A DNA stretch of 64,000 bases from Niallia alba (GTDB lineage Bacteria; Bacillota; Bacilli; Bacillales; Cytobacillaceae), in assembly GCF_012933555.1 (NCBI RefSeq), contig NZ_JABBPK010000001.1, forward strand, positions 2,210,001-2,274,000, read 5' to 3'. Below the pieces are notes generated by a model, which worked only from the letters and a program-made list of their open reading frames with translations, had not been told where the DNA came from and ran no database searches. Shown in pieces: positions 1-64,000 of the stretch. The position numbers were made by a program, and so were the translations under genes. Each line of letters opens with the position of its first letter. The stretch's first letter is position 1.

Positions 1-21
1 GAGCGGTTGAATATGCAAAAT

Positions 22-50
22 AAAAAACGGTGCGATTGCACCGTTTTTTT
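22..50 (+). terminator. Rho-independent terminator of the gene left of the window
   Basis: A 12-bp stem (arms 22-33 and 38-49) with a 4-nt loop is followed by a run of T. It should end transcription of the gene left of the window, which in Bacillus is usually rny (ribonuclease Y); that identity is inferred from synteny only. Confidence 0.8.
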
Positions 51-166
51 GTATGAAAAAGCAAATAATTTCCGGAAGTTTAATTAGAGTCAAATGGGAT
101 TGTGAACGAAAGGGAATTGTATGTTACACTGTTACATAGTGAAGAGTAGAAAGTAGGATAAAAGAC

Positions 167-964
167 ATGCATATTTTATTTATTGGTGATGTTGTAGGTT
201 CTATGGGCCGTGACATGATTAAAGAGTACGTACCAAAGCTAAAGGAAAAATATCGTCCACAGTTAACGATTATCAATGGGGAGAATGCTGCCGGTGGAAA
301 AGGAATTACTGAGAAAATTTACCGAAGCTTTTTAGAAATTGGTGCTCAAGCGGTAACAATGGGAAACCATACATGGGATAATCGCGAAATATTTGAATTT
401 ATCGATAAAGCGAAATATTTAGTAAGACCGGCAAATTTTCCTGAAAATAATCCAGGTAAAGGGATGGTCTTTGTTAAAATTAACGATATAGAAGTAGCAG
501 TTATAAATTTACAAGGGCGGACTTTTATGAATCCGAGTGACGATCCATTTATCGTCATCGATCGTTTAGTTAATGAAGCGAAAAAACGTACCGATCTTAT
601 TTTTGTTGACTTTCACGGAGAGGCAACAAGTGAAAAGCAAGCAATGGGATGGTATTTAGATGGAAAAGTTACAGCTGTTGTTGGAACACATACACATGTG
701 CAAACAGCTGATAATCGCATTTTACCAAATGGAACAGCCTTTATGGCAGATGTCGGCATGACAGGTCCATATGATGCAATACTTGGTATGCAAAAGGAAT
801 TAGTACTAAATCGCTTTTTAACAAATTTGCCAACACGATTTGAGCCGCCAAAAAGCGGGAGAGCTCAGTTAAGCGGCTGTCTAATTGAAGTGGATAACAA
901 GACTGGCAAAGCGAAAAAAATCGAACGAATCTTAATTAATGACGATCATCCTTTTTATTCCTAA
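167..964 (+). CDS. ymdB: YmdB family metallophosphoesterase / cyclic nucleotide phosphodiesterase
   Basis: 265 aa, nearly the length of Bacillus subtilis YmdB (264 aa). Metal-binding motifs of the calcineurin-like TIGR00282 family are in place: GDVVG with Asp8, NGEN with Glu39 and Asn40, GNHTWDN with Asn67 and His68, and downstream histidines in GTHTHVQTAD. YmdB hydrolyses 2',3'- and 3',5'-cyclic nucleotides with a di-metal site and influences biofilm versus motility fate in Bacillus; it is cytosolic. The ATG at 167 follows a purine-rich site near 148-156. It lies directly downstream of a terminator and upstream of spoVS, the usual Bacillus order, so the assignment is firm. Confidence 0.96.
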   Translation: MHILFIGDVVGSMGRDMIKEYVPKLKEKYRPQLTIINGENAAGGKGITEKIYRSFLEIGAQAVTMGNHTWDNREIFEFIDKAKYLVRPANFPENNPGKGMVFVKINDIEVAVINLQGRTFMNPSDDPFIVIDRLVNEAKKRTDLIFVDFHGEATSEKQAMGWYLDGKVTAVVGTHTHVQTADNRILPNGTAFMADVGMTGPYDAILGMQKELVLNRFLTNLPTRFEPPKSGRAQLSGCLIEVDNKTGKAKKIERILINDDHPFYS

Positions 965-1002
965 TCGAATCCTCTCGTAAAGGCTTGATAAGTGCAACTA
1001 AT

Positions 1003-1035
1003 CATCAGTGGGATGAGGAAAAATCCCAACTGATG
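1003..1035 (+). terminator. Hairpin downstream of ymdB, possible weak terminator
   Basis: CATCAGTGGGA (1003-1013) pairs with the segment ending AACTGATG (1024-1035). The stem is followed by GAAATTTTCTTTAT rather than a clean T tract, so termination would be weak. The same tail recurs at other intergenic sites (see findings), so it may instead be a dispersed repeat. Confidence 0.35.
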
Positions 1036-1104
1036 GAAATTTTCTTTATGGAAAATTAGCTCTTCCTTGAAAAATCAAATAATTTTCTAAGTTTTTATGT
1101 CCAA

Positions 1105-1134
1105 GCTGGAATATGTGTAATTAACTTGGAATAT
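1105..1134 (+). promoter_or_regulatory. Possible sigma-H type promoter of spoVS
   Basis: GCTGGAATA (1105-1113) and TTGGAATAT (1126-1134) resemble the sigma-H -35 (RNAGGAWWW) and -10 (RNNGAATWW) elements with a 12-bp gap, each with one mismatch. In B. subtilis spoVS is expressed from a sigma-H promoter, so position and expectation agree, but the match is imperfect. Confidence 0.33.
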
Positions 1135-1217
1135 AGTAACATTGGAATGATATATATCCTGATATGTTCATTAATCTTAATGTACATGCGGGGGGGTTAA
1201 ACAAGGAGGAGCTAGAA

Positions 1218-1478
1218 ATGGAGATATTAAAGGTTTCAGCAAAGTCTAGTCCCAATTCTGTAGCTGGTGCGCTTGCAGGTGTTCTACGAGAAAGAGGTGG
1301 AGCAGAAATCCAGGCAATTGGTGCAGGTGCATTAAATCAAGCGGTTAAAGCAGTTGCTATCGCAAGAGGATTTGTAGCACCTAGCGGAGTGGATTTAATT
1401 TGTATCCCTGCCTTCACTGATATCGTTATTGACGGTGAGGAAAGAACAGCCATCAAGCTCATTGTGGAGCCTAGATAA
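1218..1478 (+). CDS. spoVS: Stage V sporulation protein S
   Basis: 86 aa. The product starts MEILKVSAKSSP and contains GALAGVLRERGG, AIGAGALNQAVKAVAIARGF and ends IKLIVEPR, matching the extremely conserved SpoVS family almost residue for residue. The open frame extends upstream to 1164, but the perfect ribosome binding site AAGGAGG (1203-1209) and the family start fix the ATG at 1218. SpoVS is a small Alba-like putative nucleic-acid-binding protein needed for progress through late sporulation. It stands alone between ymdB and the dipeptidase gene, as in other Bacillus. Confidence 0.97.
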   Translation: MEILKVSAKSSPNSVAGALAGVLRERGGAEIQAIGAGALNQAVKAVAIARGFVAPSGVDLICIPAFTDIVIDGEERTAIKLIVEPR

Positions 1479-1628
1479 AGAGAAAATAAGATTAGATGAA
1501 AAATAAGAAAGTATGATTTTGATTACTTTCCCAATTTATCCCTTCTTATGAGTGGTATGCTCGGCCAAAAGAATCCTCTTGAGGGAGATTCTGTTTAGAA
1601 AAATAGAGCAAACCTCCGAAAAGGAGGG

Positions 1629-1755
1629 GGGTGTCTCATCAATAAGGTTTAGTCCCACAGCAAGAATGAAAAGTTGGAAAACGAACTTTCGCCAACTAGA
1701 CTCTTGACTCTGTGCGTAAGCAAACCGAATGAATGAGACGCCCTTTCTTTTTATT
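1629..1755 (+). other. Folded intergenic element with terminator-like end, possible small RNA
   Basis: The 434-bp gap after spoVS has no gene but a nested fold. Outer arms are 1629-1639 (GGGTGTCTCAT) and 1733-1743 (ATGAGACGCCC), with one G-T pair. Inside, CACAG (from 1656) can pair with CTGTG (near 1710), and AGTTGG with CCAACT form an apical stem. The outer stem is followed by TTTCTTTTT. This could be a structured RNA with its own terminator, or a degenerate member of the palindromic intergenic repeats common in Bacillus. I do not recognise a named family. Confidence 0.4.
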
Positions 1756-1912
1756 TATCTCACTCTTAACGGTCAATAAGAACTCCACTGATGGAAGTTT
1801 TCTTTATATAAGGATAGGATTAAATTGTTTGTAATTAATGATGTCTTGATGGAAAGCCGCCAAGATTTACATAGAAAAAGATAGAACATATTCGTATAGG
1901 AGTGAAGTTTTT

Positions 1913-2836
1913 TTGAAATACTTTGATGGGCATTGTGATGTATTATATAAAATGTTTATGGATAAAACAATCAATTTTCAGAATAGTGATAAGCTTCATG
2001 TAACGAAGGAGGGGTTGCAAAAAGGGGGAACAAAGATTCAGTGTTTTGCCCTCTATGTTCCAGAGTCCGTTCATCCCGATATGCGTTTTGAAGCAGCACT
2101 ATCGATGGCGACAATTTTTTACGAAAAAATCTTACAGCCGAATCCAGATTTTAAATTTATTCGTACGAAAAAAGATATCGAGGATTTGAAAGATGGGGAA
2201 ACCGGTGCGCTTCTAACACTTGAAGGTTGTGATGCAATTGGTGGAGACTTATTGAAATTAAAAACATTGCTTCGATTAGGTGTGTCGGCAGTCGGTCTAA
2301 CTTGGAATTATGCGAATGCTGTTGCTGATGGTGCTTTAGAACCTCGAGGTGCAGGTTTATCTTTATTTGGTAAAGAAACAGTAAAGCTCTTAAATAAGCA
2401 AGATATATGGGTGGATGTTTCCCATTTATCAGAAAATGCCTTTTGGGATGTAATGGAGCAAGCAGATCATCCCTATGCATCCCATTCCAATACGTATAAT
2501 CTTTGCCCCCATCCTCGTAATCTACGAGATGAGCAAATCAAAGCAATGATAGAAGCGGATAGTGTAATCGGAATTACATTTGTCCCACAGTTTTTAAGTG
2601 GGACAAATACAGCAACTATTACGGACATATTGCGGCATTTAGATTATATTTGCTCACTCGGAGGAGAAGATCATGTCGGCTTTGGTTCCGATTTTGATGG
2701 AATCTCTCAAACGGTAAAAGGTCTAGCTTCCATTGCTGATTATCCTAATCTAATAAACGAACTAACAAAATATTATACTAGTACGCAAGTAGAGAAGTTT
2801 TTATATACGAATATGGTAAAAAGATTCCCTAAATAA
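1913..2836 (+). CDS. Membrane dipeptidase family (M19) zinc peptidase
   Basis: 307 aa with the full ligand set of peptidase family M19 (renal dipeptidase type): HCD at His7/Asp9, bridging Glu104 in LEGCD, His171 in DVSHLS, His191 in ASHSN and Asp260 in GSDFDG. Family members hydrolyse dipeptides with a binuclear zinc centre. Despite the family name there is no signal peptide or membrane segment, so this one is probably cytosolic. The start is TTG at 1913 behind TAGGAGTGA (1897-1905); the family N-terminus MKYFDGHCD supports it. A homologue lies at this place (between spoVS and miaB) in many Bacillus genomes. Confidence 0.93.
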   Translation: MKYFDGHCDVLYKMFMDKTINFQNSDKLHVTKEGLQKGGTKIQCFALYVPESVHPDMRFEAALSMATIFYEKILQPNPDFKFIRTKKDIEDLKDGETGALLTLEGCDAIGGDLLKLKTLLRLGVSAVGLTWNYANAVADGALEPRGAGLSLFGKETVKLLNKQDIWVDVSHLSENAFWDVMEQADHPYASHSNTYNLCPHPRNLRDEQIKAMIEADSVIGITFVPQFLSGTNTATITDILRHLDYICSLGGEDHVGFGSDFDGISQTVKGLASIADYPNLINELTKYYTSTQVEKFLYTNMVKRFPK

Positions 2837-2857
2837 AGGGTATTCCAATCTAGCTAT

Positions 2858-2910
2858 ACAGGCAGTTTAATTTCTTCCTTGTGAGGGAGGGTTTGAACTG
2901 CCTGTTGTTG
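2858..2910 (+). terminator. Terminator of the dipeptidase gene
   Basis: ACAGGCAGTT (2858-2867) pairs with AACTGCCTGT (2896-2905); a second inner stem (CTTCCTT with GAGGGAG) strengthens it. A short T-rich tail follows. Confidence 0.65.
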
Positions 2911-2967
2911 TGAATTATAAGTTATACATAAAGAAAACAGTAGAAATTTTTCTTTGTAACCTAGCTA

Positions 2968-2996
2968 TTGTTTTCAAATGGTGAAAGGCTTATACT
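2968..2996 (+). promoter_or_regulatory. Possible sigma-A promoter of miaB-ymcA
   Basis: TTGTTT (2968-2973), a 17-bp spacer and TATACT (2991-2996) form a plausible housekeeping promoter. It would give a leader of about 260 nt before miaB. The remainder of the 427-bp gap (2837-3263) shows only a weak inverted repeat around 3100-3165 and no gene. Confidence 0.45.
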
Positions 2997-3263
2997 AGAA
3001 TAATGAAAATATGTCTATAAAGAATAGTACATATAAAAGCAACTGCTATTATATAGATTTTTGCTTATAAAATCTAGGAAGTTTTTAAGTTTACTTTCTG
3101 TAGATAAAAGGGATGCTCAACTTCCCTTGCGAAAAAATTCCTGAGGAAAACAACCAACTTCCTAACATAAGCAAAATAACAATCTATAAGAACTAATCTA
3201 AAACATGTATATTAACAAACTTATGGATGAAACCAAATCATCGATAAGAGAGGAGTAGTTGAA

Positions 3264-4814
3264 ATGAACGAAAAACAACGTTTAGAAGGACAAAAAATTG
3301 AAAGCAATAATTCTTCGGACAAAAAATCCGAAAAGGATTATAGCAAATATTTCGAGACAGTATATAAAGCACCTTCTCTAAAAGATGCAAAAAGACGTGG
3401 AAAAGAAGAAGTTCGATATGAAAAAGATTTCTCTATTCCCGAACAATTCCGTGGAATGGGAGAAGGACGTAAATTCTATATTCGCACATTCGGCTGTCAA
3501 ATGAATGAGCATGACACAGAAGTAATGGCAGGGATCTTTTTAGCATTAGGCTATGAAGCAACAGATTCAGTGGATGATGCAAATGTTATCCTTCTTAATA
3601 CATGTGCAATCCGTGAGAATGCAGAAAATAAGGTATTTGGCGAGTTAGGCCATTTAAAACATTTAAAAACAGAAAAACCAGACCTTTTATTAGGTGTTTG
3701 TGGATGTATGTCCCAAGAAGAATCAGTAGTAAATAAGATTTTAAAAACATACACACAAGTAGACATGATCTTTGGTACCCATAATATTCACCGTTTACCA
3801 AACATTCTTCATGAAGCATATATGTCGAAAGAAATGGTAGTCGAAGTTTGGTCTAAAGAAGGAGACGTAATCGAGAACCTTCCGAAAGTACGTAACGGAA
3901 AAATTAAAGCATGGGTAAATATTATGTACGGCTGTGATAAATTCTGTACCTATTGTATCGTTCCTTATACTCGCGGGAAAGAACGTAGTCGCCGTCCAGA
4001 GGATATTATTCAAGAGGTGCGCCATTTAGCTGCACAAGGCTATAAAGAAATTACGCTACTTGGTCAAAACGTAAACGCATATGGAAAAGACTTCACAGAT
4101 ATTGAATTTCGTTTTGGAGATTTAATGGAAGAAATGCGTAAAATTGATATTCCACGTGTTCGTTTTACAACAAGTCATCCACGAGATTTTGATGACCATT
4201 TAATTGAGGTACTAGCTAAAGGCGGAAACTTAGTGGAGCATATCCATTTACCAGTTCAGTCTGGTTCCTCTGATGTGTTAAAAATTATGGCACGTAAATA
4301 TACAAGAGAGCAGTATTTAGAATTAGTACGCAAAATGAAAGCAGCTATTCCTAATTTAACCTTAACAACGGATATTATCGTTGGATATCCAAATGAAACA
4401 GATGAGCAATTTGAAGAAACATTATCTCTTTATAAAGAAGTTGGCTTTGAAGCTGCTTATACATTCATTTATTCTCCACGTGAAGGCACACCAGCTGCAA
4501 GAATGAAAGATAATGTTCCAATGGAAGTGAAAAAGGCACGCTTACAGCGCCTAAACGCATTAGTTAATGAGTATTCTGCTAATTCCATGAAGGGCTACCA
4601 AGACAAAATCGTGGAGGTTCTTGTGGAAGGGGAAAGTAAGAATAATCCGGATGTACTTGCTGGTTATACTCGCAAAAACAAGCTAGTGAATTTTATTGGA
4701 CCAAAGTCAGCAATCGGCAAACTTGTTTCTGTTAAAATTACAGATGCGAAAACATGGTCATTAAATGGAGAAATGATTGAGGTATTAGAAGCAGAAGCTG
4801 TTGAGGCAAATTAA
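3264..4814 (+). CDS. miaB: tRNA-2-methylthio-N6-dimethylallyladenosine synthase
   Basis: 516 aa, close to B. subtilis YmcB/MiaB (509 aa). This radical-SAM methylthiotransferase adds the 2-methylthio group to i6A37 of tRNAs reading UNN codons. The N-terminal UPF0004 domain carries the three auxiliary-cluster cysteines (Cys78 in FGCQMN, Cys114 in NTCAI, Cys148 in CGCMSQ). The radical-SAM motif CxxxCxxC is at Cys224, Cys228 and Cys231, and a TRAM domain forms the C-terminus (about 445-510). The ATG at 3264 follows AGAGGAG. The stop overlaps the ymcA start (TAATG), so the two are translationally coupled. Confidence 0.97.
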
Positions 4815-5197
4815 TGGCTAAGTACACACGTGAAGAAATCATCGAGCGAACAGAACAACTAGCCAAAATGATTCGTGATACAGAAGAAGTTGAGTTTTAT
4901 CAGCGTGCAGAAAAGCAAATCAATCAAAACCAAAAAGTGAATGATCGAATTGCCCAAATCAAAAAATTGCAAAAGCAAGCAGTTAATCTCCAACATTATG
5001 GGAAAATTGCTGCTCTAAAAGAAACAGAAGCAAAAATTGATGCACTGCAAAAGGAAATCGACGAACTACCAATTGTCAGTGAATTTAAAGAATCACAGGG
5101 AATTGTCAATGACATGCTACAAATGGTAACAAAAACAATCTCAGAAACAGTCGAAACCGAAATTCTTTCCTCCATTGAGAAAAAGAAAGAAGAGTAA
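4814..5197 (+). CDS. ymcA: RicA/YmcA, YlbF/YmcA family RNA-maturation and development regulator
   Basis: 127 aa helical protein of the YlbF/YmcA (DUF964) family: RAEKQINQN, LQKQAVNLQHYGK and EAKIDALQKEIDELP are hallmark segments. In B. subtilis RicA forms a complex with RicF (YlbF) and RicT (YaaT) that supports RNase Y-dependent mRNA maturation, competence, biofilm and sporulation. The start ATG overlaps the miaB stop by one base, as in B. subtilis. Unlike my recollection of the B. subtilis protein (about 143 aa with a cysteine near the C-terminus), this copy ends in IEKKKEE and contains no cysteine at all. Confidence 0.93.
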   Translation: MAKYTREEIIERTEQLAKMIRDTEEVEFYQRAEKQINQNQKVNDRIAQIKKLQKQAVNLQHYGKIAALKETEAKIDALQKEIDELPIVSEFKESQGIVNDMLQMVTKTISETVETEILSSIEKKKEE

Positions 5198-5270
5198 AAA
5201 ATGGCTTTTTGTAAGATTGGATTGTTTCTCGTTAAATAACGTTAGCATTCTGTGTTGTTTAGGGTGAAGC

Positions 5271-5353
5271 ACACTTGACTCCTGGAGGAGATGAGGGGGA
5301 ATGTTAGTCCCCACAGACGAATCTTGTGTCTGAAGCGGAAAGCAACGAGCTCC
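5271..5353. repeat. Degenerate copy of a Bacillus palindromic intergenic repeat
   Basis: CACTTGACTCCTGGAGGAG, then GTCCCCACAGACGAATCTTG, then GAAGCGGAAAGCAACGAGC is the layout of the palindromic element scattered through Bacillus intergenic regions (ACTCCTGCGGG ... ACCCCACAGACG ... GCGGAAAGCGAG). The copy is eroded. Similar pieces occur near 6921-6950 and 63840-63910. Recognition is from memory of such elements, not from a database comparison. Confidence 0.5.
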
Positions 5354-5373
5354 ATTTATTTACGAATACAATT

Positions 5374-5399
5374 AAACCAAGCATAATTTTGCTTGGTTT
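5374..5399. terminator. Bidirectional terminator between ymcA and a minus-strand gene
   Basis: AAACCAAGCA (5374-5383) pairs with TGCTTGGTTT (5390-5399), flanked by A on the left and T on the right. It can end both the miaB-ymcA transcript and the converging gene ending at 5400. Confidence 0.85.
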
Positions 5400-5753
5400 T
5401 TACTTATTCTGATTATTTAAAATGTTAATCGCGCGTAAGAAAGCCTTGCGATATTCCTGCTGTTCCTTCATAGCCGTTTGTAAGGTCGATAGCAATGCTT
5501 TATTAAGCTGCTTCGTTTCTTTATCTTTTGCGTTTCCATCATTAACTGTTTGCAAAAGAAACGTATAGACAAGAAATAGAACAGAATAATTATCCACATA
5601 AGTAAGACTGACAGCACTTCCGCCATTTCCGCCCTCTGCATGTGTATTAACAGAAGGCCCTCCTGTTTCAAGAATTGTATCAATTAACTCCTCTGGTACA
5701 CCAAGCTCTTTTAATTTTTCAGCAGTCAATCCAGAATTTTTATCCTTCGCCAT
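5400..5753 (-). CDS. Hypothetical protein, probably spore-associated
   Basis: 117 aa, not recognised. The N-terminal half has an acidic helix (LTAEKLKELGVPEELIDTIL) and a small Gly/Ser-rich stretch (GGNGGSA). A hydrophobic segment (YSVLFLVYTFLLQTV, about 56-70) follows, then a charged amphipathic C-terminus. The ribosome binding site is very strong (GGAGGAGGGGA before the ATG at 5753). It is the last of three co-oriented genes lying just before cotE on the opposite strand, so a sporulation role is a guess from context only. Each gene of the trio has its own spacing and hairpins, so they may be separate transcripts. Confidence 0.75.
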   Translation of the reverse strand: MAKDKNSGLTAEKLKELGVPEELIDTILETGGPSVNTHAEGGNGGSAVSLTYVDNYSVLFLVYTFLLQTVNDGNAKDKETKQLNKALLSTLQTAMKEQQEYRKAFLRAINILNNQNK

Positions 5754-5779
5754 TCTTTTCCCCTCCTCCTATTAGGTAT

Positions 5780-5822
5780 GTAAAAAAAGAAAAGGGCAAA
5801 CATCAAGTAGATGTTGCCCTTT
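5780..5822 (-). terminator. Terminator of the minus-strand gene at 5868-6176
   Basis: Arms 5791-5804 and 5810-5822 (AAAGGGCAAACATC with GATGTTGCCCTTT) form a strong stem. On the minus strand it is followed by TCTTTTTTTA, the expected U tract. Confidence 0.8.
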
Positions 5823-5867
5823 ATTATATGCTTATCTCTTGTAGGAGTGATTATTCAATAAAGGTGA

Positions 5868-6176
5868 TTAACCTTCGTTCACCATTTCAGGTCTGTTTTC
5901 ATTGTAAGATACAGCTGTAGCATCACCTGCAACATTAGCATTAACTAAAATACCACCAACAAAGAAGTTTAATAAGTTAACACCTACAGCAGCACCACCA
6001 GCAGCACCAGAAGCAGTAAATTGGTTAGCAAGGTTACCATTTCCTTGAGTAGCGTTAGTGAATCCGCGAAGTTCTGCCCCTTTATTTCCAATGCTTTTAC
6101 CTTTAGCAGTAACATCAGTACCAGCAAGTCTTGAACCGTTACCTTTGTGACAATCAGATGTGTAGTTAGACAACAT
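5868..6176 (-). CDS. Hypothetical small Gly/Asn-rich protein
   Basis: 102 aa, not recognised. The sequence is low in charge and rich in Gly, Asn and Ala, with a mildly hydrophobic stretch (GGAAVGVNLLNFFVGGILV, about 60-78) and polar ends. The Shine-Dalgarno AAAGGAGGTGA in front of the ATG at 6176 is essentially perfect, suggesting high expression. Composition and the neighbouring cotE would suit a spore surface component, but nothing in the sequence proves it. It has its own terminator at 5780-5822. Confidence 0.72.
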   Translation of the reverse strand: MLSNYTSDCHKGNGSRLAGTDVTAKGKSIGNKGAELRGFTNATQGNGNLANQFTASGAAGGAAVGVNLLNFFVGGILVNANVAGDATAVSYNENRPEMVNEG

Positions 6177-6212
6177 ATGATTTCACCTCCTTTCAAAAGT
6201 GAGATTTAATCG

Positions 6213-6632
6213 TTATTTTTTGATGAAATCTGAAATATCTAGTGAAAAAATAGGCTTGCCATTAACGTTTAATTTAAGATTCCCATCATCATTTGAAGCA
6301 TCAATGACAGGTAATTTCTCTTGGAGTTTACTTAGTGTATCTTGATTTAGTAAACTCTTAAGCGTTTCTGGATTAAGATTAGGCAATACTTTTTCCTTAA
6401 TAGAATCCAAATCAACATTTGTTGCAACCTTATCTTTTAGCGATTCAATCGTACTTCCCGCTACATTTTCAGAAACACCTTTTGTTAATTTTTGTACTAA
6501 GCCACCCATTTCTGTTGATAGCTTCTCGATTAATTCTTGTGCGTATTTAGCTCCGTCCTCTCCAGTAACCTCTTTACCATTCACATTGAATTTAAAATCA
6601 AACTGATCGTTTTTATTAAATAACCCTGCCAA
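6213..6632 (-). CDS. Hypothetical protein, TTG start
   Basis: 139 aa if translation begins at the TTG at 6632-6630 (MAGLFNKNDQFDFKF). An AAGGGGGG site sits about nine bases upstream; the open frame extends to 6680 but without a ribosome binding site there. The protein shows two similar beta-like blocks, FKFNVNGKEVTG near the start and LKLNVNGKPIFSLD near the end, bracketing a helical region (about 25-110) with repeated xLKxKVxxN patterns. The paired NVNGK motifs suggest an internal duplication. It is not recognised. It is transcribed away from cotE; a 22-bp perfect palindrome lies upstream of its start. Confidence 0.7.
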   Translation of the reverse strand: MAGLFNKNDQFDFKFNVNGKEVTGEDGAKYAQELIEKLSTEMGGLVQKLTKGVSENVAGSTIESLKDKVATNVDLDSIKEKVLPNLNPETLKSLLNQDTLSKLQEKLPVIDASNDDGNLKLNVNGKPIFSLDISDFIKK

Positions 6633-6689
6633 CTTCCTCACCCCCTTACCGTATACTACAGTATATAAAGATTCGAACAAGCTGTATCC

Positions 6690-6711
6690 GCGAATGTATT
6701 AATACATTCGC
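6690..6711. promoter_or_regulatory. Perfect 22-bp palindrome between divergent genes
   Basis: The sequence from 6690 to 6711 is identical to its own reverse complement (GCGAATGTATT and its mirror). On the plus strand it is followed by ATATTTTTTT, so it could be a terminator for plus-strand transcription. It also sits about 60 bp upstream of the minus-strand gene at 6632 and could be an operator. The sequence alone does not decide. Confidence 0.55.
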
Positions 6712-6983
6712 ATATTTTTTTCATGGTTAAGATAGTTTTGATGGAAAGCTGGTTTTTACCTAAGAAGAGAATTCCGTATATGTGGGTCAACAAAGCAGCG
6801 TGGAAAGGGGATAAAGGAGAGGTTATTCGTCTAGAAAAATGGTTAATATCGGCACACTTACCCAAGTTTTACATACAATGAAGTAGATTTAAGCATTATT
6901 TATAGTCTTTAAAAATTGTCGCACACTAGACTCCTATCCCGCATAGGATGAAATGAAAATGAATGAGGAGGTTTCGCTCGAAC

Positions 6984-7535
6984 ATGGGAGAATATAGAGA
7001 GATTATTACAAAGGCAGTCGTAGCGAAAGGACGTAAATTCACAAAATCCAATCATACGATCTGCCCAGACAACAGCCCTTCAAGCATCTTGGGCTGCTGG
7101 ATTATCAACCATACGTATGAAGCGGAAAAGGTTGGTAAAACAGTAGAAATTTGCGGATACTATGACATTAACGTTTGGTATTCCTATAATGACAACACAC
7201 AAACAGAAGTTGTTACAGAGCGTGTAAAATATACAGATGTCATTAAACTAAAATATCGTGACCCTGATTGCCTAGAAGATCACGATGTGATTGCACGCGT
7301 ATTACAACAACCAAACTGTATCGAAGCAGTTATTTCTCCAAATGGCAATAAAATTATTGTTCATGTAGAAAGAGAATTTATCGTAGAAGTTATTGGAGAA
7401 ACAAAAATCTGTGTAGAAGTTTGCACAGACGAATGCGGCAAAGAAGATGATGATGCATGGTTTAAAGATGAAGTAGAAGACGAAGAATTTGAAGAATTAA
7501 ATCCAGACTTTCTCGTAGGCGGAGAAGAGGAGTAA
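6984..7535 (+). CDS. cotE: Outer spore coat morphogenetic protein CotE
   Basis: 183 aa (B. subtilis CotE is 181 aa). [61 protein letters not shown] and [11 protein letters not shown] match CotE throughout, including the acidic tail. CotE directs outer coat assembly around the forespore. The frame is open from 6963, but family alignment places the start at ATG 6984, with GAGGAGG (6965-6971) about 12 bases upstream, slightly long. AC (6923-6924), 17 bp, CATAGGATG (6942-6950) resembles a sigma-K promoter, though that stretch also looks like a fragment of a dispersed intergenic repeat. It sits upstream of mutS-mutL as in B. subtilis. Confidence 0.97.
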
Positions 7536-7564
7536 AGGCTAGGGGCTTTTCCTAGTCTTTTTTT
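7536..7564 (+). terminator. cotE terminator
   Basis: AGGCTAGG (7536-7543) pairs with CCTAGTCT (7551-7558), followed by seven T. Confidence 0.85.
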
Positions 7565-7608
7565 CTTATAATGGGGGTTCTGGTTAGTATTGCTTAACCT
7601 TATAAAGA

Positions 7609-7649
7609 ATAAAAACGCCTTTCTCCTATATGTATAGGAGAAAGGCGTT
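7609..7649 (-). terminator. Terminator of the Excalibur-domain gene
   Basis: A perfect 17-bp stem (7614-7630 with 7633-7649) is followed, on the minus strand, by TTTTT then ATTCTTT. Strong and correctly placed five bases past the stop at 7654. Confidence 0.9.
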
Positions 7650-7653
7650 CCTA

Positions 7654-7917
7654 TCATCTTTCACAAGCTATTCCGTCTTTATCACGGTCGCTTTTTTTGT
7701 TTGCTTCATATAAATCTTTCGAAACATAAGGTTTGTACTTCGTTTTTCCACCTTTATTTTTTGTGGATTTAGATTTAGCAACGCCACCCTTATAATCCTT
7801 ATTAAGGGCAGTACAATTTTTGTACGTTTTAACCTTTGTCTTTGCATCAGCACTTGAAAACGGCATAAAACTAAACATGAGAACTATAGCTAAAAGAATC
7901 GATAAATAACGTTTCAA
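7654..7917 (-). CDS. Secreted Excalibur calcium-binding domain protein
   Basis: 87 aa from the TTG at 7917 (preceded by AAAGGAGC); the open frame extends upstream to 7956 without a better site. The N-terminus MKRYLSILLAIVLMFSF is a signal peptide, with likely cleavage after SSADA. The mature part, starting near TYKNCTALNKDYKGGVA and ending SDRDKDGIACER, is the Excalibur domain, whose DxDxDG-like loop and two cysteines (NC and AC) bind calcium. Such small proteins are exported and cell-surface associated, often fused to nucleases; here the domain stands alone. It is convergent with cotE. Confidence 0.87.
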   Translation of the reverse strand: MKRYLSILLAIVLMFSFMPFSSADAKTKVKTYKNCTALNKDYKGGVAKSKSTKNKGGKTKYKPYVSKDLYEANKKSDRDKDGIACER

Positions 7918-8118
7918 GATAATTGCTCCTTTACCTAATATTAACTTTTGTAGCAAGCTAAATTATAGAAGATTTGCTTGCGAATTACTAGTATTATTTT
8001 TAAAAAGATAGTGGAATGTCTCGAGCGCAATGGAATGAACTAGTTATCACATCTTACTTCATGAAAACAGCTAATTTTTTATAAGGATAAATTTGATGTC
8101 TTTTCCCAAAACCCCCCA

Positions 8119-8148
8119 CTGAAATATTCTATTTCTTTATGTTATAAT
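8119..8148 (+). promoter_or_regulatory. Promoter of mutS-mutL
   Basis: CTGAAA (8119-8124), an 18-bp gap and TATAAT (8143-8148) preceded by TG at 8140-8141 form an extended -10 promoter about 40 bp upstream of the mutS start. Confidence 0.55.
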
Positions 8149-8188
8149 GGGAGAATAATAGATTTGGACTTGGATTTTGGAGGAAGTT

Positions 8189-10807
8189 ATGACGACATAT
8201 ACGCCAATGATACAACAATACTTACAAGTAAAGGCAGATTATCAGGATGCCTTTTTATTTTTTCGTTTAGGGGATTTTTATGAAATGTTCTTTGATGATG
8301 CAATCAAAGCATCACAAGAGCTCGAAATTACGTTAACGAGTAGAGAAGGTGGGGGAGCGGAGCGAATTCCGATGTGTGGAGTTCCTCATCATTCTGCTCC
8401 TAACTATATTGAACAGCTTGTCGAGCGCGGCTACAAAGTAGCAATCTGTGAACAAACAGAAGACCCAAAGCAAGCAAAAGGAGTCGTGAAAAGAGAAGTC
8501 GTTCAGCTCATCACGCCTGGTACGATGATGGAAGGAAAAAATCTTTCCGATAAAGAAAACAACTATATTGCCACTATTTCATTATTTGCAGACGAAAAAT
8601 TTGGCTTTGCCTATAGCGATTTATCGACTGGGGAAAGTAAAGCAACCATTTTAACTGGCATCGATTCGTTATTAAATGAACTATCTTTGTCAGGAGCGAA
8701 AGAAGTTGTTATTTCAGATGACTTTTCCAAAGAGTATCAGAAGCGATTGCAGGAGCGAGGAACTTTAACGCTTTCAATCGAAAATGATACCGATGAAAAA
8801 GATATGCATGCTCCTTTATTGCAAGGAGTAGAAAAGCAACAGCTGAAAAACACCGTTGCACGCTTGTTTAATTATTTATATCGAACACAAAAACGAAGCT
8901 TGGATCACTTACAGCCTGTTTCGATTTATGTAATCGATCAGTTTATGAAAATAGATTATTATTCCAAGCGAAATTTAGAATTAACAGAAACGATTCGTTC
9001 AAAAGGGAAAAAAGGATCGCTCCTCTGGTTATTGGACGAAACGAAAACAGCGATGGGCGGAAGACTTTTAAAACAGTGGATTGACCGCCCACTCTTAAAT
9101 AAAGAGGAGATTGAATATCGTCAAAATTTAGTAGCGACGATGATCGGTCATTACTTTGAACGCCAAGATTTACGGGAAAAGCTAAAGGAAGTGTACGATT
9201 TAGAACGTCTAGCAGGCCGAGTGGCATTTGGTAATGTAAATGCAAGAGATCTTGTACAGCTAAAAAAATCACTACAACAAGTGCCAATCATTCAGCAAAT
9301 CGTTGCATCGTTCGGATCAGAAGAAGCAACCAGACTTGCTGATGAACTAGATCCATGTGAAGATATAACCGATTTATTAGAACGGGCAATTGTTGAAAAT
9401 CCACCACTTTCCATTAAAGAAGGAAATATCATCTTAGATGGCTATCATTCTGAATTAGACAGCTACCGTGATGCAAGTCGAAACGGTAAAACGTGGATCG
9501 CCCAGCTGGAAAGAGAAGAACGCGAAAAAACAGGCATTAAATCATTAAAAATCGGCTATAATCGTATATTCGGTTATTACATTGAAGTAACAAGAGCAAA
9601 TGTTCATCTTTTACAAGAAGGACAGTATGAGCGCAAACAAACACTTGCCAATGCAGAGCGTTATATCACACCAGAATTAAAGGAAAAAGAAAGCTTAATC
9701 TTGCAAGCAGAAGAAAAAATGGTTGAACTAGAATATGAGATTTTCACAACAATCAGAGAAACGATCAAAGAATATATCCCGCGCTTGCAAAATTTAGCAA
9801 AAACAGTCAGTACGCTAGATGTATTACAATGCTTTGCAACTGTTAGTGAAGATCGTCGCTATGTGAAGCCAGAGTTTTCAAGTGATCGAACTCTTTCTAT
9901 TAAAAATGGCCGTCATCCAGTAGTGGAAAAGGTGATGAACGCGCAGAACTATGTCGCTAATGATTGCACGATGCATAAAGAGAGAGAGTTGCTGTTAATT
10001 ACAGGACCAAATATGTCTGGTAAAAGTACGTATATGCGCCAAATTGCCTTAACAAGCATTTTAGCGCAAATCGGTTGTTTCGTACCAGCAGACGAAGCAG
10101 TATTGCCATTATTTGACCAAGTCTTTACGAGAATTGGTGCAGCAGATGATCTTATTTCTGGTCAAAGCACATTTATGGTTGAGATGCTAGAAGCAAGAAA
10201 TGCACTTTTACATGCAACCAATAACAGCTTAATTCTCTTTGATGAAATTGGACGCGGTACAAGCACCTATGATGGAATGGCGCTTGCCCAAGCGATTATT
10301 GAATATATCCATCATGAAGTCGGCGCTAAAACGTTATTCTCGACCCACTATCATGAACTAACTGTACTTGCGGAAGAGCTTCAGTCATTAAGCAATGTTC
10401 ATGTTAGCGCAATGGAGCAAAATGGAAAAGTAGTCTTCCTTCATAAAATTAAAGAAGGAGCAGCAGATAAAAGCTACGGAATTCACGTTGCCCAGCTTGC
10501 TGAATTACCAGAAGCACTAATTGAACGCGCACAAGAACTATTAACAAGTCTAGAGCAAAAAGATCAATTTGCTGGAGAAGCAGCAGTCACGCAAATCGAA
10601 CAACCTGTTGTAAAAGCAGAAAAAATCGAGGAAGAAGCACAATTATCCTTCTTTGATACAGAAGTGAAAAAGCCTCAAAAAGCTCTTTCTACAAAGGAAA
10701 AGCAAATTGTAAACAAACTTAAAGACTTGGATATTTTAGAAATGACACCAATGCAGGCATTAAATACACTGTATGAACTTCATAAAAAAGTTCGAAACGA
10801 CGGATAA
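8189..10807 (+). CDS. mutS: DNA mismatch repair protein MutS
   Basis: 872 aa, slightly longer than B. subtilis MutS (858 aa). The mismatch-reading Phe-x-Glu is present (Phe30 and Glu32 in LGDFYEMF). The clamp and lever domains precede the ABC ATPase domain with Walker [10 protein letters not shown] (606-614), the signature region [12 protein letters not shown], Walker [14 protein letters not shown] and the switch STHYHEL. Near the C-terminus QLSFF is the beta-clamp binding motif used in Bacillus for coupling repair to the replisome. The in-frame TTG at 8177 overlaps the ribosome binding site GGAGG (8179-8183), so the ATG at 8189 is the start. mutL follows 529 bp downstream, beyond a hairpin array. 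Confidence 0.98.
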
Positions 10808-10821
10808 AGTGAGTCAATATG

Positions 10822-11262
10822 ATGTTCATAAGTGAGATGAAAGCTACGAAATAGAGAATCGTTAGAAAAAGTGGTTTTCATAAGCAGGATGAACGCTGAA
10901 AAACAGAGGAATGTTGGGAAAAGTGGTGTTCATAAGCGAGATGAACGCTGAAAAATAGAGGAATGTTGGAAAAAGTGGTTTTCATGAGCAGGATGAACGC
11001 TGAAAGCAGAGGAATGTTGGGAAAAGTGGTTTTCATAAGCAGGATGAATGCTGAAAAACAGAGGAATGTTGGGAAAAGTGGTTTTCATGAGCAGGATGAA
11101 CGCTGAAAAATAGAGAAACGTCTGAAAAAGTGGCGTTCATAAGCAAGATGAAAGCCGAAAAATAGATAAACGCCTGAAAAAATGGTGTTCATAAGCAAGA
11201 TGAAAGCCAAAAACAGAGAAACACCGAAAATAATGGTCTTCATGTACAAGTTGAACGCCGAA
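10822..11262 (+). repeat. Nine-unit array of a 52-bp hairpin repeat between mutS and mutL
   Basis: The whole mutS-mutL gap is a tandem array. The ATGAA core recurs at 10837, 10889, 10941, 10993, 11044, 11096, 11148 and 11200, with a diverged last unit near 11251, a period of 52 bp (51 once). Each unit reads roughly GTGG(T/C)(G/T)TTCAT, loop AAGCAGG, ATGAACGC, then a 25-nt spacer with GAAAAACAGAGGAATG. The first two blocks form a stem with a 7-nt loop. The period is not a multiple of three, and both parts repeat, so it is neither coding nor a CRISPR array. The same family fills 29128-30067. Confidence 0.9.
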
Positions 11263-11336
11263 ATTAGTACTACAGTTCAATCTTATGCATGTGCCGATTA
11301 ATCTGATTAAAAGTAGGAAAGAAAAGAGGAGAAACA

Positions 11337-13244
11337 ATGGCAAAGATTATTCAACTGGATGATGCACTTTCGAATAAAATTGCTGCAGGTGAAGTTGTTG
11401 AGCGGCCAGCCTCTGTTGTAAAAGAATTAGTGGAAAATAGCATAGATGCCAAAAGTACGTCGATTGAAATATTTATCGAGGAAGCTGGTTTACAAAGCAT
11501 TCGCATTCTCGATAATGGACAAGGGATTGAGGAAGAGGATGTCTTAACAGCTTTTTCTAGACATGCGACAAGTAAAATCAAGGATGAAAATGACTTATTC
11601 CGTATTCGCACTCTTGGATTTAGAGGAGAGGCACTACCGAGTATTGCCTCAGTCTCCCATGTCACTTTAACGACTTCGACAGGAGAACAAGGAACAACAG
11701 TTGAGCTGAAAGGTGGCCATTTAGTAAAACAAGAGGGCGCACCCGGAAGAAAAGGAACAGAGATAATCGTCAGCGATTTATTCTTTAATACACCGGCAAG
11801 ACTGAAATATATGAAGTCGATTCATACAGAGCTTGGCAATATTACCGATATCGTTAACCGACTGGCACTTGCACATCCTAATGTAAGTTTCCGTTTAGTC
11901 CATAATGACCGCAAGTTACTTCATACAAATGGTAATGGGGATGTAAGACAGGTTCTTGCGAGCATTTATGGCTTAAATATAGCGAAAAAAATGATTCCTA
12001 TTTCCGCAAGCACCCTTGATTTTAAATTAAGTGGTTATATGGCACTGCCGGAAATCACTCGTGCGTCACGTAACTACATTTCCACGATGATTAATGGACG
12101 GTTTATTAAAAACTATTCCCTTGTTCGCAGCATTCAAGAAGGGTATCACACGTTATTGCCGATTGGCAGATATCCAATTGTTCTTTTAAATGTAGAAATG
12201 GATCCAATTTTAGTAGATGTTAATGTCCATCCATCGAAAATGGAAGTTCGCTTCAGTAAAGAACAAGAATTATATGAACTCGTAAGTAATACGATTAAAG
12301 CTGCCTTCAAGAAAAAAGAACTTATTCCAGCAGGGCTTATCCGGGAGAAAAAGCCAGCTCCGAAGGAAGAACAAGCAGCTTTTAGCTTTGACACGATAAG
12401 AGAACCGGCGATACCATCTATTCCAAAGACCGAACCAACTTTTTCGATTCCAAAAGTAGAGGTAGAAGAAAAATCGACATGGAATCAGCCTGTTGAAGAT
12501 GCACCAAGTAGTTGGCCGGCTGAGGAAGTAGAGAACAATCCAATGGACAGTGCACCATTCTTTTTAGGCGGAGAGTCGAATACTATCCTTCCACCATTAC
12601 CAGCCGAGGTAGAAGAGGAAACATGGGAAGAGAAAGAAATAGCCGATGTAGTCGAAGGATCAAGAGTACCGCCACTTTATCCAATTGGTCAAATGCATGG
12701 AACGTATATTTTTGCCCAAAATGAAAGAGGGCTGTACATTATCGATCAACACGCTGCCCAAGAACGAATCAAATACGAATTTTTCCGTGAAAAAGTCGGA
12801 GAAGTTCATAATGAATTACAAGAAATGCTCATTCCATTAACTTTAGATTATTCGCTAGATGAGTGGATGAAAATAGAAGAAAATAAAGTCGAATTAGAAA
12901 AAGTAGGCGTATTTCTCGAACCATTTGGCCAGCAAAGCTACCTAGTTCGCTCTCATCCACAATGGTTCCCAAAAGGCGAAGAAAAAGAAACAATCGAAGA
13001 AATGATCGAACAAGTTCTCTCCATGAAAAAAGTAGACATCAAACTATTAAGAGAAGAAGCAGCCATCATGATGAGTTGCAAAGGCTCAATCAAAGCAAAC
13101 CGTCATTTGCGAAACGACGAAATTCAGAGCCTACTCGACGAACTTCGGACTACATCGGATCCATTTACTTGTCCGCATGGGAGACCGATTATTGTGCATT
13201 ATTCTACTTATGAGATGGAGAAGATGTTTAAGCGCGTGATGTAG
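11337..13244 (+). CDS. mutL: DNA mismatch repair endonuclease MutL
   Basis: 635 aa (B. subtilis 627). The GHKL ATPase domain has Glu30/Asn34 in [16 protein letters not shown] and [11 protein letters not shown] long acidic, Pro-rich linker (about 335-440) follows. The C-terminal domain has the endonuclease motif [12 protein letters not shown] (470-481), as in Gram-positive MutL that nicks DNA, and ends with [12 protein letters not shown] and CPHGRP metal-site residues. It acts with MutS and the beta clamp to direct strand-specific repair. The ATG at 11337 follows AAGAGGAGA. Downstream, a decayed prophage begins within 70 bp, so this gene closes the conserved core. Confidence 0.98.
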
Positions 13245-13308
13245 CGGGATTTACAGGGGTTATGAGGGGGTGAAAATGTTCGTTGCCCCCAATTTCCCCC
13301 CCAATTTT

Positions 13309-14122
13309 TTATTCCTCATCTTCTTCATCTCCTTCTAGATACTTTTCTAATCGGTTAACACTTTCCAACTCGTGCTTTTTGGTTATATATAAATATACAT
13401 CAGAGGTCACGTTAAGTGCTGGGTGTCCAAGTCTCTCACTAACAACCTTAATATCATTACCACTCTCGAGCATCATAATAGCATGTGTATGACGTAAGCC
13501 GTGTGGACTAATTTTAGGAAGATCTGTTTTATCAATAATGCTTTTGAGTACTTTGTTGATACCATATGGACCTAGTGGTCTTCCACTCCACGTTGTAATG
13601 ACATAATCCTGATCAATGTATTTCTCCCCGTATCTCTCTTTATTCTGTTTTTGCCAATCTTTATACGCTGATAAATCTTTAATAAGCTTATCACCTATAG
13701 GAATTGTTCGGAAGCTAGAAGACGTCTTAGATTTTATGACTTTTTTATCATTTCTAGACTTCGAAATGACAATAAGTTTTTTTCAAAATTAATGTCCTGC
13801 CTTTTTAATGCTAATAGTTCACCTTTTCGAAGACCTGTTCTTAATAAGAAGGATACAATCAAGTAGTGATGAGGCTTGCCTTTTTTGCTGTTCTAATAAA
13901 AGTACTGACCTCATCCCTAGTTAAATAATTTCTCTTTTCTATTTCATTATCTTTTTGAACTTTCAGATTTAGAAAATTATTATGTTGCAATAACTCAAGT
14001 TCAACAGCTTTATTTATGGCAGTACAGAAAATGGAATGGATGGTTTGTACGGTTGTTTTAGCATATTTTTCACTTAATCGGTTTAAATGTTTTTGATACT
14101 CAATCCTGGTTAGCTTGTTCAA
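13309..14122 (-). pseudogene. Phage tyrosine recombinase (integrase) pseudogene with two frameshifts
   Basis: Three frames on the minus strand join into one integrase. First, YQKHLNRLSEKYAKTTVQTI to FIRTAKKAS (14122 to about 13880) is the SAM-like N-terminal domain. Second, HYLIVSFLLRTGLRKGELLA carries the first catalytic Arg. Third, YVITTWSGRPLGPYG, HGLRHTHAIMM and LGHPALNVTSDVYLY carry the His-x-x-Arg and the terminal region, ending at 13309. The frame changes fall in short homopolymers, near 13873-13880 and in seven T at 13777-13783, and one extra base at each would restore the gene. The N-terminus is also cut off. The product cannot be active. It belongs to the prophage remnant running to 15979. 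Confidence 0.85.
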
Positions 14123-14272
14123 CTTGTAATTCCCAATGCTAGGTATGATTTGGTTAGCTATATAGATATAGTAGCAGAGCCTAGTACAAATAGATTGAAT
14201 GTTAATATTGCATACACGAATGTTGTTTCAGATGAGAATGTGAAAAATTTTGTTGCAAGTTTTTATCGTTAA
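14117..14272 (+). pseudogene. C-terminal fragment of a phage structural gene
   Basis: An open plus-strand frame without a start encodes about 51 residues ending NVNIAYTNVV, then NVKNFVASFYR and a stop at 14270. It abuts the truncated 5' end of the integrase and is followed by BhlA, holin and endolysin genes, where the last tail or baseplate gene of a Bacillus phage would lie. The join suggests one deletion removed the prophage between integrase and tail genes. Identity is inferred from position. Confidence 0.4.
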
Positions 14273-14344
14273 ATTTAATGGTATTTTTGGATTCTTCCAC
14301 TAGGAGGAGTCTTTTTTATGTCCTTTTGAGGAGGTGAAACCATT

Positions 14345-14536
14345 TTGGAATTAGAACTAACTAAATACTTTCTTACTCAGGGGCCATTTGCGTTATTATT
14401 CGTATGGCTCCTTATTTATGTTATGAAGAATAACAAGGAGAGGGAAAATCGTTTGTAGGATCTGCTTGATAAGTTTAGTGATAAGTATGATTTAGTCATT
14501 ACGAAATTGGATGATATCAAGCAAAAATTAAAGTAA
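14345..14536 (+). pseudogene. BhlA/UviB-like holin-type gene with an amber codon
   Basis: A TTG start behind GAGGAGGTGAAA opens ELELTKYFLTQGPFALLFVW and continues LLIYVMKNNKERENRL, then hits TAG at 14456-14458. The same frame resumes DLLDKFSDKYDLVITKLDDI and stops at 14534. That is the layout of BhlA/UviB phage membrane proteins (about 63-70 aa: one N-terminal membrane helix and a charged coiled tail). One base change explains the interruption; the truncated 37-residue peptide would keep the membrane helix only. Confidence 0.8.
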
Positions 14537-14550
14537 GGGAGAGGTTGGAA

Positions 14551-14772
14551 GTGGGAGAATTAACAGTTGAAGTATTTATTGCATTAGTGGAGTTGTTTAA
14601 GAAAAGTTTAGGATTACCAGTTAGGTATGCTCCTTTAGTTTCTGTTCTTTTGGGGGTACCGGTAGGGATTTTATATTTGGATGTGGACCTGAAAACAGGG
14701 ATTGTATATGGACTAATCATTGGTTTGTCAGCTTGTGGATTATACAGTGGAGCTAAATCTATAACAAAGTAA
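14551..14772 (+). CDS. Phage holin
   Basis: 73 aa from the GTG at 14551, six bases after AGGGAGAGG (an in-frame TTG at 14545 is too close to that site). Two hydrophobic segments, APLVSVLLGVPVGILYLD and GIVYGLIIGLSACGLYSG, with short polar ends fit a small two-helix holin. Holins form membrane lesions that release the endolysin. The neighbours (BhlA-like gene upstream, endolysin downstream) are the standard lysis cassette. This is the only apparently intact gene of the remnant; whether it is expressed is unknown. Confidence 0.75.
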   Translation: MGELTVEVFIALVELFKKSLGLPVRYAPLVSVLLGVPVGILYLDVDLKTGIVYGLIIGLSACGLYSGAKSITK

Positions 14773-14847
14773 GGGATGGCTATGACGGCTATCCTTTTTC
14801 TTTTATAAATTTCTTTTATAAAAAATTAAATGGAGTGTGAATGGATA

Positions 14848-15979
14848 ATGGTAAAAGGATTTGATTGTGCAACTAAATTAAATAGTATAACAGCAGCTGG
14901 TTTGAGAAAAGAGGGCTTTGAATATGTGGCTCGTTATCTCGGGAATAGTTGGAAGTCTTTTGATAAAGCGGAGACAAAGGCAATTCAAGATGCTGGTTTA
15001 AAGCTGATTAGTATTTTTCAGAAAAGTAATAATGGAATTCAATTTTTTAGCAAGGAGCAGGGAATTTCTCATGCGAAAGAAGCTGAGGGTTTTGCAAAAG
15101 CAGTTGAACAGCCAGAAGGGACAGCTATTTACTTTGCTGTAGATTTCAATGCTCAGTCTAGTCATATGAGCAAAATTTTAGAGTTTGTGGAAGGTATTAA
15201 ATCATAATTGAAGGATTATAAGGTTGGGATATATGGTTCCTACAATGTAATGCAAGCGGTGAAAGGAAAAGTTGATTACTATTGGAAAACATATGCATGG
15301 AGTCGCGGTCATGTTGCTGATTTTATTCACATGCATCAGTTTGAGAATGATGTCAAAGTTGCAGGAGTAGCGATTGACCGAAATGATATTAAAAAAGAAC
15401 CTGGTCATTGGGGAGATGTGAAAGTTGTTGTTCCAGAAGAAACTAAAGTAGGTAGTGAAATCGTTACAAAACCATCAGCTCCGAGCAAATGTAAGAAGAA
15501 TTCTGATGGCATATATACGGTTGTAAGTGGTGATACTCTTTCAGAGATTGCGAATGATTTTAACGTGACTATCAAAGATCTAGCCAGTTGGAACAATATT
15601 GAAAATGCAAATTTAATTAAAGCTGGCCAAAAGTTAAAGTTTTCTGTAGATAAAAAAGAAACTGCTGCCAAACCAGCCGCAAGCACAACTAAGAAAGTTA
15701 CTAAGACATATAAGGTGAAAAGTGGAGATGCATTAAGTAAACTAGCATCTAAATGGGGTACTACAGTTAAACGTCTGCAAGAATTAAACGGCCGAATAAA
15801 ATTTATGTAGGACAAACATTAAAGTACACACTAAGAAATATCATACAGTTGTAAGTGGAGACAATGTAACTAAGATTGCTAAGAAATATAGTACAACCGT
15901 TACAGCAATCAAAAAGTTAAATCCAAGTATTAAAAATATTGATAAAATCTATCCAAAGCAAAAAATCCGCATAAAGTAA
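14848..15979 (+). pseudogene. Phage endolysin pseudogene (DUF1906-type hydrolase plus LysM repeats)
   Basis: From ATG 14848 the frame encodes VKGFDCATKLNSITAAGLR and YVARYLGNS, a glycoside-hydrolase-like DUF1906 (Rv2525c-like) domain. A TAA at 15205-15207 interrupts it; the same frame continues DYKVGIYGSYNVMQAV to a first LysM (YTVVSGDTLSEIANDF) and a second (YKVKSGDALSKLASKWG). It then shifts frame near 15797, where one missing base turns RNKIYVGQTLK into RIKFM-stop. A third LysM (YHTVVSGDNVTKIAKKYS) ends at 15979. The intact ancestor would be a roughly 375-residue cell-wall hydrolase. Two independent lesions show it is not under selection. Confidence 0.85.
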
Positions 15980-16023
15980 TGTGGATGGATATAAAATAGT
16001 TGTACAGCTTAGGCTCCACACAA

Positions 16024-16056
16024 AAGCCCTTCTCTTAGGTGAGAGGGGCTTATCCT
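16024..16056 (+). terminator. Terminator after the phage lysis genes
   Basis: AGCCCTTCTC (16025-16034) pairs with GAGAGGGGCT (16041-16050), followed by TATCCTTTAATT, only a modest T tract. Confidence 0.6.
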
Positions 16057-16122
16057 TTAATTGGGTAAATATTCCGAATTTTATAAAATATAAAGACGGA
16101 TATTTTCTATCTTATTATTTGT

Positions 16123-16938
16123 TTACCAGCTACCCCAAATAGATTTGCCGCCGGTATGGCCAGTTTTATCATGTAAATTTTTATGAACTAATTGGAAATT
16201 TCCTGATTTCTCATGGTGATGTAATCTAAAGTCATCAGGGAATTTTCCATTTTTTATTTGATTAATCTGCTTTTGATTAAATAATTTAGAATAATTGAAA
16301 TCAGAAGTCACAGCTTTTTTTACATCACCTTTTATTTGATTCCAAACCGTTGATTTAGACGACTTCCAATATTTAGATGAAACTGTAAAAGATTTACCAG
16401 GGAATACGGGGAAAGAATTTTTATTATAGAAAGTTTTAGTCACTGGGTGATATTTATTAGCCATATGACCATTTTTAACCGTTTCATATACCTTCTTACC
16501 ATTTCCTTTAAAAACTTGAACTTCTACTGTTTTAGTTTTACCATTTGTTTTTATTCTTGTAGTAGGATAGATATTTATAGCTCCACCATAGGGAGGATTA
16601 TTATTTTTTTCAGCTTCTTCTATTGCAGGCGCTTTATCAGGTGATTCTGAATCAGAATCAAAATCGATAATTGGTTCATCATCAAAATCATCAATATTTT
16701 CAGGTTCATCTTCTAAGGTTTCAACTGGTACTGTTTCTAGTTCGTCTATATTGATATCTTCATAAGTCTTTAAATCTGGCTCAAGGTATTCATATTGTTC
16801 TTCTGTAACAGGATCGCTTGGATCTTTTGGGTATATATTTATATTTGGTGCAGCGTTAATATTTGCTTCGCTTAATGTACTAAAAATTAATAGAATTGGT
16901 AATAATACTGTTGCTATTTTTAAAATATATTTTTTCAC
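16123..16938 (-). CDS. Secreted nuclease toxin with C-terminal LHH (HNH/Endo VII-type) domain
   Basis: 271 aa. Residues 1-30 are a signal peptide (MKKYILKIATVLLPILLIFS, then ANINAAPN). A very acidic linker follows (about 40-110, rich in Asp, Glu and Pro), then a basic region from INIYPTTRIK. The C-terminus has LHHHEKSGNFQLVHKNLH and then KTGHTGG, the pattern of the LHH nuclease family in bacterial polymorphic toxins. There is no LXG, WXG or YD-repeat delivery domain, so export appears to be Sec-dependent. A SUKH-family gene, a common immunity family for such nucleases, begins 122 bp away on the opposite strand. Toxin activity and pairing are inferences from family and context. Confidence 0.75.
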   Translation of the reverse strand: MKKYILKIATVLLPILLIFSTLSEANINAAPNINIYPKDPSDPVTEEQYEYLEPDLKTYEDINIDELETVPVETLEDEPENIDDFDDEPIIDFDSDSESPDKAPAIEEAEKNNNPPYGGAINIYPTTRIKTNGKTKTVEVQVFKGNGKKVYETVKNGHMANKYHPVTKTFYNKNSFPVFPGKSFTVSSKYWKSSKSTVWNQIKGDVKKAVTSDFNYSKLFNQKQINQIKNGKFPDDFRLHHHEKSGNFQLVHKNLHDKTGHTGGKSIWGSW

Positions 16939-17060
16939 AACTCTTCTCCTTTTTAATAAATTGGTATATTATTGTAACAAGTCAGAATATTTACCTAAAT
17001 TACATAATATATTATTTTTTTACAAAAAATAAACATTTATATGAAAGGAATTTTAAAATT

Positions 17061-17867
17061 ATGAATATTTGGAAATCTGAAGAGAGTAGTTATACTCTAA
17101 ATAATTTAACAAGTGAAGATATAGATAAAGCAGAAAAGCATTTTCGTGTAAAATTGCCAAAGGCATATATTGATACTTTAAGGGAAAAGAACGGAGGGAA
17201 TCTATTATATAACGCATTACCAATATCTCTAAATCGTTGGGAAGGTGATAATTATTTATTAATTGAGCACCTATTAGGGATAAAAGAAAATGAGGGTATC
17301 ATGATGACAGATTATTATGTGAAAGAATGGCAGATAAAACGAAAAAATATTATTTTGTTAAGTGGTGATGGCCATGAATGGCTTGCATTAGATTACAATC
17401 ATTCAGTGAATCCTAAAGTTATCTATATCGATACAGAGGAAGACAAGATTATAGAATTATATTCATCGTTTGATGAAATGGTAGATAATCTTTTTATTCA
17501 AGAAGAAAATGAAAATGATCAAGTTGGCGAAGGTGCAATTATAATTACACTTGAAGAAGCAAGAAAATTAGTAAGAAGTAATGATATTTCTGAAATTAAA
17601 AATGGACTTGATGCATTCGAACATTATATATATGAGGACAACATTTTAGCCGAACACCAAGATGATATCATTAGATTGTTAAAACATGATGAGGAGGATG
17701 TGGTCGAATACGCTGCACAAAAGGCTTGGAGTGCCATTACAATGGGCTATAATGTGAAAAGAGAATTTATAAATTATGTCATTTCAGATTTTGAAAAAAG
17801 ACAAGATCAAATATTTAAAACGTTTCTCTATCTTATATCTGAGTATTTAAATGATAATGAAAGATAA
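17061..17867 (+). CDS. SMI1/KNR4 (SUKH) family protein, probable immunity protein
   Basis: 268 aa from the ATG at 17061 (AAAGGAA at 17044-17050); the frame runs upstream to 16896 but that part is AT-rich and lacks a site. Residues about 15-155 form the SUKH-1 fold: EDIDKAEKHFRVKLPKAYI, LREKNGGNLLYNALPI, HLLGIKE and ILLSGDGHEWLALDY are signature segments. A helical extension (about 165-268) follows. SUKH proteins neutralise nuclease toxins, and the divergent gene at 16123-16938 encodes one. A paralogue with the same extension lies at 25898-26716. A terminator follows at 17911-17940. Confidence 0.85.
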   Translation: MNIWKSEESSYTLNNLTSEDIDKAEKHFRVKLPKAYIDTLREKNGGNLLYNALPISLNRWEGDNYLLIEHLLGIKENEGIMMTDYYVKEWQIKRKNIILLSGDGHEWLALDYNHSVNPKVIYIDTEEDKIIELYSSFDEMVDNLFIQEENENDQVGEGAIIITLEEARKLVRSNDISEIKNGLDAFEHYIYEDNILAEHQDDIIRLLKHDEEDVVEYAAQKAWSAITMGYNVKREFINYVISDFEKRQDQIFKTFLYLISEYLNDNER

Positions 17868-17910
17868 AGAAATAGTAAGAATATAAATTTGGTTAATGTA
17901 GTTTAAAAGA

Positions 17911-17940
17911 AGCCCTTCTCAAATGAGTTGGGCTGTTTTT
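17911..17940 (+). terminator. Terminator of the SUKH gene
   Basis: AGCCC, CTCA, loop, TGAG, GGGCT (17911-17934) followed by GTTTTTAT. The distal end overlaps the stop of the convergent XRE pseudogene. Confidence 0.75.
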
Positions 17941-18005
17941 ATTTCAAATAATCATCCTCCTCAAATTCGTAAAAGTCATCCACTTTACAATTCAATATTT
18001 TCCCC

Positions 18006-19409
18006 CACTAGTGTTGCATAAATATTGTCGCAATTTTCAGTCTGATTATCCTCCTTGTTTAGAGCCAAAAAGGTAAATACCTATTCAAAGGTGGCTCCAT
18101 CCATTTGGGTTTTTTTTTACAATTAGACTTGTGCGACAACAACAATTTGCTTATTAAGGGATGGCTTTCCCTTCAATCTTTCGAAGCCAGATATGGGCTG
18201 GTTTCCACAATGCAGCCCTTAAATAACGGCTAATTTGTAAGGTTTTTCGCTTACTTCTTGTTTCAAGTTGTACGAGAACATGTAGGCAAAAAACAATCAG
18301 TGCGATAAACACTTGGTTTTGAATCGCCCATTCACTTTGACCGTAGAACTTTTTGATGCTGAGATGCTGTTTGATCCATTTAAAGAACAACTCAATTGCC
18401 CACCGTGATTTGTACATCTCTGAAATTTCTTCGGCACTCAAATCAAAACGATTGGTAATTAAATGCAGTTCATTTCCTTTTGAATCCATCACTTTTAGAA
18501 GACGAAAGTAATTTTCAGCACGGTTTTGAGTCGTACCAATCAACACCATTTGATCTGACAAAACAGCTGAATTCTCGGGTAGTTTAAAATTATAAACTTC
18601 CCGTATGACTGCGTTTTTCCGTAGCCTTGAAAGAAAAAAGTAACCATCATCTGTCATTCGGTCAAAGCGCTCGTAATCTAGGTAGCCACGGTCAAACACA
18701 TACATGCATTCTTTATCATCAACCATGATTTCAAGCTGACCACGATCATGTTCTTTTGCCGTTGTTAAAACAGCCTTTTCAGGATAGGAACTCCCTTTTT
18801 CCATAAACACAAGTCTCAAATGCAACTTGACACCCGCTTTTGTTTTGCGGAACTTTGCCCATTTATGATTGGTCAAATTAAGTGGCAATGTGCTTGAATC
18901 AATGATTTTTAACGGCATAATAAGCTTTGTATAATGTGTTTTTGCATGAATTTGTGCGACTAAATCAAGGAAAAGCCTTTGAAATAAATCTGGATTTATA
19001 CCGTTTAATCGGCGTGAGAGCTGAGAAATACTGATTGAATCAAGATCAATGCCTTTTTGTAGTTGGTCGTCGAAAAGACAATCGCTTAGCTCATGCAAAC
19101 TTTCGACTTCTTGTAGCTGTGCAAAAAGGAGTAATTTTAGAAATGAGTCTGTTTTTAGTTTTTTCGTATAGTAATCTAATTTCAACGTTTTCACGGTTTC
19201 TTCAAAAAGTTGAAGATTTATTGGTGAAAACCATTGTCCAAATGAAGTTTTTCGTGTAATCTTGTCCATGTGTTGGTCCTTTTTTAGTGGATTTGGACGG
19301 GTTACCACCTGACTTATCCATTATAAAGGACTTTTTCTTTGCACAAAATAATAAAATTGAACATTTTGAGTATTTTTAATAATGAAAATAAATTAATGCA
19401 ACACTAGTG
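18006..19409 (-). mobile_element. IS4-family element, copy A
   Basis: 1404 bp bounded by inverted ends CACTAGTGTTGCAT (18006 onward) and its complement ending at 19409. It is flanked by a perfect 9-bp target duplication ATTTTCCCC (17997-18005 and 19410-19418). Size, ends and duplication length suit the IS4Bsu1-like group. The element lies in the XRE gene at 17939-19561. Three further copies occur in the window at 20828, 49726 and 57311. Confidence 0.93.
18154..19269 (-). CDS. IS4-family transposase (copy A)
   Basis: 371 aa beginning MDKITRKTSFGQWFSPINLQ. The DDE catalytic residues are visible: Asp in IIDSSTLPL, Asp in VFDRGYLDYE, and Glu in the YREK-type signature YKSRWAIELFFKWIK, which defines the IS4 family. 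The frame is open further upstream (to 19308), but ATG 19269 is shared by all four copies. The reading frame is intact, so the element could still move. It differs from the other copies at scattered residues (for example IAQIHAKTHYTKLIMP-type changes), showing this family is older here than the IS3 copies. Confidence 0.93.
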   Translation of the reverse strand: MDKITRKTSFGQWFSPINLQLFEETVKTLKLDYYTKKLKTDSFLKLLLFAQLQEVESLHELSDCLFDDQLQKGIDLDSISISQLSRRLNGINPDLFQRLFLDLVAQIHAKTHYTKLIMPLKIIDSSTLPLNLTNHKWAKFRKTKAGVKLHLRLVFMEKGSSYPEKAVLTTAKEHDRGQLEIMVDDKECMYVFDRGYLDYERFDRMTDDGYFFLSRLRKNAVIREVYNFKLPENSAVLSDQMVLIGTTQNRAENYFRLLKVMDSKGNELHLITNRFDLSAEEISEMYKSRWAIELFFKWIKQHLSIKKFYGQSEWAIQNQVFIALIVFCLHVLVQLETRSKRKTLQISRYLRAALWKPAHIWLRKIEGKAIP

Positions 19410-19721
19410 ATTTTCCCCAACAAAAATAATTTAGGCGTTCTTAAGAAAGATCTACCAGCTAGGACATTCGATAGTTGAGTAGATGAAATGTCCAACTTCT
19501 TCGCAATAAAGCCTTTCCGTAATCCACTTTCTTCAATGTACTTATCAATATGTACTTTCATCTATAAACACCTCAGTATCAATATTCTGTACAATCTTGT
19601 AAAATCCTTTTTAATTTTTATTTAGATATTTTTTAACTTTTATTTTGATAGACAGGCATTAATAGAGATAACTGCCATATAGTATATTAACTACTTAATA
19701 TTTTGCAAGAAGGTGAGACTC

Positions 19722-20407
19722 ATGGAAATAGTAGGCATTGATCCTGGAAATGAGGAGGTTAAATATGCAAGTAGATTTGGAATAGTTAAGTTTAAAAGTG
19801 CTATTGGAGAATACCGTAATAGGCACATAGAAAGTAGTCACGGAAAGGATGATATGATATTCGAATTTAACGGTAGAAAAGGTTTTGCAGGTACTCTGGC
19901 GCTTGCTGAATCGGAGTTTGGCGGCTCACTTATGGTAGATAGCAAAGCCCATGAGGATACAAAAATAAGAGTCTTATTAGCATTACATCATCTACCTGGA
20001 ACAACATATCAGATTGTTGTTGGTCAGCCAATTAAAAAGCATATTCCATAGAAAAAGAACGGATCAAGAACATGTTACTAGGCTCTCACGATCTAACTTT
20101 AAACGGAGTGAAAAAGACAATCAAAATAAATCGTGTAGAAGTAGCAGCAGAAGGAGGAGCGGCGTTTTGGAGTAATCCACAAACAGTACTAGTGAGAATA
20201 ATAGATGCAGGAAGTGCGACAATAAATTGTGCTAGTCTTGTGGACGGAAAGTATATCGATAAAGATTCTTTTACCATTAATTTCGGATGCAATACAACTA
20301 AGTCCAATGATTTGTATGCTATGGTTCGCGGGATAGTTGCTCAAACATCTAAAAAATGGAGTCCTAGCGATACGGTGTTAGTAATGGGAGGAGCTGCAGA
20401 AAGATAA
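19722..20407 (+). pseudogene. ParM/Alp-like actin ATPase pseudogene
   Basis: ATG 19722 follows AAGAAGGTGAG. The first frame, EIVGIDPGNEEVKYASRFG with the phosphate-1 motif (IDPGN), runs to a stop at 20049 after GQPIKKHIP. One inserted base near 20043 causes this; the shifted frame gives KHSIEKERIKNMLLGSHDL and continues to VRIIDAGSATINCASLVDG (phosphate-2 motif) and VLVMGGAAER, ending at 20405. Actin-like plasmid or phage segregation proteins are usually 320-400 aa, so the C-terminus is also missing. It was probably part of a partition or phage-tracking module with the divergent XRE gene. Confidence 0.75.
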
Positions 20408-20419
20408 CTAATGTGTAAT

Positions 20420-20446
20420 AAAAAGAGCTTCGATTGCACGAAGCCA
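20420..20446. terminator. Bidirectional terminator
   Basis: GCTTCG (20427-20432) pairs with CGAAGC (20439-20444); on the minus strand it is followed by TCTTTTTATT. It serves the minus-strand monooxygenase gene ending at 20458. Confidence 0.65.
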
Positions 20447-20457
20447 CAGATCAATTT

Positions 20458-20787
20458 TTATATGCTAAAAGAATAATCTCTTTCCACTTTACTAATGCGA
20501 GTTATGTATTTGGAATACCAATCACTTTTACCTTTTTCTTGAGCTTTTTGGTGAGGCATGTTTTCTTTCCAAGATTTTATAGATTCTAGATTTTCCCAAT
20601 ATGAAACAGTAATGCCGACGCCATCTTGATCTCTAGAACTTTCTACACCTAAGAAGCCTGGTTGTTTAGAAGCAAGTTCAACCATTAAATTAGCAACTTG
20701 ACCATAACCTTTATCATCTTCTTCTGTTCTTTTAGAAGTGAAAATCACAGCGTAATAGGGTGGTTTTGGTGTGTTTGCAAATGACAT
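20458..20787 (-). CDS. Antibiotic biosynthesis monooxygenase (ABM) family protein
   Basis: 109 aa. A dimeric alpha-beta barrel ABM domain is indicated by YYAVIFTSKRTEED, the long central helix around MVELASKQPGFLGVESSRD, the strand GVGITVSYWENLESIKSWK and AQEKGKSDWYSKY. Proteins of this kind act as small heme- or cofactor-less oxygenases or as stress proteins; the substrate cannot be told. The start ATG follows GGGGGCGAT. It is a single gene with its own terminator, lying between the actin pseudogene and IS4 copy B, which sits only about 40 bp upstream of the start and may have displaced its promoter. Confidence 0.85.
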   Translation of the reverse strand: MSFANTPKPPYYAVIFTSKRTEEDDKGYGQVANLMVELASKQPGFLGVESSRDQDGVGITVSYWENLESIKSWKENMPHQKAQEKGKSDWYSKYITRISKVERDYSFSI

Positions 20788-20827
20788 AATATCGCCCCCG
20801 AATTTTTTATATTAAGAATACTAACAT

Positions 20828-22230
20828 CACTAGTGTTGCATAAATGTTGTTAGAATATTCAGTTTAAATATGTCCCCTGTTAAGAGCCAAAAAAGTAAAT
20901 ACCCAACTAAAGGTGGATCCATCCATTTGGAAATTTTTTTACAATTAGACTTAAGAGACGACGACAATTTGTTTATTAAGGAATGGTTTTTCCTTCAATC
21001 TTTCGAAGCCAAATATGTGCTGGTTTCCACAAAGCTGCCCGTAAATATCGGCTAATTTGTAGGGTTTTTCGTTTACTTTTTGTCTCGATTTGTGCGAGAA
21101 CATGCAGGCAAAAAACAATAAGTGCGATAAACACTTGATTCTGAATTGCCCATTCGCTTTGGCCGTAAAACTTTTTGATATGGAGATGTTGTTTAATCCA
21201 TTTGAAAAATAACTCAATCGCCCAGCGTGATTTATACATCTTTGAGATTTCTTCAGCACTTAAATCAAAACGATTTGTGATTAAATGAAGCTCATTTCCT
21301 TTTGAATCAATCACTTTTAGAAGACGAAAGTAATTTTCGGCACGGTTTTGCGTCGTACCAATCAACACCATTTGATCCGACAAAACAGATGTATTCTCGG
21401 GTAGTTTAAAATCGTAAACCTCCCGTATGACTGCGTTTTTTCGCAGCCTAGAAAGGAAAAAGTAGCCGTCATCTGTCATCCGATCAAAGCGTTCGTAGTC
21501 TAAGTAACCACGGTCAAACACATACATACATTCCTTGTCATCAACCATTACTTCAAGCTGACCGCGGTCATGTTCTTTGGCCGTTGTCATAATGGCCTTT
21601 TCGGGATAGGATATACCTTTTTCCATAAACACAAGGCGTAAGTGCAATTTAACACCCGCTTTTGTTTTGCGGAATTTTGCCCATTTATGATTAGTCAAAT
21701 TGAGAGGCAATGTGCTTGAATCAATGATTTTTAATGGCATCACAAGTTTCGTGTTGTGCGTTTTGGCATGAATTTGTGAAACTAAATCAAGGAAAAGCTT
21801 TTGGAATAAGTCTGGATTCATGCCATTTAAACGGCGTGAGAGTTGGGAAATACTGATAGAATCAAGATCAATGCCCTTTTGCAGTTGATCATCGAAAAGA
21901 CAATCGCTCAGCGCATGCAGACTTTCGACTTCTTCTAGCTGCGCAAAAAGTAATAATTTTAGAAATGACTCTGTCGTTAGTTTTTTCGTATAGAAATCTA
22001 ATTTCAACGTTTTCACGTTTTCTTCAAATAATTGAAGATTTATTGGTGAAAACCATTGTCCAAATGAAGTTTTTCGTGTAATCTTGTCCATGCGATAGTC
22101 CTTTTTAGTGGATTTGGACGGGTTACCACCTAACTTATCCATTATAAAGGACTTTTTCTTTGCATAAAATGATAAAATTGAACATTTCAAGTATTTTTAA
22201 TAGTTAAATTAAATTAACGCAACACTAGTG
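20828..22230 (-). mobile_element. IS4-family element, copy B
   Basis: 1403 bp with the same CACTAGTGTTGC ends (20828 and 22230). It is flanked by a perfect 9-bp duplication TACTAACAT (20819-20827 and 22231-22239). It encodes an intact transposase on the minus strand and lies just upstream of the ABM gene start. Confidence 0.93.
20976..22091 (-). CDS. IS4-family transposase (copy B)
   Basis: 371 aa from the ATG at 22091; the frame stays open upstream to 22190 but this start is shared with the other copies. IIDSSTLPL, VFDRGYLDYE and YKSRWAIELFFKWIK give the DDE residues and YREK signature. It differs from copy A at several positions (for example HNTKLVMP, KGISYPEKAIMTT, LAQIETKSK), so it is a diverged sister rather than a fresh duplicate. 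No frameshift is visible. Confidence 0.93.
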   Translation of the reverse strand: MDKITRKTSFGQWFSPINLQLFEENVKTLKLDFYTKKLTTESFLKLLLFAQLEEVESLHALSDCLFDDQLQKGIDLDSISISQLSRRLNGMNPDLFQKLFLDLVSQIHAKTHNTKLVMPLKIIDSSTLPLNLTNHKWAKFRKTKAGVKLHLRLVFMEKGISYPEKAIMTTAKEHDRGQLEVMVDDKECMYVFDRGYLDYERFDRMTDDGYFFLSRLRKNAVIREVYDFKLPENTSVLSDQMVLIGTTQNRAENYFRLLKVIDSKGNELHLITNRFDLSAEEISKMYKSRWAIELFFKWIKQHLHIKKFYGQSEWAIQNQVFIALIVFCLHVLAQIETKSKRKTLQISRYLRAALWKPAHIWLRKIEGKTIP

Positions 22231-22337
22231 TACTAACATAAATAATTAAATTTAGTAAATGTTTATTTTGTTGTGCAGCTTGAAACTATTGTTCAGTATT
22301 TGCTACCGACATTTGTGTCGGAACCAAGAATTGGATT

Positions 22338-22390
22338 AATATCTTAATATTGCTCTCCTTCCTTTGGGAGGAAGAGCAATATAAGATATT
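22338..22390. other. Long AT-rich hairpin at the end of a minus-strand gene
   Basis: Arms AATATCTTAATATTGCTCT and AGAGCAATATAAGATATT enclose CCTTCC/GGAGGA and a small loop. The stem overlaps the stop of the gene at 22389-22610. There is no clear U tract in either direction, so it may act as an mRNA 3' stabiliser or a weak terminator. Confidence 0.5.
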
Positions 22391-22610
22391 AAAACACTCT
22401 TCTAATACTGAACGGAACATTAGGTCCTAAATAGGGAGAAGAAATCTGTGTTCCTGGTGGTCTTGGAGCAATTTGGTAATATTGATTTCCAATCATATAA
22501 TGATAGGGTGAATATCCTAACAATTGTTGGTTCCATGCTCCATAAGTGGGATTCGGAAAGTTTTGGTATATAGCACCACCATTAAGACCGGTAATTATTG
22601 TTCGTTGCAT
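22389..22610 (-). CDS. Hypothetical Tyr/Pro/Gly-rich small protein
   Basis: 73 aa, not recognised. It is rich in Tyr, Pro, Gly, Asn and Gln (QNFPNPTYGAWNQQ, GYSPYHYMIGNQYYQI), without a signal peptide or membrane helix, and ends basic (SIRRVF). GGAGGT lies about 9 bases before the ATG at 22610. The composition resembles small spore-coat or surface proteins, but no family motif is visible. It stands alone between IS4 copy B and degenerate sequence. Confidence 0.6.
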   Translation of the reverse strand: MQRTIITGLNGGAIYQNFPNPTYGAWNQQLLGYSPYHYMIGNQYYQIAPRPPGTQISSPYLGPNVPFSIRRVF

Positions 22611-22724
22611 TAACCTATACCTCCATTAATTTTTTGTTTTATTTTATGTTGAATAAATTAAAGAGATGGTTGTCTAGTGATAATTGGGTTATTGCTAAAT
22701 TGATAACTTATGTGGGATAAGAAC

Positions 22725-22823
22725 ATGAAGGGTTATGTAATAGTGGGGATTTTTGGAGCAGTGTTCGGTTTATTCTTATGCGTATTTCTATCTATGATAA
22801 CACACTTAGCAATTAATATTTAA
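22725..22823 (+). CDS. Possible 32-aa membrane peptide
   Basis: MKGYVIVGIFGAVFGLFLCV followed by FLSMITHLAINI is a single hydrophobic helix of 32 residues. The upstream GGGATAAG is a weak ribosome binding site. It might be a genuine microprotein or the tail of a decayed gene. Confidence 0.3.
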   Translation: MKGYVIVGIFGAVFGLFLCVFLSMITHLAINI

Positions 22824-22856
22824 CGATTCAATAACTATTGTGAGGAAGGTTTACTG

Positions 22857-23188
22857 TGAACTGGGTTGGAGCTAGAAAATCAATGTTAGAAGGTAAAAAA
22901 AGGTCTTATTCTTAAATAGAAATCAATTAGTTTCAGTTACACAAGATACTTCATTCAAAGACTTTACATGGGAATATTTAGGGTATATCAGGCTTGCATG
23001 CAACGATTTTATTTCTGGGAAAGGCGATAGTGTTATAGGTTCATAAAGTTTTGTTGGTTTAATGAATGCAGATGAAGTAGACGGTACTCTTATAAAATGA
23101 ATGATTACTTTTTCTCCTAAATAAAAACAAATAATTACTGCTTCTTATGATGTCAAATTAGAAGTGACCCGTTCAAGTAAAACAACAG
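22857..23188 (+). pseudogene. Degenerate coding sequence
   Basis: Short frames broken by several stops and frame changes: VNWVGARKSMLEGKKRSYS, then QLVSVTQDTSFKDFTWEYLG up to DSVIGS, then SFVGLMNADEVDGTLIK. They suggest a decayed gene of about 100 codons. The first segment recalls the start of the DUF2829 (Tad2) family, but the rest gives no support. No function is claimed. Confidence 0.3.
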
Positions 23189-23422
23189 TTGGTGTCTGAT
23201 TATCTGATTAGGTCAAGAGACCAAAACCACTTAGTTGTTGCTTATAACCAGGAGCAAGCATATCGTTTAATAATGGAATGTGATGGTTTTGGCCTAATTT
23301 ACATATTTGGTAATTTAGCTGAATCGGAACATGATGAAAAAGGAGAGCATCTCCTAATCTATACACCGAACGGACAAAAAAGAGTCTATTACAAAGGTAG
23401 AGGAAAAGCAGACAGTAAGTAA
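23189..23422 (+). CDS. Hypothetical protein or gene fragment
   Basis: 77 aa beginning with a TTG or GTG codon (MVSDYLIRSRDQNHLVVAYN) and ending RVYYKGRGKADSK. The composition looks coding, but there is no ribosome binding site at the start and the preceding 300 bp is decayed coding sequence. It may be the 3' part of a broken gene. It is not recognised. The 270 bp that follow (23423-23694) show no supportable gene. Confidence 0.35.
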   Translation: MVSDYLIRSRDQNHLVVAYNQEQAYRLIMECDGFGLIYIFGNLAESEHDEKGEHLLIYTPNGQKRVYYKGRGKADSK

Positions 23423-23694
23423 GAAAGGCATTACTGGTAGTTAATGAACTTTGGAAGGATACCTCCAACAAGTCTTGTACAAAGTTTGAAAAATCATCGG
23501 ATATAGCTTCTTTGATTACTGCCAGTTTCGCTGCTAATTGTCATAATAAGATCCAATGCGCTTTGCCAATCTTTTAATAAAATGGAGTCAGAATTATGTA
23601 TTACTATAATTTGTCGTTAGTTTCTATCTTCAACTTAGACACTCTATTCTAATGGAATAATTTGCATTTCTATAATAAACAGAAACAATCTATT

Positions 23695-23829
23695 TTAAAG
23701 AAAAAAGATGTCGCAGTTCGAACCTTTGGTTGAATAGCATTGTTCAATTAATTGCTGAATACCAAATCCAACAAAAGTAAAAGTAAGTAAAATACTAATT
23801 AATATTATATATAAAAGTTTATCCTTCAC
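23695..23829 (-). CDS. Small single-pass membrane protein (44 aa)
   Basis: A GTG start at 23829 preceded by GGAGGTTACGTACT opens VKDKLLYIILISILLTFTFV, then GFGIQQLIEQCYSTKGSN and CDIFFL, stop at 23695. One strong hydrophobic helix is followed by a polar tail with two cysteines (CYSTKGSNC). The good Shine-Dalgarno argues that it is real despite its size. The IS3 element starts only 30 bp upstream of the start, so its original promoter may be separated from it. No family is recognised. Confidence 0.5.
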   Translation of the reverse strand: MKDKLLYIILISILLTFTFVGFGIQQLIEQCYSTKGSNCDIFFL

Positions 23830-23936
23830 AGTACGTAACCTCCTATATAATAAAAGCCCTCATAAGCCCCAAAATGAACTTGGACAATAAGAGTAATATT
23901 TATTATACTGCTTAATGTACCAAGGAGGCTGACATC

Positions 23937-24248
23937 ATGAAACGAATAAAACATTCTAAAGAATTTAAATTACAAGTCATCAAGGAAGCCCAAGACACAG
24001 GGAAGAATACCCTTGTAGCTCGCCGGTATGATCTGAATCCCAATATGGTTAGTCGCTGGGTTCGTGAATACAAAGATGGTAAATTTGGTGAAGTAGATGT
24101 GGCTGTGCTGCCAGATATAGACTCCAAAGAATTATCCAAAGAAAATGAAAAACTTAAAATGTTATTAGGTGAAAAAGACCTTGAAATAGCGATCCTGAGG
24201 GATCTTATAAAAAAGAAAAACCCTCACTTGCTGAAAAGCATGAAGTAG
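23937..24248 (+). CDS. IS3-family transposase OrfA (copy 1)
   Basis: 103 aa. An N-terminal helix-turn-helix (MKRIKHSKEFKLQVIKEAQD, then ARRYDLNPNMVSRWVREY) is followed by a leucine-zipper coiled coil (LSKENEKLKMLLGEKDLEIA). AAGGAGG precedes the ATG. The slippery heptamer A AAA AAG at 24209-24215 lies in frame and allows a -1 shift into OrfB, giving the OrfAB transposase spanning 23937-25159, as is standard in this family. Copies 2 and 3 encode the identical protein. Confidence 0.93.
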   Translation: MKRIKHSKEFKLQVIKEAQDTGKNTLVARRYDLNPNMVSRWVREYKDGKFGEVDVAVLPDIDSKELSKENEKLKMLLGEKDLEIAILRDLIKKKNPHLLKSMK

Positions 24249-24286
24249 CTAACAAATGGATTCAAAAAGGCTACTCGATTTCAAAG

Positions 24287-25159
24287 GTGCTTAAAATCAT
24301 AGGTATTCCTCGATCCACATACTATTATCAAAAGAATTATCGTGTTGAGGAGAAAAAAGTAAGTGAGGGACGTCCAGCACCAGGTTATTCGATCCAAGAG
24401 GACGGTCAAAAGATATCAGACGAACAGATTAAAGAATTTCTACTAGAAGAGATTGCCGGTGATTGCTATAACTATGGTTATCGCAAACTCACTAAGGTCT
24501 TAAGGCGAAAATACAAACTTAAAATTAACAAGAAAAAAGTATACCGGATTTGTAAAGAATTGGGCATCTTACGCCCACAGCGCCAAAAGAAAGTCTCATA
24601 CCCTAGGAAACTAGCAAGAAATCGCATTATTACAAGATCTAATCAGCTATGGGAAGCTGACATTAAATATGGCTTTATCGAAGGTGAGGATCGCTTTTTC
24701 TTTGTCATGTCCATCATCGATGTTTATGACAGGGGCATCATTACCTATCATATGGGATTAAGCTGCACTGGAGATGATGTCAAACAGACACTGAAAAGGG
24801 CATTATTAAAACGCCAACAATATGATGAATTGGAAAAACCTGTAATCCGAACAGACAATGGACCGCAGTTTATTTCCCATACTTTTGAAAAGTTTTGTGA
24901 AGATTCCAAAATTGAGCACGAAAGAATTCCACCAAGAACACCAAATATGAATGCTCATATTGAGTCTTTCCATCGCATTTTTGAGGACGATTGCCTATCC
25001 AGATGGCAGTTTGAAACCTACACAGAAGCATATCAAGAAGTCATGAATTTTATGGAGTTCTACAACGAGAGACGTATGCATTCTAGTATACTAGATTTGT
25101 CACCAAAGGAATTCTATCAAAAACAAGATTCATTGGTGATCAAGGAGGTTCGAGTGTAA
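24287..25159 (+). CDS. IS3-family transposase OrfB (copy 1)
   Basis: 290 aa as an independent frame, extended upstream when made as the OrfAB fusion. An HTH_21 region (QIKEFLLEEIAGDCYNYGYR) precedes the rve integrase core with the DDE triad: Asp in WEADIKYGF, Asp in VIRTDNGPQF and Glu in MNAHIESFHRIF, the last about 35 residues after the second. It ends ILDLSPKEFYQKQDSLVIKE. The product is identical to those at 30392-31264 and 46156-47028, showing recent transposition. Confidence 0.93.
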   Translation: MLKIIGIPRSTYYYQKNYRVEEKKVSEGRPAPGYSIQEDGQKISDEQIKEFLLEEIAGDCYNYGYRKLTKVLRRKYKLKINKKKVYRICKELGILRPQRQKKVSYPRKLARNRIITRSNQLWEADIKYGFIEGEDRFFFVMSIIDVYDRGIITYHMGLSCTGDDVKQTLKRALLKRQQYDELEKPVIRTDNGPQFISHTFEKFCEDSKIEHERIPPRTPNMNAHIESFHRIFEDDCLSRWQFETYTEAYQEVMNFMEFYNERRMHSSILDLSPKEFYQKQDSLVIKEVRV

Positions 25160-25484
25160 TGGATGTATTCATTCAAAGCATCAGCTTGATTTGGAGTGGC
25201 GGGCATGATAGCCTCGTTCGGCGATGCCAATGTTGTAAAACAGCTGGCTTCTTGGCAGGAGAATCATGCCCGCAGAGGCTCCATGTCAAGCAACATGGCC
25301 TTTTTGAAGAATAATGAAAGAAATCTATAAAATAAAAAACTGAGGAAATGAAAGAATAAGAGAGTTATTGTCCAAAATTCGGGGGTTAATCCGAGCCTAA
25401 CATTCTTGGAGGTTACAGTAAATGGTGATTTATGTCTAAATTTGTAACTTATAAACGGAAAGAAAGGGTGAAAAGAGAAGCTCT

Positions 25485-25670
25485 TTAAGACTCCTTCCTT
25501 TTTCGTTTTTTATATTTTATGATGTCGTCTATGGAAACCCACAATATAAAAAGGCTTAGAAAGATCAAATGTAATCGATCATTAAAGAAACCATTAACTA
25601 AAACAATCATATGAATAATAAAATAAAAAACTAGCTTAGAAATTAAGTTTGCTAAATCAGATTTAAACAT
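25485..25670 (-). CDS. Small two-helix membrane protein, hypothetical
   Basis: 61 aa from the ATG at 25670, preceded by AAAGGCGATG (the frame opens at 25694 without a site). Two hydrophobic helices, LVFYFIIHMIVLVNGFF and LIFLSLFILWVSIDDII, are followed by a very basic tail (KYKKRKRKES), predicting a cytoplasmic C-terminus. It is not recognised; many Bacillus genomes carry similar tiny unassigned membrane proteins. It is divergent from the SUKH gene at 25898. Confidence 0.5.
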   Translation of the reverse strand: MFKSDLANLISKLVFYFIIHMIVLVNGFFNDRLHLIFLSLFILWVSIDDIIKYKKRKRKES

Positions 25671-25897
25671 AATTATCATCGCCTTTAGGATCATTTACTA
25701 GTTATACGGTTGGTAATTGAAAAAGTTGCAATTTTTGTGAAGAAAGGAAGGTTAAAAGGAAAATTTATACAACTATTTAAATATTTAATAGTTGTATAGT
25801 CTTGTTATTAATTGAGATTTTTTGTTATTAAACCTACTTGTATAATATAATAAAAAATGGAAATAATAACGTTTTTTGGAGAAAGGGGAATTTAGGT

Positions 25898-26716
25898 ATG
25901 GATATCTGGAAAGAAGACGAGAGTAGTTATACTTTAAGTCGTTTAACGAACGAAGATATTAATCTAGCAGAAAAGCATTTTAATGTGAAGCTTCCTAAAG
26001 CATATATAAATCTTTTAAAGCAAAAAAACGGTGGAGAATTACATTATAATGCATTACCAATATCCCTGGATCGATGGGAAAATGATAACCATATTATAAT
26101 AGACCACTTATTAGGAATAAAAGAAAATAACGGAATTATGGAAACAGATTATTATGTGAAAGAATGGGAAATCAAAAGGAGAAATATCATTTTATTAAGT
26201 GGGGATGGGCATGAATGGCTTGCGTTAGATTACGATAAAACAGAAGAGCCTAAAGTGATATTCATACAAACAGATAATGAGAGGATAATAGAAATATATT
26301 CTTCATTTGATAAGATGCTAGAAAATCTCTATCTTCACGAAGAAATAGAGGAAGAAATGCAAGAAGATGATGAGGGAGAAGAAGTGATATCCTATACCTT
26401 GGAAGAAGCGAGAAAGTTAGTATTAAGTCAAGAAAAAATAGATGTTCTAACAGGGATAGAGGCATTCAATAACATGCTTTATGATGAAGAAATCTTAGCA
26501 GAACAACTTGATAATATCTTAAGATTATTAAAACATTCTGATCAAGAGATAGTTGATGAAGCTGGAATAGCAGCATGGAAGATGATAATTTCTAGTTATG
26601 ACATTAATAAAGAATATCTAGACAAACTTATAAGCGAATTTGAAAAAAGTGATAATCAATTGTTTAAAACATTTTTAGAACTAATGGGTGATTACATAAA
26701 AGAAAATGGGAAGTAA
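25898..26716 (+). CDS. SMI1/KNR4 (SUKH) family protein, second copy
   Basis: 272 aa from ATG 25898 (GAAAGGGGAA seven bases upstream; the frame extends to 25838). It is clearly paralogous to 17061-17867: DEDINxAEKHFxVKLPKAYI-type start, KNGGELHYNALPISLDRW, DHLLGIKENNGIMETDYYV, ILLSGDGHEWLALDYDK and the same C-terminal helical extension with LEEARKLV. No toxin gene is adjacent; the next genes encode a lipoprotein and a membrane protein. It may be an orphan immunity gene protecting against related toxins, a known arrangement in polymorphic toxin loci, but that is inference. Confidence 0.83.
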   Translation: MDIWKEDESSYTLSRLTNEDINLAEKHFNVKLPKAYINLLKQKNGGELHYNALPISLDRWENDNHIIIDHLLGIKENNGIMETDYYVKEWEIKRRNIILLSGDGHEWLALDYDKTEEPKVIFIQTDNERIIEIYSSFDKMLENLYLHEEIEEEMQEDDEGEEVISYTLEEARKLVLSQEKIDVLTGIEAFNNMLYDEEILAEQLDNILRLLKHSDQEIVDEAGIAAWKMIISSYDINKEYLDKLISEFEKSDNQLFKTFLELMGDYIKENGK

Positions 26717-26979
26717 GTTTTCCACAACGTATTAATTTTTTATATAAGAGCGTAATTCATATAAGATAGGCTTCTTTTTTGCCGATAATTGTTTTGTTTT
26801 TAGTATTTTACAATAACACTTGTTCAAGAAATTTTCCAATATATAATCTTTCATTCATTAGAAATACCCATCTTACAAAAAATCCATATAGTGTAAAAAT
26901 TGTATAATAACATCACTTATTGAATCTCTTCTCTATTCTAAACCGTATATTAAAGAAAACTGTCTGGAGCTGTTATTAT

Positions 26980-27510
26980 ATGAAAAAGATATTTTTTTCT
27001 TTATTAATGTTGTTCGTATTGGTAGGGTGTTTGGATGAAGGGAAAGAGTATGATGGGAAAAAATCAACAGATACTGGATCACTTGAAGAACAAATCATGA
27101 ATGTAATGGCAGAAAACAAATTAAAGAATCAAGAAATAATTGATTATGACCTAAAAGATGATTTCATTTATGTTATTTTTAAAAATAAACATGAAAGTGG
27201 CAACACGCATAATCCTGACTTAGTAATTTTAGAGAATAAAGAAGGAAAGTTAAAATGGGTAGCGGGTCCAGAGGATCGTATGGGTTCTAGTGATACATCT
27301 ATGATATTTGAAAGAGAGGATATTTCTGTTACCATTACCTTGCCATTTAGAGATAAAACTATTAAAGAAGTAAAAGTGCTGGGAGAATCAGCAAAGGCAG
27401 TAACCTATATAGAACATTTTACAGCTAATTTTTCAAGAGAATATAAATATTGGATTACCTACACAAAGGAAAAACCTACGTATGAGGATATTGAAGTGAT
27501 TACGGAATAG
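26980..27510 (+). CDS. Hypothetical lipoprotein
   Basis: 176 aa from ATG 26980 (GGAGC upstream). The N-terminus MKKIFFSLLMLFVLVGC is a lipoprotein signal with lipobox LVGC, so Cys17 would be lipidated and the protein anchored outside the membrane. The mature part starts acidic (DEGKEYDGKKSTDTG) and has strand-rich segments (DDFIYVIFKNKHES, ISVTITLPFRDKTIKEVKV). No domain is recognised. It is followed 37 bp later by a membrane protein gene in the same direction, a likely operon, and preceded by a SUKH gene. Confidence 0.75.
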   Translation: MKKIFFSLLMLFVLVGCLDEGKEYDGKKSTDTGSLEEQIMNVMAENKLKNQEIIDYDLKDDFIYVIFKNKHESGNTHNPDLVILENKEGKLKWVAGPEDRMGSSDTSMIFEREDISVTITLPFRDKTIKEVKVLGESAKAVTYIEHFTANFSREYKYWITYTKEKPTYEDIEVITE

Positions 27511-27547
27511 GGAATGATGAACAATATTTATGTAAGAGAGGTGGCAA

Positions 27548-27925
27548 ATGAAAAAAATTTTAATAGGAATTCTGCTTGTTATTTTATATTGTTTTCCTTT
27601 TGTTTATTTTTCCATGTATCAGGATTTTGCAAATGGTTCCATGCGTGGCTATGTAGTAATGATTGTGGTGACTGTGTTTCTTGCTTACTTCGGGAAAGCA
27701 TACAGCCATACACTTTTTCTTATAATTGGTAATCTATTATCTGTCATCATTTCTTTTTATTTTATCAGCGAGATGGCAGGGAACGAAAGATGGGAGGGCT
27801 ATTTTAAGCCAATATCTCCATATCAATTATTAATTTTGGTTAGTCTGTTGAATTTGATTCCGCAGTTCTTCGCTATTAAGGCAACAAAGAATCACAAAAA
27901 TAAAGAGATAGACTCCTTAGATTGA
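27548..27925 (+). CDS. Hypothetical integral membrane protein
   Basis: 125 aa with about four transmembrane helices: LIGILLVILYCFPFVYFSMY, RGYVVMIVVTVFLAYFG, TLFLIIGNLLSVIISFYFIS and YQLLILVSLLNLIPQFFAI, then a polar tail. AGAGAGGTGG precedes the ATG at 27548. The function is unknown. Position 37 bp after a lipoprotein gene suggests they are co-expressed and perhaps partners at the membrane. Similar small four-helix proteins occur next to toxin-immunity genes, but nothing here shows that role. Confidence 0.68.
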   Translation: MKKILIGILLVILYCFPFVYFSMYQDFANGSMRGYVVMIVVTVFLAYFGKAYSHTLFLIIGNLLSVIISFYFISEMAGNERWEGYFKPISPYQLLILVSLLNLIPQFFAIKATKNHKNKEIDSLD

Positions 27926-28033
27926 GCAGAAGATAATAATTGATTTTGATAGGTAAGGGAGATCCCTGTATTGTAGCCTATTTTTCTAGTAAACTATGGC
28001 TCTGATCTGGAGCATGAAAAAATAGATGCTTTA

Positions 28034-28505
28034 GTGAAAGAATTGTTAATGCCGTATAGAAAACTTTGGAATGATAAAGTCAAAAATATCCCCAGCAGTC
28101 CTGATGTAAAGTTAATTATTGACACGTTTGATATAAACAAAGATAAGCATATTGAGAACAAATACTATTTGGAAGAATTTTATCTGTTATCAAAACAGTT
28201 CGAAATGTTTAAGAAAGCTTCACAAAGTTGAAGGGGCATCATATTAGTTGCAAGCCGAATCACAGAAGCCATTACTATGTTTATATAAATCAGATAGAAT
28301 ATACAGCTCGTTCATTTGTCACAATTGATAATAAGAAAGTAATACTTATAGATGATGAATCGATAGAAACAAAGAATTAAGGAGAAAAGTGTATAATCTC
28401 CCAGAGAAGTATCAGACGATGGAAATATTGCCTGATGAGATAAGTAATTATGAAGAAGGAGAGAAAATGGTTGGAAATTGGATAACTACGATTATACAAG
28501 ATTCA
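28034..28505 (+). pseudogene. Remnants of one or more decayed genes
   Basis: The 730 bp between the membrane protein and the Nudix remnant holds broken frames without ribosome binding sites: LIIDTFDINKDKHIENKYYL (28034-28231), then PNHRSHYYVYINQIEYTARS up to DDESIETKN (stop near 28379), then YNLPEKYQTMEILPDEISNY to about 28510. They look like successive pieces of former coding sequence. No family is recognised. Confidence 0.4.
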
Positions 28506-28655
28506 GAAAACGGTGGATAGGTCTCTGATGGTAATGGTACGTGATTAAACTTTATTAGATTCACCCTCACCTAATGTTAATAAAGTATAGAAGCTTTATT
28601 GTACAAGTAAATGGAAGAAGAATGAAAAAAGTTTATAAATCTAGAGGTGGAAATT

Positions 28656-29099
28656 TTGAATATAATCTCGTTTGGCGAAATAGAAGAAGGCAAAGAATAG
28701 ATAAAGAGGTCTGCGGCTTATTGTATAATATTTAATAATCAGAAAGATAAAATTGCCATCATGCAAACTAGTGATGGCAAATACTTTCTCCCTGGTGGAG
28801 GAATAGAAAACAAGGAGACACACCAAGAGTGTTAAATAAGAGAAGCCTTGGAAGAAATGGGAATGGAAATAGAAATAGGTCCATTCATAGGGAATGCTCG
28901 AAGATATTTTTATTCTACAAATGAATATAAATATTATCTTAGTGAAGGATATTTCTATTTATGCAATATGGTAAAACAAATAGGTGAACCAACAGAAGAA
29001 GGTCATTTTCTTAAATGGATGGAACCAATTCAAGCAGTAGAAAGTTTATTTCATGATCATCAAAGCTGGGCAATTAATGAAGTATTAGAAATACTTTAA
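28656..29099 (+). pseudogene. Nudix hydrolase pseudogene with two in-frame stops
   Basis: From TTG 28656 (AGGTGG upstream) the frame reads NIISFGEIEEGKE, TAG at 28698, then IKRSAAYCIIFNNQKDKIAI and GKYFLPGGGIENKETHQEC. After TAA at 28833 it continues IREALEEMGMEIEIG and on to the stop at 29097. The Nudix box GGIENKETHQ..REALEEMG is complete apart from the stop codon inside it. About 147 codons in total suit a small MutT-like enzyme. Both lesions are single-base nonsense changes, suggesting recent inactivation. The 52-bp hairpin array starts directly after the gene. Confidence 0.82.
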
Positions 29100-29127
29100 A
29101 AATCCATTAACGGGAGCTTGAGTGAAA

Positions 29128-30067
29128 CAGGCGTTCATAAGCAGAATGAACGCCGATATTCTGTGGAGTAAGAGGAAAAGTGGTTTTCATAAGTAAAATG
29201 AACGCCAATATTCTGTGGAGTAAGAGGAAAAGTGGGTTTTCATAAGTAAAATGAACGCCAATATTCTGTGGAGTAAGAGGAAAAGTGGGTTTTCATCAGA
29301 TGAATGAACACCACTATTTCGTAGAGTAAGAGGAAAAGTGGTTTTCATAAGTAAAATGAACGCCAATATTCTGTGGAGTAAGAGGAAAAGTGGTTTTCAT
29401 CAGATGAATGAACGCCACTATTTCGTAGAGTAAGAGGAAAAGTGGTTTTCATCAGATGAATGAACGTCACTATTTTGTAGAGTAAGAGGAAAAGTGGTTT
29501 TCACCAGATGAATGAACGCCACTATTTTGTAGAGTAAGAGGGAAAGTGGTTTTCATCAATAGAATGAACGCCGATATTCTGTGGAGTAAGAGGAAAAGTG
29601 GTTTTCATAAGTAAAATGAACGCCAATATTCTGTGGAGTAAGAGGAAAAGTGGTTTTCATCAGATGAATGAACACCACTATTTCGTAGAGTAAGAGGAAA
29701 AGTGGTTTTCATCAATAGAATGAACGCCACTATTTCGTAGAGTAAGAGGGAAAGTGGTTTTCATCAGATGAATGAACGCCACTATTTCGTAGAGAAAGAG
29801 GAAAAGTGGTTTTCATAAGTAAAATGAACACCACTATTTCGTGGAGTAAGAAGAAAAGTGGTTTTCATCAGATGAATGAACACCACTATTTCGTAGAGTA
29901 AGAGGAAAAGTGGTTTTCATCAGATGAATGAACGTCACTATTTTGTAGAGTAAGAGGAAAAGTGGTTTTCACCAGATGAATGAACGCCACTATTTTGTAG
30001 AGTAAGAGGGAAAGTGGTTTTCATCAGATGAATGAACGCCACTATCTCATGGAGTAAGAAGAAAGTG
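29128..30067 (+). repeat. Eighteen-unit array of the 52-bp hairpin repeat
   Basis: The ATGAAC core occurs at 29146, 29198, 29251, 29304, 29356, 29408, 29460, 29512, 29564, 29616, 29668, 29720, 29772, 29824, 29876, 29928, 29980 and 30032, a period of 52 bp (53 twice). Each unit has GTGGTTTTCAT, a 7-nt loop (AAGTAAA, CAGATGA or CAATAGA), ATGAACGCCA, then about 25 nt ending GAGTAAGAGGAAAA. The two arms pair with one wobble and one mismatch; the first unit pairs perfectly (GGCGTTCAT with ATGAACGCC). It is the same repeat family as at 10822-11262. No unit-specific spacers exist. Confidence 0.93.
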
Positions 30068-30391
30068 GTAGTTGGAGTTGAGAGTCTTTATCCTTGTTCT
30101 ATTGAATAAATATTTACCACTTATTGCTGATGAAATGAATTCTTTACTTAAGCAAAGCGGATTAACCCCCGAATTTTGGACAATAACTCTCTTATTCTTT
30201 CATTTCCTCAGTTTTTTATTTTATAGATTTCTTTCATTATTCTTCAAAAAGGCCATGTTGCTTGACATGGAGCCTCTGCGGGCATGATTCTCCTGCCAAG
30301 AAGCCAGCTGTTTTACAACATTGGCATCGCCGAACGAGGCTATCATGCCCGCCACTCCAAATCAAGCTGATGCTTTGAATGAATACATCCA

Positions 30392-31264
30392 TTACACCCG
30401 AACCTCCTTGATCACCAATGAATCTTGTTTTTGATAGAATTCCTTTGGTGACAAATCTAGTATACTAGAATGCATACGTCTCTCGTTGTAGAACTCCATA
30501 AAATTCATGACTTCTTGATATGCTTCTGTGTAGGTTTCAAACTGCCATCTGGATAGGCAATCGTCCTCAAAAATGCGATGGAAAGACTCAATATGAGCAT
30601 TCATATTTGGTGTTCTTGGTGGAATTCTTTCGTGCTCAATTTTGGAATCTTCACAAAACTTTTCAAAAGTATGGGAAATAAACTGCGGTCCATTGTCTGT
30701 TCGGATTACAGGTTTTTCCAATTCATCATATTGTTGGCGTTTTAATAATGCCCTTTTCAGTGTCTGTTTGACATCATCTCCAGTGCAGCTTAATCCCATA
30801 TGATAGGTAATGATGCCCCTGTCATAAACATCGATGATGGACATGACAAAGAAAAAGCGATCCTCACCTTCGATAAAGCCATATTTAATGTCAGCTTCCC
30901 ATAGCTGATTAGATCTTGTAATAATGCGATTTCTTGCTAGTTTCCTAGGGTATGAGACTTTCTTTTGGCGCTGTGGGCGTAAGATGCCCAATTCTTTACA
31001 AATCCGGTATACTTTTTTCTTGTTAATTTTAAGTTTGTATTTTCGCCTTAAGACCTTAGTGAGTTTGCGATAACCATAGTTATAGCAATCACCGGCAATC
31101 TCTTCTAGTAGAAATTCTTTAATCTGTTCGTCTGATATCTTTTGACCGTCCTCTTGGATCGAATAACCTGGTGCTGGACGTCCCTCACTTACTTTTTTCT
31201 CCTCAACACGATAATTCTTTTGATAATAGTATGTGGATCGAGGAATACCTATGATTTTAAGCAC
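30392..31264 (-). CDS. IS3-family transposase OrfB (copy 2)
   Basis: 290 aa, identical to the OrfB of copy 1, with the DDE residues in WEADIKYGF, VIRTDNGPQF and HIESFHRIF. It is expressed by -1 frameshifting from OrfA at the A6G motif (minus strand, 31336-31342). The reading frame is complete, so the element is potentially active. Confidence 0.93.
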   Translation of the reverse strand: MLKIIGIPRSTYYYQKNYRVEEKKVSEGRPAPGYSIQEDGQKISDEQIKEFLLEEIAGDCYNYGYRKLTKVLRRKYKLKINKKKVYRICKELGILRPQRQKKVSYPRKLARNRIITRSNQLWEADIKYGFIEGEDRFFFVMSIIDVYDRGIITYHMGLSCTGDDVKQTLKRALLKRQQYDELEKPVIRTDNGPQFISHTFEKFCEDSKIEHERIPPRTPNMNAHIESFHRIFEDDCLSRWQFETYTEAYQEVMNFMEFYNERRMHSSILDLSPKEFYQKQDSLVIKEVRV

Positions 31265-31302
31265 CTTTGAAATCGAGTAGCCTTTTTGAATCCATTTGTT
31301 AG

Positions 31303-31614
31303 CTACTTCATGCTTTTCAGCAAGTGAGGGTTTTTCTTTTTTATAAGATCCCTCAGGATCGCTATTTCAAGGTCTTTTTCACCTAATAACATTTTAAGTT
31401 TTTCATTTTCTTTGGATAATTCTTTGGAGTCTATATCTGGCAGCACAGCCACATCTACTTCACCAAATTTACCATCTTTGTATTCACGAACCCAGCGACT
31501 AACCATATTGGGATTCAGATCATACCGGCGAGCTACAAGGGTATTCTTCCCTGTGTCTTGGGCTTCCTTGATGACTTGTAATTTAAATTCTTTAGAATGT
31601 TTTATTCGTTTCAT
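31303..31614 (-). CDS. IS3-family transposase OrfA (copy 2)
   Basis: 103 aa, identical to OrfA of copy 1: helix-turn-helix in the first 50 residues and a coiled coil from about residue 60. It overlaps OrfB in the -1 frame. Confidence 0.93.
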   Translation of the reverse strand: MKRIKHSKEFKLQVIKEAQDTGKNTLVARRYDLNPNMVSRWVREYKDGKFGEVDVAVLPDIDSKELSKENEKLKMLLGEKDLEIAILRDLIKKKNPHLLKSMK

Positions 31615-31724
31615 GATGTCAGCCTCCTTGGTACATTAAGCAGTATAATAAATATTACTCTTATTGTCCAAGTTCATTTTGGGGCTTATGAGAAAGAACA
31701 TCAGGTTAGTTTAAGAGTAATCCA

Positions 31725-32600
31725 TTATTGCACATTCTCCATATAAAATTTCTTTCTATATTGGGTTGGGGAGTAACGTTTATGTTCTTTAAATTTACGA
31801 ATAAAATAGCTGAAATTTTCAAAACCAACTATAAAGGAAATATCCAAGACTTTTAGGTCACTGCTTTTTAATAACTCAGCAGCTCTTTCACATCGATATT
31901 CATTAATATAGGGGATGGGTGTTTTTCCAATGGCTGTATGAAAATATTTAGAGAAATAGTTTTTGTTCATATTTAAAAGAGAAGCTAAGTCTTCCAGTAA
32001 TATTTTTTTATCGTAATTATCCTGGATATAGGTAATTACTTTTTTTATGTTTTCTTGCTTCTCTTTAATGTTCGTTTGTAATTTTCCAAAAAGTTGGTTC
32101 TCATAAAGCCCTAAAATAATTTCTAGCAATGTGATCTTAATTCTTAAGGCAGCTAAGTCAGATTCAGCATTGTTTAATGCAATGATTGTTTTAAGCTTAT
32201 CGACTATATATTTCTTTACGTCCTCCTTAATTTCAGCAGTAGATGGAAAACGCAGAAATCCTTTACTGATAGGATTAATAATAGAACTTTGACTTATATC
32301 AGGATAGTCAAAATTTAATATTTGCGGATGAAATACTATGGCATGGTGAATGGAGGGGCCTTTTGAGGTAACTTTATGTAAGTCACCAGAATTGATAAAA
32401 AGAAACTGCCCCTTTGCAACTTGTAATGTTTCTGCATTTATAGTTATCTCCATTACTCCGTTTTCAACAAAAATAAACTCTAGTTCCTCATGCCAATGGA
32501 AGTCTACATGGTATTCTCTTTCTCTAACCTTGCTGTATATGTGCAACGGAAATAATGGAGTACCATGTGTGGACTGTTCTTTTAAAGTTTTCTTATTCAT
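31725..32600 (-). CDS. AraC-family transcriptional regulator
   Basis: 291 aa. The N-terminal cupin-like sugar-sensing domain (about 15-165) has FHWHEELEFIFVENGVMEI and FLFINSGDLHKV. The C-terminal double helix-turn-helix (about 190-285) has LEDLASLLNMNKNYFSKYFH, ERAAELLKSSDLKVLDISF and the AraC signature VGFENFSYFIRKFKEHKRYS. AGGAGAAA precedes the ATG at 32600. It is divergent from the glucosidase gene at 32712 across 111 bp, so it probably controls that gene in response to an oligosaccharide. Streptococcus mutans MsmR, which controls the msm/dexB genes, is also an AraC-family protein. Confidence 0.92.
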   Translation of the reverse strand: MNKKTLKEQSTHGTPLFPLHIYSKVREREYHVDFHWHEELEFIFVENGVMEITINAETLQVAKGQFLFINSGDLHKVTSKGPSIHHAIVFHPQILNFDYPDISQSSIINPISKGFLRFPSTAEIKEDVKKYIVDKLKTIIALNNAESDLAALRIKITLLEIILGLYENQLFGKLQTNIKEKQENIKKVITYIQDNYDKKILLEDLASLLNMNKNYFSKYFHTAIGKTPIPYINEYRCERAAELLKSSDLKVLDISFIVGFENFSYFIRKFKEHKRYSPTQYRKKFYMENVQ

Positions 32601-32711
32601 AAATTTTCTCCTAAAGTGAAAATAGTGCTATTTTTTTATAAAAGTGCAAGAAGTAATAATAGCAATTAATTATACTGAATTAATGAGTCTAATACAAAAA
32701 GGGGGATCCAA

Positions 32712-34364
32712 ATGGAAAAATTTCAGCAAAAATGGTGGCATAAAAGTGTAATATACCAAATATATCCTCGTAGCTTTAATGACAGTAACGGTGATGGAAT
32801 TGGTGATATAAAAGGTATGATACAAAAATTAGATTACTTGAAAAAACTAGGGATTGATGTTATTTGGTTAAGCCCTGTTTATGAATCTCCTAATGTTGAT
32901 AATGGCTATGATATAAGTGACTATCATTCTATTTTGGCTGAATATGGAACAATGGATGATATGAATAAACTGTTATTGGAGAGTCATGAGCGAGGCATAA
33001 AAATTATTATGGATTTAGTTGTAAACCACACTTCAGATCAGCATCCATGGTTCATTGAAGCTAAGAAATCAAAAGATAACCCCTTTAGAGATTATTATAT
33101 TTGGCGTGATTCGGTAAATGGTCAGGAGCCAAATGAACTTAATTCTAATTTTGGTGGATCAGCTTGGGAATATGATGAAAGTACAGGTCAATATTATTTA
33201 CACTTTTATAGCAAACAGCAACCTGATTTAAATTGGGAAAATGAAGAGATGAAACAGAGCATTTGGGACATGATGAATTTCTGGATTGATAAAGGTATAA
33301 GTGGTTTTCGCATGGATGTCATTGATTTAATAGGGAAGGAACCAGATAACCTTATTAAGGAAAATGGTCCCAAGTTACACGGTTATTTGCAAGAAATGTA
33401 TCATAATACTTTCGGAAAACACGATTTACTAACTGTTGGGGAAACATGGGGAGCAACAACAGGGAATGCAAAATTATATTCTGATCCTAACCGAAAAGAA
33501 TTAAATATGGTGTTTCAATTTGAACATATGCAATTAGATAAGGTACCAGGTAAGCAAAGATGGGATTTAAAGAAATTAGAATTAGTCGAGTTAAAACAGG
33601 TATTAAGTAAATGGCAATACGCTCTTGATCAAGAAGGGTGGAATAGCCTATTTTGGAACAATCATGACTTACCAAGGATTGTATCTAGATGGGGCAATGA
33701 TCGTGAATATCGGGTCGAATCAGCAAAGATGTTGGCAACCTTATTACATGGAATGAAGGGTACACCCTATGTTTATCAGGGAGAAGAAATTGGTATGACG
33801 AATGCTGCTTTTGACTCAATTGATGACTACATCGACATTGAAACTCAAAATATCTATAAAGAACGGATAAAAGCTGGTTTTAGTGAAGAAGAAATTATGA
33901 GATCGTTTTATTTGAAAGCAAGAGACAATGCGAGAACGCCGATGCAATGGTCTGATGAAAAAAATGCTGGTTTTTCTACAGGGAAACCATGGATGAAACT
34001 AAATCCCAATTACACTTTTATCAATGTCGAAAATACTCTCAATGATAAAAATTCTATTTTCTATCACTATCAAAAATTAATCAATATGAGGAAGAATAAT
34101 ACTACTCTTATTTATGGTACTTATCATCTTCTCAATCCTGAGGATGACAGTATTTACGCCTATGAACGTATTTTAGAGAATAAGAAAATTTTAATTGTTT
34201 GTAACTTTTACGAGCATGAGAAAGAGTTTTCTTATGAAATGTCTAATAACTCAAAAGCAGAGATATTAATTAGTAATTACAATAACTCAAGTTTAGATCT
34301 AAAAAAGATAAAATTGCGGTCTTACGAAGCTATTATGTATGAAGTTAAAGAAGGAAAGGTTTGA
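32712..34364 (+). CDS. dexB: Glucan 1,6-alpha-glucosidase (DexB-like, GH13)
   Basis: 550 aa GH13 subfamily 31 enzyme. The four conserved regions are present: DLVVNHTSD, GFRMDVID with nucleophile Asp202, VGETWG with acid/base Glu244 and NNHDLPR with Asp319. TWGATTGNAKLYSDP, MVFQFEH and TPYVYQGEEIGMTN resemble streptococcal DexB more than trehalose-6-phosphate hydrolase. No signal peptide, so it acts in the cytoplasm on imported isomalto-oligosaccharides, releasing glucose from the non-reducing end. AAGGGGG lies eight bases before the ATG. Isomaltase (oligo-1,6-glucosidase) is the main alternative; the two differ only in chain-length preference. Confidence 0.88.
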   Translation: MEKFQQKWWHKSVIYQIYPRSFNDSNGDGIGDIKGMIQKLDYLKKLGIDVIWLSPVYESPNVDNGYDISDYHSILAEYGTMDDMNKLLLESHERGIKIIMDLVVNHTSDQHPWFIEAKKSKDNPFRDYYIWRDSVNGQEPNELNSNFGGSAWEYDESTGQYYLHFYSKQQPDLNWENEEMKQSIWDMMNFWIDKGISGFRMDVIDLIGKEPDNLIKENGPKLHGYLQEMYHNTFGKHDLLTVGETWGATTGNAKLYSDPNRKELNMVFQFEHMQLDKVPGKQRWDLKKLELVELKQVLSKWQYALDQEGWNSLFWNNHDLPRIVSRWGNDREYRVESAKMLATLLHGMKGTPYVYQGEEIGMTNAAFDSIDDYIDIETQNIYKERIKAGFSEEEIMRSFYLKARDNARTPMQWSDEKNAGFSTGKPWMKLNPNYTFINVENTLNDKNSIFYHYQKLINMRKNNTTLIYGTYHLLNPEDDSIYAYERILENKKILIVCNFYEHEKEFSYEMSNNSKAEILISNYNNSSLDLKKIKLRSYEAIMYEVKEGKV

Positions 34365-34434
34365 TATAATGAGTAATAGCATAGATAAGAAGTTTAGTAG
34401 AATTTAGATAGTGTGGGAGGATGGGGGAAACATT

Positions 34435-34851
34435 TTGAAAAACTTTAAGATTGAAGCGAATATGCCAACATTGGAAGAATACAAATATTTGTGTGACTCT
34501 GTGGGATGGACTGATTATATGAATTTTGAAGTGGCGGAAACATCCTTAAGTAATTCTATTTACTGCCTCACAGTCAAAGATAATGAACAAATTATAGGGA
34601 TGGGCAGAATTGTTGGCGATGGGGCTATTTATTTCTATATTCAAGATATAGTAGTTTATCCTGATTATCAGAAAAAGGGTATAGGAAATGAAATAATGAA
34701 TCGTTTGGTTGAATACTTACATGAAAATGCCCCAGACAAGGCATTTGTTGGTTTGTTTGCCTCGCAAGGTAAAGAACCGTTCTATGAGAAATATAAGATG
34801 AAAGACTACTCACCGAATATGACAGGGATGTTCACTGTCATTTCAAAATAG
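34435..34851 (+). CDS. GNAT-family N-acetyltransferase
   Basis: 138 aa from TTG 34435, seven bases after GGGGG; the frame opens at a GTG at 34411 but that lacks a site. The acetyl-CoA fold is indicated by IIGMGRIVGDGAIYFYIQDI and the P-loop-like VVYPDYQKKGIGNEIMNRL (Q-x-x-G-x-G), ending with LFASQGKEPFYEKYKMKDYS. The substrate is unknown; such small GNATs acetylate amines or antibiotics. It is 70 bp downstream of dexB but has no obvious functional link to it. A hairpin at 34953-34984 separates it from the converging TetR gene. Confidence 0.87.
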   Translation: MKNFKIEANMPTLEEYKYLCDSVGWTDYMNFEVAETSLSNSIYCLTVKDNEQIIGMGRIVGDGAIYFYIQDIVVYPDYQKKGIGNEIMNRLVEYLHENAPDKAFVGLFASQGKEPFYEKYKMKDYSPNMTGMFTVISK

Positions 34852-34952
34852 ACATGTGCTTAAGTGCAGAAATATCAGTAAAAAGTACGACATTGCTTTG
34901 ATTAAAGCTGATTTTGGATTAATCATTGATGCAGCAATAAAGAGGCATCAAA

Positions 34953-34984
34953 CAAGAGGACCTTTCTTTCAACAAGTCCTCTTG
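34953..34984. terminator. Bidirectional terminator between GNAT and TetR genes
   Basis: CAAGAGGAC (34953-34961) pairs with GTCCTCTTG (34976-34984). The tail is TATATATTTGTTTATTTTTTT on the plus side. Confidence 0.6.
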
Positions 34985-34995
34985 TATATATTTGT

Positions 34996-35613
34996 TTATT
35001 TTTTTAATCCTGCTGCAAAAAATGGTCCATTCATTGTAATGGTTGATAGGATTTGAGCCATCTCTTCGGGAGTCTCTTTTCTTCCACCATTCAACCATTG
35101 CTGAATTACACCTAAATGAGCAGATGTTATATAAGATACTAAATAGTCCACGGGAACAAGTAAGTTTTCCTTTTTTATAAGGGGATAGGGGCTGTTTTCG
35201 AGTAATAAGTTCCAAATAAACTCTTTCAATTTTATTTGGAACGATAAATCTCCTTTTGGACTTAACGCTGCTTTCACAAATCCGCTATTTTCATTTAAGT
35301 ATGCAAAAATAAGAACGGCAGGAGTAAAAGATACTAACGAGGATGAGTCTGTTTTAAGGTTAGCAATCATTTTTGGGAAGTTTTGTTTCACTATGTTTGA
35401 CATTTCCTGCATCATTTCTTCCTGACATTTTGTCATTAAATCGTATTTATCCTGATAGTGTGCATAAAAGGTTCCTCTGTTAATTTTAGCTTTAACTGTA
35501 ATATCTTTAACAGTAATTGCTTCAAATCCTTTTTCCTCCATTAATTCTACCAATGAATTGCGTATTAATTCTTTTGTTCGTAATACCCTTAAATCTGTAG
35601 TGCGATGCTTCAA
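34996..35613 (-). CDS. TetR-family transcriptional repressor
   Basis: 205 aa. The N-terminal TetR helix-turn-helix is clear: LIRNSLVELMEEKGFEAITV, then DITVKAKINRGTFYAHYQDK. The C-terminal ligand domain has the features of the TetR_C_7 (DhaS-like) type. AGGAGGAAA precedes the ATG at 35613. It is divergent from the YhgE-like gene at 35780; the palindrome at 35672-35696, overlapping the -35 of that gene's promoter, is the likely operator. It most likely represses the membrane protein gene until a hydrophobic ligand binds. Confidence 0.9.
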   Translation of the reverse strand: MKHRTTDLRVLRTKELIRNSLVELMEEKGFEAITVKDITVKAKINRGTFYAHYQDKYDLMTKCQEEMMQEMSNIVKQNFPKMIANLKTDSSSLVSFTPAVLIFAYLNENSGFVKAALSPKGDLSFQIKLKEFIWNLLLENSPYPLIKKENLLVPVDYLVSYITSAHLGVIQQWLNGGRKETPEEMAQILSTITMNGPFFAAGLKK

Positions 35614-35671
35614 TATATTTCCTCCTAATTATATCCTACACATTCTAAAAAAGTGTTTATTAACCGACAGA

Positions 35672-35717
35672 TTATTCAATTTTGATTATTGAATAAGGGA
35701 TAATCAAAACCTATAAT
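35672..35717 (+). promoter_or_regulatory. TetR operator overlapping the promoter of the YhgE-like gene
   Basis: TTATTCAAT (35672-35680) and ATTGAATAA (35688-35696) are perfect inverted arms with a 7-bp centre. TTGAAT (35689-35694), 17 bp, TATAAT (35712-35717) is a good sigma-A promoter whose -35 lies inside the right arm, so binding would block RNA polymerase. Confidence 0.68.
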
Positions 35718-35779
35718 TCAATTGTATAAGCAACACGTTGTTTATTATTATAACTTGAATTATAGGAGGATAAAACAAT

Positions 35780-36967
35780 ATGTTCAAAAATAAACTGGTA
35801 CTTATAACGCCAATTATTGCATTCGCAGTTATCTTTATTTTTTCACTAACCTTATTTCCTTTGGTACAGCCTCAACCAAAAAATTTGCCAATAGCAATTG
35901 TGAATGAAGATGAAGGGATGGAAATGCCCAATCAGTCTAAGGTAAATATGGGCGAAAAAATCGTAAAAAGTATCCAAGAAAGTTCAGCATCAACAACGGA
36001 TGAAGATCCTGCAGTAAAGTGGGTAGAAGTAAAAAACACAGAGGAAGTACAAAAAGGATTGGATAATCAAGCGTATTATGCAGCATTGATTATTCCGAAA
36101 GAATTTAGTGCAAAGCAGGCATCCTTGCAAACTACAACACCTTCATCACCAGAAGTTGAAATATTAATAAATCAAGGAATGAATACCGCAGCTTCAACCG
36201 CAGCAGCACAAATATTGACCGGGATAGTTGATAATTTGAACAATAATGTTCGCAATCAACTACTAGAAGGTTTTGAGAATCTAGGTGTTACTTTAACAAC
36301 AGAACAGGTTTCTAGTTTGGTAATACCAATTACAATAGAAGCTACAAATGTTAATGAAATAGGCGAAAATAGTGCAAATGGCAATTCACCCGTTTCCTTG
36401 TTTCAACCATTATGGATGGCAAGTATTGCTAGTGCTGCCATAATATTTATGGCGGTTAGAAAAATGCCAATCAATACTCGAAAAGAAAACTTCATGATAA
36501 AGATCGGGCAAATCTTAATAGGTGCTATTATAGCAATAGTAATTGGATTTGGTTTTACATGGATAGCAGAAGGAATGGTAGGATTAACTATACCTAATTA
36601 CATGGATACAGCCTTGTTTCTAACCATTGCCTCTTTGAGTTTCTTCTTAATGGTATCAGCAGTACTTTCATTGGTAGGATTTAAGGGAATTAGTATCTTT
36701 GTATTATTATTATTTTTCGGAGCACCTTTATTATCACTGGCACCTGAAATGATGTCGCCGTTTTATCAAGATTGGATATACGCTTGGATGCCAATGCGTT
36801 TTATGGTCGATGGACTTAGAGAATTATTTTTCTTTGGAAAAGGTTTATCATGGAATACTCCAGTTTCCGTCCTTGTATGGATTGCAGTGGGGGGAATCTT
36901 TGTTATATTAGGCTCGGCATTACGAGGAGGAATGCTGGTAGTGGAAAAAGTCGATATGTCTAAGTAA
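35780..36967 (+). CDS. YhgE/Pip-like membrane protein (ABC-2 / DUF3533 type)
   Basis: 395 aa. One N-terminal helix (LITPIIAFAVIFIFSLTLFP) is followed by a large extracytoplasmic domain typical of YhgE/Pip proteins (LPIAIVNEDEGMEMP at about 39-53 and AALIIPKEFSAKQASL). Five or so C-terminal helices from about residue 210 (MASIASAAIIFMAV, IGQILIGAIIAIVIGFGF, LTIASLSFFLMVSAVLSLVG, ISIFVLLLFFGAPLL, VLVWIAVGGIFVILGS) complete it. The family includes phage infection proteins and exporters of fatty acids or toxic compounds. It is shorter than YhgE (about 775 aa), closer to the DUF3533 branch. Regulation by the divergent TetR is likely. Confidence 0.82.
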   Translation: MFKNKLVLITPIIAFAVIFIFSLTLFPLVQPQPKNLPIAIVNEDEGMEMPNQSKVNMGEKIVKSIQESSASTTDEDPAVKWVEVKNTEEVQKGLDNQAYYAALIIPKEFSAKQASLQTTTPSSPEVEILINQGMNTAASTAAAQILTGIVDNLNNNVRNQLLEGFENLGVTLTTEQVSSLVIPITIEATNVNEIGENSANGNSPVSLFQPLWMASIASAAIIFMAVRKMPINTRKENFMIKIGQILIGAIIAIVIGFGFTWIAEGMVGLTIPNYMDTALFLTIASLSFFLMVSAVLSLVGFKGISIFVLLLFFGAPLLSLAPEMMSPFYQDWIYAWMPMRFMVDGLRELFFFGKGLSWNTPVSVLVWIAVGGIFVILGSALRGGMLVVEKVDMSK

Positions 36968-38461
<1,494 letters not shown>

Positions 38462-39130
38462 TAGAGCCATCTATTTTGGACAATAACATTTCATTCCATT
38501 TCTTTTTGAGCTATTCCTTAATAATACATCTGAAGGAATAATATGCTTACCTTTGACTTCAAATTAGAGATACTTAAATATTCTTATCTTAATTGTGAAA
38601 CTGGTGCCTATTTGGCAGTAAGAGCGATTCAACTTTTTTCACCAAGTATTCCTTAAGTATATTTTGTTGGTCTATTGGCAGGAGAAATAATCTTAAACGA
38701 ATAGTTGAAACGGGAAGGTTGTGAAATTAATCGCCATAACTATAGTGATGAGGAATTTAAACCGTTTTTTGAAAAAAGATCCAATGTATTCTTAGGGGTA
38801 TGGATTAATCTTAAAGTAATAAAATGAATCTTGAATATAGAGATTAAGAGGGGAAAGAGTTCAATATTTAATTTAATAGTTTCTATGGGCATTTAGAAGG
38901 TCAGATAACTGGCATTTTGGTTGCCCTTTTTTTGTGTGTATAGAAACTCTAGAATTTAATAGTATGGAGAAAAAAGTTAGTTATTTATGAATAGGTTTGG
39001 TTTAAGTTAGGCCGTTCATAACTTAATATAAAATAAGTAAAGAGTGCTATTTTACTAAAATAAGAGAAAATTAGAGGTTATATCCAAAGTATCAGAAAAA
39101 TAATTAGTGATTTTAAAAATAAATATTGAA
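38462..39130. other. Long gap between lacI and msmE, decayed sequence
   Basis: Broken short frames (MLTFDFKLEILKYSYLNC at 38543, then RHNYSDEEFKPFFEKRSN to a stop near 38825) look like a decayed small gene. A hairpin with arms GGGCA (38887-38891) and TGCCC (38932-38936) is followed by TTTTTTT and may be its terminator. Confidence 0.35.
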
Positions 39131-39167
39131 AGAAAGCGCTATTTTTGGTAAAGTAATTTTATATTAA

Positions 39168-39186
39168 TTTAGTTAATTTAACTAGA
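39168..39186. promoter_or_regulatory. LacI operator upstream of msmE
   Basis: TTTAGTTAA-T-TTAACTAGA matches the palindrome before lacI (37402-37420) in 17 of 19 positions. It lies about 200 bp upstream of the msmE start, so the transcription start is probably distant from the gene. A half-site like a cre (AGAAAGCGCTAT) is at 39131-39142. Confidence 0.72.
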
Positions 39187-39386
39187 TTGATTGATTGAGA
39201 TAAATGGTATTTTTTATTAGTTAGGTAAACTTTAGTAAACTTTCGATCGGAAAGAACTCATCTTTCATTACTTAAAGATATAATTACCTAAAGAGATTTT
39301 ACGCACAAATGAAATCGTTCCCAACAATAAAGAATGTCATCTATTTGTTTATCATTTCTTTTTAATAATATCTTGGAGGGATTTTG

Positions 39387-40619
39387 ATGAAGAAGACAAT
39401 TTCGTTACTTGCAACAAGTGTATTATCTATTTCGTTACTTGCAGGATGTGGTGGCGATAATGCAGAGGGACAAAACGGAAAGGTGAAAATTGAATTTTTC
39501 CATTATAAGCGTGAAGGGATGGATACATTTGATAAATTAATTGAGAAGTTTGAAGGGGAGAATCCTAATATTGATGTCGAGCAAACAAGTCCACCTGAAG
39601 CTACTACTGTATTGCGTACGAGAGTATCCAAATCGGATATTCCTGATGTGATGGGAATTGGAGGAGATATAACATATAAAGATTTGGCAGAAACAGGTGT
39701 ATTCACAGATGTTTCCAATGATACAAACCTAAAATCGATTCAGTCGGCATATGTTCAAATGCTAAAAGATGTATCTAACCAAGACAAAACATACGCTATT
39801 CCTTACGTAGCCAATGCAGTAGGGGTTATCTACAATAAAGCGATTTTTAAAGACTTGGGTTTAGAAATACCGAAAACATGGGATGGGTTTATGGATGTAG
39901 CACAAAAGGTTAAAGATGCTGGACAGGTTCCGTTCTATAACACGTATAAAGATTCTTGGACTCTTCTCTCAGCTTTTAATGTTCTTGCAGCTAATACGCA
40001 AGGCGAAGATTTTTATACTCAGTTAAATGATGGAAAGATTCTTGCTGGAGAAAGATATGAAGATGCGGCAGAAAAAATGGTAGCATTATCTGACTACGGT
40101 CATAATAATCAACAGGGTGTGGGTTATAATGACGGCAATACCGCTTTTGCAAATGGTAAATCTGCTATGTATCTTCAAGGAATATGGGCAATTCCTGAAA
40201 TTAAGAAAGCTAACCCTGATATTGATTTAGGTGTTTTTCCTTTACCTGTAACAAATAATCCAGAGGAAACGAAAGTAGTGTCTGGTGTTGATTTACTGTT
40301 AGCGACTGCAGCCTCATCCAAGCACCCTGAGGAAGCGCAAAAATTTGTTGATTTTCTTCTTCGAGAAGAAAATGCAAAACAATATATTGACGAACAGAAT
40401 GCTTTCTCTGCACTTGAAGGAATTACTCAAGATGATCCAAGTGTTGCTGAACTAAAAGAAAGCTTTGAAAAAGGAGCACTTGCTGACTTTCCTGATCACT
40501 ATATTCCAAATGGTGTAGTACCAGATAAAACATTGCAAACATTAGTAATGGATAAGGATGTAGATGCTTTCCTTGAAAAGATTCAAAAGGACTGGGAAAA
40601 AGTCCAAAGTCGTCAATAA
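39387..40619 (+). CDS. msmE: Sugar ABC transporter substrate-binding lipoprotein (MsmE type)
   Basis: 410 aa from ATG 39387, with TTGGAGGG upstream. The lipoprotein signal MKKTISLLATSVLSISLLAG ends in the lipobox LAGC, so Cys21 is lipidated. The cluster-B extracellular binding-protein fold is evident (VKIEFFHYKREGMDTFDKLI, IPDVMGIGGDITY, AIPYVANAVGVIYNKAIFKD, GKSAMYLQGIWAIPEIKKA). It captures oligosaccharides outside the membrane for the MsmF-MsmG channel. Neighbouring alpha-galactosidase and dexB suggest raffinose, stachyose, melibiose or isomaltose as ligands. The LacI operator upstream implies sugar induction. Confidence 0.92.
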   Translation: MKKTISLLATSVLSISLLAGCGGDNAEGQNGKVKIEFFHYKREGMDTFDKLIEKFEGENPNIDVEQTSPPEATTVLRTRVSKSDIPDVMGIGGDITYKDLAETGVFTDVSNDTNLKSIQSAYVQMLKDVSNQDKTYAIPYVANAVGVIYNKAIFKDLGLEIPKTWDGFMDVAQKVKDAGQVPFYNTYKDSWTLLSAFNVLAANTQGEDFYTQLNDGKILAGERYEDAAEKMVALSDYGHNNQQGVGYNDGNTAFANGKSAMYLQGIWAIPEIKKANPDIDLGVFPLPVTNNPEETKVVSGVDLLLATAASSKHPEEAQKFVDFLLREENAKQYIDEQNAFSALEGITQDDPSVAELKESFEKGALADFPDHYIPNGVVPDKTLQTLVMDKDVDAFLEKIQKDWEKVQSRQ

Positions 40620-40727
40620 TATATGTAATAGGAATTTGTCCCAAAGACAAGGTTAGGCATAATCGTGTTATAATGCTGAAATTTTTCAAGGGACAATTCC
40701 CACCTTTTGTAAGGGAGTGTAACTTTA

Positions 40728-41675
40728 ATGAAAAATAACGAATCCATTATCAATAAATTGCCAACTTCTACTCCAGAATCTACTCCTGTGATTAAGCGCA
40801 GAAAGAAAGTAAATCCAAGGATGATTGCCTTTTATTTGATGGTTATCCCTGCAGCATTACTTTTCTTTGCTTTTCATACGCTTCCTGCCTTACAGGGGGT
40901 TTACTATTCATTCACTAATTGGAACGGTATTGCTCTGGATTACGAATTTGTAGGGTTTAAAAATTATTTCAATTTATTCAAAGATCAAACAATCCTTGAT
41001 TCCTATGGGTTTACCTTTAAATTTGCTATTATCGGGGCAATTCTAATCAATATTATTAGTCTTTTTGTAGCAGTTGGACTAAATGCAAGAATTAAGGGAA
41101 GGAACTTTTTTAGAGCTGTATACTTTTTACCTAATATTTTAAGTGTGCTCATTGTTGGCTTTATTTTTAACTTCTTTTTCACCAACATTATTCCAGAGCT
41201 AGGCGAGAAATACGATATTGGTTTTCTGACCCAAAATATACTTGGAAATGCTGACCTTGCATGGATTGGAATCATGATTGTTTTCATATGGCAGTCATGC
41301 GCTTTTAATATCATTTTATATCTTTCTGGTCTGCAAACTGTTCCAACTGAATTATATGAAGCATCAAGTCTTGATGGGGCAAATCGTTGGCAACAATTCT
41401 GGAAAGTGACATTCCCTGTTATTGCACCATTCTTTACGATTAATATGGTTTTATCTATGAAAAACTCATTGATGGTTTTTGATCAGATTGTCGCAATGAC
41501 AAATGGAGGACCTGGTTATGCAACAACTTCTATTGCTCTATTAATCTATAACGGAGGATTTAGCGGTGGTGAATTTGCATTCCAGTCTGCAAATGCTGTG
41601 GTTTATTTCATAGTTATCATGGTGATCTCAGTTTTCCAACTTAAAGTTTTACAAAAAAGGGAGATGAATATGTAA
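40728..41675 (+). CDS. msmF: Sugar ABC transporter permease (MsmF type)
   Basis: 315 aa. Six membrane helices are expected (MIAFYLMVIPAALLFFAF at the start). The EAA loop that docks the ATPase reads ELYEASSLDGANRWQQFWKV (about 205-224). GTAAGGGAGTG precedes the ATG. It is the MalF-like half of the oligosaccharide channel. Its stop overlaps the msmG start by one base (TAATG), indicating coupled translation. A hairpin-free 108-bp gap separates it from msmE. Confidence 0.93.
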   Translation: MKNNESIINKLPTSTPESTPVIKRRKKVNPRMIAFYLMVIPAALLFFAFHTLPALQGVYYSFTNWNGIALDYEFVGFKNYFNLFKDQTILDSYGFTFKFAIIGAILINIISLFVAVGLNARIKGRNFFRAVYFLPNILSVLIVGFIFNFFFTNIIPELGEKYDIGFLTQNILGNADLAWIGIMIVFIWQSCAFNIILYLSGLQTVPTELYEASSLDGANRWQQFWKVTFPVIAPFFTINMVLSMKNSLMVFDQIVAMTNGGPGYATTSIALLIYNGGFSGGEFAFQSANAVVYFIVIMVISVFQLKVLQKREMNM

Positions 41676-42493
41676 TGAAACAACGTGTGAATTGGCCAGT
41701 AACTTTTCTAATTGCTTTAGGATCGTTATTAATACTTTTCCCTTTGTATATTACCATTTCAATTGCTTTGAAAAATCCCCAGGAATTGGCAGAGTCAGCA
41801 TTATCGTTCCCATTTAATTTTCACTGGGATAACTTTATCAGAGCGATTGAAGCAACCAACTTTTTTAATGCCTTCAAAAACAGTGCCCTCATAACTGTTT
41901 TTACATTAGTGTTAACTATTCTATCGAATTCATTAGTAGCATATGCGATAGCGAGAAATATGCACCGAAAGCTATTTAGAAGTTTATATTATTACTTTGT
42001 TAGTGCTTTATTTATTCCGTTTCCGATTATCATGCTCCCAATTGTAAAACAAACTTCTGCTCTTGGCTTAAACAATCCAGTGGGGTTAACGATTCTATAT
42101 GTGGTTTATGGGATGGCTATGAATATTTTCATCTATGTAGGCTACATCCGGTCCATTCCGTTAGAGTTAGAGGAAGCAGCAATTATGGATGGTTGCAGTA
42201 CATGGGGAGTGTTCTGGAAAGTTATTTTCCCTCTCCTAACACCGATTAACGCGACAGTTGGTATTCTGACTTGTTTATGGGCATGGAATGACTTCTTGCT
42301 TCCGTTAGTTATCTTAAGTGATTCAGCAGATTACACTCTGCCACTTGTACAATACGTGTTCCAAACTGAATTTGGCACAGATTACAACTTAGCCTTTGCA
42401 TCCTATTTATTATCCATGGCTCCTATGGTAATTGTCTATTTATTTGCGCAAAGATGGATTATTGGTGGAGTTGTAAAAGGAGCAATTAAATAA
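41675..42493 (+). CDS. msmG: Sugar ABC transporter permease (MsmG type)
   Basis: 272 aa, MalG-like, six helices beginning WPVTFLIALGSLLILFPLYI. The EAA loop reads ELEEAAIMDGCSTWGVFWKV and the C-terminus ends FAQRWIIGGVVKGAIK, typical of carbohydrate permeases of family CUT1. It overlaps msmF by one base. No ATPase gene is present in the operon; in Bacillus a shared ATPase (MsmX) encoded elsewhere usually energises such importers. Confidence 0.93.
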   Translation: MKQRVNWPVTFLIALGSLLILFPLYITISIALKNPQELAESALSFPFNFHWDNFIRAIEATNFFNAFKNSALITVFTLVLTILSNSLVAYAIARNMHRKLFRSLYYYFVSALFIPFPIIMLPIVKQTSALGLNNPVGLTILYVVYGMAMNIFIYVGYIRSIPLELEEAAIMDGCSTWGVFWKVIFPLLTPINATVGILTCLWAWNDFLLPLVILSDSADYTLPLVQYVFQTEFGTDYNLAFASYLLSMAPMVIVYLFAQRWIIGGVVKGAIK

Positions 42494-42574
42494 AGAATTC
42501 AAACATCTACAGGTTCATTTTAAATCTGCAGAGGATTAGAACTGGTAAAAAAAGTATTGGAGTTGTGAATATTT

Positions 42575-44776
42575 ATGGCAATTTTTTATCAATCGACAGA
42601 CAAGACATTTCATTTAAAGGCAAAAGATACTAGTTATGTGATGGGGATTGTACGTGATGGTTACTTAGTACATTACTATTGGGGAAAAGGGATTAGAGAA
42701 TATAACCACTCCAACTATCTTCAATATCAAGATAGAGGGTTCTCTGGAAACCCGTATGAGTATAGAAATGACAGATTTTTCTCTTTAGATACATTACCGC
42801 AAGAATATCCGCAATATGGCAATACAGACTTTCGAAAGCCAGCTTACCAAGTTCAGTTGGAAAATGGGTCAACGATAACCGATCTAAAGTATATCTCCCA
42901 TCATATTGCTAAAGGGAAGCCTGCATTAGACGGACTGCCTTCCACATACGTGGAAAATGATGAGGAAGCAGAAACACTTGAAATTACGATGGAAGACTCC
43001 GTTTTGGGGTTGAAAGTAATTTTAAGCTATACCGCGTTTGAGCAATTAAATGTAATAACAAGATCTGTACGCTTTATAAATAGGGGAGAAGAGAATCTTA
43101 CATTGCTAAGTGCTCTTAGCTTGTGTGTGGATTTTCGAGAAGCAGACTTTGACTTCTTGCATCTGCACGGTGCCCATGTAAAGGAAAGACATATGGAACG
43201 CAATCCATTGCGTCATGGTATTCAGTCTGTTGAAAGCACAAGAGGTGCAAGCAGCCACCAGCATAATCCATTTATTGCACTTCTTAGTAAAGATACTAAT
43301 GAAGATAGGGGAGAAGTATTTGCATTTAACTTTGTTTACAGTGGAAATTTTCTTGCACAAGCGGAAGTGGATCAATTTAGCAATACGCGAGTTACAATGG
43401 GAATAAACCCATTTGATTTTAGCTGGAAATTGGAATCAGGAGAAAGTTTCCAGACACCGGAAGCTGTTATGGTCTATTCGTCGGAGGGTCTAGGAGAAAT
43501 GTCTCGAACTTTTCATGAGTTATATCGTACCCGTCTAGTGAAGGGGGTACACCGGGATAAAGAGCGTCCAATATTATTAAACAACTGGGAAGCAACTTAT
43601 TTTGATTTTAATGCCGAAAAAATCACTCGAATTGCCGAAGCAGGTAATGAATTAGGAATTGAATTGTTTGTATTGGATGATGGCTGGTTTGGGAAGCGAG
43701 ATAATGATACTTCTTCTTTAGGCGATTGGTTCGTAGACCAAAACAAACTGCCAGCAGGTTTAAATCAACTCGCGCAGAGCGTTAAAGATATGGGAATGCA
43801 ATTTGGTCTGTGGTTTGAACCAGAAATGATTTCTGTTGATAGTGACTTGTATCGAGAGCATCCAGATTGGTGTCTTCACGTTCCAAAGCGAAATCGGTCT
43901 GAAAGTCGCAACCAGCTTATATTGGATCTTTCGAGAGAAGATGTATGCGAGGAAATAACAAAGCGGGTTTGCGATATATTAGCCAGCGCACCAATCTCCT
44001 ATGTTAAATGGGATATGAACCGCCATATGACAGAAATCGGTTCAGCACAACTCCCTCACGATAGACAGAGAGAAACAGCACACCGTTATATGTTGGGACT
44101 ATATAAGATAATGGAGCAAATTACTTCTTCCTTCCCGGATGTTCTGTTTGAAAGTTGTTCCGGCGGTGGTGGAAGATTTGACCCTGGTATGTTGTACTAC
44201 ATGCCGCAGACGTGGACTAGTGACAACACTGATGCCGTTTCACGCTTAAAGATTCAGTATGGAACAAGTCTTGTTTATCCGATTGTTTCAATGGGCTCTC
44301 ATGTATCAGCAGTTCCAAACCATCAGGTCCATCGCCATACTACCTTAGAGATGCGTGGAGATGTAGCTATGTCAGGTAATTTAGGTTATGAACTTGACTT
44401 ATCTAAACTTTCTGACGAAGAAAAAGAAATAGTCAAGGAACAAATTTCAGGCTATAAGAGAATTCGCCAATTAATCCAGTTTGGTGATTTTTACCGCTTG
44501 CTAAGTCCGTTTGATAGTAATGAAACGGCCTGGCTGTTTACTACAAATGATAAAACAGAAGCAATAGTATTTTATTTCCGAGTACTAGCTGAGCCAGCTG
44601 CTCCTTTTACTAAACTAAAGCTCAAAGGAATCGATCCAGTCAAACAGTATCAAGTTTTGGGAACAGAGCGAGTATACGGCGGAGATGAGCTTTCATACGC
44701 TGGGATTAGTATTCCAGGTGAAATAAAGGGAGATTTTCAAAGTTGTTTCTGGCACTTAAAGGCCATTAAGTCATAA
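42575..44776 (+). CDS. aga: Alpha-galactosidase (GH36)
   Basis: 733 aa, the size of Geobacillus and Bacillus GH36 alpha-galactosidases (about 729 aa). After an N-terminal beta-supersandwich (about 1-325) the (beta/alpha)8 barrel carries LFVLDDGWFG, nucleophile Asp480 in YVKWDMNRHM, the ligand motif CSGGGGRFD and acid/base Asp550 in SDNTDAVSR. There is no signal peptide, so it hydrolyses alpha-1,6-linked galactose of imported raffinose, stachyose or melibiose in the cytoplasm. It follows msmG by 81 bp in the same direction and ends in a terminator, completing the operon. The TTGGAGTTG region upstream of the ATG provides a modest ribosome binding site. Confidence 0.95.
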   Translation: MAIFYQSTDKTFHLKAKDTSYVMGIVRDGYLVHYYWGKGIREYNHSNYLQYQDRGFSGNPYEYRNDRFFSLDTLPQEYPQYGNTDFRKPAYQVQLENGSTITDLKYISHHIAKGKPALDGLPSTYVENDEEAETLEITMEDSVLGLKVILSYTAFEQLNVITRSVRFINRGEENLTLLSALSLCVDFREADFDFLHLHGAHVKERHMERNPLRHGIQSVESTRGASSHQHNPFIALLSKDTNEDRGEVFAFNFVYSGNFLAQAEVDQFSNTRVTMGINPFDFSWKLESGESFQTPEAVMVYSSEGLGEMSRTFHELYRTRLVKGVHRDKERPILLNNWEATYFDFNAEKITRIAEAGNELGIELFVLDDGWFGKRDNDTSSLGDWFVDQNKLPAGLNQLAQSVKDMGMQFGLWFEPEMISVDSDLYREHPDWCLHVPKRNRSESRNQLILDLSREDVCEEITKRVCDILASAPISYVKWDMNRHMTEIGSAQLPHDRQRETAHRYMLGLYKIMEQITSSFPDVLFESCSGGGGRFDPGMLYYMPQTWTSDNTDAVSRLKIQYGTSLVYPIVSMGSHVSAVPNHQVHRHTTLEMRGDVAMSGNLGYELDLSKLSDEEKEIVKEQISGYKRIRQLIQFGDFYRLLSPFDSNETAWLFTTNDKTEAIVFYFRVLAEPAAPFTKLKLKGIDPVKQYQVLGTERVYGGDELSYAGISIPGEIKGDFQSCFWHLKAIKS

Positions 44777-44782
44777 TTCATG

Positions 44783-44814
44783 GGGAAGCGTAGTAGATTT
44801 CTATGCTTCCTTTT
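44783..44814 (+). terminator. Terminator of the msmEFG-aga operon
   Basis: GGAAGCGTAG pairs with CTATGCTTCC around a 7-nt loop, followed by TTTT. Confidence 0.8.
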
Positions 44815-44906
44815 AAAAGGTTTTGCATCGAAGTAATCAACTAATAGTTTCCTTTGGAAATATAGAAATTTCTGCCAGATAAGATTTATAGTACTATACT
44901 GTTGTA

Positions 44907-44946
44907 GCTTCTTCTGTCTTTTAATAAAAGCGTGAGAAGCTTTTTT
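44907..44946 (+). terminator. Second hairpin with T tract after aga
   Basis: GCTTCT (44907-44912) pairs with AGAAGC (44935-44940), followed by TTTTTT. It may be a back-up terminator. Confidence 0.5.
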
Positions 44947-45365
44947 AATTTGTGAACTATAAGGGGGTATTAGGTTATTTGATACTTCATGTTTAAAATA
45001 AGGTTAAGAAGGAGTTAAATTTATGTATTGCATTAAAGTATACTTTAACATTTATAATATGTTTAAAGAGTGACATTTAATAGGATACTGAAAATAAAAA
45101 ATATGACTGAGGAAATATAAAAATTTCATAATAATAGTCGATGTTTTGTTAGTGAAATAGTGATTTGTTTATAATGTAATTACAGATTTAGCTCAAGTAA
45201 TTAAGATATAATATGTTCATATTATTGAGTAAACCTTTATAGGTTTCGTTTAAAATATAAGGAGAGATAGTGGGTTAGATCGTAGAAGATTATTTGATGT
45301 TTGAAAAGTTATGTTAAGGTGAGTGTAGACTATCATATTTAAAATTATAATGGAGGTTATATATA
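44947..45365. other. AT-rich gap upstream of merR with a 16-bp palindrome
   Basis: No gene is supportable. TTAAAGTATACTTTAA (45033-45048) is a perfect palindrome about 320 bp before the first MerR gene and could be a regulator site; similar TTAAAGT/ACTTTAA half-sites recur at 47784 and 48672. Confidence 0.4.
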
Positions 45366-45758
45366 ATGAAATATCTTATAAAAGATGCTGCTGCAAAAGT
45401 GGGTTTACCTACACATACAATTCGATATTATGAACAAGAAGGGCTTCTTCCTTTTGTAAAAAGAGACGAGAATGGAAATCGTATTTTTGATGAGGAGGAT
45501 GTAAAGTGGCTCGAGTTCATAGTATGTTTACGTAATACTGATATCGCTCTATCTGATTTACGTAAAATTGTTGAATTAACGCAAGAGGGTGAGGAGACAT
45601 TACCACAACGTAAACAGATATTTGAAAAACATAAAGAAAAAATGATGAAGAAACAAAAAGACTTTGACATTGCTTTTAGAAAAATTGATTCAAAGATAGG
45701 GTATTATAATAATTTAGAAATGAAGTATGAGGAAGAAAAAGAAAGTGCGAATAAGTAA
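45366..45758 (+). CDS. MerR-family transcriptional regulator 1
   Basis: 130 aa. The winged-helix motif IKDAAAKVGLPTHTIRYYEQ is followed by EGLLPFVKRDENGNRIFDEE, DVKWLEFIVCLRNTDIALSD and a coiled coil (KHKEKMMKKQKDFDIAFRKI). There is no cysteine-rich metal loop, so it belongs with the small-molecule or electrophile-sensing MerR branch (YyaN/AdhR-like). GGAGG lies before the ATG at 45366. An IS3 element follows, separating it from the related MerR gene at 48104. Confidence 0.9.
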   Translation: MKYLIKDAAAKVGLPTHTIRYYEQEGLLPFVKRDENGNRIFDEEDVKWLEFIVCLRNTDIALSDLRKIVELTQEGEETLPQRKQIFEKHKEKMMKKQKDFDIAFRKIDSKIGYYNNLEMKYEEEKESANK

Positions 45759-46155
45759 TTATCTCACTTAGTCTTATAGCTAGGTAAATTAACTGTGTAT
45801 AAATCAGTAATATAATAATATTTTGATGATATACTACGGGTAATGGTATTTCCGTATAGAAACCTTTGTATAAAACTATGATATGAATATAAAAAAGTCG
45901 TTTTCCTATCAATGCGAAAACCGGATTAACCCCCGAATTTTGGACAATAACTCTCTTATTCTTTCATTTCCTCAGTTTTTTATTTTATAGATTTCTTTCA
46001 TTATTCTTCAAAAAGGCCATGTTGCTTGACATGGAGCCTCTGCGGGCATGATTCTCCTGCCAAGAAGCCAGCTGTTTTACAACATTGGCATCGCCGAACG
46101 AGGCTATCATGCCCGCCACTCCAAATCAAGCTGATGCTTTGAATGAATACATCCA

Positions 46156-47028
46156 TTACACCCGAACCTCCTTGATCACCAATGAATCTTGTTTTTGATA
46201 GAATTCCTTTGGTGACAAATCTAGTATACTAGAATGCATACGTCTCTCGTTGTAGAACTCCATAAAATTCATGACTTCTTGATATGCTTCTGTGTAGGTT
46301 TCAAACTGCCATCTGGATAGGCAATCGTCCTCAAAAATGCGATGGAAAGACTCAATATGAGCATTCATATTTGGTGTTCTTGGTGGAATTCTTTCGTGCT
46401 CAATTTTGGAATCTTCACAAAACTTTTCAAAAGTATGGGAAATAAACTGCGGTCCATTGTCTGTTCGGATTACAGGTTTTTCCAATTCATCATATTGTTG
46501 GCGTTTTAATAATGCCCTTTTCAGTGTCTGTTTGACATCATCTCCAGTGCAGCTTAATCCCATATGATAGGTAATGATGCCCCTGTCATAAACATCGATG
46601 ATGGACATGACAAAGAAAAAGCGATCCTCACCTTCGATAAAGCCATATTTAATGTCAGCTTCCCATAGCTGATTAGATCTTGTAATAATGCGATTTCTTG
46701 CTAGTTTCCTAGGGTATGAGACTTTCTTTTGGCGCTGTGGGCGTAAGATGCCCAATTCTTTACAAATCCGGTATACTTTTTTCTTGTTAATTTTAAGTTT
46801 GTATTTTCGCCTTAAGACCTTAGTGAGTTTGCGATAACCATAGTTATAGCAATCACCGGCAATCTCTTCTAGTAGAAATTCTTTAATCTGTTCGTCTGAT
46901 ATCTTTTGACCGTCCTCTTGGATCGAATAACCTGGTGCTGGACGTCCCTCACTTACTTTTTTCTCCTCAACACGATAATTCTTTTGATAATAGTATGTGG
47001 ATCGAGGAATACCTATGATTTTAAGCAC
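46156..47028 (-). CDS. IS3-family transposase OrfB (copy 3)
   Basis: 290 aa, identical to the other two OrfB proteins, with DDE residues in WEADIKYGF, VIRTDNGPQF and HIESFHRIF. Produced as OrfAB by -1 frameshifting at the A6G motif. Confidence 0.93.
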   Translation of the reverse strand: MLKIIGIPRSTYYYQKNYRVEEKKVSEGRPAPGYSIQEDGQKISDEQIKEFLLEEIAGDCYNYGYRKLTKVLRRKYKLKINKKKVYRICKELGILRPQRQKKVSYPRKLARNRIITRSNQLWEADIKYGFIEGEDRFFFVMSIIDVYDRGIITYHMGLSCTGDDVKQTLKRALLKRQQYDELEKPVIRTDNGPQFISHTFEKFCEDSKIEHERIPPRTPNMNAHIESFHRIFEDDCLSRWQFETYTEAYQEVMNFMEFYNERRMHSSILDLSPKEFYQKQDSLVIKEVRV

Positions 47029-47066
47029 CTTTGAAATCGAGTAGCCTTTTTGAATCCATTTGTTAG

Positions 47067-47378
47067 CTACTTCATGCTTTTCAGCAAGTGAGGGTTTTTC
47101 TTTTTTATAAGATCCCTCAGGATCGCTATTTCAAGGTCTTTTTCACCTAATAACATTTTAAGTTTTTCATTTTCTTTGGATAATTCTTTGGAGTCTATAT
47201 CTGGCAGCACAGCCACATCTACTTCACCAAATTTACCATCTTTGTATTCACGAACCCAGCGACTAACCATATTGGGATTCAGATCATACCGGCGAGCTAC
47301 AAGGGTATTCTTCCCTGTGTCTTGGGCTTCCTTGATGACTTGTAATTTAAATTCTTTAGAATGTTTTATTCGTTTCAT
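47067..47378 (-). CDS. IS3-family transposase OrfA (copy 3)
   Basis: 103 aa, identical to the other OrfA proteins: an N-terminal helix-turn-helix for end recognition, then a coiled coil. AAGGAGG precedes the ATG at 47378. Confidence 0.93.
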   Translation of the reverse strand: MKRIKHSKEFKLQVIKEAQDTGKNTLVARRYDLNPNMVSRWVREYKDGKFGEVDVAVLPDIDSKELSKENEKLKMLLGEKDLEIAILRDLIKKKNPHLLKSMK

Positions 47379-47456
47379 GATGTCAGCCTCCTTGGTACAT
47401 TAAGCAGTATAATAAATATTACTCTTATTGTCCAAGTTCATTTTGGGGCTTATGAG

Positions 47457-48103
47457 AAACGACTTTTTTATGTACGTATCATTTTTTTACTGAGAAAGGA
47501 AATCGTTATAAAAAACAAGTTTAAATATAAACTATTTATTCCACTCTTAACAGACAGTAAGACTTAACCAACTGTAAGCGCAAGCTGCGAAAAATCGAGG
47601 AAGCGAGGTTGGAACTTTCCCATATAGGTTCGATAAGGGTAATTAACCATTGGTGGGAATATGGAAGAGCCCCACTTAGGGAAGTCTTCTTTATAACTAT
47701 CTTGAAGGTTATTTTTATTATTAGCAAAGGCATTATCGTCCCAACGTGAAAAAATTTTTTTATATTAAGGGTTGCATTAATGCAAACTTTAAAGTTTATA
47801 ATCATGTTTGAACAATAGGGATTGTTCATAATAAGAAGGAAGGTGGGGAAAAAGCAACCAATACCTTGAGGAAGATATGACTAAACTTATTTGAATGATA
47901 GGTTCTCTGTCGTAAGAATGGGGAGATAACGATTTAAGCTACTAGTATTCATTTCAGCTCTCTGTTTCATGTTTATGGAAAGGAGTAATATAGTTGTTTG
48001 CTAGATAGGGATTTTATATTAAGGGAAAAAACATTATATAAAAGAAAATAAAAGACAAGTATTATTGGAATATTGAGTTGTAAGGAAAGGAGAAGGGAAA
48101 AGG
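47457..48103. other. Gap between IS3 copy 3 and merR 2
   Basis: No gene is supportable. AAACTTTAAAGTTT (47784-47797) is a perfect 14-bp palindrome. CCCCACTTAGGGAAGTCTTC (47672 onward) is part of a dispersed intergenic motif discussed in the findings. Confidence 0.4.
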
Positions 48104-48478
48104 GTGGAGGATACAAGAGCAATTTATATAAAGGAAGCTGCTGAAAGGGTAGGTCTAGCTGCACATACACTGCGTTTTTATGAACATGAAGGGCTTCTCC
48201 CTTTTATAAAAAGAGATAGTAATGGAAATCGGATGTTTTACGAAAAAGATTTATCATGGATAGATCTTATTGTATGTTTACGAAAAACGGACATCAGCCT
48301 TTCTGAATTGCGTGAGTTTGTCGAATTAACGAATGAAGAGGAATGTACAGAATTGAAAAGTAAACTGATACTCGGAAAATACAAACAGAAAATGATTGAG
48401 AAACAAAGAGACTTAGATAAAGCTGTTGTAAAAATTAAAGAGAGAATGCAGTCTTTCGATGAATTAGAAACGAAATAA
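48104..48478 (+). CDS. MerR-family transcriptional regulator 2
   Basis: 124 aa from GTG 48104, about ten bases after AAAGGAG. IKEAAERVGLAAHTLRFYEH, EGLLPFIKRDSNGNRMFYEK and LIVCLRKTDISLSELREFVE make it a close relative of MerR 1 (45366). The C-terminal helix is charged and lacks cysteines. It probably activates the dehydrogenase gene at 48736, whose promoter region (48672-48702) has the long spacer and central palindrome typical of MerR targets. Confidence 0.88.
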   Translation: MEDTRAIYIKEAAERVGLAAHTLRFYEHEGLLPFIKRDSNGNRMFYEKDLSWIDLIVCLRKTDISLSELREFVELTNEEECTELKSKLILGKYKQKMIEKQRDLDKAVVKIKERMQSFDELETK

Positions 48479-48671
48479 GAGAAGATGATAGATCATATTC
48501 GTGTAGACATAGTTATAACAGTGATGCAAAGAGAAAGAAGAATTTATTAATTGGATAAACAACATATTTATTGAAAAAGATAGTATTTAATAGCTTGCAA
48601 AGATGTTAAAAGTGTAGGAATAAAATGAACGATTTTTTAAAATGTTTAGGGCGAAAAATTTTCTATTCCAC

Positions 48672-48702
48672 TTGACTTGAAGTCAACTTTAAGGAGTAGT
48701 GT
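48672..48702 (+). promoter_or_regulatory. MerR-type promoter of the dehydrogenase gene
   Basis: TTGACTT-G-AAGTCAA (48672-48686) is a perfect palindrome whose left part is a -35 element (TTGACT); a TAGTGT at 48697-48702 would give a 19-bp spacer. Palindrome within an overlong spacer is the MerR-activation layout. ACTTTAAGGAG follows directly. Confidence 0.6.
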
Positions 48703-48735
48703 ATGGTTGTAATACTCATTAAGGAGGAACTTATT

Positions 48736-49482
48736 ATGAAAAATATTGAAGAAAAAGTTGTTATTATTATGGGTGCGTCAAGTGGAATTGGTGAAGCAAC
48801 TACCAAGAAACTTGCGCACGAAGGTGCTAAACTAGTGATCGCAGCTCGTCGAGAAGAGCGCTTGAAATCCCTTGTTGAATCCTTACCAAATGCTGAAATT
48901 TCATACACAGTTGCCGACGTATCGAATAAAGAGGAGGTACAAAAAGTTATAGATTTGGCAGTTGAAAAATATGGTCGAGTTGATGTACTCTACAACAATG
49001 CTGGAGTCATGCCAACTGCACCACTTTCAGAAACTCGCTTTGATGAATGGCGTCAAATGTTAGATATTAATATCATGGGTGTATTAAATGGAATCGCTGC
49101 TGTTTTGCCTATTATGAAGCAACAACAGTCCGGTCACATTATTTCAACTGATTCTGTAGCTGGACATGTTGTTTATCCAGGTTCTGCTGTATACTGTGGA
49201 ACTAAGTTTGCAGTTAGAGCGATTATGGAAGGATTGCGTCAGGAAGAAAGAGAAAATAATATTCGATCAACTATTATTTCACCAGGTGCTGTAAGTACTG
49301 AACTTTATACAACAATTAATACTCCTGAAGATCGAGAATGGACAAAGAATCTTATGGATTCAGGAGAAGGTTTTTCTTTGAAATCAAGCGATATCGCAGA
49401 TGCAGTAGCTTATGCTATTAGCACACCTGAGACTGTTGCGGTAAGTGAAATTTTAATTCGTCCAACAAAACAAGTTGTCTAA
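48736..49482 (+). CDS. Short-chain dehydrogenase/reductase
   Basis: 248 aa from ATG 48736, eight bases after AAGGAGG (the frame opens at 48703). The classical SDR features are GASSGIGEATTKKLA (NADP-binding, with basic AARREERL favouring NADP), NNAGVM, Ser in ISTDSVAG and Tyr-x-x-x-Lys in YCGTKFA. The C-terminus ISTPETVAVSEILIRPTKQV resembles the SDR at 56205. Such enzymes reduce small carbonyls; the exact substrate is unknown. It follows MerR 2 and a MerR-type promoter, so induction by reactive aldehydes or quinones is plausible. Confidence 0.9.
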   Translation: MKNIEEKVVIIMGASSGIGEATTKKLAHEGAKLVIAARREERLKSLVESLPNAEISYTVADVSNKEEVQKVIDLAVEKYGRVDVLYNNAGVMPTAPLSETRFDEWRQMLDINIMGVLNGIAAVLPIMKQQQSGHIISTDSVAGHVVYPGSAVYCGTKFAVRAIMEGLRQEERENNIRSTIISPGAVSTELYTTINTPEDREWTKNLMDSGEGFSLKSSDIADAVAYAISTPETVAVSEILIRPTKQVV

Positions 49483-49725
49483 TCTTTTGTAATTGAAAAG
49501 AAAAAAGGCAAATAGAATGCTCATACCAATCAATTATTGTATGGTGGGGAATAAGAGTCGAGATTTTACAATTAATAATTTTATTTTACAGAAAGAGTAA
49601 ATCATTAAGGAAAGAATCTAGCAATACTTTCCTTAATGATTTACTGAATGATTGAATATTTCATATGAATAAATAATGAGAAGAGGAAATATGAGAAGAC
49701 AAAGAATATTTTATATATTTTTATT

Positions 49726-51131
49726 CACTAGTGTTGCATTAATTTAATTTCACTATTAAAAATACTCGAAATGTTCACTTTTATTATTTTATGCATAGAA
49801 AAAGTCCTTTATAATGGATAAGTCAGGTGGTAACCCGTCCAAATCCACTAAAAAAGGACCAATCTCATGGACAAGATTACACGAAAAACTTCATTTGGAC
49901 AATGGTTTTCGCCAATTAATCTTCAATTATTTGAAGAACAGGTGAAAACATTGAAATTAGATTGCTATACGAAAAAGTTAACGACAGAATCATTCCTAAA
50001 ACTATTACTTTTTGCACAATTAGAAGAAGTTGAAAGTCTTCATGCGTTAAGTGATTGCCTTTTTGATGATCATCTTCAAAAGGAAATCGACCTTGATTCT
50101 ATAAGCATTTCTCAGCTCTCGCGCCGTTTAAATGGTCTAAATCCAGATTTGTTTCAAAGACTTTTCCTTGATTTAGTCGGACAAATTCACGCCAAAACAC
50201 ACTACACAAAACTTGTCATGCCGTTAAAAATTATTGATTCAAGTACTTTGCCACTAAATTTGACCAATCATAAATGGGCGAAGTTCCGCAAAACTAAGGC
50301 AGGCGTAAAGTTACACTTACGCCTTGTATTTATGGAAAAGGGAGAATCCTATCCCGAAAAAGCCGTGATGACAACGGCAAGCGAACACGATCGTGGTCAA
50401 CTTGAGATTATGGTTGACGATAAAGAATGCATGTATGTGTTTGACCGAGGTTATCTAGACTACGAGCGTTTTGATCGCATGACCGATGAAGGCTACTTTT
50501 TTCTTTCTAGGCTACGAAAAAACGCAGTCGTACGGGAGGTTTATGATTTTAAACTACCCAAGGATTCATCTGTTTTGTCGGATCAAATGGTGTTGATTGG
50601 TACAACTCAAAACCGAGCTGAAAACTATTTTCGACTTCTAAAAATAATAGATTCAAAAGGTAATGAACTTCATTTAATCACAAATCGTTTTGACTTAAGC
50701 GCCGAAGAAATATCGGAAATGTATAAATCACGATGGGCAATTGAGCTGTTTTTTAAATGGATTAAACAACATCTCAATATCAAGAAATTCTACGGTCAAA
50801 GTGAATGGGCGATTCAAAATCAAGTGTTTATCGCACTTATTGTTTTTTGTCTTCATGTTCTGGTACAACTCGAAACAAAAAGTAAGCGGAAAACCTTGCA
50901 AATTAGCCGTTATTTAAGGGCAGCATTGTGGAAACCAGCACATGTCTGGCTTCGCAAAATTGAAGGAAAAGCCATCCCTTAATCAACAAATTGTTGTCGT
51001 TGCACAGGTCTAATTGTAAATAAATTTCCAAATGGACAGGAGCCGCCTTTAGAAAGGTAATTACTTTTTTGGCTCTAAGTAGAGTAAACAATTAAACTGA
51101 AAATTATGACACTATTTACGCAACACTAGTG
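49726..51131 (+). mobile_element. IS4-family element, copy C
   Basis: 1406 bp with ends CACTAGTGTTGCATTAAT (49726) and GCAACACTAGTG (51131). Unlike the other three copies the flanking 9-mers do not match (ATTTTTATT on the left, AGATATATT on the right, 6 of 9 equal), so the duplication has decayed or the copy was rearranged. Confidence 0.9.
49867..50982 (+). CDS. IS4-family transposase (copy C)
   Basis: 371 aa, with IIDSSTLPL, VFDRGYLDYE and YKSRWAIELFFKWIK giving the DDE/YREK residues. It differs from the others (for example DDHLQKEIDLDSI, ASEHDRGQLE, RKNAVVREVYDF). The frame is intact. The ATG follows GGACCAATCTC without a strong ribosome binding site, the same in all copies, consistent with low transposase expression. 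Confidence 0.93.
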   Translation: MDKITRKTSFGQWFSPINLQLFEEQVKTLKLDCYTKKLTTESFLKLLLFAQLEEVESLHALSDCLFDDHLQKEIDLDSISISQLSRRLNGLNPDLFQRLFLDLVGQIHAKTHYTKLVMPLKIIDSSTLPLNLTNHKWAKFRKTKAGVKLHLRLVFMEKGESYPEKAVMTTASEHDRGQLEIMVDDKECMYVFDRGYLDYERFDRMTDEGYFFLSRLRKNAVVREVYDFKLPKDSSVLSDQMVLIGTTQNRAENYFRLLKIIDSKGNELHLITNRFDLSAEEISEMYKSRWAIELFFKWIKQHLNIKKFYGQSEWAIQNQVFIALIVFCLHVLVQLETKSKRKTLQISRYLRAALWKPAHVWLRKIEGKAIP

Positions 51132-51426
51132 AGATATATTATATAAAAGAAAGATTAGAAAGCGCTATCGTAATCCTATCAATAAATTGCCTATTCTTAG
51201 CACAATATCTTTATTTTAAGAATATGTGGCTGTATCCATTGATTTTTCGCCAGATTTGATAATGGGAAGTTTTTAAGTATATGCATAATTAGAGATCGGG
51301 TAAGTAAGAAAATTGTTTTAAGTCCTTCGTTAGATATAAGGTTGATTGAAAGGTGATTGTGATATTGCAAATTACTTATTTATTATATAAGAGAAATAAA
51401 GAGTTTTAGGCAAAAATTCAAGAGAA

Positions 51427-51447
51427 TTTTGATAACGCTTATCAAAA
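51427..51447. promoter_or_regulatory. Palindromic operator-like site upstream of the phosphatase gene
   Basis: TTTTGATAA-CGC-TTATCAAAA has perfect 9-bp arms, about 95 bp before the gene at 51542. The CGC centre resembles LacI/GntR-type sites. The rest of the 410-bp gap (51132-51541) shows only a GAAAGCGCTAT half-site near 51159. Confidence 0.5.
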
Positions 51448-51541
51448 ATATTATTGGATAATGAAAGAAACTAAGTTCCTTTATATTAGTTTACATTTTA
51501 TTTAATGTTTTTTTCTTAGAAATTAAAGAGGGGGAAACGAA

Positions 51542-52141
51542 ATGAAAAAGACGTTATTTTTGATGAGACATGGACAGACATTGTTTAATAAAAGAAGAAA
51601 AGTTCAAGGTTGGTGCGATTCTCCGCTTACAGAGTTAGGAATCAAACAAGCAGAGACTACTGCTAAGTATTTTAAAGAAAATAATATTGTTTTTGACTAT
51701 GCTTATTGTTCCACCTCTGAAAGAGCAAGTGATACGTTAGAAATTGTAACGGATATTTCATATAAAAGACTAAAAGGATTAAAGGAATGGAACTTCGGAA
51801 CTTTTGAAGGAGAAAGTGAAGATCTAAACCCACCACTGCCTTATAATGATTTTTTTGTTAAGTATGGCGGGGAAGACCAAAAAGAAGTACAACTGAGAAT
51901 GGCTACTACTTGTCAAAAAATGATGGAAGAAGATAATGAAGTTGTTCTAGCTGTATCTCATGGAGCATCTTGTAGAAATTTTATGAGATACTGGGAACAT
52001 ACTAGTTCTATAACGCAACAAGCAAAAATAGGAAACTGTTGTATTTTAAAATTTGAGTATGAGAAAAAAGAATTTAAGCTAGTTGAGATTGTTAATCATA
52101 ATTTTAGTGGATTAAGAGATGGACTTTCAGTAATTTCTTGA
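51542..52141 (+). CDS. Histidine phosphatase family protein (phosphoglycerate-mutase-like)
   Basis: 199 aa. The catalytic RHG is in FLMRHGQTLFNKRRKVQGW (His10), the second histidine in AVSHGASCRNF, and the proton donor Glu lies near KEWNFGTFEGE. Length and layout fit the single-domain phosphatase branch (PhoE/GpmB-like) acting on small phosphorylated metabolites; the substrate is not identifiable. GAGGGGGAAACGA precedes the ATG. It is a single gene with a palindrome upstream and a strong terminator at 52228-52268. Confidence 0.9.
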   Translation: MKKTLFLMRHGQTLFNKRRKVQGWCDSPLTELGIKQAETTAKYFKENNIVFDYAYCSTSERASDTLEIVTDISYKRLKGLKEWNFGTFEGESEDLNPPLPYNDFFVKYGGEDQKEVQLRMATTCQKMMEEDNEVVLAVSHGASCRNFMRYWEHTSSITQQAKIGNCCILKFEYEKKEFKLVEIVNHNFSGLRDGLSVIS

Positions 52142-52227
52142 TCTTGACGATTATGATATATAGTTCCTGAGAAGTAAAGTATTAATCTGAAAATGGATTA
52201 AAAGGCTCTACCTCTCTTTTTAAGTGA

Positions 52228-52268
52228 AACCTCCATTGTTAGAGAAATACTAACAATGGAGGTTTTTT
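52228..52268 (+). terminator. Terminator of the histidine phosphatase gene
   Basis: AACCTCCATTGTTAG (52228-52242) pairs perfectly with CTAACAATGGAGGTT (52250-52264), followed by TTTTT. Confidence 0.93.
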
Positions 52269-52334
52269 TGATGGTTTCGAAAACCCCTGGCTATGCCGGG
52301 GGTTCCGGAGAGCTTATAGCGAGGTAACAAAAAA

Positions 52335-52397
52335 ACCTCCTTTCATGGTAGGATAAAGTTGGTTTCCCGACCACTTTATCTCACGCAAGAAGGAGGT
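52335..52397 (+). promoter_or_regulatory. Leader hairpin hiding the IS200 transposase ribosome binding site
   Basis: ACCTCCTTTC (52335-52344) is complementary to GAAGGAGGT (52389-52397), the Shine-Dalgarno of tnpA. Between them GATAAAGT (52352-52359) pairs with ACTTTATC (52373-52380). The folded leader would block translation, a control known for IS200. Confidence 0.75.
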
Positions 52398-52405
52398 ATG
52401 CCCTT

Positions 52406-52873
52406 ATGAAGGACATGAACAGTTTAGCACATACAACATGGAATTGTAAGTATCACATAGTCTTTGCCCCAAAATACAGAAGGCAAATTATTTATGGCAA
52501 ATACAAAAAGAGTATAGGACAAATCATAAGAGAGCTATGTGAAAGAAAAGGTGTCATTATACATGAAGCAAATGCCTGTCCGGATCATATCCATATGTTG
52601 GTTAGTATTCCACCAAAATTAAGTGTATCGCAGTTCATGGGTTACCTAAAAGGAAAAAGTAGCCTGATGATATTTGATCGACATGCGAATTTGAAATATC
52701 GCTATGGGAATCGTAAATTTTGGTGTCGTGGTTTCTACGTTGATACCGTGGGGAGAAATAAGAAACAAATACAAGAATATATAAGAAATCAGCTGAAAGA
52801 AGATTATATGGCTGATCAGCTAACGTTGTTCGAAGAATTCGATCCGTTCACGGGTGAGAAAAATCGGAAGTAA
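52406..52873 (+). CDS. tnpA: IS200/IS605-family Y1 transposase TnpA
   Basis: 155 aa. The HUH pair is His61 and His63 in PDHIHMLVS, and the nucleophilic tyrosine is Tyr125 in QEYIRNQ. KYHIVFAPKYRRQIIYG and KFWCRGFYVDTVG are family segments. It cuts and rejoins single-stranded DNA at the hairpin ends. No tnpB or accessory gene is present, which fits IS200 rather than IS605. The C-terminus LTLFEEFDPFTG is typical. Expression is probably restrained by the leader hairpin at 52335-52397. Confidence 0.95.
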   Translation: MKDMNSLAHTTWNCKYHIVFAPKYRRQIIYGKYKKSIGQIIRELCERKGVIIHEANACPDHIHMLVSIPPKLSVSQFMGYLKGKSSLMIFDRHANLKYRYGNRKFWCRGFYVDTVGRNKKQIQEYIRNQLKEDYMADQLTLFEEFDPFTGEKNRK

Positions 52874-53098
52874 ATAAAGAAATTCTTTAGAATTGGTGAG
52901 TGAATGTGGTGCAGAAGGGAAACCTTTTCAGTGGGCCTTTAAGGCCGAGGCCGGTAAGAGAGGCTTTTAGCCGCAGAGCAAACCACCAGTTCACACTGGT
53001 GGTTTTGATTTATCATCTGTGTGAATATATGTCATTTTAATATTAAACCCGATAAAAATTATTATTAGTTTCAATTTATTTCATTATGCTTCTTTTTG

Positions 53099-54004
53099 TT
53101 AACGATTTGTTGCTGTCTTTAGCCGTTTTATATCTTCTATTGGAGGAAAACCAAACATTCGAGAATATTCGCGGCTAAACTGGGATGGACTTTCATATCC
53201 AACTTGAAATGCTACATTTGATGCATCCGTTGACCCAGATAATAACAAGCGACGAGCTTCTTGTAATCTCAACTTCTTTTGAAACTGTATTGGGCTCATG
53301 GCAGTAACGTCCTTAAAATGTCTATGAAGGGAAGATACACTCATATTTGCAATTTCTGCAAGATCTTCTACTCGAAAAGGGCTATCGTAGTTCTTTATAA
53401 TTTGATCAATAACTTTTCGGATATGACTTGTGCTGCTTCCATCAATTGCAGCTTGCTCAAGCGTCATCCCAAACGGCCCTTTTAGTAAACGATAAAGAAT
53501 CTCTTTTTTTATCAGTGGGGCAAGTACTGGGATATCGTTTGGAGTTTCTAATAGTTGTACAAGTCTAAGTACTGCATCTAGTAAGGCGGACTCCATTTTA
53601 TTGACAGACATAGCCCTTTTAGCATTGTTCCTAGCAACAGGTTGGATACCAGCATTAGTTAAAACCTCCAATATTTGATTTGGTGTAAATTCGAGTTTGA
53701 GCGCCAAATATGGGACAGTATCAGATGCTATTAAGACTTGACCAGTGATGGGGACATTTATAGATGTTATTAGATAGTCGGATGGACCATATAAATAACG
53801 CTCTCGTGAAAGAAATACCTCCTTTAAACCCTGAACCACTATACATAAGGAAGGGGTGTGTACTCCATGGGATGGTCCAATTTCTCTAGTTTGTCGAGAA
53901 AAAAATAAAGAAGGAATGGGTGTTAGATGTGTTCCACTCGTAGATGAATATCCTTTAATAATACCGATGAGCTCTTCATGCTCACTATAACCATTGTTAG
54001 ACAT
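53099..54004 (-). CDS. AraC-family transcriptional regulator (AraC_N type)
   Basis: 301 aa from ATG 54004 (AAAAGGATG upstream; the frame opens at 54055). The N-terminal AraC_N domain has GVHTPSLCIVVQGLKEVFLS and LITSINVPITGQV. The C-terminal helix-turn-helix pair has VEDLAEIANMSVSSLHRHFK, LRLQEARRLLLSGS and VGYESPSQFSREYSRMFGF. Regulators of this type often sit next to the oxidoreductase genes they control; here aldo/keto reductase and SDR genes lie downstream on the other strand (54969 and 56205), so control of those is a reasonable guess. Confidence 0.9.
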   Translation of the reverse strand: MSNNGYSEHEELIGIIKGYSSTSGTHLTPIPSLFFSRQTREIGPSHGVHTPSLCIVVQGLKEVFLSRERYLYGPSDYLITSINVPITGQVLIASDTVPYLALKLEFTPNQILEVLTNAGIQPVARNNAKRAMSVNKMESALLDAVLRLVQLLETPNDIPVLAPLIKKEILYRLLKGPFGMTLEQAAIDGSSTSHIRKVIDQIIKNYDSPFRVEDLAEIANMSVSSLHRHFKDVTAMSPIQFQKKLRLQEARRLLLSGSTDASNVAFQVGYESPSQFSREYSRMFGFPPIEDIKRLKTATNR

Positions 54005-54184
54005 GTAAATCATCCTTTTTATTTTGGAATAGTTAATAGTTTGATTATACAGCATGAACTATTCGTCGGTAAGTGATCGTAAGAGGAATAGGCAAACATT
54101 TGAAAGGAATAGGATAACAGACATCTGTAAAACAGGGCATAATATAAATAGGCATACTAATAATAATAAATTTAGGGGGAGAAA

Positions 54185-54499
54185 ATGATGAGCCGATTAC
54201 AGAGACAATTCATGCTTTTTGCTATAACTATATTTGCTCGTCCAGCTTCTTCGGTAGTCGGTATTGCTTCAGACTTCAAATCCCAAAATTCCCTTGAATT
54301 TCGAGGGAAGAAAGTTAATGTGAAAAATTCTTTTTTTCCATAATGGATGTAATGGTCATAGAAAACAGGCCTGTAGATATTTTTAGTAAAAGGTACCCGA
54401 AGATTGGAGCTTCTCGAAGAAAATCTATGTCAGTCGATGTTAGCTTGAATCAAAGGGGATTGAATGATATCCAAAATGCATTATCAAAAATCGAGTAGG
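54185..54499 (+). other. Two short open frames in decayed sequence
   Basis: ATG 54185 opens MMSRLQRQFMLFAITIFARP, stop at 54341. A second frame from 54344 gives MDVMVIENRPVDIFSKRYPK and ends NDIQNALSKIE at 54499. Only GGGGGAG before the first ATG supports translation. They may be two pieces of one broken gene. The rest of the 964-bp gap to 54968 contains no supportable gene. Confidence 0.3.
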
Positions 54500-54953
54500 A
54501 AAATAGTGAATTTTATTTTCTTTAACTTTTTTTCTTTATATTTAGCTAATTTAAACTTGATATCTGTAAATGTAGATTACTATAAAAGCCAATTTTTCCA
54601 TATTGGCTTTTAAGTGTTTTTCAGAATTAATTGTCTTATAATGAGTGATTTTTTTAAAATCTTATATTATATAGAACAGTTGATTTCTCTTATCATAACC
54701 AGTCAGGGGATGTAATGGCTCTCAAAGATTACTTTGGCTGTGTAATTAAGTTGCGATCAAGTGGTAACCGATTGACACATAATCCTTAATCGAAGAGATT
54801 TAGACTGTTACTTTGTAACTTACAATGCAGAACTGCTAGATATTTTAGTTCCTGCACTAGAAAAATCCCTTGATGACTAGCAAGGTAACAAGTCAATCAT
54901 CGGTATTCATTTATTAATTAAGGAATGATTATATTCTTGAAATCTTTAAATAA

Positions 54954-55820
<867 letters not shown>

Positions 55821-55846
55821 TTTTAAAAGCAAGGTTCTTGTTTAAT

Positions 55847-55915
55847 ATGACTAATATTCAAGAACAAGTTGTTATTATTACAAATTCATCCGGTGAGCAA
55901 GAGGGTTGTTTATAA
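55847..55915 (+). pseudogene. Short-chain dehydrogenase N-terminal fragment
   Basis: MTNIQEQVVIITNSSGEQEG is a recognisable but broken start of an SDR (compare VIVITGASSGIGEA in the intact gene at 56205). The following 290 bp contain further decayed coding (for example VNRVTANKQAIEVSENIAWI at about 56124) running into the intact gene. It looks like an older tandem copy that has largely been lost. Confidence 0.5.
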
Positions 55916-56204
55916 AGAAATTGATTTTCAAGAAAGTAAATTAATGAAATGGAATCTACGGTGGTTGTATTAAATAAATTGAAAATGACAGATGATACAG
56001 TCGTTCTTTTAGCAAGTGATTTTTTAAGCTTATTAGTATAAAGCATATCAAAAGAAGAAAGTTGAAAAATATTTGAACTAAAAAAACTAAACACCTAAAT
56101 GATACTTAGAAAATTTTGCTATTAAGGTCAATCGTGTTACAGCCAACAAACAGGCAATTGAGGTATCAGAAAATATTGCTTGGATAGAAAGAGGTAATGA
56201 TAAT

Positions 56205-56948
56205 ATGTCAACTTCAAAAGTTATCGTAATAACTGGTGCTTCAAGTGGTATTGGAGAAGCAACTGCAAAAATTCTAGCTAATGATGGCGCAAAACTAGTA
56301 TTAGGTGCTCGTCGTGAGAGTCGTTTGCAAGATCTAGTAAAAGAAATACAAGCATTAGGTGGTGAAGCAGTGTACGCTGTTACGGATGTAACTAAAGTAG
56401 GTGAAGTGGAAGCACTAGCAAAACTTGCTGTTGATACATTTGGCCGCATTGATGTTTGGATGAATAATGCAGGTATCATGCCACAGTCATTATTAAAGCA
56501 AAAGAAAATTGATGATTGGGACAGTATGATTGATATCAATATTAAAGGAACTTTATATGGTATTGGTGCTGCTCTTCCATATATGGAAGAACAGAAAGCA
56601 GGACATATTATAAATATTTCTTCCATAGCAGGCCATATAGCACATGCAGGTAGTTCTGTATATTCAGCTACTAAATGGGCGGTGCGTGCAATTAGTGAAT
56701 CATTACGTGAAGAGATGGCTACGGATCAAACAAATGTACGTGTTACCATTGTTTCTCCAGGAGCAATTAATACTGAATTACTAGAGTCTGTAACAGATAC
56801 CGGGTTCAAAAATAACTTTGAAGATTTTTATGATAATTTTGGGATTTCTTCAGAGCGTGTAGCATTTACAATCAAACAAGCAATTGATTTACCAGATGAT
56901 GCAGCATGGAATGAAGTTATTATTCGACCAACAAAACAAGTAATGTAA
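56205..56948 (+). CDS. Short-chain dehydrogenase/reductase
   Basis: 247 aa. SKVIVITGASSGIGEATAKI with GARRESRL (NADP preference), MNNAGIMPQS, Ser in NISSIAG and Tyr-x-x-x-Lys in YSATKWA give a complete classical SDR. It ends AWNEVIIRPTKQVM, like the SDR at 48736, so the two are paralogues in one neighbourhood. AAAGAGGTAATG precedes the start. It probably reduces small aldehydes or ketones; the substrate is not determinable. Confidence 0.92.
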   Translation: MSTSKVIVITGASSGIGEATAKILANDGAKLVLGARRESRLQDLVKEIQALGGEAVYAVTDVTKVGEVEALAKLAVDTFGRIDVWMNNAGIMPQSLLKQKKIDDWDSMIDINIKGTLYGIGAALPYMEEQKAGHIINISSIAGHIAHAGSSVYSATKWAVRAISESLREEMATDQTNVRVTIVSPGAINTELLESVTDTGFKNNFEDFYDNFGISSERVAFTIKQAIDLPDDAAWNEVIIRPTKQVM

Positions 56949-57310
56949 AAAAATTGGTGAGTATTTATGATGAAAAGAGAGCTGCTATTACTTCCTTTTT
57001 GCTTAATTAGGTATAACTAGTGAAGAACAATTTTTCACTACTCGAGAATAAGGGGATTGGAAGTGCAAAAATTAATCGTTGGAGCAGAACTGATAGATCA
57101 AATAAACTAACTATTTCTATAAAAAGAAATTACATTTGAAAAGAACAGATATTATATGACAAATGTTTACATCTCTAGATGGAAAAATCATTTGCTTATT
57201 TATAACATTTCAAAAACATTATGAACACTTTCGATAGTTTTGTTTATAAATAAACAAATTCTTCTTATTTAACAATTGAAAGAAGCAAGTCTATTTTTTA
57301 TATTATTAAT
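56949..57310. other. Gap without a supportable gene
   Basis: Only very short frames are present (for example VQKLIVGAELIDQIN at about 57063). No hairpin with a T tract stands out. IS4 copy D begins at 57311. Confidence 0.4.
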
Positions 57311-58715
57311 CACTAGTGTTGCATTAATTTAAATTCACTATTAAAAATACTCAAAATGTTCAATATTATTATTTTGCGCAAAGAAAAAGTCCTTTATAAT
57401 GGATTAGTCAGGTGGTAACCCGTCCAAATCCACTAAAAAAGGACCATCACATGGACAAGATTACACGAAAAACTTCATTTGGACAATGGTTTTCACCTAT
57501 AAATCTTCAATTATTTGAAGAAAACGTGAAAACGATGAAATTAGATTACTATACGAAAAAATTAACGACAGAGTCATTTCTAAAATTACTACTTTTTGCG
57601 CAGCTACAAGAAATTGAAAGTCTGCATGCGCTGGGTGATTGTCTTTTCGATGACCAGCTTCAAAAAGGGATAGACCTTGATTCTATTAGTATTTCTCAGT
57701 TGTCACGGCGGTTAAACGGCATAAACCCTGATCTATTTCAAAGGCTTTTCCTTGATTTAGTGTCACAAATTCATGCCAAAACGCATTACACGAAACTCGT
57801 GATGCCGTTAAAAATCATTGATTCAAGCACATTGCCACTTAATTTGACCAATCATAAATGGGCTAAATTCCGCAAAACAAAAGCAGGTGTAAAGTTACAT
57901 TTGCGCCTTGTGTTTATGGAAAAGGGTATATCCTATCCTGAAAAGGCCGTTATGACAACGGCAAAAGAACATGACCGTGGTCAGCTTGAAATCATGGTGG
58001 ATGACAAGGAATGCATGTATGTGTTTGACCGTGGTTATCTAGACTACGAGCGCTTTGATCGCATGACTGATGATGGCTACTTCTTTCTTTCACGGCTACG
58101 CAAAAATGCAGTCATACGGAACGTTTACGATTTTAAGCTACCCAAGGATACAGCTGTTTTATCAGACCAAATGGTGTTGATAGGTACGACTCAAAACCGT
58201 GCTGAAAATTACTTTCGGCTTCTAAAAGTGATGGACTCAAAAGGAAATGAACTTCATTTAATTACAAATCGTTTTGATTTAAGCGCCGAAGAAATTTCAG
58301 AAATGTATAAATCACGGTGGGCAATTGAGCTGTTTTTTAAATGGATCAAACAACATCTCAGCATCAAAAAGTTCTACGGTCAAAGCGAATGGGCGATTCA
58401 AAATCAAGTATTTATCGCACTAATTGTTTTTTGCCTACATGTTCTCGTGCAAATCGAGACCAGAAGCAAGCGAAAAACCTTACAGATTAGCCGTTATCTA
58501 AGGGCTGCATTGTGGAAACCAGCGAATGTTTGGCTTCGAAAGATTGAAGGAAAAGCCATCCCTTAAATATGCAAATTGTCGTCGTTGCAAAAGTCTAATT
58601 GTAAATAAATTTCCAAATGGATGGGGCCACCTTTGATTGGGTATTTACTTTTTTGCCTCTAAACAGGGAAGGTGAGTAAACTGAAAATTATGACACTATT
58701 TATGCAACACTAGTG
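57311..58715 (+). mobile_element. IS4-family element, copy D
   Basis: 1405 bp with CACTAGTGTTGC ends (57311 and 58715) and a perfect 9-bp duplication ATTATTAAT (57302-57310 and 58716-58724). It lies between an SDR and an aldo/keto reductase gene. Confidence 0.93.
57451..58566 (+). CDS. IS4-family transposase (copy D)
   Basis: 371 aa from ATG 57451, with all DDE/YREK residues (IIDSSTLPL, VFDRGYLDYE, YKSRWAIELFFKWIK). Individual differences from the other copies include LHALGDCLFDD, RNVYDFKLPKDTAV and PANVWLRKIEG. The frame is intact. Confidence 0.93.
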   Translation: MDKITRKTSFGQWFSPINLQLFEENVKTMKLDYYTKKLTTESFLKLLLFAQLQEIESLHALGDCLFDDQLQKGIDLDSISISQLSRRLNGINPDLFQRLFLDLVSQIHAKTHYTKLVMPLKIIDSSTLPLNLTNHKWAKFRKTKAGVKLHLRLVFMEKGISYPEKAVMTTAKEHDRGQLEIMVDDKECMYVFDRGYLDYERFDRMTDDGYFFLSRLRKNAVIRNVYDFKLPKDTAVLSDQMVLIGTTQNRAENYFRLLKVMDSKGNELHLITNRFDLSAEEISEMYKSRWAIELFFKWIKQHLSIKKFYGQSEWAIQNQVFIALIVFCLHVLVQIETRSKRKTLQISRYLRAALWKPANVWLRKIEGKAIP

Positions 58716-58761
58716 ATTATTAATTAAAGGTTATAAAGATTTGGAAAGGGAGGATTTGTAT

Positions 58762-59766
58762 ATGGAATATACCAAACTTGGTAACACGGGATTAGATGTA
58801 TCTAGACTATGTCTTGGTTGTATGGGCTTTGGAGTAAAGGAACGATGGATGCATCCTTGGGTAATTGATGAAGAGAAAAGTCGTACAGTTATTAGAAAGG
58901 CACTTGATTTAGGAATTAATTTTTTTGATACTGCGAACGTTTACTCAGACGGAACAAGTGAAGAATTTCTAGGGCGTGCACTTAAAGATTTTTCAAATCG
59001 AGATGAAATTGTCATTGCAACAAAGGTTTATTTTCCATTGGGAAAAGATTTAAACAGCAAAGGTCCTAACAGCAAAGGATTATCCCGAAAACATATTATG
59101 AGTGAGATTGATATGAGTCTTAAACGTCTAGGAACTGATTATGTGGATCTATACCAAATTCATCGCTGGGATTACAATACACCAATTGAAGAGACGATGG
59201 AAGCACTCCATGATTTAGTGAAATCTGGTAAGGTAAGATATATAGGAGCATCGGCTATGTATGCATGGCAATTCTTAAAAGCGTTAAATGTGGCTGAGAA
59301 AAACGGATGGACTAAATTTGTATCTATGCAAAATCACCTTAATCTTATTTACCGTGAGGAAGAAAGGGAGATGTTACCCTTATGTAAAGAAGAGGGAATT
59401 GGCGTAATTCCTTACAGCCCTCTAGCATCAGGCAGATTAACCCGTGATTGGTCAGAAGACACTCTCCGATCTGAAACTGATAAAACCCAGAAGTCTAAGT
59501 ACGGTTCTACTGAACAAAACGACCGTTTGGTTGTGGAACGAGTAGCAGAATTAGCTGAAAATCATGGTGTACTAAAATCTCAAATTGCACTTGCGTGGCT
59601 ACTTCAGAAAGAAACTGTAACAGCTCCTATTATTGGTGCTACGAAAAACTCCCATCTTGAAGATTCTGTCGGGGCTTTAACGGTTAAGTTAACCACTGAA
59701 GAAGTTGGATATTTGGAAGAGCCTTATGTTCCACATCCTGTGGTTGGTGCTTTAAATTCTAAGTGA
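58762..59766 (+). CDS. Aldo/keto reductase
   Basis: 334 aa from ATG 58762, eight bases after AAAGGGAGGA (the frame opens at a TTG at 58741). MEYTKLGNTGLDVSRLCLGC is the typical start of the YhdN/YccK/Tas-like branch. The tetrad residues lie in FFDTANVYSDG, IATKVYF and LYQIHRWD; IGVIPYSPLASGRLTRDW and APIIGATKNSHLEDSV complete the cofactor site. It reduces aldehydes or sugars with NADPH. IS4 copy D ends 46 bp upstream, so its native promoter may have been displaced; an outward promoter from the element is possible. Confidence 0.93.
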   Translation: MEYTKLGNTGLDVSRLCLGCMGFGVKERWMHPWVIDEEKSRTVIRKALDLGINFFDTANVYSDGTSEEFLGRALKDFSNRDEIVIATKVYFPLGKDLNSKGPNSKGLSRKHIMSEIDMSLKRLGTDYVDLYQIHRWDYNTPIEETMEALHDLVKSGKVRYIGASAMYAWQFLKALNVAEKNGWTKFVSMQNHLNLIYREEEREMLPLCKEEGIGVIPYSPLASGRLTRDWSEDTLRSETDKTQKSKYGSTEQNDRLVVERVAELAENHGVLKSQIALAWLLQKETVTAPIIGATKNSHLEDSVGALTVKLTTEEVGYLEEPYVPHPVVGALNSK

Positions 59767-59875
59767 CTATTATACAAAACATTGTATTTAAATTTTATCT
59801 TGTTCCTCAAGATTGGGACAGAAAGAAACCAATCAGTGAGCCATCGTTCTGTTATGGAACATACTTTTAATTAAG

Positions 59876-59917
59876 AATACACCAGAGGCAAATTTTACTG
59901 CCATTGGTGTATTTTAT
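59876..59917 (+). terminator. Terminator of the aldo/keto reductase gene
   Basis: AATACACCA pairs with TGGTGTATT, with an inner GGCA/TGCC stem, followed by TTATT. Confidence 0.75.
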
Positions 59918-59939
59918 TAATAACAAAAAAACAATCGTA

Positions 59940-60026
59940 AAGTATATTCGAGAGCAAGAAGCAGAAGACTGTTTGCGAGATAATATGAGTAAGCGAGAAT
60001 ACGTCGATCCATTTAAAGATAAGTAG
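59940..60026 (+). pseudogene. C-terminal remnant of an IS200-like transposase
   Basis: A frame without a start reads KYIREQEAEDCLRDNMSKRE and YVDPFKDK before a TAG at 60024. The spacing YIRxQ..ED......DPF matches the end of Y1 transposases (the intact copy here ends YIRNQLKEDYMADQL then EFDPFTG). It is a different, more diverged member than the IS200 at 52276. The rest of the 443-bp gap has no gene. Confidence 0.45.
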
Positions 60027-60209
60027 GGAGAGTAAACGGTTGTGTGTATTGAGTCAAGTTAGCGGAAAAAATTTAGAAAGTATTTATTAAAATAAATGAT
60101 TATGGGAATTTATGTTAATATATAAGAAAAGACTATGTTCAATTAAAGGGGGCCGTTTACTTTAAGAGGTGATTTTAAGAACAAGCATCAAGGGGGTAGT
60201 AAACTAGAT

Positions 60210-60674
60210 ATGCACATGAGAGAAGCCATAAAGAGTGATTATGAAGTAGTTCATCAAATACAAAAACAAGTTCATGAGATTCATACAAAGGAAAGACCAG
60301 ACCATTATAAGATGGCTGATACCACGTTAGACAGGGAGTATTTCAACAGCTTGATCGATGGAGAAAACACGAAGGTATTCTTAATGGAAGAAGACCAACC
60401 AATCGCTTATACCATAATTACCATAAAAAATACAAAGGAAAGACCCATTCTAGTTCCAAAAAAGGTTGTCTATATGGACGACTTTGGTGTCGAGAGTAAG
60501 TACAGAGGAAAAGGCTTGGGGAAAATGTTTTTCGAAAAAATATTGGAGTTCGCAAAGAATATGGAAGCAGACTCATTAGAATTAGGCGTGTGGGAATTTA
60601 ATGAGAATGCTATAAAATTTTATGAATCAATGAATTTAAAGGCCAAAATGAGACGGATGGAAATAGATTTATAA
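60210..60674 (+). CDS. GNAT-family N-acetyltransferase
   Basis: 154 aa with an RimI-like fold: MREAIKSDYEVVHQIQKQVH at the start, YMDDFGVESKYRGKGLGKMF (the R-G-K-G-x-G acetyl-CoA loop) and LELGVWEFNENAIKFYESMN near the end. AAGGGGGTAG lies before the ATG at 60210; an in-frame ATG two codons later is also possible. The substrate is unknown. It is a single gene followed by a bidirectional terminator and then the converging molybdate regulator. Confidence 0.9.
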   Translation: MHMREAIKSDYEVVHQIQKQVHEIHTKERPDHYKMADTTLDREYFNSLIDGENTKVFLMEEDQPIAYTIITIKNTKERPILVPKKVVYMDDFGVESKYRGKGLGKMFFEKILEFAKNMEADSLELGVWEFNENAIKFYESMNLKAKMRRMEIDL

Positions 60675-60744
60675 TGACTTCTTATGAAGGGAAACCCGCA
60701 CTAATGGAAGTTTCACTTTATGAAATAAGACGATAAAAATATTC

Positions 60745-60780
60745 AAAAAAAACAGTTTCGTCATAGCGGAACTGTTTTTT
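60745..60780. terminator. Bidirectional terminator
   Basis: AAAAAACAGTTTCG (near 60746-60760) pairs with CGGAACTGTTTTTT (60767-60780), giving A and T tracts on both sides. It serves the GNAT gene and the converging regulator gene. Confidence 0.85.
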
Positions 60781-60876
60781 ACGTATAAAGTTTTCATTGG
60801 TTTACAAGAAGTGTATTTAGATTCTATTGGTCGTGAGATTTTCTGCAATACTCTAAAAGAAGCGAAGTAATTCTTT

Positions 60877-61803
60877 TTAAAATGTTTCATAAATAATTTC
60901 GCCCGTTATAGAGGTATCATAATCTCCCAAAGAATCAATTTCTTTCCGAAATTGGCTGGAGGATAGAATATTCTTCACTGTGTTAATCAGCAGTTCCGTA
61001 CTATCATTTTTAATCATTACAAGATCATAGCGTTCTGTAATTAATGGTATAAAATCAATTCCAACAATTTTGGCGGCTTTTTCAATGCCCACTCCTATAT
61101 CTGCCATTCCAGTAGAGATAGCGGAAGCGACGCTTAGATGGTTAGTTTCTTCCTGATCGTATCCTATGATCTCACCTGAAGGAATTTCGTTAATTCTTAG
61201 CTGCTCATCAAGTAATATCCGAGCTCCCGAACCTTTTTCTCTATTAATAATTCTTATATCTTTTCTCCTTAAATCAGTCCATGAAGTAAGGTTTAAGGGA
61301 TTTCCCTTTTTTACATAAAAACCTGCTCTTCTAGATAAAAGATTGAGTAGAATATATGGGCGGCTTACTAAAATTTTCTTGACATAAGGGACATTGTATT
61401 CTCCTGTATATCCATCAAACATATGTAAACTAACAATATCCATTTTCCCATTATACATGGATATAAGACTATTTAAACTTCCTGTATAGGAACGCAATGC
61501 ATGATAGGGGGAATTTCTTTCAATATATCTTCCAAGTATGTCAAGAACCATATCTTGTCCACTAATTACTATGCTAAAAGGATCTTTTGTTTCCCTTTTC
61601 GGTTCGAATGGTTGAGCCATAGTGCTTTGGTTGTTCTTTTGTCTGTTAATATACGTATTCAAATCATTAGCATCTATTCTCATTTGTCTTCCCACTCGGA
61701 ATACAGGAAGTTCTCCTTTTTTTACAAGGTCGTAAAGGGTTAATTTGGATACTTTTAAAAGTTGAGACACTTCTTCAATGGTATAGGAAAATTCTTTTGA
61801 CAT
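60877..61803 (-). CDS. Molybdate-type regulator: MerR-like/excisionase HTH plus PBP-like domain
   Basis: 308 aa. Residues about 5-58 are an excisionase-type DNA-binding domain (YTIEEVSQLLKVSKLTLYDL and VFRVGRQMRIDANDL). From about residue 75 follows a periplasmic-binding-like domain of the molybdate/PBP_like type (IVISGQDMVLDILGRYIERN, INREKGSGARILLDEQL, SAISTGMADIGVGIEKAAKI). Without a signal peptide it senses its ligand in the cytoplasm. It is divergent from modA, with a perfect 17-bp inverted repeat between them, so it very likely controls molybdate uptake in place of ModE. Confidence 0.87.
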   Translation of the reverse strand: MSKEFSYTIEEVSQLLKVSKLTLYDLVKKGELPVFRVGRQMRIDANDLNTYINRQKNNQSTMAQPFEPKRETKDPFSIVISGQDMVLDILGRYIERNSPYHALRSYTGSLNSLISMYNGKMDIVSLHMFDGYTGEYNVPYVKKILVSRPYILLNLLSRRAGFYVKKGNPLNLTSWTDLRRKDIRIINREKGSGARILLDEQLRINEIPSGEIIGYDQEETNHLSVASAISTGMADIGVGIEKAAKIVGIDFIPLITERYDLVMIKNDSTELLINTVKNILSSSQFRKEIDSLGDYDTSITGEIIYETF

Positions 61804-61903
61804 TTACATCCCTCCATTTTGTATTTTAACTTAATAATTCTCCCAAAGTACATTTATATAGAGAAAAATATAAGAATTTTTTCATTTTCGATATAATAAG
61901 TAA

Positions 61904-61939
61904 TTATAATTAGTTATAATCAATTATAACTAATTATAA
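61904..61939. promoter_or_regulatory. Operator between the regulator and modA
   Basis: Arms TTATAATTAGTTATAAT (61904-61920) and ATTATAACTAATTATAA (61923-61939) are perfect inverted repeats with a 2-bp centre. Each arm itself contains GTTATAAT or its mirror, so a tetramer or two dimers could bind. It overlaps AT-rich -10-like sequence just before modA. Confidence 0.8.
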
Positions 61940-61955
61940 AAAAGGGGGATTTGAA

Positions 61956-62762
61956 ATGAAAAAAATTTATCAAGCGTTATCTTGTATGCTAATACTATTG
62001 CTTTTTATTTCTGGATGTTCAACTAATGAACAAACAGAGACAGCGGATAACAATCAAGACACGAGTAAAGAGAAGGTGGAGTTGACCGTTTCTGCTGCTG
62101 CTAGTTTGCAAGATGCGTTGTCGGATATTAAAACAGAGTTTGAAAAGGAAAATCCAACTATAAAACTTAATTATAATTTTGGGGCATCAGGTGCACTCCA
62201 ACAACAAATTTCTCAAGGGGCTCCTGTAGATATCTTCTTCTCAGCAGCCGAGGATAAATTTCAGAATTTAGTGGATGAGGGACTTATTGAAGAGAGTAAT
62301 GGGATTGATTTAGTCGGAAATGACTTAGTATTGGTAATACCGAAAGATTCAACTAAGGGGATCGAAAGTTTTGAAGATTTACCAAAAGCAACTAAAATAG
62401 CACTTGGAACACCAGAATCCGTACCAGCAGGACAATATGGTAAGGACACATTAGAAAATTTAGGCCTCTGGAGTACACTAGAGGAAAAAGTTGTTTATGC
62501 AAAGGATGTTCGCCAAGTTCTTACATATGTGGAGACGACTAATGTTGACGCCGGTATTGTTTATAAAACAGATGCTTTAACTTCTGAAAAAGTGCAAATT
62601 ATTGCTACAGCAGAAGATGATTCACATGATCCGATTATCTATCCAGTTGGGATCATAAAAAATAGTTCCCATCTTGGAGAAGCCGAACTATTCTATAATT
62701 ATCTACAAAGCGATAAAGCAATAAAGGTTTTAGAAGAGTACGGATTTAAGGATCTTAAGTAA
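61956..62762 (+). CDS. modA: Molybdate ABC transporter substrate-binding protein
   Basis: 268 aa. The lipoprotein signal MKKIYQALSCMLILLLFISG is followed by Cys21 (lipobox ISGC), then an acidic linker. The ModA fold shows LTVSAAASLQDALSDIKTEF, NFGASGALQQQISQGAPVDI, FFSAAEDKFQNLVDEGLI and GTPESVPAGQYGKD. The oxyanion-contacting Ser in ASL and GASG are in place. It binds molybdate (or tungstate) outside the membrane and delivers it to ModB. AAAGGGGGA precedes the ATG. It is controlled by the inverted repeat at 61904-61939. Confidence 0.95.
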   Translation: MKKIYQALSCMLILLLFISGCSTNEQTETADNNQDTSKEKVELTVSAAASLQDALSDIKTEFEKENPTIKLNYNFGASGALQQQISQGAPVDIFFSAAEDKFQNLVDEGLIEESNGIDLVGNDLVLVIPKDSTKGIESFEDLPKATKIALGTPESVPAGQYGKDTLENLGLWSTLEEKVVYAKDVRQVLTYVETTNVDAGIVYKTDALTSEKVQIIATAEDDSHDPIIYPVGIIKNSSHLGEAELFYNYLQSDKAIKVLEEYGFKDLK

Positions 62763-62768
62763 TAAAAA

Positions 62769-63425
62769 ATGGCAAGTAACTTTTGGTCACCTGTTAAATT
62801 ATCCATTGAGATTGCATCTATCTCCACTATATTAGTAATTGTTTTGGGGTTGTTTTTTGGTAAAGTTATGGCTAATAGAAAATTTAAAGGGAAGGTTCTC
62901 GTTGATACAATATTTTTATTACCATTAGTGTTACCTCCCACAGTTGTCGGATTTTTGCTGCTTATGATTTTTGGTCGGAACAGTCCAGTTGGCCATTTAA
63001 TGGAATGGATTTTTAACCAACCTGTTTTATTCACTTGGTGGGCTGCACTGATCGCCTCAACAATTGTTGCTTTTCCACTTATGTATCAATCTGCTCGGAC
63101 CGGTTTTGAGGCTGTAGATAGTGATATTGAAAATGCTGCACGTGTAGATGGAGCAAATGCATTTAGAGTATTATGGTACATCACTTTGCCTCTTGCACTT
63201 AAATCGATTGTTTCAGGAGCAATGTTGAGTTTTGCCAGAGCATTAGGCGAATTTGGGGCAACTTTAATGTTTGCAGGAAATATTCCTGGCAAAACGCAAA
63301 CCATTCCAACAGCTATTTATGTTGCGATCGATTCAGGCAATATGGATATGGCTTGGTTATGGGTTGCAAGCATTATCGTAATTTCATTCTTTATGTTGGT
63401 ATGCGTATATTTTATTAGGTCTTGA
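62769..63425 (+). CDS. modB: Molybdate ABC transporter permease
   Basis: 218 aa, about five membrane helices (ISTILVIVLGLFFG, TIFLLPLVLPPTVVGFLLLM, FTWWAALIASTIVAFPLMY, then GEFGATLMFAGNIPGKT and WVASIIVISFFMLVC). The EAA-type loop DIENAARVDGANAFRVLWYI contacts the ATPase. The start is six bases after the modA stop; the only ribosome binding site, AAGGATC, lies inside the end of modA, so translation is probably coupled. No modC follows within the window, so the ATPase must come from elsewhere. Confidence 0.95.
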   Translation: MASNFWSPVKLSIEIASISTILVIVLGLFFGKVMANRKFKGKVLVDTIFLLPLVLPPTVVGFLLLMIFGRNSPVGHLMEWIFNQPVLFTWWAALIASTIVAFPLMYQSARTGFEAVDSDIENAARVDGANAFRVLWYITLPLALKSIVSGAMLSFARALGEFGATLMFAGNIPGKTQTIPTAIYVAIDSGNMDMAWLWVASIIVISFFMLVCVYFIRS

Positions 63426-63503
63426 AGGAATGAATAAGTAATTATTATAGTTACTGGAAGATAATTTTAAAAATTACATAGTGATCTCCTTTAAAATGTT
63501 TTC

Positions 63504-63534
63504 GGACCAATTCAAATGATGAATTGGTCCTTTT
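63504..63534 (+). terminator. Terminator of modAB
   Basis: GGACCAATTCA pairs with TGAATTGGTCC (63520-63530) and is followed by TTTT. Confidence 0.9.
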
Positions 63535-63839
63535 CGTTATGTTGTAAAAACAAATGGAAGAAAAATCCTTCTCAAAATGTACACATTTTAATGATTGTCT
63601 TCTGTGTTAACATCATAATAATAGTGTTAATGTTTATTTAGTGTTTGTATAGTTAGTAAAGTACATAAGTGTAGATTAATTTGGGTATTCTAAAAGAGAA
63701 TCATGAATATAAATGGAGTTAGAATTTAATAAATTCCAGAAAGTTTATATAGATGATGATACAGCTTTATTATGCTCATTATTTCACTTACTAAAAGAGG
63801 AAAATTAATTGTTTAATCTATGAGCAACCTGAACTCATC

Positions 63840-63945
63840 TAGACTCCTATGGTATTAGCAAGACAGGTGAGATCGCTCGCTTCATGGAAAGCGAAATGTT
63901 TTCAGACTGCGGGTTAATACCCACAAACTTTATGAAAACATCCTA
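63840..63945. repeat. Degenerate Bacillus intergenic repeat
   Basis: CTAGACTCCTATGGTATTAG, then ATCGCTCGCTTCATGGAAAG and GACTGCGGGTTAATACCCAC resemble the element at 5271-5353 (GACTCCTG ... GGAAAGC). The 545-bp gap 63426-63970 holds this and the modAB terminator but no gene. Confidence 0.4.
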
Positions 63946-63970
63946 ATAAAAACTAAAGAGGAGGGAAAAC

Positions 63971-64000
63971 ATGGATTTTGATACGGTTACGATTAGTAGA
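63971..64000 (+). CDS. Start of a gene running off the window
   Basis: ATG 63971 is preceded by AAGAGGAGGGAAAAC, a strong ribosome binding site, and encodes MDFDTVTISR before the edge. Too little is visible to identify it. Confidence 0.6.
   Translation, partial: MDFDTVTISR

Follow-up and report, generated by a model that had tools for sequence, protein, structure and literature searches.

A 52-bp inverted-repeat array in Niallia alba belongs to a dispersed family of arrays associated with a subfamily of NERD proteins

On the F plasmid, the sopC site follows the sopB gene. This site is described as twelve 43-bp repeats with ten 16-bp inverted repeats, which are bound by ParB (SopB) (PMC6238139). 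Another pairing of palindromes with a protein is that of REP elements and RAYT, in which the palindromes are dispersed and extragenic, the RAYT genes are described as flanked by two inverted REPs, and protein and palindrome co-evolve (PMC8266576, PMC2817692, PMC3733652). The main text of the REP survey among these works contains no occurrence of Firmicutes (PMC3733652). NERD, the nuclease-related domain and a further element of the comparison made here, is listed in a figure legend among putative CRISPR auxiliary genes (PMC10910872), and its function in bacteria is stated as not studied in the paper on SmdA (PMC9040797).

The array described here lies in a window of 64,000 nucleotides, the whole stretch of DNA analysed (G000:C1:2210001-2274000), within the 5.24-Mb genome of Niallia alba (G000). 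By analogy, the system to which it belongs may be said to resemble REP/RAYT in logic and sopB/sopC in geometry. As with REP elements, the palindromes are dispersed, extragenic and present in many copies with covarying arms (3 of 123 arrays lie within an ORF), a gene family is bordered by the same palindromes, and protein and palindrome change together. In contrast to RAYT, a Y1 HUH transposase, the protein here has a NERD nuclease fold, and the array is one-sided, tandem at 52 bp and in a single orientation. The likeness to sopB/sopC lies in tandem repeats of fixed period, each with an inverted repeat, that follow the gene of a putative binding protein (102 of 116 NERD loci); the arrays here are nevertheless chromosomal, dispersed in about 20 places, of period 52 and accompanied by an unrelated protein, with no ParA-like neighbour recurring among the 116 loci. 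CRISPR arrays are likewise short palindromic repeats set at regular intervals next to a gene, but here the stretch between the palindromes is itself repeated within the array, and there are no unique spacers because the joints repeat within the arrays shown. It is a guess that the listing of NERD as a CRISPR auxiliary arose through arrays of this kind. NERD proteins in general share their domain with the present subfamily, and no published NERD protein was found with repeat arrays in the open literature, nor was a description found there of a 52-bp repeat in Bacillus or Bacillaceae. The partnership of a NERD gene with a repeat array thus appears to be undescribed in the open literature, with a prior account in subscription papers possible; its novelty also rests on NERD being unrelated to the known protein partners of palindromic repeats.

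Manual counting of the window array gave 18 units with steps of 52 bp in 15 of 17 cases and 53 bp in two (Table 1), and TRF gave 17.8 copies of period 52 at 29144-30069. The unit can also be written AAAAGTGGYKTTCAT, 7 variable bases, ATGAAMRCC and joint; in the first unit, the arms GGCGTTCAT and ATGAACGCC are complementary throughout. The 18-unit, 52-bp array reported in the earlier note is thereby confirmed, as are its total of 27 units over this array and the one between mutS and mutL, and the difference in joint sequence between the two. Where that note counted two loci, the genome holds at least 20 arrays. Within the window, the core TTCAT-N7-ATGAA is found 24 times against a mean of 0.35 in dinucleotide shuffles, and 0 of 100 shuffles reach 24, while Rfam gave 0 matches at gathering score. 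The window array is immediately preceded by a Nudix-like gene (by eye, 28650-29097) that is broken by stop codons. Just past the array stands the first of two copies of an IS3-type two-ORF element with equal ORF sizes (30392-31614, matching Pfam rve and HTH_Tnp_1, and 46156-47378).

Table 1. Repeat arrays and flanking genes in the window (positions counted from its first base)
Feature	Position	Strand	Remark	Basis
18-unit array, period 52 bp	29128..30071	+	given strand is the purine-rich one	sequence and TRF
Unit of this array			AAAAGTGG-Y-K-TTCAT, 7-bp centre, ATGAA-M-R-CC, joint	
First-unit core, TTCAT-N7-ATGAA	29134..29150	+		read from sequence
Last-unit core	30020..30036	+		
9-unit array between mutS and mutL	10819..11265 (ends approximate)	+	same arms, other joint; 9 cores, starts 10825 to 11239	
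mutS	8177..10807	+	upstream of 9-unit array	ORF; Pfam MutS I-V
mutL	11337..13244	+	downstream of 9-unit array	ORF; Pfam MutL_C and DNA_mis_repair

The arrays of this genome have common arms and a 52-bp spacing, while their joints and 7-bp centres differ. A BLAST search of this genome with the window array returned 20 matches, some within one array, and exact patterns added more; 20 arrays were analysed, a minimum because the exact patterns gave first places only. Of the 193 genomes of the family, 87 have the tandem TTCAT pattern (two cores 50-54 bp apart); they represent 15 of its 25 genera, and the reversed pattern has no match in any of the 193. Spacing is narrowly confined: scans of the ranges 50-54 and 55-85 bp over these genomes gave 2859 core pairs in the former and 10, in 8 genomes, in the latter. 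Among 572 steps in the named loci listed, under a pattern allowing 50-54 bp only, 509 are of 52 bp, 46 of 51 bp, 13 of 53 bp, three of 50 bp and one of 54 bp. At least 118 stretches of a wider named collection carry the tandem pattern, by title 117 from Bacillota and one from a Saprospiraceae bin; the Bacillota listed include Neobacillus, Cytobacillus, Metabacillus, Ureibacillus, Lysinibacillus, Sutcliffiella, Heyndrickxia and Oceanobacillus. The search for more arrays proposed in the earlier note was therefore answered well beyond the genome itself. In Niallia circulans NBRC 13626 (L194), the unit is nearly identical to those of two other genomes, G012 and G007. Searches of 72,556 plasmid and 50,697 phage records with the window array found no match, and seven stretches from viral contigs carry the tandem pattern.

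The proposal that the arms are kept while the joint drifts holds in the comparison between arrays. Among 95 grouped arrays from 28 genomes, the arms of 218 pairs from the same genome differ by 0.21 and those of 4243 pairs from different genomes by 0.52; loop distance (0.65 within, 0.68 between) and joint distance (0.68 and 0.73) are near random, with permutation p of 1 in 301 for arms and joint and 0.07 for the loop. Between 19 arrays of the N. alba genome, the outer arms differ by 0.23 and 0.33, and the loop and the joint by 0.50 each. Inside the window array, the joint (0.136) varies no more than the outer arms (0.106 and 0.157), so that the contrast is one between arrays and not within this array. 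Relative to shuffles, 123 array consensuses (without the Saprospiraceae locus) show complementary change outside the core at five positions, each with z between 4.7 and 7.6; the signal is weak at positions 9 and 10 (z 2.6, 2.4) and absent at positions 6 to 8. The signal is abolished by sliding the arm register by one base (shift +1); the conserved object is therefore an inverted repeat with 10-bp arms and a 7-bp centre, and its symmetry is retained across genera.

With orientation fitted, G-T mismatches show no excess over A-C mismatches (58.6 vs 56.6 weighted cells; 148 arrays, 715 units), and thus give no pointer to RNA or to a single folded strand. Full Watson-Crick pairing at the two positions beside the core is limited to 12 of the 142 units in 19 arrays of the N. 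alba genome. Judged from sequence, the mismatch pattern would fit a double-stranded inverted-repeat site at least as well as a hairpin. The hairpin repeat of the earlier note accordingly stands as a pair of inverted arms, which are imperfect, and the compensatory change it looked for is present at five positions, but with no G-T excess and with most units of the own genome mismatched beside the core. Some loops together with the following ATG read CAGGATG, presumably as in CsrB; CsrA-like loops were rejected, as the family-wide loop consensus has no fixed GGA.

In a search for a partner gene, 986 ORFs from 117 array loci, among those listed, were clustered. One family stands directly beside arrays, 25-213 bp away at 7 of the 117 loci; a distant relative at an eighth locus is 5.5 kb off. 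The largest cluster, which by eye resembles ABC transporters and covers 16 loci, keeps at least 0.6 kb from arrays in the ten members listed. A Pfam scan of seven proteins, namely six of the seven array-adjacent ones and the distant one, matched all of them to NERD (PF08378) at 51-71 bits against a cut-off of 22.1, the seventh adjacent protein (L178) being truncated where the locus ends. The profile A3, built from six proteins, gives 426-543 bits for full copies, 236 for the cut copy and 82 for the distant relative. The N. alba genome encodes a protein of this subfamily that scores 68 bits to PF08378; its gene lies outside the window (G000:C1:1994098-1995000), with an array that shares the arms of the window array starting about 120 bp past its end, and a second copy in this genome is broken. 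Four cysteines are conserved in the subfamily (112-113 of 113 proteins), along with E42 and D74 (112/113 each) and E/D87 and K89 (113/113 each), which are presumably the PD-(D/E)XK-type catalytic residues. The subfamily thus keeps the acidic residues and the E-x-K of PD-(D/E)XK nucleases, and an active site is predicted. A search for a solved structural relative of the NERD protein found none (best E 0.22), and PADLOC and NCBIfam models gave only weak matches of the NERD part to PglW, MkoA and MAD6, far below cut-offs where given (three proteins each). The N. alba protein has no match among plasmid or phage records, and its gene stands alone on the chromosome.

Within the genus of the window, this NERD subfamily is found in 6 of 6 array-bearing genomes and 0 of 7 others; together with its adjacency to arrays at 7 of 117 loci, this identifies it as the co-occurring protein gene that the earlier note had envisaged. 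In the family, 175 of 193 genomes carry it at E 1e-40, including 86 of 87 array-bearing genomes, and 17 of the 18 genomes lacking it are array-free; the exception, G032, has nine array pairs and no gene of the subfamily. Since the protein is also carried by 89 of the 106 genomes that lack the tandem TTCAT pattern, loci beside NERD genes were examined directly. These 116 loci, 36 returned by profile searches and 80 fetched, are mostly the top of the score list and not a random draw. A downstream tandem array is present at 102 of them, with a period of 52 bp in 89, 51 bp in 12 and 53 bp in one, beginning at a median of 71 bp past the NERD protein match, while 0 of 30 RAYT loci taken as a control have a 49-55-bp array. 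An upstream array is found at two loci, one of which has a downstream array too. Of the 13 loci with no array in the main scan, five have less than 300 bp of contig left, one has 451 bp and seven have 1.5 kb, the last group including L352, which has a 51-bp row on the opposite strand.

Many of the arrays beside NERD genes have other palindrome cores, such as TGTCCTCAA, GGTCATCAT, GGTCACTAAG and CCAAT. Such cores, read in the sequence beside NERD genes, account for some of the 89 pattern-negative genomes with the protein. Taking the best-scoring palindrome of each array, 8 or more of the 10 positions pair about a 7-bp centre in 70 of 102 arrays, compared with 1.4 percent of shuffles; the loop is odd in 95 of 102, a loop of 7 being commonest (40). 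Once 15 arrays with fewer than 7 pairs or no aligned protein are set aside, arm distance tracks protein distance in the remaining 87 (Mantel r 0.29, p 0.001). Additionally, arm distance is 0.30 for close homologues across genomes (116 pairs), compared with 0.51 for unrelated proteins (3602 pairs) and 0.58 for paralogs in the same genome (23 pairs). The motif thus belongs to the gene lineage, not to the genome. No further partner recurs beside the NERD gene, the commonest neighbour family being present at 9 of 116 loci. On the sense strand, 78 of the 102 downstream arrays are pyrimidine-rich, 16 purine-rich and eight between, and array orientation relative to the gene is therefore mostly one way; the genus of the window is oriented opposite to most.

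With ORFs called by a simple length rule, the 90 arrays with genes on both sides occupy 58 codirectional, 23 convergent and 9 divergent gaps, compared with 225, 66 and 99 among 390 array-free gaps (p 0.0015). The purine-rich strand is the leading strand in 19 of 20 arrays of the N. alba genome, the exception lying at 3.24 Mb, on the assumption of a terminus near the midpoint; the coding sequence that starts at position 1 of this genome is one that we take to be dnaA-like. In three of these arrays, which lie between genes opposing replication, orientation follows replication.

Comparison of six N. alba array sites with relatives points to gain and loss. At these sites G008 retains few or degenerate units; in G007, four of them carry arrays that differ in joint and unit number, one has none, and for the sixth a single flank was recovered; at three N. 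alba array sites in G010, two are empty and the third holds a different repeat. G008 lacks the gene-array module of N. alba, about 1.5 kb long, at the orthologous position: the flanks are present there but enclose 382 unrelated bases instead. Elsewhere, G008 has one truncated NERD gene and three array pairs, the arrays being small or decayed; array loss together with the gene, in the expected direction, is seen in this one genome. The earlier suggestion of a mobile element is partly borne out: orthologous sites differ in whether they hold arrays or the gene-array module, and in the size of these, but the comparison showed no transposition event. Beside one N. alba array (right flank of L013) lies a GC-rich dispersed element of up to about 250 bp, with many copies in G008, G007 and G010.

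Arms are common to arrays genome-wide, and the array beside the N. alba NERD gene carries them too; from one gene lineage to another, the arm sequence changes as well. On balance, the window array is probably one of about 20 dispersed arrays of recognition sites for a trans-acting NERD protein, which would maintain or spread them. In such a system, a dimer of the protein would bind each inverted repeat in duplex DNA; with 52 bp close to five helical turns, the dimers would lie on one face of the DNA and could form a cooperative complex, by analogy with ParB on the 43-bp repeats of the F plasmid. Less certainly, the PD-(D/E)XK-type active site may nick or cut within arrays, and repair by unequal recombination or gene conversion might expand, homogenise and sometimes reseed them. 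Cutting followed by repair would explain the uniform joints within an array, the different joints between arrays and the shrunken arrays upon gene loss. For the nature of the pair, a selfish or half-domesticated nuclease-repeat system is the first choice, and a chromosome-organising role the main rival.

In that rival, the sites benefit the host: NERD binding would organise, silence or insulate chromosomal DNA, with the nuclease fold used for binding or for a regulated step and not for spread. The constant spacing near five turns, the orientation with replication in 19 of 20 N. alba arrays (given a midpoint terminus), the avoidance of divergent, promoter-bearing gaps (9/90 vs 99/390) and a NERD gene that stands alone on the chromosome with no plasmid or phage match are all consistent with nucleoprotein sites of this kind. 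We nevertheless consider it less likely, as 7 of 13 genus members do without both arrays and gene, array positions and sizes turn over rapidly, and several paralogs with unrelated motifs coexist in a genome. Action at the RNA level, with arrays transcribed as hairpin trains and the protein targeting RNA, would suit the short distance past the gene (median 71 bp) and the prevailing pyrimidine-rich sense strand (78/102). It is made improbable by the equality of G-T and A-C mismatches, the 23 of 90 arrays that lie between convergent genes, the three N. alba arrays that follow replication against neighbouring transcription, the opposite orientation in this genus and the lack of an Rfam family in the window.

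Mobilisation of REP elements by a RAYT (Y1, HUH) transposase was pursued first because RAYT-like proteins match the arrays perfectly in the genus (6 of 6 array-bearing members, 0 of 7 others); in the family, they occur in 80 of 87 array-bearing and 66 of 106 other genomes (p 1.3e-6). Yet no Y1 match at E 1 or better is found in four array-bearing genomes, G093 (114 pairs), G098 (62), G178 and G094, and in genus g17 RAYT is present in 1 of 5 array-bearing compared with 16 of 31 other genomes. Despite the perfect genus match, RAYT as the partner is contradicted by the Y1-free array genomes, by the count of 0 RAYT among the 986 ORFs near arrays and by the absence of arrays at the 30 RAYT genes, leaving this explanation a very small probability. 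RAYT-like Y1 genes directly after an AAA-ATPase gene, one that presumably resembles YifB/ComM, are found within the genus in array-bearing species only; two N. alba copies are L029 and L030 (G000:C1:4586253 and 4566123). Least probable of all is passive replication slippage of a hairpin-prone unit under no selection, in spite of the uniform units within an array, the unit numbers that vary between species and the equal variation of joint and outer arms in the window array. The last of these agrees with what the earlier note had expected of slippage alone, but the further arrays in related genomes do not; furthermore, joints are near random between arrays and yet the length stays at 52, the arms covary, and the link to one protein subfamily is tight.

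More broadly, and tentatively, the recognition of arrays by a trans-acting NERD protein may extend to a large undescribed Bacillales class of chromosomal gene-repeat pairs, in which each NERD paralog has its own palindrome and phased array, the nuclease spreads its sites and the arrays are footprints of many parallel site-specific nucleases. If true, this would account for a sizeable part of the tandem repeats between genes in Bacillales and represent a second, unrelated solution to the joint function of REP and RAYT. If the adjacent array is the partner of NERD, this widespread domain would acquire a DNA target and a role, together with a specificity open to testing, and the many lineages with differing palindromes form a natural library for a DNA-recognition code.

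Tandem rows also occur with a second NERD subfamily, whose members score 60-98 bits against the A3 profile. Seven of ten loci hold rows with a period of 20-21 or 41 bp, again close to whole helical turns, which would suggest whole-turn spacing as a rule of the class. These rows, for example direct repeats of ATCAGCCAAA or CGCAACAAAA, start 38-90 bp from the gene at L313, L319 and L320 (G000:C1:4626569) and lie 200-570 bp upstream at L321, L189 and L307; the row at L306 was not recovered on the other strand. At L322 and L323, spaced copies of TATTCGCGAAA are seen by eye. At a site that holds a 52-bp array in G000 and G007, G010 has a long array of CGCAACAAAA-type repeats (L420, G010:C12:115000-117000), the same motif that stands beside G010's own second-class NERD gene.
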